Shown here in pieces: positions 1 through 35,569 of a DNA stretch of 35,569 bases. Each line of letters starts with the position of its first letter. Positions within the stretch are counted from its first letter, which is position 1. A program made the translations under genes and the position numbers. Origin of the DNA: Deltaproteobacteria bacterium (lineage in GTDB: Bacteria > Desulfobacterota > DSM-4660 > Desulfatiglandales > HGW-15); assembly GCA_016932235.1 (NCBI GenBank), contig JAFGDF010000293.1, positions 1-35,569 on the forward strand, read 5' to 3'. The notes beneath the pieces are model-generated. The model had not been told where the DNA came from, did no database searches, and saw only the letters and a list, made by a program, of their open reading frames with translations.

Positions 1-256
1 ATTATTCAGTTGTCGGAATCGCGGCATGGGGAGCTCTTTTTATCGGCGAAAACCTTAGAAGCAGGATAATTGCATAAGGTGCATGCCGGGCGGGCGGAAT
101 GTTTCTCGACCGTTCAACCTAATCTGGCCCTGACAGCGACTGAGATGATCCGCCGCCCGCCTCGAAAGGCAATATGCGTAAAACTTGCCAGGAACGAGTT
201 CGCCCGAAAAAAGAACTACCCATACCGCGATCTTTATGCAATTTCCTAACCGAACA
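1..256 (-). repeat. Fold-back (MITE-like) element, copy A, cut by window start
   Basis: This stretch matches the reverse complement of 8300-8543 without gaps from about position 14 to 256; counting by hand gives about 36 differences in 243 bases (about 85% identity). Its right end (238-256, GCAATTTCCTAACCGAACA) is the same terminal repeat seen at both ends of copy B. The left end would lie about 70-75 bases outside the window. Internally the element is a long imperfect palindrome: the block around 17-50 (AATCGCGGCATGGGGAGCTC) pairs with the block around 200-232, and the GC-rich arm near 88-98 pairs with the one near 162-172. No open reading frame spans it. It may be a miniature inverted-repeat element or a structured RNA; the sequence does not decide between them. 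Confidence 0.7.
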
Positions 257-314
257 TTAGTGATTTCAATCTAATATTACTAAATCAATGTAAATAATTT
301 TATACGGATAGCTT

Positions 315-629
315 ATGCCGATCTATGAATACCAGCATTTAAAAAAATCCTGTGAAAAAGGAAAAATCTTCGAATTCAGCCAGTCCATCCATGATAAGCC
401 GCTCTCAAAATGCCCTGTTTGCGGGGAGCCTGTGCGTAAACTCATTTCCAGGATTAATATCAGCACTCCAAAGACCAATACCGAACTAAAGGATATGGGT
501 TTCACAAAGCTTGTCAGGAAAGATGACGGCGTTTACGAGAATGTCACCGCGCGTAGTGGGGAAAGTAAGGTAATGCTCCGAGATAAACCGGAGACATATC
601 CTAATTTGAAGAAAACTATCAGTGACTGA
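315..629 (+). CDS. FmdB-type zinc-ribbon small protein
   Basis: A 104-residue protein beginning MPIYEYQ, the hallmark start of the FmdB/CxxC putative regulatory protein family, followed by the second zinc-ribbon knuckle CPVCGEPVRKLIS near residues 33-45. Family members normally carry a first CxxC right after the MPIYEY start. Here only one Cys (C13) is visible, preceded by H8 and K residues, so the first knuckle is incomplete or uses His. The C-terminal half (TPKTNTELKDMGFTKLVRK) is polar and of unknown role. The role of the family is poorly defined (early work linked it to formamidase and amidase regulation). It is convergent with the downstream Hsp20 operon. Recognition comes from the start and second knuckle; function is not established. 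Confidence 0.75.
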   Translation: MPIYEYQHLKKSCEKGKIFEFSQSIHDKPLSKCPVCGEPVRKLISRINISTPKTNTELKDMGFTKLVRKDDGVYENVTARSGESKVMLRDKPETYPNLKKTISD

Positions 630-669
630 TCTCTGTGAACAATCACCGGTACTGTGATCAGACCATTTA

Positions 670-1089
670 TTAAATAGTTCGGACTGGTATTTTCTTAACA
701 CGCTCTCGGGCAGTAGCCGTCTTGGGAAGCCTCACCCTTAGGACACCATCCTTAAAAGAAGCATCCACCTTATCTGATTCCACCTCGCATGGAATGTAAA
801 AACTCCTTTCCCAGGCATCGGCTTGATATTCCGAAGATATGTCAACACGCACAGGCAATTGACCTTGATGTCTTCTTTTGGGAACTAATTCCTTCACCTT
901 ATCGGACAGGTTTTTTACCTCCTTGGTGAGCTCTTCGGCAGACTCACGCATATCTTCTCCCGCCCCCTTGAGCTTCTCCTTGACTTTTCCGGTGAGTGCT
1001 GAAACTTCCTCTTTCAGGTTATCTATAGCCTCTTTTATCTCCTTACTTGCTTCATCCAGCTTTTCCTTCGCTTTCTCGGATACGATCAT
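670..1089 (-). CDS. Core-deleted Hsp20 with N-terminal coiled coil
   Basis: A 139-residue protein. Residues 1-70 are a Lys/Glu-rich amphipathic helix, probably coiled coil. Residues 77-83 (QLPVRVD) resemble the N-terminal arm of some bacterial small heat-shock proteins. Residues 92-123 (AWERSFYIPCEV, then KDGVLRVRLPK) are the last strands of an alpha-crystallin domain, and KKIPV near the end is the C-terminal I-x-I/V oligomerisation motif. The first half of the alpha-crystallin domain, including the usual AELPG-type segment and the L9-type loop, is absent, so about 90 residues seem to be missing from the middle. The start is supported by AAAGGAGGG about 5 bases upstream of ATG. It is third in a leftward Hsp20 series. 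It could be a functional variant or a decaying gene; the reading frame is open across the presumed junction near residues 89-93. Confidence 0.75.
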   Translation of the reverse strand: MIVSEKAKEKLDEASKEIKEAIDNLKEEVSALTGKVKEKLKGAGEDMRESAEELTKEVKNLSDKVKELVPKRRHQGQLPVRVDISSEYQADAWERSFYIPCEVESDKVDASFKDGVLRVRLPKTATARERVKKIPVRTI

Positions 1090-1151
1090 CTTTACCCTCC
1101 TTTACTACGAAAGGTCTCAGGTAGTCTTCCTCTTTCTGTGAGAGGTGAAAA

Positions 1152-1214
1152 CTCAGAGCGGCTTGATGAAAATGAGAAATCGATCAATCTGCTCATTAAG
1201 AAAGCCGCTCTGAG
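1152..1214 (-). terminator. Long perfect stem between hsp20 genes
   Basis: The arms CTCAGAGCGGCTT (1152-1164) and AAGCCGCTCTGAG (1202-1214) are perfectly complementary over 13 bp. The loop contains a smaller stem (AATGAG/CTCATT). It lies between the second and third leftward hsp20 genes. On the minus strand it is followed by a short TTTT, so it could terminate or attenuate transcription before the coiled-coil Hsp20 gene. It could also be an mRNA stabiliser or processing site. Confidence 0.55.
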
Positions 1215-1307
1215 AGTATGAATTCCACTGTTTTTCTCAGGTTTTCTCCTTTTGGTTGAATGGTAAAAAATAATTATCCATGAAAACCCATTGCGCAACG
1301 CTTTTCA

Positions 1308-1718
1308 TTACGAACTCTTAACAGCTATCTTGCGAGGCGTTGCGGCTTCAATCTTAGGAAGTTTCAACCGAAGGACTCCGTCATTCAATTCAGCATCTAT
1401 TTTAGCCTGGTCGATAACCTGTGACAGAGTAAACTGCCTGTAGTATTTACCTGTACGATATTCTCTGATTACATCCGTCTCACCGTCACCTTCAGGTGCC
1501 TGTATATCACCGTTAAGGGTAAGTAAATTCTCATGTATATCGATACTCAGGTCTTCCGCTTTTACACCGGGCATATCCGCCAGCAGGGTAATCTCTTTAT
1601 CGGTTTCGAAGATATCCACTGCCGGTGTAAAGACCAGCCCCGGCCTTGTCTGTTCGGCCGGCGTCGTCACTTCAGCTTTCTCTTTAGCCTGAAGGGCTTT
1701 GCTTTCCGTGTCAGCCAT
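1308..1718 (-). CDS. Small heat-shock protein, Hsp20/alpha-crystallin family
   Basis: A 136-residue ATP-independent holdase-type chaperone. The alpha-crystallin domain runs from FTPAVDIFETDKEITLLADMP through DGVLRLKLPK, and the C-terminal RKIAVKSS supplies the I-x-V motif. The family is cytoplasmic and forms oligomers that bind unfolding proteins. The ATG at 1718 is preferred over an in-frame TTG at 1724 because AAAGGAGGG sits 7 bases upstream of the ATG. It is preceded by another Hsp20 gene at 2214-1750 (31 bases away, same strand), so the two are very likely co-transcribed. The middle loop between strands (QAPEGDGETDVIREYRTGKYY) is short, placing it near the shorter class A-like bacterial Hsp20s. 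Confidence 0.93.
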   Translation of the reverse strand: MADTESKALQAKEKAEVTTPAEQTRPGLVFTPAVDIFETDKEITLLADMPGVKAEDLSIDIHENLLTLNGDIQAPEGDGETDVIREYRTGKYYRQFTLSQVIDQAKIDAELNDGVLRLKLPKIEAATPRKIAVKSS

Positions 1719-1749
1719 CTTCAATCCCTCCTTTCATATTCGATTTGTA

Positions 1750-2214
1750 TTATGACGTTTTAACATTAATTTGCTTGGGCTTGGACACTTCCGCCTTGGG
1801 TAGCGTCACCGTGAGCACGCCATCCGTACAGCGCGCCTCTACCTTGCCCGAATCAATTTGAGCCGGCAAACTTACAATCCGGCTGAATCTGCCCGCCTCC
1901 CTTTCCCTTCGGTGGTACTGGGCCTTATGGTCTTCAGCAGGAAGCTTTCTCTCACCGGAAATAGAGAGAGCATCCCCTGTAACAGAGATGTCTAGCTCCT
2001 TAGCCTTGAGCCCGGGCAGTTCAGCGCGGACATAGAAATTGTCCTTGTCCTCTGTTACATTCATCAGAGGAAACACGCCAGCTATGGACTGCCCAAAAAG
2101 GCCTCTTGAAAAGCCGCCGCTCAGCCAGTCCATCTGCCTTTTCATACGTTCCAGCTCCTCAAACGGACTTGTCCAGCCCCATGTGGGCCAATCAGTGGTT
2201 CTTCTCAATAACAT
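1750..2214 (-). CDS. Small heat-shock protein, Hsp20/alpha-crystallin family
   Basis: A 154-residue Hsp20. The N-terminal arm is hydrophobic and tryptophan-rich (WPTWGWTSPFEELERMKRQM), as in family members where it binds clients. The alpha-crystallin domain runs from about residue 49 (FPLMNVTEDKDNFYVRAELP) to DGVLTVTLPK, and PKQINVKTS at the end carries the I-x-V motif. The start is supported by AAGGAGGGATGTGTC before ATG. It is the first gene of the leftward hsp20 operon (this gene, 1718-1308, 1089-670). The 5' region contains the shared promoter/leader block at 2305-2402, which also precedes the htrA operon, suggesting common stress control. Confidence 0.94.
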   Translation of the reverse strand: MLLRRTTDWPTWGWTSPFEELERMKRQMDWLSGGFSRGLFGQSIAGVFPLMNVTEDKDNFYVRAELPGLKAKELDISVTGDALSISGERKLPAEDHKAQYHRREREAGRFSRIVSLPAQIDSGKVEARCTDGVLTVTLPKAEVSKPKQINVKTS

Positions 2215-2304
2215 GACACATCCCTCCTTTCATAAATAAATTTCTTCTCATATTTTTCGAATTAAAAAGCCCTAAGAACAGCATCCTAAAATCCGGAACC
2301 AGCG

Positions 2305-2402
2305 ACTTTGATCAACCATTTTCAGAGCTTTTCAAAAGGTCCGTCGATCGACGGGCCTTTTTATAAAATAGATAATTCGTATTTTGCGACTGTCAAGAGG
2401 GG
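2305..2402 (-). promoter_or_regulatory. Shared promoter/leader block, copy 1 (hsp20 operon)
   Basis: On the minus strand a TTGACA -35 (2396-2391) and a TATCTA -10 (2374-2369) are 16 bases apart, preceded by CCCCTC. Downstream, inside the predicted 5' UTR, are a stem around CGTCGATCGACG (2342-2353) and a 20-base block whose plus strand is TTTGATCAACCATTTTCAGA (2307-2326). The same three elements recur at 5307-5402 at nearly the same spacing, with 19 of 20 bases conserved in the last block. This points to a common regulator or a leader RNA element controlling two stress operons. No CIRCE (TTAGCACTC-N9-GAGTGCTAA) was found. Confidence 0.6.
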
Positions 2403-2447
2403 CTTAAAAAATATCCGCCTATGACGAATTGAACCGATTTTGTAATC

Positions 2448-2475
2448 TTGACAGAAAAAAATCTGTGATTATATT
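2448..2475 (+). promoter_or_regulatory. Sigma70-type promoter for rightward hsp20
   Basis: TTGACA (2448-2453) and TATATT (2470-2475) are separated by 16 bases and point toward the Hsp20 gene at 2593. The resulting leader would be about 110 bases. The remainder of the divergent gap (2215-2592) holds the leftward shared block and AT-rich sequence; no gene was seen in it. Confidence 0.5.
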
Positions 2476-2592
2476 ATTGCTAAATAAATACACAACATGC
2501 TGTAATTATTATGTTTATTTGTCAAATTTAGACATCATATCATTGGCGATAAACTTATCAGAGAACAATTATTTTCAAGGAGGTGATTCCTT

Positions 2593-3042
2593 ATGGCAGG
2601 ATTAATACCATGGAGCAATCGAGGAGAAGTGGACCGCTTCAGGGGGAATATCGACAGGCTCTTTGATGACTTTTTTGCCAGAAGTCCATTCGGCGGTTCC
2701 TTTGATAAGGGAGATTGGGTGCCGGCGGTGGATTTATCAGAAAACGATAAAGAGATTATCATCCATGCTGAGATCCCTGGCATAGAAGTAAAGGATATCG
2801 ATATCTCTTTGAACGGAAGAGTACTAAATATAAAGGGTGAGAGGAAGCAGGAAAAAGAAGAGAAAGAAAAAGATTATCATTGTATTGAGCGCAGATATGG
2901 GTCTTTCTCCAGGTCCTTTGAACTTCCGGCTGATGTCGATTTCAACAATGTTGAAGCCCGGTATAAGGATGGTGTACTTAAGCTTAATCTGCCTAAAACC
3001 AAAGAGCAGTCCATCAAAAAGATAGAAATAAAAACATCTTAA
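2593..3042 (+). CDS. Small heat-shock protein, Hsp20/alpha-crystallin family
   Basis: A 149-residue Hsp20 of the common LxPW-type (MAGLIPWSNRGEVDRFRGNI), with an N-terminal arm containing RLFDDFFA. A complete alpha-crystallin domain runs from WVPAVDLSENDKEIIIHAEIP to GVLKLNLPK, and KKIEIKTS carries the canonical I-x-I tail. The Lys/Glu-rich loop QEKEEKEKDYHCIERRYGSFSR is typical of the family. A perfect AAGGAGGTGA ribosome site lies 6 bases before the ATG, so high expression is likely. It is transcribed divergently from the leftward hsp20 operon and followed by a hairpin terminator, then the ftsH remnant on the same strand. Confidence 0.95.
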   Translation: MAGLIPWSNRGEVDRFRGNIDRLFDDFFARSPFGGSFDKGDWVPAVDLSENDKEIIIHAEIPGIEVKDIDISLNGRVLNIKGERKQEKEEKEKDYHCIERRYGSFSRSFELPADVDFNNVEARYKDGVLKLNLPKTKEQSIKKIEIKTS

Positions 3043-3070
3043 TAAATCAAGAGTAACAACATATGGAATA

Positions 3071-3100
3071 AAAGCGGACTTTATTCTATGTCCGCTTTTA
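3071..3100 (+). terminator. Hairpin terminator after hsp20
   Basis: AAAGCGGAC (3071-3079) pairs perfectly with GTCCGCTTT (3090-3098) around a 10-base loop and is followed by a short T-containing tail. It lies 29 bases after the Hsp20 stop and just before the ftsH remnant's ribosome site. The T-run is short, so termination may be partial. Confidence 0.55.
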
Positions 3101-3117
3101 TATACAAGGAGATGCCA

Positions 3118-3955
3118 GTGGAAAAACATCATAAATTTTCAGTGTGGTATGTCTTGCTGGGTATATGGATTGTCTTTATCATTCATAACTATCTGGCGGC
3201 TGCCTTTTCAATCCGTACAATCCCGTATAGTGAATTTGTAAAACTGTTAAAAGAAGAGAAAGTGGCGGAAATATCTATCGGCCAAAACGTCATTCAAGGC
3301 AGAATGATTGATGGAGAAACCGGAAAAGGAAACAGCGAACTTTTTAAGACCATAAGGGTTGATCCGGAAATATCAAAGCAACTTGAGGAATTTAACGTGA
3401 CCTTCAAAGGCCAAATGGAGTCCACTTTCATACGTGATCTATTCTCTTGGATCTTCCCTTAAAAAAATATCTATCATCCCCCGCGGCATTGCCGCCCTTG
3501 GTTATACCATACAGGTACCCACTGAAGATCGTTACCTCATGAGCAGAACCGAACTTCTTAATAGAATCGCCACCCTTCTTGGAGGAAGGGCGGCTGAAGA
3601 GATCATATTCGCTGACATTTCAACAGGTGCGCACAATGATTTGGCAAAAGCCACAGATACCGCCATAAGTATGGTCAAAGAATACGGAATGAGCGAAAAG
3701 GTCGGAAAGGTTTACTTCAGCAGGAGAAAAAAGACACCATACTCGGATCTCGGCCCGGAAGGGACAGTAGAATATAGTGATGCCACAGCAGAACTAATTG
3801 ACAGAGAGGTTCGAGAAATATTGCAGGAACAATATAAAAAGTCCATCTCTATTCTGGAAGAAAAGAAAGACATACTTAAAAAAGGAGCCCAATTGCTCTT
3901 GGAAAAAGAAAAGATCGAGGCCGAAGAGCTTAAAAAACTCATGAATGAGGCTTAA
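3118..3955 (+). pseudogene. ftsH: ftsH remnant: AAA+ and zinc-site core deleted, frame broken
   Basis: FtsH is a membrane-anchored AAA+ zinc metalloprotease of about 600-650 residues. The first part is intact: a GTG start at 3118 with AAGGAG 6 bases upstream, a transmembrane segment (VWYVLLGIWIVFIIHNYL), and the periplasmic domain ending in STFIRDLFSWIFP, where a TAA follows at about 3460. The sequence then continues directly, in another reading frame, with the later part of the M41 peptidase (KISIIPRGIAALGYTIQVP, LLGGRAAEEIIF, then TGAHNDLAKAT with the likely third zinc-ligand Asp) to the stop at 3955. The second transmembrane helix, Walker A/B, SRH and HEXXH are all missing, about 335 residues by comparison with E. 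coli FtsH. The junction is near 3459-3466. The locus cannot make an active FtsH. It is a deletion pseudogene unless the gap is an assembly collapse. Confidence 0.85.
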
Positions 3956-4070
3956 ATAAATATTCAAAACATAGTAAAAAGAATAGGGTAATACGGCACT
4001 TTATTATCTTTGGGTGAGGGCAAGCCCAAATTTATTTTTTGTAGTATTATTCTTGACATGCCTGTGATTA

Positions 4071-4125
4071 TTATGGCGGATGAGCGACATAAATCCACAT
4101 CATTTGTTAAAACCATCCGCCATAA
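4071..4125. repeat. 12-bp inverted repeat between convergent genes
   Basis: TTATGGCGGATG (4071-4082) and CATCCGCCATAA (4114-4125) are perfect complements separated by 31 bases. They lie in the 257-base gap between the convergent ftsH remnant and htrA-like gene. The position fits a bidirectional termination region, but no T-run adjoins either arm. Nothing else convincing was seen in 3956-4212. Confidence 0.4.
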
Positions 4126-4212
4126 AACAGGGCACAAATCTTCCTCTATAGTGAATCACCCATTTAAAATTCTTTTATTTAAGCTCTCTTTGCTTCTAAC
4201 CTGTTTGTAATA

Positions 4213-4860
4213 TCACATAACGAGTGTACTGCCATCCTGAACAAGCAGCAGCAAATTCTTCTCGCCTTTGAGAGCATCGAAAAATTCATGTACGTTCTTA
4301 ACGCCTTTTCTGTTTACTTCAAGGATCAGAACTCCAGGTTTCAGTCCAGAAAACTGAGCTGGTGTGCCCGGAACAACCTGTGAGATGATAACCCCTTCTT
4401 TAGCCGAATAGTCAAATTGACGTGCCATATCTTCAGTTAAACGGACCTTGATTTTATCCGCCTCGCCCACAACATGATGATTGGTAAGGATATAACCGTC
4501 CTCTGATATAATGAATCCCGACCCCATACCCATTTGCTTATATCTTCTCGGCTGCATATGGGGATACCGATAACCGAAAAATCGCCTGAAAAAATCGTCA
4601 TTAAAGAGGTCAAAGGGATTATTATACTGGAAGGGGCTGACTGACTGCCCCGCCTCAATTGTCTTTTCGACATTAATAAAGACAACGGTCGGCATCACTT
4701 TCTTGGCAATAGCGGTAAAAGCATTTGAACTTTTTTGAAGAGAAGCTAGCTCACCCGCATCCACTGATGCTTGAGCAAAAGGATTGATCATCGGGAAAAA
4801 AACGAGACTCAGAAAAGAAAATAAAATAAATATATCTAATATCTTACTTCTTCTCAACAT
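4213..4860 (-). CDS. htrA: HtrA/DegP-like protein lacking catalytic Asp, Ser and PDZ1
   Basis: A 215-residue protein; HtrA/Do proteases are usually 450-500. Residues 1-31 are a signal peptide (hydrophobic core, then PFAQA), so export to the periplasm is expected. Residues 44-140 are the start of the trypsin-like domain: the oligomerisation loop with NPFDLFNDDFFRRFFG, then GMGSGFIISEDGYILTNHHVV carrying the catalytic-type His129. At KVRLTEDMARQF (138-149) the sequence passes in frame into the second PDZ domain (EGVIISQVVPGTPAQFSGLKPG through LLLLVQDGS). The segments that hold catalytic Asp and the GNSGG Ser, plus PDZ1, are absent. The deletion probably joined two similar LT(D/E) coding segments. 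The start has good context and follows a coiled-coil gene by 16 bases. The product cannot be a serine protease; a binding or dominant-negative role, or decay, are the options. Confidence 0.85.
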   Translation of the reverse strand: MLRRSKILDIFILFSFLSLVFFPMINPFAQASVDAGELASLQKSSNAFTAIAKKVMPTVVFINVEKTIEAGQSVSPFQYNNPFDLFNDDFFRRFFGYRYPHMQPRRYKQMGMGSGFIISEDGYILTNHHVVGEADKIKVRLTEDMARQFDYSAKEGVIISQVVPGTPAQFSGLKPGVLILEVNRKGVKNVHEFFDALKGEKNLLLLVQDGSTLVM

Positions 4861-4876
4861 CCTTCATTCCTCCTCT

Positions 4877-5218
4877 TTATTCCGGGTTTCCATTTCTTTT
4901 TTTATTTTCCAGCTCTTTATTAAGGTTGCGATCAATATCAACCATCCGGGCTTCGCTTTTTGCGATATCTAATAAAAGATCCTTGATCCCCAGTTTCTCG
5001 GTTATATCGTCAAGTCTCTCCGCCGATATTTTCTCATAAACCGCATTTCCCAACTCAGCAAGCATTCTGGTAACCTGTGTTTCCAGTCTTGCTTTCTCAC
5101 GCCTAAGTCGAGTAAGTTCTATTCCTTCACCGGCCTTTTCAGTAATTACATGAACAGCAGACAAACCTGCGTCAAAGCCGGCTTCCATTCCTCTTTGTAT
5201 CCTATCCCATAGCTTCAT
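4877..5218 (-). CDS. Small coiled-coil protein, unknown function
   Basis: 113 residues, no signal peptide and no transmembrane helix. It is almost wholly helical and charged, with a likely coiled coil across residues 30-60 (GIELTRLRREKARLETQVTRMLAELGNAVYEKI) and another near the C-terminus (SEARMVDIDRNLNKELENKK). AAAGGAGGATAAGGAT precedes the ATG, giving a strong ribosome site. It is the first gene of a leftward two-gene operon with the htrA-like gene 16 bases downstream, and it is preceded by the second copy of the shared promoter/leader block, so it is probably stress-regulated. I do not recognise the family. It might be a partner or adaptor of the envelope protease whose remnant follows. 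Confidence 0.8.
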   Translation of the reverse strand: MKLWDRIQRGMEAGFDAGLSAVHVITEKAGEGIELTRLRREKARLETQVTRMLAELGNAVYEKISAERLDDITEKLGIKDLLLDIAKSEARMVDIDRNLNKELENKKRNGNPE

Positions 5219-5304
5219 ATCCTTATCCTCCTTTCATGCAATTTGTTAATGTTCTATCGAAAATAAATGATCTAACAATCAAACCCTGAAACCCTTCACT
5301 ATCA

Positions 5305-5402
5305 AGTTTGATCAACTATTTTCAGATCTTCTAAGATTCGTCGATCGATATCGATGTTTTTAAAAAAATAATTAATCCGAATCTTTTCCTTGTCAAGAGG
5401 GG
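5305..5402 (-). promoter_or_regulatory. Shared promoter/leader block, copy 2 (coiled-coil/htrA operon)
   Basis: On the minus strand CCCCTCTTGACA (5402-5391) and a TAATTA -10 (5374-5369) have the same 16-base spacing as copy 1. CGTCGATCG (5339-5347) and the 20-base block TTTGATCAACTATTTTCAGA (5307-5326) lie downstream in the predicted leader. Flanking bases are poorly conserved, so the kept elements are likely functional. The rest of the gap 5219-5545 contains only this block and the hairpin at 5440-5466. Confidence 0.6.
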
Positions 5403-5439
5403 TCATAAATTTTCCATACAGTGAATTTCTAAAACTGGG

Positions 5440-5466
5440 AGCCTGTCGGACTTTGTCCGACAGGCT
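5440..5466. repeat. Hairpin with CGGACTTTGTCCG core, copy 1
   Basis: AGCCTGTCGGAC, TTT, GTCCGACAGGCT: a perfect 12-bp stem with a 3-base loop, downstream of the glycosyltransferase pair. A second hairpin with the same core and loop sits at 8225-8255 on the other side of that pair. No T-run follows on the minus strand, so a terminator role is uncertain; it may be a REP-like repeat. Confidence 0.55.
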
Positions 5467-5545
5467 GATAGAAGAAAAAATATAGGCGGAAGAATTGAAA
5501 ACCCTTATGAAGGAACCTCAAATTAATCTACATTTCAACGCCAGG

Positions 5546-6802
5546 TCATTTTGAGGTCTCGCGCGGTTTGATCACATTTTCCAACAGTGGAAGGAGTTTT
5601 TCGTTGTAGATGTTGTCCCATGCGTAATTTCTTATGACCTTCCTGAACATTTTATGTGGTTCCAGTTTATCGGTAAAATGCAAAATCTTTTGCGCTATGC
5701 TTTCAGGCGTATCGGCCAGATCAAAAAAACAGACATCATCCCCTGCGATTTCTAAAAAAGGCGGAATTCTCGAGCAAACAATGGGCAGTTTGATCATGCC
5801 CGATTCCAGAAGGGGGATACCGAATCCTTCCTGCAGACTGGGCAGAAACAGGATATCTGAAATCAGGTAGAGATCACGTATGGTTATACGGTCGACCGAG
5901 AATGTTTCACCGCTTTTAAAGCTATACTCAGCCATAATAAGCACGTCATCCTCTATCTCCAGATCCGCGGCAAGGTTCTTCAATTCATTATAGTATTTCA
6001 GGCTTCTTGGTTCATGGGGATCATGGGCGCCTGTGATCAGGAGGCGGGCAGTAAGACCCATATCATGCAACGCCCGCGTGACCCGAATGGACAACTCCAT
6101 ATTTTTCCTCTTGTGGAGACGTGATGGCTGAACCATGAGAAATTCAGTCTCAAAGAGACGCTGTTCCTGAATAAGCCGGACCGTGCCGGGATCAAGCCGG
6201 AAAAACAGTATCGGATCAATCCCGTTGGGAATAACATGAAGATCTTTTCTCTCTCCGTAGAGGTCTGCGAACATTTCTTTGCGGCTTTCCGAAATCACCA
6301 CATAGTGGATACCCGCGTAGGCCCGCTTCAGGATATTCCAGGGGAAAAGATCCATGTGCTTTGGGTATTCCGGATAAAAATAAGGAGAGTCATGATTCCA
6401 ACTGATGATCGGAATAAGGCCTTCCTGACCGATTCGGTGCAGAGCGGCGCTGAGGGGCAAATTAAACGGCATGGTAAGCACATTATGCGCGATAAGAACA
6501 TCAAAATCTTTCAGGAAATCCAGCATAAGCTCATATATCCTGCTTGTAAGGCTTTCCATCTTATTGACCTTGCCCTCAAGACTCAATTTATGGGCATTCA
6601 GGACCTGCCTGTTGAGAGAGCCGATAAGAGGATTTATCTCAATGTCTATCTCTTCCGCGAAGTTTCCTCCGTCTCCGGCAAAGACCTTGACTTTATGATC
6701 ATACCGGCTTAGCAGTGAGGCATGCTGGCGCACGATCTCCTCAACACCACCCACTACCGGCGGGCATGAATAATGGAGCAGTGCAATGTTATATTTCGTC
6801 AT
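5546..6802 (-). CDS. GT4-type glycosyltransferase
   Basis: A 418-residue GT-B fold glycosyltransferase. The N-terminal domain starts with NIALLHYSCPPVVGGVEEIVRQHASLL, the glycine-rich acceptor-side signature of GT4 enzymes. The C-terminal nucleotide-sugar domain has PSRLHKRKNMELSIRV near residue 230 and the E-x7-E motif in FLPSLQEGFGIPLLES near residue 330. It is cytosolic or peripheral at the membrane. Its ATG overlaps the stop of the upstream glycosyltransferase by four bases (ATGA), so the two are translationally coupled and probably act in sequence on one glycan. Sugar donor and acceptor cannot be read from the sequence. The gene lies inside the region bracketed by the fold-back elements. 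Confidence 0.9.
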   Translation of the reverse strand: MTKYNIALLHYSCPPVVGGVEEIVRQHASLLSRYDHKVKVFAGDGGNFAEEIDIEINPLIGSLNRQVLNAHKLSLEGKVNKMESLTSRIYELMLDFLKDFDVLIAHNVLTMPFNLPLSAALHRIGQEGLIPIISWNHDSPYFYPEYPKHMDLFPWNILKRAYAGIHYVVISESRKEMFADLYGERKDLHVIPNGIDPILFFRLDPGTVRLIQEQRLFETEFLMVQPSRLHKRKNMELSIRVTRALHDMGLTARLLITGAHDPHEPRSLKYYNELKNLAADLEIEDDVLIMAEYSFKSGETFSVDRITIRDLYLISDILFLPSLQEGFGIPLLESGMIKLPIVCSRIPPFLEIAGDDVCFFDLADTPESIAQKILHFTDKLEPHKMFRKVIRNYAWDNIYNEKLLPLLENVIKPRETSK

Positions 6803-8085
6803 GGCTCTCCGGCAGACAGGATTTTCGACATATTGACAAGATGCAGGAGCCGGCTCTCCAGTACCTCGTATGAAAAATACCGGTTGCCGAGCCGGTAATT
6901 CTCTTCGATCATCTGTTTCCGGCGCGCCTCGTCTGTCAAGACCTCAAATATTTTTTCAATGGTTTGACTGGTCACGAAACCCTCTATCGTGATAGTGTCG
7001 AAACCTTTCGGTTCTATATCGGCGATATAAATAGAATACCTGTTTACAACAATGGGTTTTTTATAATAGATAGACTCCAGGAAGGCATTGCCGAAGCCCT
7101 CGTATCCTGAAGGATAACAGACAAGATCGGCACATCGGTACACATCGCCTATTGTGTATTTTTTTTCATTACAGTTATTATAATCCCCTTCAGGGCCCAC
7201 CAGTTGTTCGATGGAAACCAGTTTTACACCGAGTCTTTGAGCGTATTCCTGGACCCGCTGGCTGTAAATATCCCCTTCATCATCGGCCGAATGGGATAGT
7301 ACAAGAACAGGGTTTTCGAGTTCCATGAGATTGATGATCTCAAGGCTTCTCTCGACCCATTTTCTGGGAACGATCCTGGTGGGTTGAAGGATGAAGAGAT
7401 CCTCTTCCTTTAATCCGATCCTTTCCTTTATATCGCCTGAGCAAACATCTGATTGGGCTGGAGGATTGGCAAAGTCATGCACATTCGGGATTATGGTGTT
7501 GGAGATACCTTTTCGATGGCTCAGTTGTTGGCTTGCAATGGAATTGATGACTGCGTGCTGTATCGTGGGGAGATTGGGCGGAAAAGCCCAGGCAAGATAA
7601 TCCTCCACCGCGTTGACCAGGAATCTTTCCCTCTCCCAGGAGAAATCATGGTGGTGAGCTATGGCGCTGAAACCTGTCTCCGCGATGAACTCTGCCAGGG
7701 CGAGCCCAAGGGGGATATTCAATGGAATGGCCAGCGCGTTTTCGGGAATGATTAAATCAATACCGAACCGACGGACAAATTCATAGATTACGCCTTTAAG
7801 GTATTCCCGAAGATCATGTATCCTTTTGGTAATCTCTCTCGGTCGAACTCCCTTTCCATAGCAGTGGTCATGGATTTCCATGATATCCGGATTTTGAAAA
7901 TGGGCCTCTCCCACGAGCATGCATTGCTCGGCCGGACGGTCGTTTTCCCCTGATAAATAAAAGCAGCGATAACCATTTCTCTCTAGAACGCTCGCCCACT
8001 TTTCGATCTCCAGAGAAACGCCGTCAGTACCTGCGATTCTTGTCGATACAAATCCAATATTCTTAAACCGCTTGCCATGGCCCAA
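6799..8085 (-). CDS. GT4-type glycosyltransferase (first of a coupled pair)
   Basis: About 428 residues, GT-B fold. The N-terminus (NIGFVSTRIAGTDGVSLEIEKW) carries the GxxGVSxE-type acceptor motif. The C-terminal domain shows LQPTRIVPRKWVERSLEIINLM and the E-x7-E motif in CYPSGYEGFGNAFLESIYY. Start choice: GTG at 8094 overlaps the ribosome site GGAGGT, whereas an in-frame TTG at 8085 sits 7 bases after it, so TTG 8085 is preferred. The stop overlaps the next glycosyltransferase start. A possible leftward -35 (TTGACA, 8159-8154) lies upstream but without a good -10. It belongs to the same broad family as its neighbour, yet the two proteins are not close copies, which suggests two different transfer steps. 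Confidence 0.88.
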   Translation of the reverse strand: MGHGKRFKNIGFVSTRIAGTDGVSLEIEKWASVLERNGYRCFYLSGENDRPAEQCMLVGEAHFQNPDIMEIHDHCYGKGVRPREITKRIHDLREYLKGVIYEFVRRFGIDLIIPENALAIPLNIPLGLALAEFIAETGFSAIAHHHDFSWERERFLVNAVEDYLAWAFPPNLPTIQHAVINSIASQQLSHRKGISNTIIPNVHDFANPPAQSDVCSGDIKERIGLKEEDLFILQPTRIVPRKWVERSLEIINLMELENPVLVLSHSADDEGDIYSQRVQEYAQRLGVKLVSIEQLVGPEGDYNNCNEKKYTIGDVYRCADLVCYPSGYEGFGNAFLESIYYKKPIVVNRYSIYIADIEPKGFDTITIEGFVTSQTIEKIFEVLTDEARRKQMIEENYRLGNRYFSYEVLESRLLHLVNMSKILSAGEP

Positions 8086-8224
8086 AAGAATCACCTCCGT
8101 TTCTAAAATTTGTAATCCTCGTTACTATGGCACTTACAGGACTTAACAAATTTTGTCAATAATGCCATCAACTCTTCACAATCTCTTTTAAGAGAATAAG
8201 GAACCATGCATAATTGATTATCCC

Positions 8225-8255
8225 GGAGGCTTTCGGACTTTGTCCGAAAGCCTCC
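8225..8255. repeat. Hairpin with CGGACTTTGTCCG core, copy 2
   Basis: GGAGGCTTTCGGAC, TTT, GTCCGAAAGCCTCC: a perfect 14-bp stem with a TTT loop. It has the same core as 5440-5466, but the outer stem has changed with compensating bases on both sides, so the pairing rather than the exact sequence is kept. The two hairpins flank the glycosyltransferase pair. Confidence 0.55.
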
Positions 8256-8299
8256 ATATGAAATTTAGTTTTCATTAAAATTTATCTGTTTTTCATTAA

Positions 8300-8629
8300 T
8301 GTCCGGTTAGTAAACTGCGTAAAGATCGCTGTATGGGGAACTCTTTTTTCGGTCGAACTCGTTCCTGGCTGGGTTGACGCATAATGCCTTACGAAGCGGG
8401 CGGAGGGTCATCTCAGTCGTTGTCAGGGGCAGATAAGGTTGAACAACCGAGAGGCATTCCGCCCGCCTGGCATGCGCCTTACGCAATTACCCAGCTTCCA
8501 AGGTTTTCGCCGATAAAAAGAGTTCTCCATACTGCGATTCCGGTAACCGGATATTGAGGTATTGTTATTTCATCGGTTTATTTACAGCCTTCCGATATTT
8601 TTCTTCAGCTGCAATTCCCTAACCGGACA
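8300..8629 (+). repeat. Fold-back (MITE-like) element, copy B, complete
   Basis: The element begins TGTCCGGTTAGTAAACTGC (8300-8318) and ends GCAATTCCCTAACCGGACA (8611-8629); these are 19-bp terminal inverted repeats matching at 16 positions. Within it, about 8325-8415 folds back on about 8455-8542, giving an arm of roughly 85-90 bases with many wobble or compensated pairs. Bases 8300-8543 match the reverse complement of 1-256. No target-site duplication is obvious (left flank ATTAA, right flank AGGCT) and there is no transposase. With 8095-8299 it forms a 629-base gene-free gap before the radical SAM gene. Confidence 0.7.
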
Positions 8630-8723
8630 AGGCTAACTTCTTTTAACACTCAATTTGTTCTTTAGCAACGTTATGTAGTATGCTAATGATTCATTCAAAA
8701 ATAAGGAAAATAGATTTTACTGT

Positions 8724-10361
8724 ATGAAAGTACTGCTCCTTCAACCGCCTATTCGTGATTTTTACGACACTGAGATTCGGCTCCAGCCCCTGGGGCTTTG
8801 CATGCTCAAGGCAACATTAAAAAAAGAGATGCCTCACATCGAGGTTGTTGTGAAAGATTACCATCAGGGCCACGGGCGAAAAACCGTGGCCTATCCGCCG
8901 GAGCTCTCCTACCTGAAGATCTATTACCAGTACCCTGATGCCAGCCCCTTTTCCATGTTTCATCACTTCTATCATTTCGGAGCGTCCTACGAAGACCTGG
9001 CCCGGGATGTAACGCTCGAAAAGCCGGACATAGTAGGGATATCATCCCTGTTTTCCGCATATTCATGTGAAGCCCTGGCCTGTGCCCGGAAGATCAAACA
9101 CCATCTGAATGTTCCTGTCCTGATGGGCGGCCCCCATGTTTCAGCCCTGCCCATGGAAGTGTTAAAAGATCCCAATGTGGACTATATTATCCGGGGTGAA
9201 GGCGAACAACCCCTTGTGCAGTTTCTGCGCGCGATGGAGTCCGAAAGGCCCATGAGTGAAGTACCGAACCTGGGATTCAAACATGAAGGCAAAATCATCC
9301 TCAATCCAATGAGTAACCCTCCCGACATCACCGTCCTCCCCTGGCCGGATTTTTCGGATTTTCCGGTTAACCGCTATCTATTTGAAAAAAAGCCTCTTTG
9401 TTTTATCATGACATCCCGAGGTTGTCCTCATCACTGCACCTTCTGCTCGGTTCACAAAACATTCGGCAAAGTCTTTCGCAGGAGGACAACAGAAGATATT
9501 ATTTCGGAAATAAAAGAAAGGTATGGACAGGGATATAGGGTCTTTGACTTTGAAGACGACAACTTAACCTTTGACAGAAAGGATTTTTACAACTTGTTGC
9601 TTCGTCTAAAAACAGAGATCCCATTGGAGGATGCGCGTTTTGTGGCCATGAACGGTATCTCATACATGAGCCTGGACTATGAGTTACTCGAAATGATGAA
9701 ATCTATTGGCTTCAAAAGCCTGAACCTTTCGCTCGTAAGCGCCAACGTCGAGACACTCTTAAAAGTTCAGCGTCCCCATACTGTGGGAAAATTCCTGGAA
9801 GTGGTCCGTAGTGCCCATGACCTAGGGTTTGACACTGTATGCTATCAGATACTGGGGTTGCCTTCTGAAAACCTTGATGACATCATCCGGACCATGACTC
9901 TCTTGGCCTCACTTCCGGTTCTCATAGGTGTTTCTATCTTCTACCTGGTCCCCGGCTGTGCCATATCCAGGGAGTTTTATCCCATGTCGCGCGAGGATTG
10001 TACGCGTTCGCGCTCAACTGCCATGGCCGTTGAGTCCTCGAGGGTAAACAGGGATGATCTGTATACACTGTTTAAAACGGCCAGGATCATCAATTTTTTA
10101 AAAGGGCTTCCGATAAGGGGCAAAAATGCATCTCTTAAAGAAGCGCTGGATAATGCGTTGATGCTGGGCAAAAGACAGAAAACAGGCAGCAAGCTCCTGA
10201 GTAATCTTCTGCATGATAAGAAGCTATATACCGCGGCTGGAAATGATTATATACCGTTACAGCGTTTCAGGACGAATCTCTTTTTCAGGGTCTTGGAAAG
10301 CATGTCACATATCCGTACTCAAACCGGAGGCATAATTGATATTTCATTTAATTTGACTTGA
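8724..10361 (+). CDS. B12-binding domain radical SAM protein
   Basis: 545 residues. Residues 1-170 form a cobalamin-binding-type Rossmann domain (MKVLLLQPPI, then KPDIVGISSLFSAYSCEALA and VPVLMGGPHVSALP, ending YIIRGEGEQPLVQ). The radical SAM core follows, with SRGCPHHCTFC giving the [4Fe-4S] ligands Cys234, Cys238 and Cys241 and FEDDNLTFD near residue 275. The C-terminal 120 residues are not recognised. Such proteins methylate or rearrange unactivated carbons in lipids, cofactors or natural products. It is the first gene of a rightward operon with an RND efflux system and an MFS transporter, so its product may be exported or may act on the envelope. No close upstream promoter was identified; the fold-back element ends 94 bases before the ATG. 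Confidence 0.92.
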   Translation: MKVLLLQPPIRDFYDTEIRLQPLGLCMLKATLKKEMPHIEVVVKDYHQGHGRKTVAYPPELSYLKIYYQYPDASPFSMFHHFYHFGASYEDLARDVTLEKPDIVGISSLFSAYSCEALACARKIKHHLNVPVLMGGPHVSALPMEVLKDPNVDYIIRGEGEQPLVQFLRAMESERPMSEVPNLGFKHEGKIILNPMSNPPDITVLPWPDFSDFPVNRYLFEKKPLCFIMTSRGCPHHCTFCSVHKTFGKVFRRRTTEDIISEIKERYGQGYRVFDFEDDNLTFDRKDFYNLLLRLKTEIPLEDARFVAMNGISYMSLDYELLEMMKSIGFKSLNLSLVSANVETLLKVQRPHTVGKFLEVVRSAHDLGFDTVCYQILGLPSENLDDIIRTMTLLASLPVLIGVSIFYLVPGCAISREFYPMSREDCTRSRSTAMAVESSRVNRDDLYTLFKTARIINFLKGLPIRGKNASLKEALDNALMLGKRQKTGSKLLSNLLHDKKLYTAAGNDYIPLQRFRTNLFFRVLESMSHIRTQTGGIIDISFNLT

Positions 10362-10423
10362 TCAGAAGTAATCAATAATATACACAACCACGTATGATTA
10401 TATACACCACCGAGAGATGTTTC

Positions 10424-11734
10424 ATGAAATTGAATAAATCGGTTATAAAAATGAATGAAAAATACTCAGTCAAGTTCTACATCTGTATTTTTTTTATCCT
10501 CATTTCGGCATTTTTCAATGGATGTAAAAACAGGGGAATTGACCATGAGGAGGAAACTCGAGTTCTGGTGGAAACGGTTCCTGTTTCTCAGGGAGAGATA
10601 GCAAAAATACTCCAGTTTACTGGAGGCATTGAAGCCGATGCTGAAGTCAAGATCTTTCCTCAACTCACCGCTACAATCAAGGAGATAAAGGTTGGTCTGG
10701 GCGATTGGGTCGAAGCAGGGGCCATCATGGCACTTCTGGATCCTGAAGAACTCGAAGCCCAGTTTGCTCAGGCCAAGGCGGCCCTTGAGGTTCATCGGGC
10801 CAAATTGGCACAGATGGAAACTGGGACAAGACCCGAAGAGATCGCTCAGGCTGAAGATCTGCTCACAAAGGCCAAAGCCGCCTTAAAGGAAGCGGAAAAT
10901 AATTTTAATCGCTCGAAAGACATGCTTGAAAGGAATATCATTTCCGAAAGGCAGTTTGAATCAGACGAACTCGCCTATACCGTTGCAAAGGCGGATTTAG
11001 GATCGGCCCAGGAGCGTTTAAAGATGCTCCGTACCGGCGCCACAAAAGAAGACCGTGATGCCTTGAAGGCTCAAGTCCGCCAAGCCGAGGCTGCACTTGA
11101 ACTTGCCAGGATCCGCTTATCTTATACCCGGATAACTTCTCCTCTAAAAGGTACAGTGAGTCAGAGATTTTTTGAAACCGGCGACCTTGCCATGCCCGGT
11201 AAACAGTTGTTCACCGTCGTTCGAATGGAAAGCGTCAAGGCCATCATTTCTTTTCAGGAAAATCAGTTTGGCTATCTGAAGGAAGGGACTCTTGCGCACG
11301 TTCGCGTTTCGGCCTACCCCAATGAAGAATTCATTGGAAAGATCGCGAGGGTGAGCCCCACACTTAATCCTCAAACCCGTATGTTTACCGCTGAAATCCG
11401 CCTCGATAACAAGACACATCTCCTTCGCCCAGGAATGTTTGCGACAATCACATTTTTTATCGATCCGCATCCTGACGCCATGCTGGTACCAAAAGAGTCT
11501 GTCCTGTTAGCTGAAGGATCTATGAATGGATTTGAGCGCAATGACGGGAAAGAGTTCTCTCAGAATTATCTTTTTGTTGTGGAAGGCGAAATCGCCCGAA
11601 AACGGGAAGTGACATTGGGGCATATTTCCGGTGATGTTGTGGAGATCCGTGACGGTGTAAAGATTGGGGACATTGTCATTACCAAGGGGTTACACAAACT
11701 CAAGGGAGACGATAGAATCAAAATAGCTGAATAG
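10424..11734 (+). CDS. RND efflux periplasmic adaptor (membrane fusion lipoprotein)
   Basis: About 436 residues. The N-terminus has basic residues, a hydrophobic core and the lipobox-like FFNGC, so it is probably a lipoprotein anchored in the inner membrane. Family elements run in order: a lipoyl-like half (AEVKIFPQLTATIKEIKVGLGDWVEAG), a long alpha-helical hairpin (about residues 130-230, Ala/Glu/Lys-rich), the second lipoyl half (LSYTRITSPLKGTVSQRFFETGD), a beta-barrel domain and a membrane-proximal domain ending LKGDDRIKIAE. ATG 10424 is preferred because GAGAG lies 7 bases upstream; an earlier in-frame ATG at 10394 lacks a ribosome site. The RND pump starts 13 bases downstream. No outer-membrane channel gene is present here, so a TolC-type partner must be elsewhere. 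Confidence 0.93.
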   Translation: MKLNKSVIKMNEKYSVKFYICIFFILISAFFNGCKNRGIDHEEETRVLVETVPVSQGEIAKILQFTGGIEADAEVKIFPQLTATIKEIKVGLGDWVEAGAIMALLDPEELEAQFAQAKAALEVHRAKLAQMETGTRPEEIAQAEDLLTKAKAALKEAENNFNRSKDMLERNIISERQFESDELAYTVAKADLGSAQERLKMLRTGATKEDRDALKAQVRQAEAALELARIRLSYTRITSPLKGTVSQRFFETGDLAMPGKQLFTVVRMESVKAIISFQENQFGYLKEGTLAHVRVSAYPNEEFIGKIARVSPTLNPQTRMFTAEIRLDNKTHLLRPGMFATITFFIDPHPDAMLVPKESVLLAEGSMNGFERNDGKEFSQNYLFVVEGEIARKREVTLGHISGDVVEIRDGVKIGDIVITKGLHKLKGDDRIKIAE

Positions 11735-11747
11735 GGGGGTGCCCTGA

Positions 11748-14700
11748 TTGAGCATTTCCAGCCTTGCCATAAAACGCGCCATTACCTTTACCATGATATA
11801 TATTTTCGTGGTGGGGTTTGGACTGTTCGGGCTCGCGCGTTTAAAAATAGATCTTTATCCTGATGTCTCTTTCCCCGTCATTGCGATCATTACAACATAT
11901 GCCGGTGTTCCGCCGGCGGATATGGAGACCCTTGTTTCAAAACCCATAGAGGAGGCGGTTGCCTCTGTTGAGAATATCAAACACATTCGAAGTATCTCCA
12001 AGCTCGGGGCGTCCTTAATCCTGGCTGAATTCGAATGGGGGATTGACCTGGATAAGGCGGAAAAGGATATCAGGAATAATGTGGATATCATCCGGGAATA
12101 CCTTCCCGATGATGCCAAGGAACCCCTTATTGTTGCCTTTGATCCGCAGAAGATGCCTATTCTCTTTATGTCCGTTTCAGGTCCCATGGGACCGGCGGAA
12201 CTCCGCGAAATCAGCAGACGGCAGATCAAGCCGGCCCTGGAACGTATTGTCGGCGTAGCGTCTGCGGACATTGCCGGAGGATTGAAACGCCAGATTCAGG
12301 TGCAAATCGATCCGGAAGCGCTTCATGCTTACGGTTTATCAACAGATATTCTTCTATCCTCTTTACGCAGGGAAAATCTAAACGTCCCGGGTGGGAAGAT
12401 CGAAGAACGCGAAACAGAATTTACTATCCGGACGTTGAGTGAATATGCCTCGGTCGAAGATATTGCAAACACGGTCATTGGATATCGCAGGGATGCCCCC
12501 ATTTATATAAAGAATGTTGCTTCGGTCATGGACACCTATGAGAAGATCACACGTGTCGTGCGTAATAACCAGAAACCCGGAGTGCTTCTTCTGGTATCAA
12601 AAAATTCCAAGGCCAATACCGTTCAGGTCGCGGACCGCGTGATGAAAGCCCTTCCCGATATTACAAACAGGGCGCCTGAAGGCGTAAAGACAGGAGTTAT
12701 ATTCAGTCAGGCCGATTTTATTAAACGATCCATGGGCAACCTAAGCAATACTTCTGTTCAGGCCTTTTTCCTTGCAGGCTTGGTACTGATGTTTTTCCTG
12801 CATAACATTCGTGCATCGATTATAGTCGCTCTTTCAATCCCCATTTCGATAATCGTGACATTCTCCGTCCTTGATCTCGCCGGCCTTACACTCAATATGA
12901 TGTCCATGGCAGGGCTGGCCCTTGCCGTAGGGATGCTCGTGGACAACTCCATTGTGGTACTTGAAAATATATTCCGGCACCGGAAAGATGGTCATGATAT
13001 TATTAAAAGTTCAGATTCGGGGACCAAAGAGGTATCAATGGCCATCGTCGCCTCAACCCTGACCACCGTGTCGGTCTTTTTCCCCGTGCTTTTCGTTCCG
13101 GGGATCGCCGGGGTCATGTTCAATGATATGGCCATTACTATCTGTTTTTCTCTTTTCTGCGCCCTGCTTGTTTCTTTGACTCTTATACCTCTTCTTTCTT
13201 CAAGGTTCCTTCAGGTGGAAGAACGTACAAAAATCAGATTCCTTAAACGCCTGTCCATTTTTATTGACTCTGTGCTTCAAAAACTCACGGATGGACATAC
13301 TGCATTATTGAATGGTTGTTTGAATCACAGAAAGACTACTTTGACTGTCGCATTGCTTCTTTTTTTAGGATCTTTGGGTCTTATTCCCAGGCTGGGAATG
13401 GACTATTTCCCCAACATGGATCAGGGCAACTTTGAGATCCAGTTGGAGCGTGCACCCGGCACCAGCCTGAATTCTACGGAAGAGACCTTCCGAAACATAG
13501 AGAACATAATCCTTGAGACTATCCCGGAGATGAAAAATCAGAATTCGGAGATCGGGATAGGAGAAGAATTCGGTGCATTCTCAAAGGGTTCTTATGCCGG
13601 GAGTATCCGGGTAAATCTCACAGAAAGAGAAAAGCGGAAAAGAGGTCAACTTGAGATCGAGTCCGCCCTGAGAAGGAAACTTGATCAGGTACCTGGAATC
13701 ACCTATTCCATTGTTCAGGGAAATTTTCTCGGTGAGGAAGGTGATCTGATCGTATATTTATATGGTGATGACCCGGAGAAATCCAGGGAACTCTCAGAGC
13801 GGATTAAACAGGATATTAAATACGTCCCCGGTGCTGTTGATATTACCACCAGTCTTGAGGAAGGCATGCCCGAGGTCCAGATCATCCCGGACAGGGACCG
13901 TATCTCTGCGCTGGGATTAAATGTATCACAGGTAGCTAATACTGTTTCCACGTATATAAAAGGAACCAAAGCCTCCATCTTTCGGGATAAGGGAGAGGAA
14001 TTTGATATACTCGTTCAATTGGATCCGAAATACCGTGATAACATCGATGTGCTCCAGAAGCTTTTTGTCACGACACAGGCTGGCTCGCAGATACCCCTTT
14101 CCAGTATCGCTCATTTTTACAGAGGACTTTCTCCAACGAGCATTTTAAGAAGGGACCAGCAGAGGGTTGTCAATATCTCAGTTACCGTGCGGGGAAGAAA
14201 TCTGGGTGAAGTCATGCGCGATGTTGAAGCAAGGTTAAAGGGCATATCACTTCCCTCTGGTTATAGCTGTGAAATCGGAGGTTCCGCTCAGGATATGAAG
14301 GCATCCTTTCAATGGCTGGCCGTTGCGTTTATAGGGGCGGCTTTTATTGTATATATGGTTATGGCATCCCTTTTTGAGTCTTTTATGGCCCCATTTATAA
14401 TATTCCTTACCATTCCACTCGCGATAGTGGGTGTAATCTGGATGCTGCTTGTCACAGAGACCTCTTTAAGCGTGGTGGCTTTTATCGGAATCATCATGCT
14501 CGCCGGCATAGTTGTGAACAACTCTATTGTTCTGGTGGACTATATCAACCAGTTAAGGGAAAGGGGCATGCCCCTCAGGGAAGCAGTTTTAACTGGCGGA
14601 CGAACACGTCTTCGGCCCATATTAATGACCGCCCTGACAACCATACTTGCCCTTCTGCCGCTTGCACTCGGCCTCGGCTCAGGCGCGGAATCCTGGTCCC

Positions 14701-14807
14701 CAATGGCCAGGTCTGTTATAGGAGGGCTCATTGCAAGCACTTTTCTCACCCTCCTGGTCATCCCGATAATCTATACCTATCTGGCGCCGAAAAAAGATAC
14801 GGAATAA
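11748..14807 (+). CDS. RND efflux transporter, HAE1/AcrB-type
   Basis: 1019 residues, the usual length for AcrB-like proton-driven pumps. There is one N-terminal transmembrane helix (ITFTMIYIFVVGFGLFGLARL), a large periplasmic loop with the conserved LYPDVSFPVI and PADMETLVSKPIEEAV, a central transmembrane bundle, a second periplasmic loop and a C-terminal bundle (AGIVVNNSIVLVDYINQLRE). In the helix equivalent to AcrB TM4 the motif is GMLVDNSIVVLEN, with one of the paired acidic residues as Asn, as in many HAE1 members. The start is TTG with AGGGGGGT upstream, 13 bases after the adaptor. It probably assembles with the adaptor at 10424. The substrate is unknown; the neighbouring radical SAM gene hints at an endogenous lipid or metabolite. 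Confidence 0.95.
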   Translation: MSISSLAIKRAITFTMIYIFVVGFGLFGLARLKIDLYPDVSFPVIAIITTYAGVPPADMETLVSKPIEEAVASVENIKHIRSISKLGASLILAEFEWGIDLDKAEKDIRNNVDIIREYLPDDAKEPLIVAFDPQKMPILFMSVSGPMGPAELREISRRQIKPALERIVGVASADIAGGLKRQIQVQIDPEALHAYGLSTDILLSSLRRENLNVPGGKIEERETEFTIRTLSEYASVEDIANTVIGYRRDAPIYIKNVASVMDTYEKITRVVRNNQKPGVLLLVSKNSKANTVQVADRVMKALPDITNRAPEGVKTGVIFSQADFIKRSMGNLSNTSVQAFFLAGLVLMFFLHNIRASIIVALSIPISIIVTFSVLDLAGLTLNMMSMAGLALAVGMLVDNSIVVLENIFRHRKDGHDIIKSSDSGTKEVSMAIVASTLTTVSVFFPVLFVPGIAGVMFNDMAITICFSLFCALLVSLTLIPLLSSRFLQVEERTKIRFLKRLSIFIDSVLQKLTDGHTALLNGCLNHRKTTLTVALLLFLGSLGLIPRLGMDYFPNMDQGNFEIQLERAPGTSLNSTEETFRNIENIILETIPEMKNQNSEIGIGEEFGAFSKGSYAGSIRVNLTEREKRKRGQLEIESALRRKLDQVPGITYSIVQGNFLGEEGDLIVYLYGDDPEKSRELSERIKQDIKYVPGAVDITTSLEEGMPEVQIIPDRDRISALGLNVSQVANTVSTYIKGTKASIFRDKGEEFDILVQLDPKYRDNIDVLQKLFVTTQAGSQIPLSSIAHFYRGLSPTSILRRDQQRVVNISVTVRGRNLGEVMRDVEARLKGISLPSGYSCEIGGSAQDMKASFQWLAVAFIGAAFIVYMVMASLFESFMAPFIIFLTIPLAIVGVIWMLLVTETSLSVVAFIGIIMLAGIVVNNSIVLVDYINQLRERGMPLREAVLTGGRTRLRPILMTALTTILALLPLALGLGSGAESWSPMARSVIGGLIASTFLTLLVIPIIYTYLAPKKDTE

Positions 14808-14832
14808 TTCAAACTGGAAGGAGGATAATATT

Positions 14833-16218
14833 TTGAACGAGGATCAGACACAGGAAAGAACGGCCCTTATTGTTGTTGCCATAGCCTCTTTCACGGGACC
14901 ATTTATGTTTTCCTCGGTTAACGTTGCTCTACCTGCTATCCAGGAAGAATTCAGCGTCAACGCTGTTCAACTCGGCTGGATCGCCACATCGATTATGCTG
15001 GCCATGGCCGTAATGCTGGTACCCATAGGCAAGATTGCAGACATCTACGGCCGTAAGAAAATCTTTGCCTGGGGGCTGATCCTCAACACCCTGGCCTCAT
15101 TGTTTGCAAGCCTCGTAGGGTCAGTGGCAATGCTGATCGCATCCCGTGTCATACAGGGATTGGCCATGGCCCTGTTCAATGTAACCGGTGTAGCCATCCT
15201 AACCTCTGTGTACCCGCCGAAAAAACGCGGCAAGGCGATGGGCATCTATGTTTCCGCGGTCTACATCGGTCTTTCCATTGGGCCGTTTGCCGGCGGGATT
15301 CTCACCCAGCAGGTAGGATGGAGAAGCCTTTTTCTTATCGTGGCGGTTTTTAGCGGTATCTCATTTTATGCAACCTTAAGGTATTTAAAAGGGGAATGGG
15401 CGGACGCTCGAGGAGAGAAACTGGATCTTCTCGGCAGCATCCTTTACGGCATTGCCGTTCTGGCGATTGTTTACGGCGCCACGATCCTGCTGGAAAAAAA
15501 GGCCCTTTATCTAATCGCAGCCGGGGTTATCTGCATGATCGCTTTTGTCAGACATGAACTCAGGACACCCTATCCGGTATTCGAAGTCAGGCTGCTCACC
15601 GGGAACAAGCTGTTCGCCTTTTCGAGCCTTGCCGCCTTGATTAACTATTCCGCGACCTTCGCGGTCACCTTCCTGCTGAGTCTTTACCTACAATATATTC
15701 AGGGCATGTCTCCCCAGTGTGCCGGCGCCGTTCTTATGGTCCAGCCGGTTCTCATGGCCATCCTTTCTCCGGTTACTGGAAAATGGTCTGATAAAACCGA
15801 GCCCGGAAAAATCGCTTCTTCAGGAATGGCCATCACCGCCCTCGGGGTGTTCCTTTTCGCGTTCATTGGGAAAGGAACGAACATATTTTATATCATCTGC
15901 ACCCTGGCGATATTAGGGCTCGGTTTTGCAATGTTTTCCTCGCCAAACATGAGCGCCATTATGGGGGCTGTTGAGAAAAGATATCTGGGAATCGCATCAG
16001 GGACAGTATCGACAATGCGGTTGTTGGGGCAAATGTTAAGCATGGCGATTACCATGGTCATTATTTCGCTTTTCCTGGGAAAGGAAGAGATATCGCCTTC
16101 CAACTATGACCTTTTCCTGAAAAGTGTCTATGTCGCTTTCCTGATATTCACCATTCTCTGCGTCATCGGGATCTTCTTTTCACTCAGCAGGGGGTCGGTA
16201 AGGAATAAAACAGTTTAA
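14833..16218 (+). CDS. MFS transporter, DHA2 (EmrB/QacA)-like
   Basis: 461 residues with about 12-14 predicted transmembrane helices. The N-terminal signature SSVNVALPAIQEEFSVNAVQLGWIATSIMLAMAV and GKIADIYGRKKIF (motif A) identify the drug:H+ antiporter branch, and the DHA2-type motif C segment GLSIGPFAGGILTQQVGWRSLF follows. The start is TTG with AAGGAGGATAATATT just upstream, 25 bases after the RND gene, so it is the last gene of the same operon. An operon with two unrelated exporters is unusual and suggests export across the inner membrane followed by removal across the envelope, or two products. The downstream gap to the convergent tctA gene (88 bases) shows no clear terminator. Confidence 0.92.
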   Translation: MNEDQTQERTALIVVAIASFTGPFMFSSVNVALPAIQEEFSVNAVQLGWIATSIMLAMAVMLVPIGKIADIYGRKKIFAWGLILNTLASLFASLVGSVAMLIASRVIQGLAMALFNVTGVAILTSVYPPKKRGKAMGIYVSAVYIGLSIGPFAGGILTQQVGWRSLFLIVAVFSGISFYATLRYLKGEWADARGEKLDLLGSILYGIAVLAIVYGATILLEKKALYLIAAGVICMIAFVRHELRTPYPVFEVRLLTGNKLFAFSSLAALINYSATFAVTFLLSLYLQYIQGMSPQCAGAVLMVQPVLMAILSPVTGKWSDKTEPGKIASSGMAITALGVFLFAFIGKGTNIFYIICTLAILGLGFAMFSSPNMSAIMGAVEKRYLGIASGTVSTMRLLGQMLSMAITMVIISLFLGKEEISPSNYDLFLKSVYVAFLIFTILCVIGIFFSLSRGSVRNKTV

Positions 16219-16306
16219 TATCACTAAGATCTCCGGGATCATTTACCATGCACTTGCCTGTATAATAGGAGAAGACCTGGTGGTGATAGAAGTTTGATGC
16301 CCCGCC

Positions 16307-17806
16307 TCATGACTTTTTTCTATTGGGCCGGAGCCCTAACCAGTAAAATGAAAAAATGGCCAGGAAAAACAGAGCTAGCGCTACCGGCCGAGTCAACACC
16401 ATCATGAAATTTCCGTCGATAATGTTAAGAGATTGGGACAGTGACAGTTCGAAACGTTCGCCCAGGAAAAAAGCAATCACAAGCACGATAGGGGAATAAC
16501 CAAACGCGTTCATTAAATATCCCAGGACGCCAAAAAAGAACATGGCTCCCACGCCGAACAAACCGCCGGTAGTTATGTAAACACCGACAATACAGAGAAT
16601 CAAGGCTGCTGTAAAAATAAATGATTCTGGCGCCCTGATAACTCGTGCCCATACACGCAGCCCAAAGAGGCCAATGAAAAGATTTGCCACATTTGCCATT
16701 AAAAAGGAACCAAAGATACCGTAAATCAGCCGGCCCTGTTCATGGAAAAGCAGCGGGCCGGGTTGAACCCCATGTATCATCAGAGCTGTTATGATCATTG
16801 CTGCCGCGGCATTTCCAGGTATCCCCAGGGTCAGCATCGGAATGCAATTGGCCCCGCAGACAGAGCTGTTGGCCGATTCAGTTGCGGCAATCCCGTGAAT
16901 ATTCCCTTTTCCAAAACTGTCCGGGTCCTTGGACGTCTGTTTGACCATTCCATAAGTCATAAATGCTGCCGCGGAAGAATCCAGTCCCGGTATAGCCCCA
17001 AAAACAGAACCGACTATGAAGCCACGTAAAATGGTATACCGGCAGCTCCAGTACTCAGCCAAGCTGATTCTTCTATCCTCTTTTTTCTGGGTTTTAGGAA
17101 TCCTCACGGCAGGAACACTCTTTCCGCTTATCATGGACAGCCGGCGAAAAATTTCAGCCACCGCAAGCATCCCGAGAGCCACAGACACCAGATGAAATCC
17201 TGAGTACAGTTCCAACCATCCAAATATAAAGCGGGGCGTGCTGTTCTCCGGGTCCAGGCCCACGGTAGCGAAAAAGAGCCCCAGTGCGGCCGACATAATG
17301 CTCTTCATCATGGAGTCTCCCACCAGCGCCGAAATAATGGAAAAGGCAAAAATCATTAATGCCAGTATTTCAATGGGGCCCATTTTCAGTGCCACCGCGG
17401 CAATCAGAGGGGATACTGTTATAAGGAGCACATCACTGGCCGCATCTCCAGTGACGGACGCATAGAGCGCCATCTTTAACGCCTTTTCAGGTTTTCCGTT
17501 CTGCGTCATCGGGTACCCGTCAAGTGTCGTGGCAGCGGCATCCGGTGATCCGGGGGTGTTTATCAATATGGACGGAATCGCGCCACCAAAAAGCCCTCCT
17601 TTATTGATTCCAACCAGAAAGGCAATCGCTGTCAGAGAATTAATCCCAAAGGTAAATGGAATGGCAACAGCCATAGCGGCTACCGGACCAATCCCCGGCA
17701 TTGCTCCTATGAACTGGCCGAAAGCAATACCCATCAACACAAAACAAAAATTATAAAAGGTCACGGCATCAGAGAAGCCGGAAAGAATCACTCCAATATC
17801 AATCAT
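16307..17806 (-). CDS. tctA: Tripartite tricarboxylate transporter, large membrane subunit TctA
   Basis: 499 residues and about 12 transmembrane helices. The two family signature regions are present: GAMPGIGPVAAMAVAIPFTF with GAIPSILINTPGSPDAAATT, and the later repeat GAIPGLDSSAAAFMTYGM with CGANCIPMLTLGIPGNAAAA. TctA forms the solute channel in the inner membrane and is driven by ion gradients. It is the last gene of the leftward cluster, 15 bases after tctB. The TTT family carries citrate and other carboxylates, terephthalate-type aromatics or sulfonated compounds, so a specific substrate cannot be named from this protein alone. Confidence 0.96.
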   Translation of the reverse strand: MIDIGVILSGFSDAVTFYNFCFVLMGIAFGQFIGAMPGIGPVAAMAVAIPFTFGINSLTAIAFLVGINKGGLFGGAIPSILINTPGSPDAAATTLDGYPMTQNGKPEKALKMALYASVTGDAASDVLLITVSPLIAAVALKMGPIEILALMIFAFSIISALVGDSMMKSIMSAALGLFFATVGLDPENSTPRFIFGWLELYSGFHLVSVALGMLAVAEIFRRLSMISGKSVPAVRIPKTQKKEDRRISLAEYWSCRYTILRGFIVGSVFGAIPGLDSSAAAFMTYGMVKQTSKDPDSFGKGNIHGIAATESANSSVCGANCIPMLTLGIPGNAAAAMIITALMIHGVQPGPLLFHEQGRLIYGIFGSFLMANVANLFIGLFGLRVWARVIRAPESFIFTAALILCIVGVYITTGGLFGVGAMFFFGVLGYLMNAFGYSPIVLVIAFFLGERFELSLSQSLNIIDGNFMMVLTRPVALALFFLAIFSFYWLGLRPNRKKS

Positions 17807-17821
17807 AGGGTGTATCCTCTT

Positions 17822-18250
17822 TCAAGGAAGTGGCGTATCCAGCAGAAATTCAATGCAGAACCACATAGAAAACGGCAGCCCGATAACTCCCAGGCTTAGC
17901 CAGAGCACGCGGTGTTCTTTAACCATGATCATGATGGCCAGTATCAAAGGAGGCGCAGTATAAACAAATCCGATTAGTTTCATCACATAAAGGCCCACAC
18001 AGGCGACCAAAAAAAACAAACCCATGCGAAGGGACAATTTAACGTCAAGCTCCGCGTTTCCGGCAGGAAGAACAAAATGTATCAATCCGGCCAGGATAAT
18101 GATAACAGATGTAATCCTCGGCAGGGTCGTCGGGTTTAACCAGCCAAAATCCAGGGCGGCTTCAGTTTGAGAAGGGATAATCCAGAACATCAGGACAGCG
18201 CCCATAACGGCAAAGACCAGTCCTGAAATGCGATTGAGAGTCATGTTCAA
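17822..18250 (-). CDS. tctB: Tripartite tricarboxylate transporter, small membrane subunit TctB
   Basis: 142 residues with four hydrophobic helices: ISGLVFAVMGAVLMFWIIP, PRITSVIIILAGLIHFVL, LGLYVMKLIGFVYTAPPLI-like and a C-terminal LGVIGLPFSMWFCIEFLLDTPLP. The length, four-helix layout and C-terminal F(x)6-LLxTPLP ending match TctB. Position confirms it: it lies directly between the TctC/sulfotransferase-like genes and tctA. Its start follows the sulfotransferase-like gene by 69 bases. It should pair with TctA in the inner membrane. Confidence 0.92.
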   Translation of the reverse strand: MNMTLNRISGLVFAVMGAVLMFWIIPSQTEAALDFGWLNPTTLPRITSVIIILAGLIHFVLPAGNAELDVKLSLRMGLFFLVACVGLYVMKLIGFVYTAPPLILAIMIMVKEHRVLWLSLGVIGLPFSMWFCIEFLLDTPLP

Positions 18251-18319
18251 TATCCTCTTCCTGTGAATGAGATGCTTATGTTGGTCTGATAACCGGCAAG
18301 ACCTCTCTATCTATTTCAT

Positions 18320-19612
18320 TCATTTCTTTTCATCCTTCCGGGGAATGCGGAAGGTTGTGATGTCAGGCGGAATTACAGGGATTTCAGACCTTGGGGTTCC
18401 TTCAGGCACCCAGTCATAATCAATGGGCTGGGCCCTGAAAACATAATTGCTGCGACTACCCCCACTCTCAACATCATGGTCGGCCCACTGTCCGAAGATC
18501 GGATTCACATATTCCCAGACAATCTCCCCCTCAGGTGTGATCTGAAACATCCGGCCGTTCATTCCTTCACAGATCAGGGTATTGCCATTCGGCAGCCGCC
18601 TGGCGTTGCTGATAAATGAACTGAAAAAATTCCAGATCGGCAGCCCGTTTTTAGATGCATCATACTGCCATATGATCTCTTTTGCCACCGGATCCACCTC
18701 CAGGACACGGGAACCGGGAAACATATTAAGGTAAATAGGCGGAAACCCTGCAGCGCCCTGGTTATCGAAAATCAGGATATTCCCCTCTCCGGGCCGTCCT
18801 CTCGGAATCATATGGGCATCGTGCTGACCGGAAATGGAATCCACGGGCCGCGGGACCTTGCCGGAAAATGAAACCAGGGAATGATCATAAGAGGCAGGGT
18901 ATTCGGGGCCCATACGCCAGACGATTTTCCCTGATTTTTTTTCGATGATGGCAATAAACGATCCTTCGCGGGAGTCAATTATGATATTGTCAGGATGGAA
19001 CCGCGTATCACCGGCATCAAACCATTTATTCGGTCCCATAGGGGCCATATCGTTCAATACAAACAGGCTGGACCGGGGCCGCATCTTTCTGCTGAACAGC
19101 AGATCCTTCTTTTGACCCGTAAAGCCTAATTCTTCGATGTGCTCCGAGGAAATCCATTGCCATACAATCCTGCCTTCAGTATCAACCTCATAGATCGCCT
19201 GATCGCTTAACTTTATTTCCGCATTTTCCAGAACAGGACTTTCAAGGAAAGCCACAAGCAGGACATTACCGTTGGCCAGGGGGGCCAGGTCGTGGTTCTG
19301 CCTGGCCTGACCCCCGGGTGCCTGTTTGCCCCATTCCCAGGCAATATGCCCATCCCAATCCACTTTTAGCAGGGTTTCGCATGAATATATCTCCGGCTCT
19401 TTATGACACAGGATCTGGCCCTTTTTTCCGTTGTTCAGTATAGGATCGATCATCTCAACCGGAAAACCGGTATAGTTATAAACATGGCGGATTTCCCCGG
19501 TCATATCGATCAGGTATGATCTCCCGTCCCGTCCGTCATAGAGGATAAAACTGTTATGGCACCTGTCAGGATAATAGACTGTCGTACCCGTTGGAAAAAC
19601 GGAATAAGGCAT
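18320..19612 (-). CDS. Arylsulfotransferase (ASST)-like beta-propeller protein
   Basis: 430 residues. Repeated propeller blades have the form GxIxWEW/xP-NGN: GHIAWEWGKQAPGG, NHDLAPLANGNVLL, GRIVWQWISSEH, SGKIVWRMGPEYP, GQHDAHMIPRG with NILIFDNQGAAG, and NARRLPNGNTLICEGMNGR followed by GEIVWEY. The HD-containing blades (NHDLAPL, QHDAHM) and the FDNQG segment match ASST/Arylsulfotran_2 proteins, which transfer sulfate between phenols through an active-site His. No signal peptide is visible, whereas classical AssT is periplasmic. It starts 12 bases after the tctC stop and is followed by tctB, so it splits the usual tctC-tctB-tctA order. Whether it moves sulfate or is a PQQ-like propeller with another role is open. 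Confidence 0.82.
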   Translation of the reverse strand: MPYSVFPTGTTVYYPDRCHNSFILYDGRDGRSYLIDMTGEIRHVYNYTGFPVEMIDPILNNGKKGQILCHKEPEIYSCETLLKVDWDGHIAWEWGKQAPGGQARQNHDLAPLANGNVLLVAFLESPVLENAEIKLSDQAIYEVDTEGRIVWQWISSEHIEELGFTGQKKDLLFSRKMRPRSSLFVLNDMAPMGPNKWFDAGDTRFHPDNIIIDSREGSFIAIIEKKSGKIVWRMGPEYPASYDHSLVSFSGKVPRPVDSISGQHDAHMIPRGRPGEGNILIFDNQGAAGFPPIYLNMFPGSRVLEVDPVAKEIIWQYDASKNGLPIWNFFSSFISNARRLPNGNTLICEGMNGRMFQITPEGEIVWEYVNPIFGQWADHDVESGGSRSNYVFRAQPIDYDWVPEGTPRSEIPVIPPDITTFRIPRKDEKK

Positions 19613-19624
19613 CGTGTTACCCTT

Positions 19625-20590
19625 TTACTGTTTTACTTCCTTGCCCGCGTCAATCAGGAATTTAGTATCAATTTGCCCTTGCTTAAGCATCTCAAAGGTG
19701 CCTTCCGGTCCAAGATTGTTCGGCAGGACCTTGAAGGTATTCCAGATAGCCTCTTTCAACTCGGCTGAATTGATTGCATCGTCAAACACTTTTGCCAGTG
19801 TTGCTTTTACATCAGCCGGCAATCCTTTGGGCGCTGCAATAAAATAATAGGGTTCAATATAATAATTAAAACCGTCTTCCATGATGGTTTTTACATCAGG
19901 CGCATAAGAGACCCTTTTTTTGCTATAAATCCCTATCATCTTCAGTTCGCCGGTTTCAAGATATTTAACGTGTTCACCGGAAAGACAGGCCACAATTATA
20001 TGCCCTCCAAGCAGATTCTGGATCTGTTCCGCTCCACTCTGATGTGCGATCTGTTTGAATTTCGCGCCGGTATCGTTGCTCACGGCATTCAAAATCATTT
20101 GCTGAACATTTGAATCGTATCCTACCGCTACGGATCCTTTGGCCTTGGCATAATCCAAAAATTCCATAAAATTATTAAAAGGGGCGTCTCCTTTGGCGAC
20201 GAAGGCATTCTCCGAAGATGCCATAGTGCCGATATAATCAAAACTGTCGATTTTAAACGGTACGGTATCTCCCCGGAGGCCCAGTGTCACGAAAACAGGC
20301 ACATTTACACCCACGCCAAGTATCATTCCATCCGGCTTTTCCCTCATCAGGTTGGATAACATGGTCACGCCGCCACCACCGGGTCTATTTTCAACCGCGA
20401 TATTCCATCCGGTTTGTTTTTCAATAATGGCTGCAGTCAGCCGTGTGGTGACATCCGTGGACCCGCCGGCATCAAATCCGACCCGAATTTTAATGGCGCC
20501 TTTGGGCGCCCAGTCCTGGGCAAAAACTGAACCCGGCAAAATCACTATACAGGCCATTGCAAATGCGATTAAAACATTTCTTATTTTCAT
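19625..20590 (-). CDS. tctC: TTT-family periplasmic substrate-binding protein TctC
   Basis: 321 residues. Residues 1-25 are a signal peptide (VLIAFAMACIVILPGSVFA, cleavage after FAQ or nearby). The mature start WAPKGAIKIRVGFDAGGSTDVTTRL and VENRPGGGGVTMLSNLMREKPDG are diagnostic of the TctC/Bug fold, in which the two loops bind a carboxylate. In the periplasm it would hand the substrate to TctAB. An AGGGGGG ribosome site precedes the ATG. The gap upstream (20591-20850, 260 bases) between this gene and the ferredoxin shows no strong promoter, so it may be in one operon with the flavoprotein and ferredoxin genes or have a weak promoter of its own. Confidence 0.95.
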   Translation of the reverse strand: MKIRNVLIAFAMACIVILPGSVFAQDWAPKGAIKIRVGFDAGGSTDVTTRLTAAIIEKQTGWNIAVENRPGGGGVTMLSNLMREKPDGMILGVGVNVPVFVTLGLRGDTVPFKIDSFDYIGTMASSENAFVAKGDAPFNNFMEFLDYAKAKGSVAVGYDSNVQQMILNAVSNDTGAKFKQIAHQSGAEQIQNLLGGHIIVACLSGEHVKYLETGELKMIGIYSKKRVSYAPDVKTIMEDGFNYYIEPYYFIAAPKGLPADVKATLAKVFDDAINSAELKEAIWNTFKVLPNNLGPEGTFEMLKQGQIDTKFLIDAGKEVKQ

Positions 20591-20850
20591 CTTTTTTCCC
20601 CCCCTATTTTATTGGTTGATAGATAAGGCCCAGATTGAACCCAATGAGTAGTTCCGTGGTCCCTTTAAACTACCTGTATTCTCGTTATTTGTACAGGGCA
20701 CGAAGTAAAAGCGACTCCGGCCAGAACGCGCCTATCCTTTTTATCTTCAGGATGAGATCCTGCGGAACGATACGGGCATCCGAGCATTTCTTCACATGCA
20801 GAGGCTAACGAACAATTCGATAAAATGGCGGTCAAAAGCGTAAATTTTTT

Positions 20851-21084
20851 TCAGGACGTCTCTTCGAATTCCCTGTACACCAGCTGAATGGGCAGGGGAA
20901 TTCGTAAGCGTATGGCTCCGGGAACCGGACAAACCGATACACAACCATTAAAATGAACACATTCTTTAGGATAGGTCACTGTTGGTACCTCTCCTTTTTT
21001 TGATCCATAAAACACATCTTCAGAGCAGATTTCCACACATTTACCACATCTTATGCAATTTTCAGAATTAATGACAGGCGGCAT
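20851..21084 (-). CDS. Small 4Fe-4S ferredoxin with one substituted cluster Cys
   Basis: 77 residues. The first motif C10-x2-C13-x2-C16-x3-C20 (NCIRCGKCVEIC) is complete. The second reads C42-x2-F45-x2-C48-x3-C52-P (ECVHFNGCVSVCPVPGAI), so the middle Cys is Phe. In two-cluster ferredoxins this predicts one normal [4Fe-4S] cluster and one three-ligand site, possibly [3Fe-4S]. The tail (IPLPIQLVYREFEE) is longer than in minimal ferredoxins and resembles the small subunits that accompany AprA-like flavoproteins. It begins 12 bases after the flavoprotein stop, so it is the likely electron partner. Confidence 0.92.
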   Translation of the reverse strand: MPPVINSENCIRCGKCVEICSEDVFYGSKKGEVPTVTYPKECVHFNGCVSVCPVPGAIRLRIPLPIQLVYREFEETS

Positions 21085-21096
21085 CTTTTTCCTCTC

Positions 21097-22734
21097 TTAA
21101 TATGGTTTCCAACCCAAAATCGTATCGCCCTTTATCCTTTGAACAATCTGGGCCTGATTAAGTGTCGGGTCTGTAAACGGGTAATCGGGCCGGCGATGAA
21201 GATTCCTCGTCTCCCTGCGGTTCAGCGCCATTAAAAAGGTAAGCTCACCGAGTTCCAGGAGATTCATTACTTCCAGGCACCGTGTGACCTCATGAGGATT
21301 TTTTGCCACCAGGGAATCAACGGCCTTCTGCCGGATTCTTCTAAGGTGCTGTAGTCCCTGCCTCAGAAGAGATTCATTTCGGACCATTCCCGCGTAATCC
21401 AACATGGTCTGCTGCAGGGCGATACTGGTTTCCTCCCAGTCCGGCCCGTTTTCATGTCCCCTGATGGCGTCTATGATCTGTTTCTTTTCCCTGACAACAG
21501 GGTTATTTTTAGCAACGGTTTCGTGTTTGACATTCCGGGCATAGGCTGCCGCGTTTTCCCCGCTGATATATCCAAAGGTGGCGGCCGCGGATATGTCTCC
21601 AAAGGCTTCATCGCCGGCGGCATACAAACCCTTCAGGGAGGTTTCGGCATTTACGTCGGCCACGACCAGTCCCCCACCGCGCAGGGGATAGGTCATAAAT
21701 TCTATGGGATGTTTTCTGAAATCAATACCTTCAGCCGCCATGTATTCGGTCATGGCCCCGTAACCTTCGTTTCCCATCCAGTGCATCATGTAGGCGTGAT
21801 CGGCCTCCGTGATATCAGTGCAATCCATGTACAGGGGCCCTTTCCCCTGCTGGGCATACTGTTCAGGCGCCAGCTTGTTTACCTCGCAGATCATATCCCC
21901 GTAGCGACGATCCGGCTTGCTCACAAACGTGCCGGCGGGTTTTCCATACCAGTCTTTTACCACCCCTATCCAGGTGGCCTGGCCAAAACGGGCAAAGTAT
22001 TTCGGACCGATGTGCCGTTGAGGCATCTCCAGGTTCTGGAGCATGGCGCCGGCCCTGTAAGCCATGGCCCGGCCATCACCTGATTGGGATCCGCCATGGG
22101 GATCATTTGACAGCCATCCAGGTGTCAGTGGCGGGTACAGCCGTGAACATTTTCCTGTACCTAGCACAACGGCTTTTGCCTCGAACACAAGGAGTTTGTC
22201 TTCCCGGGTATGGACGCCGACAGCACCGATAAGACGGCTCCTGTTGCGGATAAGATCCAGCATCATGACCCGGTTTAAAATGGTCACTCCCCGTTTTTTG
22301 GCCTCTTTAGTCAGGATTTTCTTCTGGAAACGGCCCGCGTATTTGATATGGGTCATGGGCCGGCCCGGAAAGGAATGTCCTGCAAACTCCCAGCGGCCCC
22401 TGTATTTCATGGGAATACCCCAGGAATTCCATAATGTTACAATATCATATGCCTTCGCGAACTGGGCACGCAGAAGATCTTTACCGATCAATATCTCACC
22501 CTTGGCGGTTCGCAAGAGTTCTTCAATCCATGCATCCCTGTCCGGGCCATGAATTTCGGGAATATATGTTTCAAAATGATCATTACCCATACGGCCACAC
22601 CCGCTGTATTCCACATTTCCTTTCTCGGCCACGACAACACTCGCACCTGACTCTGCGGCCCTGATAGCGGCCATGAGTCCGGCGATGCCTCCTCCGATAC
22701 ACAGGACATCCGTTTTTATCCGTTCTTCTATCAT
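21097..22734 (-). CDS. AprA/fumarate-reductase-like FAD flavoprotein
   Basis: 545 residues. The N-terminal FAD dinucleotide-binding fold is DVLCIGGGIAGLMAAIRAAESGASVVVAEK, followed by GCGRMGNDHFETYIP. The capping and catalytic region includes DPHGGSQSGDGRAMAYRAGA and YPLRGGGLVVADVNAETSLKGLYAAGDEAFG, the conserved FAD-binding end of the succinate dehydrogenase/fumarate reductase/adenylylsulfate reductase superfamily. With a small ferredoxin downstream, the pair has the AprA-AprB type of arrangement, but whether it acts on APS, an enoate or an aromatic acid cannot be read. It is the first gene of the leftward cluster, with a promoter candidate at 22852-22824. It is cytoplasmic, since no signal peptide is present. 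Confidence 0.92.
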   Translation of the reverse strand: MIEERIKTDVLCIGGGIAGLMAAIRAAESGASVVVAEKGNVEYSGCGRMGNDHFETYIPEIHGPDRDAWIEELLRTAKGEILIGKDLLRAQFAKAYDIVTLWNSWGIPMKYRGRWEFAGHSFPGRPMTHIKYAGRFQKKILTKEAKKRGVTILNRVMMLDLIRNRSRLIGAVGVHTREDKLLVFEAKAVVLGTGKCSRLYPPLTPGWLSNDPHGGSQSGDGRAMAYRAGAMLQNLEMPQRHIGPKYFARFGQATWIGVVKDWYGKPAGTFVSKPDRRYGDMICEVNKLAPEQYAQQGKGPLYMDCTDITEADHAYMMHWMGNEGYGAMTEYMAAEGIDFRKHPIEFMTYPLRGGGLVVADVNAETSLKGLYAAGDEAFGDISAAATFGYISGENAAAYARNVKHETVAKNNPVVREKKQIIDAIRGHENGPDWEETSIALQQTMLDYAGMVRNESLLRQGLQHLRRIRQKAVDSLVAKNPHEVTRCLEVMNLLELGELTFLMALNRRETRNLHRRPDYPFTDPTLNQAQIVQRIKGDTILGWKPY

Positions 22735-22823
22735 CTTCCTCCCCTTGCCGTGTTAGAATTGTTATATCCCGCAGAAATTATTCATCTTTTTGAATACAAA
22801 TCCCTTATGGTGAATCTTATTTA

Positions 22824-22852
22824 TATATCCTATATCCTTATGATATTGTCAA
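22824..22852 (-). promoter_or_regulatory. Promoter candidate for flavoprotein/tct cluster
   Basis: On the minus strand TTGACA (22852-22847) is followed after 17 bases by GATATA (22829-22824), or after 19 by TATATA. It lies about 90 bases before the flavoprotein ATG at 22734, in the divergent AT-rich region that also serves the amidohydrolase gene. Confidence 0.45.
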
Positions 22853-23019
22853 TCTAATTGTGTGAGTGTGAAGGCCACAGGCTCGGCCCTGGCCGAAGAA
22901 ATCTGATGGTGACCAAGGATGTTATTTCCTTGATCATATCAGTATCTTCTGCTAATCTATTCCCATCTTTTTATATTTTCTGGTTCTTCTCCAACTTAAC
23001 ATTATCAGCGGGCAATAAA

Positions 23020-24000
23020 ATGATTATTGTGGATGTCCATTCACATTGCTTTCCCAATAACTATCTAAAAGAGCTGAAGAAAATTCATGCCGGTGACCCT
23101 GCCGCGGATTTTTCCGATATCCCTGAATGGGGCGTTACGGAGAAAAGAGTCAACAGGATGGATGAACTTGGCATAAAGGTCCAGATATTAGGAGTTTCAG
23201 TCCCCAATGTATATCATCAGGACGTCGAAATAAGTAAAAGTCTGGCGCAGATATGCAATGATGAGATAGCTGAGATATGCAGGATCTACCCTGATCGATA
23301 TCTGGGGCTCGCAAGCATTCCTATCGACGATATGAGCTATGCCGTGGATGAACTGGATCGTGCAATCACAAAACTCGGCCTGGATGGCGTAATCCTGGGG
23401 ACAAACATTGCTGGAACGCCCCTGAGCGATGACCGGTATGTGCCTTTCTTCGAAGAGATGAACAGAAGGAATGTACCTTTAGTCCTTCATCCCATGAATG
23501 CCATCGGAGATGAAAGAATGCCGGATGATTACAGGAAATTCCATCTCAATGTTTATGTGGGCCGTTTTTTTTCCACCTCCAGGATCATTGGGCATATGGT
23601 GTTCAGAGGGGTTTTTGAACGACTCTCCGACCTTGTTTTAATAATTCCTCACGCGGGAGGGGCTATACCTTTCCTCTGCCCCCGCTGGGACATGGTTTAC
23701 TCTCATAAAATACCTAAAACACATTATGATATTTTACCCTATCCGCCGAGCCATTATCTTAAAAGACATTATTTTGACACTGCCCTCTCATACCAGCATA
23801 CATGCCTTAGGGGAACCCTGGATCTGTGCGGGATAGACAGACTGGTCTTCGGAGTCGATACCCCTTTCGGTGAGATGCTGCTGCCTGAGGAAATGGAAAG
23901 TATTAACACCTTCGGCCTCAGTGATGAGGAAAGAGAAAAATTATTTTATAAGAATGCCATGAAGATTTTTCCGAAGCTTGAAAATATAAATATGAAATAA
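23020..24000 (+). CDS. Amidohydrolase-family (amidohydrolase_2/ACMSD-like) enzyme
   Basis: 326 residues from ATG 23020 (MIIVDVHSHCFPNNYL). The H-x-H motif (H7, H9) right at the N-terminus is the metal-binding start of this family. Later ligands are LVLHPMN, IIPHAGGAIPFLCPR and FGVDTPFGE with the catalytic-type Asp. Related enzymes are non-oxidative decarboxylases (ACMSD, resorcylate or 5-carboxyvanillate type) or hydrolases, using a divalent metal. An in-frame extension back to 22858 exists, but it lacks a ribosome site and would place 54 hydrophobic, non-family residues before the metal motif, so it is not used. It is divergent from the flavoprotein cluster and probably acts on the same compound. 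Confidence 0.9.
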   Translation: MIIVDVHSHCFPNNYLKELKKIHAGDPAADFSDIPEWGVTEKRVNRMDELGIKVQILGVSVPNVYHQDVEISKSLAQICNDEIAEICRIYPDRYLGLASIPIDDMSYAVDELDRAITKLGLDGVILGTNIAGTPLSDDRYVPFFEEMNRRNVPLVLHPMNAIGDERMPDDYRKFHLNVYVGRFFSTSRIIGHMVFRGVFERLSDLVLIIPHAGGAIPFLCPRWDMVYSHKIPKTHYDILPYPPSHYLKRHYFDTALSYQHTCLRGTLDLCGIDRLVFGVDTPFGEMLLPEEMESINTFGLSDEEREKLFYKNAMKIFPKLENINMK

Positions 24001-24393
24001 TCCTGGGCGCCATAGGAATCACCTCAATGGAAGAATCCAATTGCCTTAATGTGTTATTTCATCCCCAGCCATAATCTTGCATATATTTCATTTCTCGGTG
24101 TCCATAAAGATTTATACCCCGCCATGTATAGTATTTGTGCCTGCCGGTCTTTGTCAAGTTTGCATAAATATTGACGAAGTCATAAAAAGTCCCCCTCACT
24201 GTCATGCTGGACCTGATCCAGCATCCAGAAGTATTTGATTTTTCACGATTTCCGCGTATGCGGAAATGTCACAAAATAGAGTTTTGGGACTTTTTACGGG
24301 TCCGTCGATATTCGCAACTTTTATAATGTGTCTTTTTTTGGTATGGATTGATTGTCATTTTTTGAAACCTTTAAAATCTGAGGAGGATCTTAC
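24001..24393. other. Gene-free gap with promoter-like and structured repeats
   Basis: No gene was seen. Bases 24144-24158 (CCGGTCTTTGTCAAG) are identical to 32482-32496, which hold the -35 region of the DASS operon promoter. Here the minus strand reads TTGACA (24157-24152), 18 bases, TACTAT (24133-24128), pointing toward the end of the amidohydrolase gene, where no leftward gene begins. A structured repeat follows at 24183-24296. AGGAGG just before 24394 is the ribosome site of the next gene. Confidence 0.5.
24183..24296. repeat. Structured intergenic repeat with terminal inverted repeats
   Basis: The ends TAAAAAGTCCC (24183-24193) and GGGACTTTTTA (24286-24296) are inverted repeats of about 11 bp. 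Inside are two further hairpins: ATGCTGGA/TCCAGCAT (5-base loop) and TTTCCGC/GCGGAAA (4-base loop). No coding potential was seen. The nested-stem layout resembles dispersed intergenic repeats of deltaproteobacterial genomes (my recollection, unchecked). Confidence 0.6.
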
Positions 24394-25125
24394 ATGAAAA
24401 AGTGGAATGATTTTATTCCAAGATGCGCCGATTGCACGCTTGAAGTTCCAATATGCCGTGGTACAGGAGAAAAAGGTCCGGCCTATTGTCCGACTACATA
24501 TATGGCGGATGTTATAAGAGCGTCACTTTCAAAATATGAAGACCCTGAAATAAAAGCATTTGCATTAAACGCCAGTATTCAGGAGAGCGAATGCTATGTT
24601 AACAAGGAACCGGATAATCCCCATGCCATGTTCCCGATCAAACCAAGGATACAGGAAACGATTGAGTTCGCAAACAAGATGGGATACAAGCGCCTGGGTC
24701 TGGCTTTTTGCGGTGGATTGAAATATGAAGCAAAAATAGTATCAGATATTTTAAAGGGGCAGGGTTTCGAAGTCGCTTCCGTGATGTGTAAAGCAGGAGG
24801 AACTCCCAAAGAATTTCTTGGCATAAAAGAAGAACAAAAGATTCAACCTGGGAAAATTGAAAATATGTGCAGCCCGATTACACAGGCGCTTTTACTCAAT
24901 GCTGCGAATACTGAATTTAACATCCTGTGCGGCTTGTGTGTGGGGCATGATTCTCTGATGATGCGATACTCCAATTCTCTATGCACGGTGCTGGTCGTCA
25001 AAGACAGGGTCACTGGACATAATCCCCTGGGAGCTATTCAACTTTATCGATCCTATTATAGTAAACTGGTAAAAGAGAAATTCAAAAAAGGGGGAAATAT
25101 TAGCCTATCTTATGACATTAAATAA
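24394..25125 (+). CDS. DUF1847 metal-binding protein
   Basis: 243 residues. The N-terminal cysteine cluster C11-x2-C14-x6-C21-x10-C32-P (RCADCTLEVPIC, then AYCPTTY) and the later motifs LAFCGGLKYEAKIVSDILKGQGFEVASVMCKAGG, MCSPITQALLLN and LCGLCVGHDSLMMRYS match DUF1847, a family of cysteine-rich proteins of unknown role found in anaerobes. The cysteines suggest a bound metal or Fe-S cluster. It has a strong ribosome site (GAGGAGGATCTTAC before ATG). It stands alone between two repeat-bearing gaps, so context gives no function. Confidence 0.88.
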   Translation: MKKWNDFIPRCADCTLEVPICRGTGEKGPAYCPTTYMADVIRASLSKYEDPEIKAFALNASIQESECYVNKEPDNPHAMFPIKPRIQETIEFANKMGYKRLGLAFCGGLKYEAKIVSDILKGQGFEVASVMCKAGGTPKEFLGIKEEQKIQPGKIENMCSPITQALLLNAANTEFNILCGLCVGHDSLMMRYSNSLCTVLVVKDRVTGHNPLGAIQLYRSYYSKLVKEKFKKGGNISLSYDIK

Positions 25126-25134
25126 TCTGATAGC

Positions 25135-25290
25135 GTGAACACGGATGTGGCCCGTAAGGCCTGCCTTTTTCTGAAAGCGCCTCTGATTCGGATCGTTGGT
25201 CTTGGCGAAGTCGAGGGCAAGCTGTCGGCTTTCCAACAGGCTATAGAGAGGGCATGGAAAGATCTCAAATATGGTCTTGAAAGTTCATAG
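25135..25290 (+). pseudogene. 51-codon gene remnant or small ORF
   Basis: A GTG-started frame of 51 codons ending TAG at 25290 encodes a helical, protein-like peptide (KAPLIRIVGLGEVEGKLSAF, then AIERAWKDLKYGLE). There is no ribosome site, and GTG lies only 9 bases after the DUF1847 stop. Codon use is GC-rich and closer to the downstream ABC1 gene than to DUF1847. It may be the C-terminal tail of a lost gene once linked to ABC1. No family was recognised. Confidence 0.35.
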
Positions 25291-25377
25291 AATATTTCAA
25301 ATATGAGCTTTAAATAGGCAAAAAAAGAGCTTGAAAAGTGATTAAAAATTCATAAAAAATAAAAAAAGGAAATACGA

Positions 25378-27033
25378 ATGGACTGGAAGACATTAACGAG
25401 TTTGGGTCGTTTCAAAGATATCATCATGGTCCTGATCAAATATGGATTTGACGATCTGGTCGATCGTTTTGATATCCCAGGAATTCAGGTGGTGCGAAAA
25501 TTCAGCCCCATTGAGCAGCCCATGGGGACCTTCGAGCGAATCCGGCATGTCTGCGAGGAGTTGGGCCCCACGTTCGTCAAGTTCGGTCAGATCCTGAGTC
25601 TAAGGCCGGACCTGGTGCCGCCGCAGCTGATCGAAGAACTCGGCAAGCTTCAGGATAACGTGGCACCCGTAGATATATCACAAATCCAGGAGGTGATCGA
25701 GCAAAGCACTGGAAAGAAGATGCGCGAAACCTTCGCTATTTTCGACGTGACGCCGCTGGCGGCCGCCTCCATCTCCCAGGTTCATCGAGGCGTTCTGCGG
25801 GCCGACGGCCGCATTGCATCGATCAAAGTCCAGCGCCCGGGAATTCGCGCCAAAATGCAAAACGACCTGGACCTTCTTATGGCCATGGCGGTGCAATTTC
25901 ACGAGCGCTTTGAGGAGCTGCGAGTCTTCGACCTGCCCGAACTGGTCAGGATGATCAGGAAAACCCTGCTGCGCGAGCTGGATTTTACGCGGGAAGCACG
26001 CAATATGAAAATCGCCCGTGCTCATGCCGGCAAATCGGCGAATGTCTATATTCCCCGAGCCTTTGAGGAACATTGCACCGAGCAGATGCTGGTCATGGAA
26101 TTCATCCAGGGCACCAAACTCAAGGAACTTAAAGGGGATAACATCATTGACGATCCCGAAACGCTCGCCGGGCAGGGTCTTGGCGCCGCCATTGATCAGA
26201 TTCTGCGGGACGGCTTCTTTCACGCAGATCCGCACCCCGGAAACATCCTGATTACCCAGGAAGGCCGAATTTGTCTGATCGACTGGGGCATGACGGGTCG
26301 GTTGTCTGAGCGGGATCGCCACCACCTCATCGGGTTGTTGCAGGCCATGTTGGAAAAGGACGGCGAAGCTATGGTTCACATCCTTTTGCGTATCGGCCAT
26401 GCCGATACGGCCATAGATCAAAAGGGCCTTGAGAGGGACCTCCTGGATATACTCGATATCCACTATGCGGTCCCCATCAAGGATATGAATATCGGTCATT
26501 TGCTTATGGCGATCACGGATCTTTTGCGGACCTATCGTCTTCAACTACCCCCGGACCTGGTGATCATGATAAAGGCGCTGGTCGCCGCCGAAGGCACGGC
26601 CCGGTGCATTTATCCCGAACTGGATGTGGTATCCGAGGCTAAGGCGCGTATATCCAAGTTGGCTGCCCAGCGTTACACACCCGAAACAGTGTTGCGTCGC
26701 CTGCGCTTCACCTTATCTCACTTGTTGAGTTTGCAAAAGGAGGTTCCAAGCCGTCTGGAGAGTCTGTTGGGCAAGGTGGACCGGAGTGAACTGACGCTGG
26801 GATTCCGGCACGAAAACCTTACCGGTCTCATCCACACCCTCGAAAATGTGGCCAGCCGCGTGACATTCGGCATCATTATCGCGGCCATGATCATCGGCTC
26901 CTCGTTGATTATCACGACAGGCGTCAAACCCTTGCTGTTCGGTTTGCCGGCCTTGGGCGTCATCGGGTATCTGTTTTCCGGACTTTTAGGCATCTGGCTG
27001 CTGATCAACATCATTCGCAGACGAAAGTATTGA
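25378..27033 (+). CDS. ABC1/AarF/UbiB family kinase-like protein
   Basis: 551 residues. Family motifs: the KxGQ motif (PTFVKFGQILSLRPDLVPP, K68-Q71), the Ala-rich nucleotide loop AAASISQVHRG replacing the glycine-rich loop, FFHADPHPGNI with H282 and the metal-binding Asn, and LIDWGMTG with the DxG-type Asp302. The last about 60 residues hold two transmembrane helices (FGIIIAAMIIGSSLIITTG and LPALGVIGYLFSGLLGIWLL). Members act in ubiquinone or other isoprenoid-quinone and lipid metabolism, with ATPase rather than protein-kinase activity where tested. The gene looks richer in GC than its neighbours. The ribosome site AAAGGAAATACG is moderate. It is isolated, with a hairpin downstream. Confidence 0.94.
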   Translation: MDWKTLTSLGRFKDIIMVLIKYGFDDLVDRFDIPGIQVVRKFSPIEQPMGTFERIRHVCEELGPTFVKFGQILSLRPDLVPPQLIEELGKLQDNVAPVDISQIQEVIEQSTGKKMRETFAIFDVTPLAAASISQVHRGVLRADGRIASIKVQRPGIRAKMQNDLDLLMAMAVQFHERFEELRVFDLPELVRMIRKTLLRELDFTREARNMKIARAHAGKSANVYIPRAFEEHCTEQMLVMEFIQGTKLKELKGDNIIDDPETLAGQGLGAAIDQILRDGFFHADPHPGNILITQEGRICLIDWGMTGRLSERDRHHLIGLLQAMLEKDGEAMVHILLRIGHADTAIDQKGLERDLLDILDIHYAVPIKDMNIGHLLMAITDLLRTYRLQLPPDLVIMIKALVAAEGTARCIYPELDVVSEAKARISKLAAQRYTPETVLRRLRFTLSHLLSLQKEVPSRLESLLGKVDRSELTLGFRHENLTGLIHTLENVASRVTFGIIIAAMIIGSSLIITTGVKPLLFGLPALGVIGYLFSGLLGIWLLINIIRRRKY

Positions 27034-27077
27034 TGCGCCCCGCTGTCCAGGCCTCTTTTCAAAAGCAATGCAGCGGA

Positions 27078-27112
27078 AGGGCCAACCCATCAGCGTTGCG
27101 CTGATCGGCCCT
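27078..27112 (+). terminator. Hairpin after ABC1 gene
   Basis: AGGGCC (27078-27083) pairs with GGCCCT (27107-27112), and inside it ATCAGCG pairs with CGCTGAT around a TTG loop. It lies 45 bases after the ABC1 stop. No T-run follows, so this is a terminator-like structure only. Confidence 0.5.
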
Positions 27113-27116
27113 CAGG

Positions 27117-27650
27117 GCAGTATCAAACCAGTTTGATCAACGCTTGGACGAGAAATATATGCAGGACCGCGGCGTCCTGCGATGCCCAAAATCCACTATC
27201 AAATATAAGACGATATAGTAATGGCGATGGATTTCGGCGTAACCCTGGCCACCGGCGAGGTGCCGGATGCAAGGCTCCAAGGAGCGACGACTGAGACGTG
27301 TAGGTAATACGGCGCAAGCTTGTCGAGAGCCTCCAGGTCGAACGAGGGGAGCGATCACGGACAACGCAGCCCTTTGACTTCGCTCAGGGCCATGAACCCG
27401 TCGAATGGCAGATGGCGCCTTGATGGTGGATCAGGGATGCGATAGTATATTTACTATCTTAGTCATCTTCTGTTATAATAATTAATTATCAGATATTTAG
27501 GTGACTATCTGTTTTTCAGGTGTAACATAATTGATCGTTTTGAGAGGGCCTCTTGGCAAGGTCATGAAGTGGTTAAAGAAGGAATAAATCTCGAATCAGC
27601 AGGAAACAAAAAGTGGTGCGAGTAATATATTTTCGGCGGGAGGTATTTAT
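27117..27650. other. Gene-free gap with repeat fragments and operator-like palindrome
   Basis: About 530 bases without a convincing gene. Short frames here have no ribosome sites. GTTTGATCAAC (27131-27141) repeats the start of the shared stress-leader block. GCCCAAAATCCACTATCAAAT (near 27184) resembles sequence near 32503-32530. GATAGTA-TATT-TACTATC (27441-27458) is a perfect 7-bp palindrome overlapping a possible promoter with TATAAT at 27474-27479. The last part contains an open stretch without a start and the ribosome site GGGAGG before 27651. Confidence 0.45.
27441..27458. promoter_or_regulatory. Operator-like palindrome upstream of FAD oxidoreductase
   Basis: GATAGTA, TATT, TACTATC: arms of 7 bp, perfect, 16 bases before a TATAAT hexamer (27474-27479). 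It is about 190 bases before the FAD oxidoreductase gene. The spacing suits a repressor site over a promoter, but no regulator gene is adjacent. Confidence 0.35.
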
Positions 27651-29087
27651 ATGAAAACAATTGTTGAAAAACCAAAGGAGGTTCCGGTATTTGCTGATGC
27701 AGATGTCATCGTTGTTGGTGGTGGGCCAGCAGGAATAGGTGCTGCGTTAGCGGCAGCGCGAATCGGTGCAAAAACTATCCTTTTAGAAACATCTAATTGC
27801 CTGGGCGGTATGCAAACACAGTGCATGAATCCAAGATTCGCTGGAGTTGACCCGGACATAGTCGGTGGCATCATTCTGGATATCATAAACCGCCTGAAAA
27901 AATATGATGCAATCTTTGATATTGCCAGGGAGAAAAGTGACGTAGATCCGTTTTTGGGGCCGGTTTATACTTTTGATGCGGAATCCTACAAGTATCTTCT
28001 TGATGAAATGATGGAAGAGGCTGGAGTTGAGATCTTCTACCATGCCTTAGCGGTAAGCGCCGTAAAAGAGGAAAATGCCATCAAGGGTGTTATTATCGAG
28101 AGTAAAGAGGGTAGACATGCGATCCTGGGGAAGGTTGTCATAGATTCTACCGGAAGCGGCGATATAGTCTGGAAGTCGGGAATAAAATGTATGCCTGTTG
28201 GATTCCCGGACGGACCGCAAAAGGGACGGCATATGGGATTTTCCTACGGCTTTAATATCAGGGGAGTAGACCTCGATAGGTTTGAGGCCTTTAGACAGGA
28301 ACATCCTGAAGAATGGGGGTCGTTAACCTGTGGCGCAGAACTTGTTAAAAAGGCTAGAGCAGAGGGAAAGCTTTACGGGAACCGCAGCGCTTTCCCTATC
28401 GGTAATCTGGATACCGGAACGATATCAATGATGGGACCGTACTACGGGTTACGGCTGGGGCATCACGGCTGGTTACTTAAAGATCTCAGCGATGGTGAAA
28501 GAGACTGCAGGAAGCAGGCTTGGTCGGCATACACCCTGCTTAAAAATAATGTCCCTGGGTTTGAGAATTCACACATAGAACAGACGCCAACTCACTTGTT
28601 TCTCAGGGATATGCACCGAATTTTGGGTGAATATGTCCTGAAGGAGGAGGATATTCGTTTGGGCAAAGCCTTTGATGATTCGATCACTGTGAGTAACGCG
28701 CTTCCGGATGTTTTTGGACCTGACCACCAACACAAATTGTATGGCGATGTCCCGCCCTTTGATATTCCCTATCGATGCTTGTTGCCCCAGGAAACAGATA
28801 ATCTTCTTACGGCTGGCTCAACCATTTCGGCCGACCTGATAACTTACGCTGCTGTAAGGTACTGCACGCCAAGCGTGTGCACAGGACAGGCAGCCGGCAC
28901 GGCCGCTGCTCTGGCTGCCCGGAATAACGTGACGCCGAGAAAACTTGACGTTAAGTTGGTACAGGCGACTCTCCGTAAGGAGGGAATCCCGATAAGCGTT
29001 CAGGATTTATCAAAAGCAGTCCTGAACAGATATGGGGAAAAGATAGAATTCAGGAAGAAGAATCTGATGCTGTTAGAACCTGACTAG
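27651..29087 (+). CDS. FAD-dependent oxidoreductase
   Basis: 478 residues. The N-terminal FAD fold is DVIVVGGGPAGIGAALAAARIGAKTILLE, followed by GGMQTQCMNPRF, and the later FAD contacts are VIDSTGSGDIVWKSG and LLTAGSTISADLITYAAVRYCTPSVCTGQAAG. This pattern is that of the FAD_oxidored (PF12831-type) family, whose members act on diverse substrates. No signal peptide. GGGAGGTATTTAT before the ATG gives a good ribosome site. It is monocistronic and convergent with the response regulator gene, 15 bases between stops. Substrate unknown. Confidence 0.9.
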   Translation: MKTIVEKPKEVPVFADADVIVVGGGPAGIGAALAAARIGAKTILLETSNCLGGMQTQCMNPRFAGVDPDIVGGIILDIINRLKKYDAIFDIAREKSDVDPFLGPVYTFDAESYKYLLDEMMEEAGVEIFYHALAVSAVKEENAIKGVIIESKEGRHAILGKVVIDSTGSGDIVWKSGIKCMPVGFPDGPQKGRHMGFSYGFNIRGVDLDRFEAFRQEHPEEWGSLTCGAELVKKARAEGKLYGNRSAFPIGNLDTGTISMMGPYYGLRLGHHGWLLKDLSDGERDCRKQAWSAYTLLKNNVPGFENSHIEQTPTHLFLRDMHRILGEYVLKEEDIRLGKAFDDSITVSNALPDVFGPDHQHKLYGDVPPFDIPYRCLLPQETDNLLTAGSTISADLITYAAVRYCTPSVCTGQAAGTAAALAARNNVTPRKLDVKLVQATLRKEGIPISVQDLSKAVLNRYGEKIEFRKKNLMLLEPD

Positions 29088-29101
29088 GATACTGTCGGAT
29101 T

Positions 29102-29584
29102 TTATCCATGTTTTCGCAGTTCCTCGTAAAGCACCTGTTGGTCCAGTACGTGCAAACAGCCCTCATACTCCAGTCCTGCCTGAACCATATATTTTGTGAC
29201 CAGTCTTTTTACCTCACCCAGCAGATTCTCGGGATCCCAGGGTTTTTCGATATAGGCATCAATAGCGGCCCTGTTAATGGCCTGTATCGTATCCTGATGG
29301 GTTGCAAGCCCGGTGAGCAGGATCTTCTTGGTATGGGGAAACCGCCCGTCTGCCTGCACGTCCGACAGGAAAAGGACTCCGGTCTTCCCCGGCATCACCT
29401 GGTCGCAGATCAGCAATACCGCGTGCGCGCCGGCCCTATCTATTTCATCCAGGACTTCCCCCGCTTCCATAGCGGATTCGCATTGGATCAAATGGAAGAC
29501 CCCTTGAAGAGCATCGAGGTCATTCCGCAGGATGTTCAAGACCTCCCTCTGATCATCTATGCAGATTATATTTAATTCTTCCAT
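29102..29584 (-). CDS. Receiver-domain response regulator without obvious output domain
   Basis: 160 residues. REC-domain residues: the acidic pair D10/D11, phosphoacceptor D61 (LLICDQVMPGKTG), T91 (ILLTGLA) and K114 (YIEKPW). About 35 residues follow (VTKYMVQAGLEYEGCLHVLDQQVLYEELRKHG), too few for a DNA-binding or enzymatic output domain. The start codon lies inside the end of the histidine kinase gene (32-base overlap), so the two are translationally coupled and cognate. It may act by protein contact, perhaps on the transporter encoded first in the operon or in a phosphorelay. Confidence 0.9.
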   Translation of the reverse strand: MEELNIICIDDQREVLNILRNDLDALQGVFHLIQCESAMEAGEVLDEIDRAGAHAVLLICDQVMPGKTGVLFLSDVQADGRFPHTKKILLTGLATHQDTIQAINRAAIDAYIEKPWDPENLLGEVKRLVTKYMVQAGLEYEGCLHVLDQQVLYEELRKHG

Positions 29585-30935
29585 CTTCTTCCCCTATCGG
29601 TAGTTGTACCTCAAATATGGTCTTTCCCGGATGGCTTGTCACGGACACGGTACCTCCATACTGGTGAACCAGGTTCTCCACGATCGATAACCCCAGCCCC
29701 AGCCCGAACGAAAGCCCATCCACCTTGGTTGTAACATTGGGCTGGAAAATATGCTGCACAAGATCGGGGTCGATACCCGGGCCGTTATCCTCAATCCTGA
29801 CCACAATCCGGTCTCCGATCGATCTGCTCAGGATTTTCAACTGAGGTTTTACGGTCCCACCGCTCTCCATACTTTCACAGGCGTTTTTAATCAGATTGGT
29901 CCAGATCTGTACCAGTTCTCCCTGGTTGGCGGTTATGGCGGGAAGCGGTTCCGTCTCAAAATGAACCTGGATGGCACGCAGGGAACTTTGAAGCAGCGAC
30001 AGGGCCCGATTGATGCTCTCATTGACATCCTGATTCGGCTTAATGTTGGTATGTGGAGCCCCCAATGTCTTGATGGATTTTACCACGTGGGTCGATTGTC
30101 GGGCCGCTAACTGCATATCGTGGAAAGCCGTCCCGATTTTCCAGAAGGTATACCGGCAGTTGATCTCCTTTTCCGGGGGAAGATTTTTCTCAATGCCTGA
30201 CTCCGCTATACCCATTTCAGCGATCCTGCCAGCCATGCGATCCGAAATGCCGTATTTCTCCCTAAACGCCCTGCTGCGTCTTCTTAGCTCCCTGCTGGAG
30301 AGGCTTTGCCCCTTTTCCAACCCCTCTTCATAGAACCGAAATCTGCCGGCGTCCTGGACTGCGAGGAGCTTGCCCACCTCCCGGCAGAGCCATTCACTGT
30401 TGCGCTGGAGCACCGCAATGGCATTGTTCAGTTCATGTGCAATTCCCGCCGCCATCTGTCCCAGGGAGGCCATCTTCTCGCTCTGGAGTAATTTCTTGAT
30501 GGTCCTCTCCCTCTCCGTGTTCAGCTCCAGGGTTTGTTGATACCGGTGCATCAATTCCATGATGATGACGGGGACGAATTGCTCAAAAATAGATCCCCCC
30601 GCCTTTCGAATCTTCTCCAGTTGTCCTGCTTCGATATAGGCCAACCCGCTGTCCTCCTCGGCGGTGACTGTCAGCAGGCTCTTATACGTCTGCGAAAAAA
30701 AGCTGTATACCCCTACGAACATATGGGGTACGATCTGAAACAATTCATGCTCCCTTCCGTCTCCAGTAGAGGCAGAGGCCGTCAGGGCTCCCTTCAACAC
30801 AAGATACAGACGATCATTTGGGCTGCCCTGGCGAATCAGGACATCTCCTTTTTTGAGACAAATCCAGCGGCTCTCGTCATTGAAATAGGCTTCAATCAGA
30901 AAGCTCAGATCCGAATCTTCTTTTAGCTCCAGCAT
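29553..30935 (-). CDS. Histidine kinase with N-terminal cyclic-nucleotide-binding-type domain
   Basis: 460 residues, no transmembrane helices, so cytosolic. Residues 20-135 resemble a CAP-effector (cNMP) domain (CLKKGDVLIRQGSPNDRLYLVLKG, GREHELFQIVPHMFVGVYSFF), but the phosphate-binding cassette is atypical, so the ligand may not be cAMP. Next comes a DHp domain with H167 in MAAGIAHELNNAIAVL, interrupted by a long segment of about 100 residues before the second helix. The HATPase domain has the N box (IWTNLIKNACES), the G1 box (IEDNGPGID) and the G2 box (GLGLGLSIVENLV). It follows the DASS transporter by 37 bases and overlaps the response regulator downstream. It probably senses a cytosolic signal linked to transport. 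Confidence 0.92.
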   Translation of the reverse strand: MLELKEDSDLSFLIEAYFNDESRWICLKKGDVLIRQGSPNDRLYLVLKGALTASASTGDGREHELFQIVPHMFVGVYSFFSQTYKSLLTVTAEEDSGLAYIEAGQLEKIRKAGGSIFEQFVPVIIMELMHRYQQTLELNTERERTIKKLLQSEKMASLGQMAAGIAHELNNAIAVLQRNSEWLCREVGKLLAVQDAGRFRFYEEGLEKGQSLSSRELRRRSRAFREKYGISDRMAGRIAEMGIAESGIEKNLPPEKEINCRYTFWKIGTAFHDMQLAARQSTHVVKSIKTLGAPHTNIKPNQDVNESINRALSLLQSSLRAIQVHFETEPLPAITANQGELVQIWTNLIKNACESMESGGTVKPQLKILSRSIGDRIVVRIEDNGPGIDPDLVQHIFQPNVTTKVDGLSFGLGLGLSIVENLVHQYGGTVSVTSHPGKTIFEVQLPIGEEDGRIKYNLHR

Positions 30936-30972
30936 GATTCATCTTTTCCGGCACGCGAACGGATTTCCCGGT

Positions 30973-32388
30973 TTAGAGAAATCCCATTTTCTTAAGCATT
31001 GCCACAAGAAGGTAAATACCAAATAAACCTACAACGCCGATGATGGCCCCCGCCCGGACCATCTGTTTGCTCTCCACCATTCCAGTTGCATGTGACATCG
31101 CATTGGGCGGTGTGCTAATGGGGAGTGCCATGGCAAGGGAACAGGACATGGCCACGGAAATGATAAGAGCTCTGTCCCCACCTACTGCTTTCAGAACCGG
31201 GAGCGTGGAGCCCAGAGCCGCAACAAGCGGGAGCAAGAGGTTGGCCGTGGCAGTGTTGGATGTAAGGGTTGACATGAGGATCGCCACAGCCGTTGCAATC
31301 ACCAGAATCACATATGGTGAAAAGGCGCCAAAAGGGATACTTTCGACCAGGAGCTTTGACAGGCCGGTCTTTTCCAGACCGAGCCCAAGGGCGATGCCAC
31401 CGGCCACAAGCCACAGGACATCCCAGCTGAGACGTTTCAGGTCCGCCGGGGTGATAATCCTTGTCACCGTGAAAACGACCACCGGTATCATGGCAACAAT
31501 ATATTCGTTCATGCCATGCAGGAAATCCGTCAGCCACAGAAGAATGGTCCCAGCTGATGTGACATACACGATGACCGCCTTACCATTGGTTAAAAAACGG
31601 TCCTGGATATCAACTGAAATCCTGGAAACCTGGACCGGGTAAAGCTTCCAGAGCAACAGCCATACCAGGATGAGCATCACCAGCGCATAGGGTACGGAAA
31701 AGGCCATCCATTGGCTGAAGCTGACGCTGTTGGCGCCGATAAGATATTTTAAGGCAACGGCATTGGGCGGGGTGCCTATGGGAGTTCCGATGCCTCCTAT
31801 ATTGGCGGCGAACGGAATCGCCAGGACAAAGGCTGTCCTGCCAGTATCCTCGGCGTCCAGGGCCGAGAGCACCGGGGTGAGAATGGCAAGCATCATGGCG
31901 GTGGTCGCCGTGTTGCTCATGAACATAGACAGCAGGCCCGTAATGGCTATCAGGCCCAGGAGGATGTATTTCGGATTGGATCCAAAAGGCCGGAGCAATA
32001 TCCTGGCAAGATTTATATCCAGCCGGTACTTGGTGGCTGCCATAGCCAGGAAAAAACCGCCCATGAAGAGCATGATTATGGGAGAGGCAAACGTGGCCAT
32101 AATGGATTGATAGTTCAGCAATGTCCCGAATTCCGGGCTTCCCGACCCCTGCCTGAAAAGGATAAACCCCCGGTCGGAGATCGCAACCAGCTCCACGCCT
32201 ATTATGAGAACGGAAGTGGCGAAGATGGGGATAGACTCCAGTATCCAGAAGAGCGTTGCCATGGCTAATATGGCGATCATCCTGTGCTCCACCATACTGA
32301 GGCCTTCAAGTGGGATGGAAGACCGCGGGATCAGAAGCAGGAGCAATGGAACAGAAATAGAAATAAAAAGCCTGATTTTTTTCTGCAT
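30973..32388 (-). CDS. SLC13/DASS-family anion transporter
   Basis: 471 residues and about 11-12 transmembrane helices. Both repeat halves have the SNT signature (GLLSMFMSNTATTAMMLA near 158-160, and STLTSNTATANLLLPLVAAL) with the paired GTPIGTPPNA and LPISTPPNAMSHATG, which bind substrate and sodium in DASS transporters of C4-dicarboxylates, citrate or sulfate. Which anion cannot be decided from these motifs. It is the first gene of the leftward transporter, kinase, response-regulator operon. The promoter at 32495-32467 is strong. The start ATG at 32388 has no good ribosome site; a hairpin (32403-32420) sits about 14 bases before it and could modulate translation. Confidence 0.94.
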   Translation of the reverse strand: MQKKIRLFISISVPLLLLLIPRSSIPLEGLSMVEHRMIAILAMATLFWILESIPIFATSVLIIGVELVAISDRGFILFRQGSGSPEFGTLLNYQSIMATFASPIIMLFMGGFFLAMAATKYRLDINLARILLRPFGSNPKYILLGLIAITGLLSMFMSNTATTAMMLAILTPVLSALDAEDTGRTAFVLAIPFAANIGGIGTPIGTPPNAVALKYLIGANSVSFSQWMAFSVPYALVMLILVWLLLWKLYPVQVSRISVDIQDRFLTNGKAVIVYVTSAGTILLWLTDFLHGMNEYIVAMIPVVVFTVTRIITPADLKRLSWDVLWLVAGGIALGLGLEKTGLSKLLVESIPFGAFSPYVILVIATAVAILMSTLTSNTATANLLLPLVAALGSTLPVLKAVGGDRALIISVAMSCSLAMALPISTPPNAMSHATGMVESKQMVRAGAIIGVVGLFGIYLLVAMLKKMGFL

Positions 32389-32402
32389 ATTGATATAAAA
32401 GA

Positions 32403-32420
32403 GGTCCCTTTTTGGGGACC
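32403..32420 (-). promoter_or_regulatory. Small hairpin in leader of DASS transporter
   Basis: GGTCCC (32403-32408) pairs with GGGACC (32415-32420) around a short T-rich loop. It lies between the predicted start of transcription (about 32460) and the transporter ATG, which lacks a clear Shine-Dalgarno. A role in translation control is possible, but short stems are common. Confidence 0.35.
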
Positions 32421-32466
32421 AGAGTGTTTAAAATTTCCCGATGTATGTTGATTACACTGGGGATAT

Positions 32467-32495
32467 ATAATATTGTAGCCACCGGTCTTTGTCAA
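32467..32495 (-). promoter_or_regulatory. Sigma70 promoter of the DASS/kinase/regulator operon
   Basis: On the minus strand TTGACA (32495-32490) and TATTAT (32472-32467) are 17 bases apart, the ideal spacing, about 80 bases before the transporter ATG. The -35 side is part of a 15-base sequence shared with 24144-24158. Confidence 0.65.
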
Positions 32496-32502
32496 GCCTG
32501 TA

Positions 32503-32600
32503 TGCCCGCCAAAATCCACCATCAAATTTTTACACAAGCGACCTGAGCAAGGGATTTTGGCATATCCCGGTCCACCATCAAGAATATAACTTATCATATA
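32503..32600. repeat. Short direct repeats with CCACCATCAA core
   Basis: CCACCATCAA occurs at about 32517-32526 and again at about 32572-32581. A related CCACTATCAA is at about 27192-27201, and an inverted TTGATGGTGGAT is near 27420. They look like fragments of a dispersed intergenic repeat; no gene was identified here. Confidence 0.4.
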
Positions 32601-32654
32601 ACTATCGAACATTTTTCTTCAACTTACAGGAATTCCGTTGGTCGCTTAACACAA

Positions 32655-33872
32655 TCAGGCGAGAAAATCATTTAAGAGGTTTCTGACAATATTGCTGATT
32701 TCTTTGGACATTTCACCTTCGGGATACTTTGCGACAACGGGAACAAGTTCAACAGCACTTTTTCCCACCTGCCTGTGGGATGAGATTCCACCCAGAAACT
32801 TTACCTCCGTGGAGATAAACTTCCTGGAAACTTCCTGTATCTTTTTTACAACCTGAACGGTATCGATGCCTTCTGAAGCCTTGTTTATGACCAGATAAGG
32901 GTTAAAACCTGATATGGCGGCATCTATCAAAGGCAGGCTTAAGGGAAGATTTTTTTTGATCCCCTCTCTCAGTTCCTCGATTGTTTTAATACCCGACCCA
33001 TTTTGGGGTGTAATTGCCTCCATGATAAACCGTGCGAGCTTATTATCTTTCATTGTAGCGTATTTGGATTCGGCGCCAAAGAGCCTGTTTAATTTTCTGT
33101 ATAATGCGGCCTTAATGAAATGATAGGCACCCACGTAGGAAGCGGATTCACAGGTTGTCATGACAATCCCGTAATCTGCGGAGAGGAAAAAATCCAGGAT
33201 ATTATACGAAGTATCCCCTCCGAGGTCGATCAGAACACAATCAGCTTCGATAGTCTGCATTGCCTTTAACAGCTTCAGTTTCTGTGTGAACTGGATATTC
33301 GCGGACCCGAATTCAGAGCTGTCCCCGCCAATGAGCAGCGGCCCATATTTGGTTTTTGTCATGATTTCCGGTAAGGTCCGCGCTCTTTTCTTTAAAAAAT
33401 CATTGATATTTCTTTTAAGAATCGTTTTTTCACCAAGGTAGAGGTGAAGATTCGAACCCCCCAGGTCAAGATCGATGGCGACTGTTTTGAGCCCCCTTGA
33501 TGATAGAAAAACACTCAGATTGGAAGCGAATATACTCTTCCCCACACCACCCTTCGCACCCCCCACAGCGATGATCTTTCTTTTCCCTCTGAATGTGTTA
33601 TGAGGACATGGCAGCTCTTTTTTTAAATAGTTGTTTAAGACCTCGTAGGAATGGTTAACCCGCTGGAAAAGATAGGTTTTAAATTCCCTCGATCCGCGAG
33701 GGTGCAGATCAGGGTGACAGGTCTTGGCCTTTTTCCAATAAGCCCTTTTCACTGTTTTTAAATCTAATCCCTTGAGGAATTCATTGTTACTGATGAGTTC
33801 CGGTGGGAAGAGTCTGGAGCAGGCTATGCGGATTTTAGCAAGCTGTGCGTGGTTTAATTGATCAATCTGCAT
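32655..33872 (-). CDS. J-domain fused to MinD/ParA-type ATPase
   Basis: 405 residues. Residues about 30-85 form a J-domain-like segment: KTVKRAYWKKAKTCHPDLHP with the HPD motif at 53-55, then FQRVNHSYEVLNNYL. From residue 99 comes a MinD/ParA/FlhG-type P-loop ATPase: IIAVGGAKGGVGKSIFASNLS (deviant Walker A, KGGVGKS), VAIDLDLGGSNLHLYLG (switch I-type), and ADCVLIDLGGDTSYNILDFF (Walker B region). The HPD motif in DnaJ proteins stimulates Hsp70 ATPase. MinD-type ATPases position or assemble membrane and polar structures. The fusion suggests a chaperone-linked localisation factor. It is monocistronic, with a possible TATAAT upstream at 33958-33953. No flagellar or division genes are nearby, so its target is unknown. 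Confidence 0.88.
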   Translation of the reverse strand: MQIDQLNHAQLAKIRIACSRLFPPELISNNEFLKGLDLKTVKRAYWKKAKTCHPDLHPRGSREFKTYLFQRVNHSYEVLNNYLKKELPCPHNTFRGKRKIIAVGGAKGGVGKSIFASNLSVFLSSRGLKTVAIDLDLGGSNLHLYLGEKTILKRNINDFLKKRARTLPEIMTKTKYGPLLIGGDSSEFGSANIQFTQKLKLLKAMQTIEADCVLIDLGGDTSYNILDFFLSADYGIVMTTCESASYVGAYHFIKAALYRKLNRLFGAESKYATMKDNKLARFIMEAITPQNGSGIKTIEELREGIKKNLPLSLPLIDAAISGFNPYLVINKASEGIDTVQVVKKIQEVSRKFISTEVKFLGGISSHRQVGKSAVELVPVVAKYPEGEMSKEISNIVRNLLNDFLA

Positions 33873-34210
33873 CTCTTGGGGAGTCCGTACCTCTATTCCT
33901 GGTATAAACGTGGCATCAAAAACAGGATAATGTTCTCCTGAAATATTAGCAAATTATATGCCATAAGAAGTAACAGGAAGGAAAAGACGTTATTTCAATA
34001 GGTTGCAATAAACAGACGGGTCATGTGCCTCCAAAGGAAGCGATGCCGCAAGTCAAAAAAATGGCAATACGTCTATCTGCCTAAATCCGGGAAAAATCAA
34101 GGTAGGGTATGGAAAATTGAATACATCAAAATTTTGTGATAAAAACTATCCTTAAAAACAAATTGAATTCTACAAGTTTCAAGACCTTCTCATATACGGG
34201 AGATCTTTAC
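33873..34210. other. Divergent gap between J-MinD and SDR genes
   Basis: About 340 bases, AT-rich, without a gene of its own. A possible leftward -10 TATAAT lies at 33958-33953 for the J-domain/MinD gene. An in-frame upstream GTG for the dehydrogenase at 34136 lacks a ribosome site. No repeat or hairpin stands out. Confidence 0.4.
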
Positions 34211-34891
34211 GTGACTTTATCATTCGCAATTACAGGCGGGAGCAGGGGGCTTGGGTTTGCGCTTGCCCGGGCACTTTCGCAACTTGATCACCATATATTT
34301 ACATGTGCCAGAACCGGGATTTCCTTTGGCTGCACATGGCATCACACCATCCTGGACATTCTGGACTCAACTTCCGTTTCCGAGTGGTTTTCTGATATCA
34401 TAAAGGCAGAGGGCGTAATCGATGTGGCAATAAACAACGCCGGCATTATGAATTCCCCCGCCCCCATTTGGGAAATTGAGAAGGAAGACTTTGATCTGGT
34501 AATAGATGTAAATATAAAAGGCGTGGCAAATGTGCTTCGTTCATGTGTTCCGATTTTTCTTGCGCAGAAACACGGAACCATTGTGAATCTTATTTCGGGC
34601 AGCACGCGAAAAAGTCCAGCGAAAAGCGGCGCTTACAGCGCGAGTAAGGCGGCAATTGAAATACTCACCAAGACATTAGCCAATGAATTACCATCGAATA
34701 TAAAAGTATTTTCTTTAATTCCCGGCCCTACCAATACTGACATGTTGCGAAAGATAATAGGGAATCGTGCGGCGGAATTCCCGGATTTAGATCACTGGGT
34801 AGAGAGGGCGATTCCCTTGCTGCTCAATCTGAACCATATAAAAAGCGGGACAACTCTTACTGTGCCCGGAAGGAAAGCAGTCTATCAGTGA
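34211..34891 (+). CDS. Short-chain dehydrogenase/reductase (SDR)
   Basis: 226 residues from GTG 34211, chosen because GGGAGATCTTTAC precedes it and the protein then starts directly with the Rossmann strand (TLSFAITGGSRGLGFALARAL, TGxxxGxG cofactor motif). Other family marks are NNAGIMNSP, VNIKGVANVL, the catalytic Ser in LISGSTRKSP and YSASKAA (Tyr and Lys), and IPGPTNTDM. An in-frame GTG at 34136 would add 25 residues that do not fit the family. At 226 residues it is slightly shorter than the usual 250; the C-terminal substrate loop is brief. The enzyme uses NAD(P)H on an alcohol or ketone; the substrate is not readable. It stands alone on its strand. Confidence 0.88.
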   Translation: MTLSFAITGGSRGLGFALARALSQLDHHIFTCARTGISFGCTWHHTILDILDSTSVSEWFSDIIKAEGVIDVAINNAGIMNSPAPIWEIEKEDFDLVIDVNIKGVANVLRSCVPIFLAQKHGTIVNLISGSTRKSPAKSGAYSASKAAIEILTKTLANELPSNIKVFSLIPGPTNTDMLRKIIGNRAAEFPDLDHWVERAIPLLLNLNHIKSGTTLTVPGRKAVYQ

Positions 34892-34950
34892 CTATTTTTT
34901 GCCAAGGTTATTGAGAACCTAAACAATTTCCCTATTTTCTCTCTCCAAAA

Positions 34951-35100
34951 CTATGATAAGGCAAGAGGTCGTAGTTTTACAGAGTCTTTATTCTGAAATT
35001 TTTCGAGCAGATCAGATACAAAATCCGATTGAACTGACGGCTCTCCACCGCTTCTGGTTATTCCGCGCAGGACGAAGTCCTGTATGCTTCTGAGAGTCAT
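34951..35100 (-). CDS. Small coupled protein of 49 residues, unknown
   Basis: The ATG at 35100 lies 3 bases after the stop (TAA, 35106-35104) of the oxidoreductase, in the same frame, and the frame ends TAG at 34951-34953. The peptide begins MTLRSIQDFVLRGITRSG and ends KLRPLALS. It has a compact, mixed composition and no low-complexity bias. GGAAG overlaps the end of the upstream gene and could serve as ribosome site. The tight coupling suggests a true small gene or a former C-terminal domain split off by a stop codon. Family unknown. Confidence 0.5.
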   Translation of the reverse strand: MTLRSIQDFVLRGITRSGGEPSVQSDFVSDLLEKFQNKDSVKLRPLALS

Positions 35101-35103
35101 TAT

Positions 35104-35569
35104 TTACTTTCTTCCGATATCCCGGGCAATGTTGAATGCCGCTGATGTGGCCGCCTGTATATTTTTCGGAACCAGGCAGTCGCCGATCTGGTGAAATTCC
35201 GGAGCGCAGAAACGCAGTTCATCTGTTTCCTCCCACAGAGGGCGCTGGCCAACGGCGTAAACAACCGTATCCGCTTCAAACAGCTTTGTACCATCCGGAC
35301 CCTCGCAGACAACTCCCTTCTCATTGATCTCGAAGGCCCTGGTGGAAAGGGCTGTATTGATACCGTTATCCCTGATCTGGAAACCCAGCCCCCTGCCATG
35401 AAGGAAGTTCTCGCCAAAATTAAGCTCCGGCAGCATCTCCACAATAAGAACATCCCGGCCAAGCTGCCTCAGGTAAATGCCGAGCTCAACCCCCACAAGG
35501 CCGCCACCCAATACGGCAACCTTCTTACCACATTCCTCCGCAGATTCATATACTTCCACGGCTCCCATG
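35104..35569 (-). CDS. FAD/NAD-binding C-terminal part of enoate-reductase-type oxidoreductase (partial)
   Basis: About 155 residues, running off the right edge of the window, so the N-terminal part is not seen. The fragment contains a NAD(P)-binding Rossmann motif (KKVAVLGGGLVGVELGIYLRQLGRDVLIVE), then VVYAVGQRPL and FHQIGDCLVPKNIQAATSAAFNIARDIG, which closes the FAD site. This order matches the C-terminal domains of 2,4-dienoyl-CoA reductase/BaiCD/FldZ-type NADH:flavin oxidoreductases, whose N-terminal TIM barrel with FMN and a 4Fe-4S cluster would lie to the right. A stand-alone pyridine-nucleotide disulfide-type reductase is the alternative. A small coupled ORF follows. Confidence 0.82.
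   Translation of the reverse strand, partial: MGAVEVYESAEECGKKVAVLGGGLVGVELGIYLRQLGRDVLIVEMLPELNFGENFLHGRGLGFQIRDNGINTALSTRAFEINEKGVVCEGPDGTKLFEADTVVYAVGQRPLWEETDELRFCAPEFHQIGDCLVPKNIQAATSAAFNIARDIGRK

Follow-up and report, generated by a model that had tools for sequence, protein, structure and literature searches.

The closest described systems are the tLST/LHR islands, in which genes for small heat-shock proteins (sHSP20), FtsH and DegP are clustered, as they are in the DNA analysed here. According to a review of tLST (PMC8290217), tLST1 carries a truncated ftsH and has a heat resistance comparable to that of tLST2, and in many species deletions or insertions have altered what these islands contain. 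Among 29 proteins of the window (the whole stretch of 35,569 nucleotides that was analysed), a Pfam scan recognised no ClpG/ClpK, YfdX, HdeD, Trx or KefB. The combination that characterises tLST/LHR islands (ClpG/ClpK with sHSP20 and YfdX/HdeD/Trx/KefB) is thus not found in the window block, and a coiled-coil/Hsp20 fusion is present in addition. The FtsH part was less than 60% identical to all 338 plasmid records matched, records of every kind being taken together. By gene content the block does not qualify as a tLST. Its partial loss of proteases does have a tLST precedent: truncated ftsH is already known from these islands, and the window is a further case of that kind.

Three neighbouring stress genes in the window retain both ends and have lost their cores, as a preliminary description of this DNA had reported: an Hsp20 fusion gene, ftsH and htrA. 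Alignment to relatives also bore out its statement that two joins are in frame (Hsp20 and HtrA) and one is out of frame (ftsH). The coordinates of the Hsp20 and htrA genes stood, whereas ftsH starts at 3088 and not at 3118; the losses were confirmed in the contig, and their sizes were corrected from about 270 bp, 1 kb and 0.7 kb to about 315, 965 and 790 bp, respectively.

The coiled-coil/Hsp20 fusion gene (670..1089, minus strand), recognised by a Pfam HSP20 match and the lengths of its homologs, lacks 105 codons. Its product comprised 139 amino acids, compared with 240-245 in most homologs listed. Residues 1-94 run straight and in frame into the sequence from about residue 199 of the homolog P0002 onward, with 105 amino acids gone and the joint at about 799-808. 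A complete alpha-crystallin domain is absent, since only positions 44-101 of the 102 in the Pfam HSP20 profile were matched. Among the matches listed, 3 of 36 Hsp20-fusion proteins, the window's included, had lost at least 50 internal residues with both ends matched, a base rate that leaves out P0033 (49 amino acids, poor N-terminal match) and P0023 (25 amino acids). Two internally deleted Hsp20 homologs, P0025 and P0026, came from other metagenome contigs.

The ftsH gene is present as two remnants on the plus strand. The N-terminal remnant (3088..3462) contained FtsH_ext (PF06480, 2.5e-10), the N-terminal region of a functional FtsH, and ends at a stop created by the joint (about 3456-3461). 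The reading frame shifts at the joint, and the C-terminal remnant (3434..3955), identified by Pfam and alignment, lies in a different frame; its Peptidase_M41 match begins at profile position 30. Relative to the 25 listed of 66 full FtsH proteins compared, 320-324 residues (about 321 codons) are gone. The FtsH of L122, from the same order, was 64% identical to the N-terminal part and 73% identical to the C-terminal part. Its GPPGTGKT, DELDA and HELGH stretches, which we take to be Walker-type motifs and the zinc motif, all map to the part lost from the window gene. In contrast to L122 and its relatives, which have the AAA+ domain and the zinc motif, the window ftsH lacks both the AAA+ ATPase with its Walker motifs and the HExGH zinc site of M41 (the motif stands at residue 439 of L122, and the window C-terminal part aligns from 456), and its frame is broken.

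The htrA/degP-like gene (4213..4860, minus strand), identified by Pfam and alignment with relatives, lacks 264 codons relative to a 486-amino-acid relative. The joint (about 4434-4442) is in frame, as the preliminary description had it; a second lesion, which that description missed, is a frameshift at about 4228-4236, just ahead of the C-terminus, so that the conserved end of the protein lies in a different frame. The TNHHV stretch was retained, and DVALI and GNSGGP were lost; these are presumably the three catalytic stretches of HtrA, the His stretch being the one retained. Trypsin_2 was covered at positions 1-28 of 144 only, so a His-Asp-Ser protease domain is not present, and PDZ was matched from profile position 23, its C-terminal end being changed by the frameshift. 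Over 347 bp, the N-terminal part shared 80% DNA identity with the DegP/HtrA gene of G081 (L149, L167). In comparison with this gene, the window copy is without two catalytic stretches, the region of the first PDZ and the usual C-terminal end. Three internally deleted HtrA homologs were found in other metagenome contigs (P0051, P0064 and P0095), one of which, P0051, has an in-frame loss of 272 residues that are nearly the same as those missing here, a likeness weakened because a search with the short form favours such matches. The HtrA search covered the best 120 of 439 matches under a length limit that favours short proteins, so that no deletion rate is derivable from it; P0072 (two smaller gaps, weak C-terminal match) was left out of the five gapped homologs.

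The missing middles were not relocated within the window. No significant match to the lost FtsH core was found there, the lost Hsp20 core significantly matched only the neighbouring intact hsp20 genes, and the lost HtrA core matched only the retained remnant of htrA itself.

The remaining genes of the cluster are intact. On the minus strand, hsp2 (1308..1724) contained a full HSP20 domain and was 70-84% identical to relatives, and hsp3 (1750..2214) was likewise intact by Pfam and comparison with relatives. The region upstream of this hsp20 operon (2215..2420, minus strand) contained a TTGACA box, a conserved leader and a predicted hairpin. The intact hsp4 (2593..3042, plus strand; Pfam and relatives) lies directly 5' of ftsH. 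A small intact gene ahead of htrA (4877..5218, minus strand) had no Pfam match above the cut-off and was 76% identical to a gene of the G081 block; the region upstream of the small gene and htrA (5219..5420, minus strand) is related to that of the hsp20 operon. As a control, 20 other proteins of the window were scanned, and 19 of them covered most of a Pfam profile, a coarse measure that small indels escape; the exception was a glycosyltransferase (6799-8094), which matched its profiles in their second half only. As far as tested, damage thus appears to be restricted to the cluster at 670-5218. An Rfam scan of the window gave no matches at the gathering threshold, a tRNA scan found no tRNA, and the window contained no N. 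The window appears to be an entire contig, probably of metagenome origin. One of its genes, for an ABC1-type kinase, had 70% identity to a G259 gene across the entire length; the host probably belongs to the order of 85 genomes that includes G259 and is probably a bacterium of Desulfobacterota.

The sequences around the joints were compared with those of relatives in 10 comparisons over all three joints (L118 left out). The 30 nucleotides to the left of the joints were 0.57-0.83 identical to the N side of the relative and 0.20-0.37 identical to the sequence before its C side. The 30 nucleotides to the right were 0.60-0.83 identical to the C side and 0.13-0.33 identical to the N-side continuation. 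Long direct repeats, as k-mer collapse needs, were absent from these comparisons; repeat collapse is therefore unlikely, and deletion at short homology fits better. Judged by the codons of conserved residues in relatives, the FtsH joint would share at most about 5 bp; for the joints of HtrA and Hsp20, anything from a few to about 10 shared bases would be possible. Short homology of such length is typical of illegitimate recombination. The co-occurrence of the three deletions, described earlier as unusual, is only mildly so: for deletions of these sizes, and with the gene layout reconstructed before loss, there is a chance of about 0.04 that none of the three extends beyond a single gene.

To find relatives, the full-length fusion protein was used as query against 85 genomes from the likely host order. 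Thirteen genomes carried the Hsp20 fusion, and 11 of the 13 genes were undamaged by span and frame. The other two were that of G223, with one internal stop (a nonsense codon), and that of G277, which lacks 18 internal residues in frame close to the C-terminus. Among 198 sampled genomes of the G001 phylum, two carried the fusion, and both belong to the likely host order. The hsp3-hsp2-fusion arrangement was colinear and complete in 8 of the 13 carriers; G277 was damaged and cut, G270 was cut by a contig end, G178 was rearranged, and in G300 and G223 hsp2 and hsp3 were absent from the stretch read. In G277 (L123), hsp2, the neighbour of the damaged fusion gene, also had an internal deletion, out of frame. 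The G277 block therefore resembles the window in having internal deletions with both ends retained in two adjacent stress genes, but it differs in the smaller size of the deletions (about 18-20 amino acids), in their breakpoints and in the short contig (3690 bp).

FtsH of the window's type (matches of at least 68% identity) was found in 25 genomes, that of the query included. It was full length in 20 of the 25, the genomic span differing from the query span by at most three residues, was cut by contig ends in four (G258, G305, G309 and G313), and had a frameshift near residue 505 in G285. Stops flagged in the ftsH of G081 (three) and G305 (one) lie upstream of the start and are not lesions. 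In G258 (L176) an hsp20 gene stands upstream of ftsH, in the same order as hsp4 and ftsH in the window. The closest HtrA type (matches of at least 60%) was found in seven genomes and was full length in six; in the seventh, G313, a run of 10 N stands mid-gene where about 37 residues are missing, a scaffold gap or mask. The htrA of G081 has hsp3, hsp2 and the small gene as neighbours, as in the window. The comparison with close relatives proposed in the preliminary description thus yielded mostly full-length genes for the Hsp20 fusion, FtsH and HtrA. Identical short forms inherited by long-standing descent, which would have offered another account of the pattern, were rejected, since none of the three short forms of the window was found in any relative recovered from the 85 genomes.

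Lineage-specific changes were counted as window versus relative, each with an outgroup. For FtsH the counts against L122 were 36 to 15 (with L171 and with L180 as outgroup) and 32 to 19 (L168), and against L168 they were 42 to 16, 38 to 15 and 32 to 27 (L171, L180 and L122). On a tree without branch support values the FtsH remnant had a branch of 0.302, about twice the 0.146 of L122. For the Hsp20 fusion the counts against L115 were 11 to 13, 10 to 12 and 12 to 6 (L116, L117 and L119). For HtrA they were 10 to 16, 9 to 12 and 7 to 12 against L167 (L169, L170 and L173), and 10 to 15, 15 to 12 and 9 to 6 against L169 (L167, L170 and L173). The intact genes gave 11 to 7, 5 to 9 and 7 to 6 (hsp2 against L115), 14 to 13, 17 to 16 and 14 to 10 (hsp3 against L115), and 20 to 14 and 11 to 6 (hsp4 against L176). 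Relaxation looks to be present in the FtsH remnant only, with an effect whose size varies with the outgroup. Acceleration and internal stop codons were absent from the Hsp20-fusion and HtrA remnants; the events may therefore be recent, or the in-frame products may still be constrained. Dating of the deletions was precluded by synonymous sites that, in many pairs, are close to saturation.

The cluster at 670-5218 is probably an accessory chaperone/protease cluster in recurrent, ordinary and fairly recent decay. As in pseudogenes formed by internal deletion, damaged copies stand here and intact orthologs in relatives; a literature search on internal-deletion pseudogenes found nothing useful. Small heat-shock proteins, FtsH and HtrA would form an accessory protein-quality-control block that lost its selective value in this lineage. 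Three separate internal deletions (about 0.3, 1 and 0.8 kb) would have taken out the cores of the Hsp20 fusion, ftsH and htrA, each between sequences with little or no homology, by illegitimate recombination or replication slippage, and an additional small indel would have moved the end of htrA out of frame. Both proteases would then be dead; the three simple hsp20 genes are intact, so that the holding-chaperone part may persist and still function. The deletions are present in the contig, the joints are free of long repeats, most relatives are full length, and further lesions occur here and in three relatives. We infer from these observations that the contig represents the true genome, that the deletions arose in the manner outlined and that selection was lost.

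An assembly artefact is a rather unlikely alternative. Conserved cores common to co-occurring strains would have been dropped and contig ends misjoined, for example by scaffolding and later gap closure. The parts missing are indeed conserved cores, and internally deleted homologs occur in other metagenome contigs (the two Hsp20 and three HtrA cases above). Relatives assemble poorly at this locus, which speaks against decay: ftsH falls on two contigs in both G258 (C312/C204) and G313 (C319/C35), a contig end lies within 550 bp of 4 of the 13 fusion genes, and the htrA of G313 has its gap. Most of the relatives with damage are likewise metagenome contigs or drafts. According to the title of PMC11479545, antibiotic resistance genes are places where assemblies of metagenomes tend to break, and its abstract likens these genes to other conserved regions. 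The assembly collapse suggested in the preliminary description is unsupported in its usual repeat form, in that the joints are not repeats and k-mer collapse would not create them, while a misjoin is conceivable, as the G313 htrA, joined across 10 N, illustrates. Against an artefact of either kind stand the lack of N in the window, the three intact hsp20 genes in between and the separate small frameshift in htrA, though sequencing error could equally give the last.

A deletion-prone block, in which a property of the locus would cause repeated internal deletions in several neighbours per genome, is improbable. At least two internally deleted neighbours occur in each of two genomes (the window and G277), and the low chance of three deletions each confined to one gene would suit it. 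However, breakpoints differ, the window joints lack repeats, most fusion genes and FtsH genes of the window's type are undamaged (11 of 13 and 20 of 25), and relaxed selection accounts for the same clustering. The earlier suggestion of such a locus is best supported as a dispensable locus, by the lesions in G277, G223 and G285, and not in its deletion-prone form. It is highly doubtful that the accessory chaperone/protease blocks of this order are repeatedly hit by internal deletions that often spare both ends of a gene, with some in-frame mini-proteins (the coiled-coil Hsp20 tail, and HtrA reduced to its second PDZ) persisting as protease-dead or chaperone-modulating products.

AlphaFold models, built from shallow alignments for the two joined products alone, had mean pLDDT values of 57.0 and 64.9, with low confidence for both except in the coiled coil, the Hsp20-domain part of the fusion included among the regions of low confidence. 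Selection for mini-proteins, in which the joined Hsp20 (coiled coil and C-terminal tail) and HtrA (signal part and second PDZ) would act as dead-end partners or regulators, is very unlikely, for although two joints are in frame, neither remnant is accelerated and P0051 resembles the short HtrA, at least two of three joints are expected in frame by chance at about 0.26 (7/27), P0051 came from a search biased towards such forms, and the case for protease-dead or chaperone-variant products is weak because ftsH is out of frame, htrA is frameshifted and the models are of low confidence.

Of most note are the parallel lesions of G277 and the possibility that mini-proteins exist. Short metagenomic HtrA, FtsH and Hsp20 entries call for caution, as they may be remnants or joined gaps and not new proteins. 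If the decay is real, a stress-tolerance block has been caught shedding its proteases while its small chaperones are retained, in a host lineage known here from metagenome sequence only. It would provide a testable case of module-by-module decay that parallels the ftsH loss reported for tLST islands.

In some relatives from the likely host order, ftsH of the type found in the window was frameshifted or split. In genome G285, the gene (contig C200, locus L190, approximately 1972-3782, minus strand) carried a frameshift near residue 505, with the remainder readable in another frame. In both G258 (L175 and L176) and G313 (L183 and L184) it was divided over two contigs within the core, and the gene therefore assembles badly.

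The G313 htrA (contig C182, L185), of the same type as that of the window, contained a 10-N run at 1819-1828, around which about 37 residues were missing. A homolog from another source, protein P0051 (220 aa, contig 4261), lacked 272 residues in frame, with the gap at nearly the same place as in the window htrA.

Two adjacent genes of the same hsp20 block were internally deleted in G277 (contig C116, L123, at 367-709 and 818-1501), making this a second genome, besides that of the window, with neighboring genes so affected. The coiled-coil Hsp20 fusion gene of G223 (L102/L125) was full-length except for one internal stop codon.

Elsewhere in the window, the protein encoded at 32655-33872 (minus strand) had both a DnaJ-like domain and a ParA/MinD-like ATPase, and an arylsulfotransferase-like gene sat among the tripartite tricarboxylate transporter genes TctA, TctB, and TctC (16307-20590, minus strand).

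An upstream module preceded both the hsp20 operon (2215-2420, minus strand) and the operon of the small gene and htrA (5219-5420, minus strand). Each window copy contained a TTGACA box, a GATCGAC palindrome, and a leader with a predicted hairpin. The module also lay in front of hsp3 in six relatives, the G259 copy being partly deleted. Folding energy was no better than that of shuffled sequences (z -0.45 and 0.13), and covariation was slight (3 of 37 pairs). The module is possibly an RNA thermometer or a common regulator.
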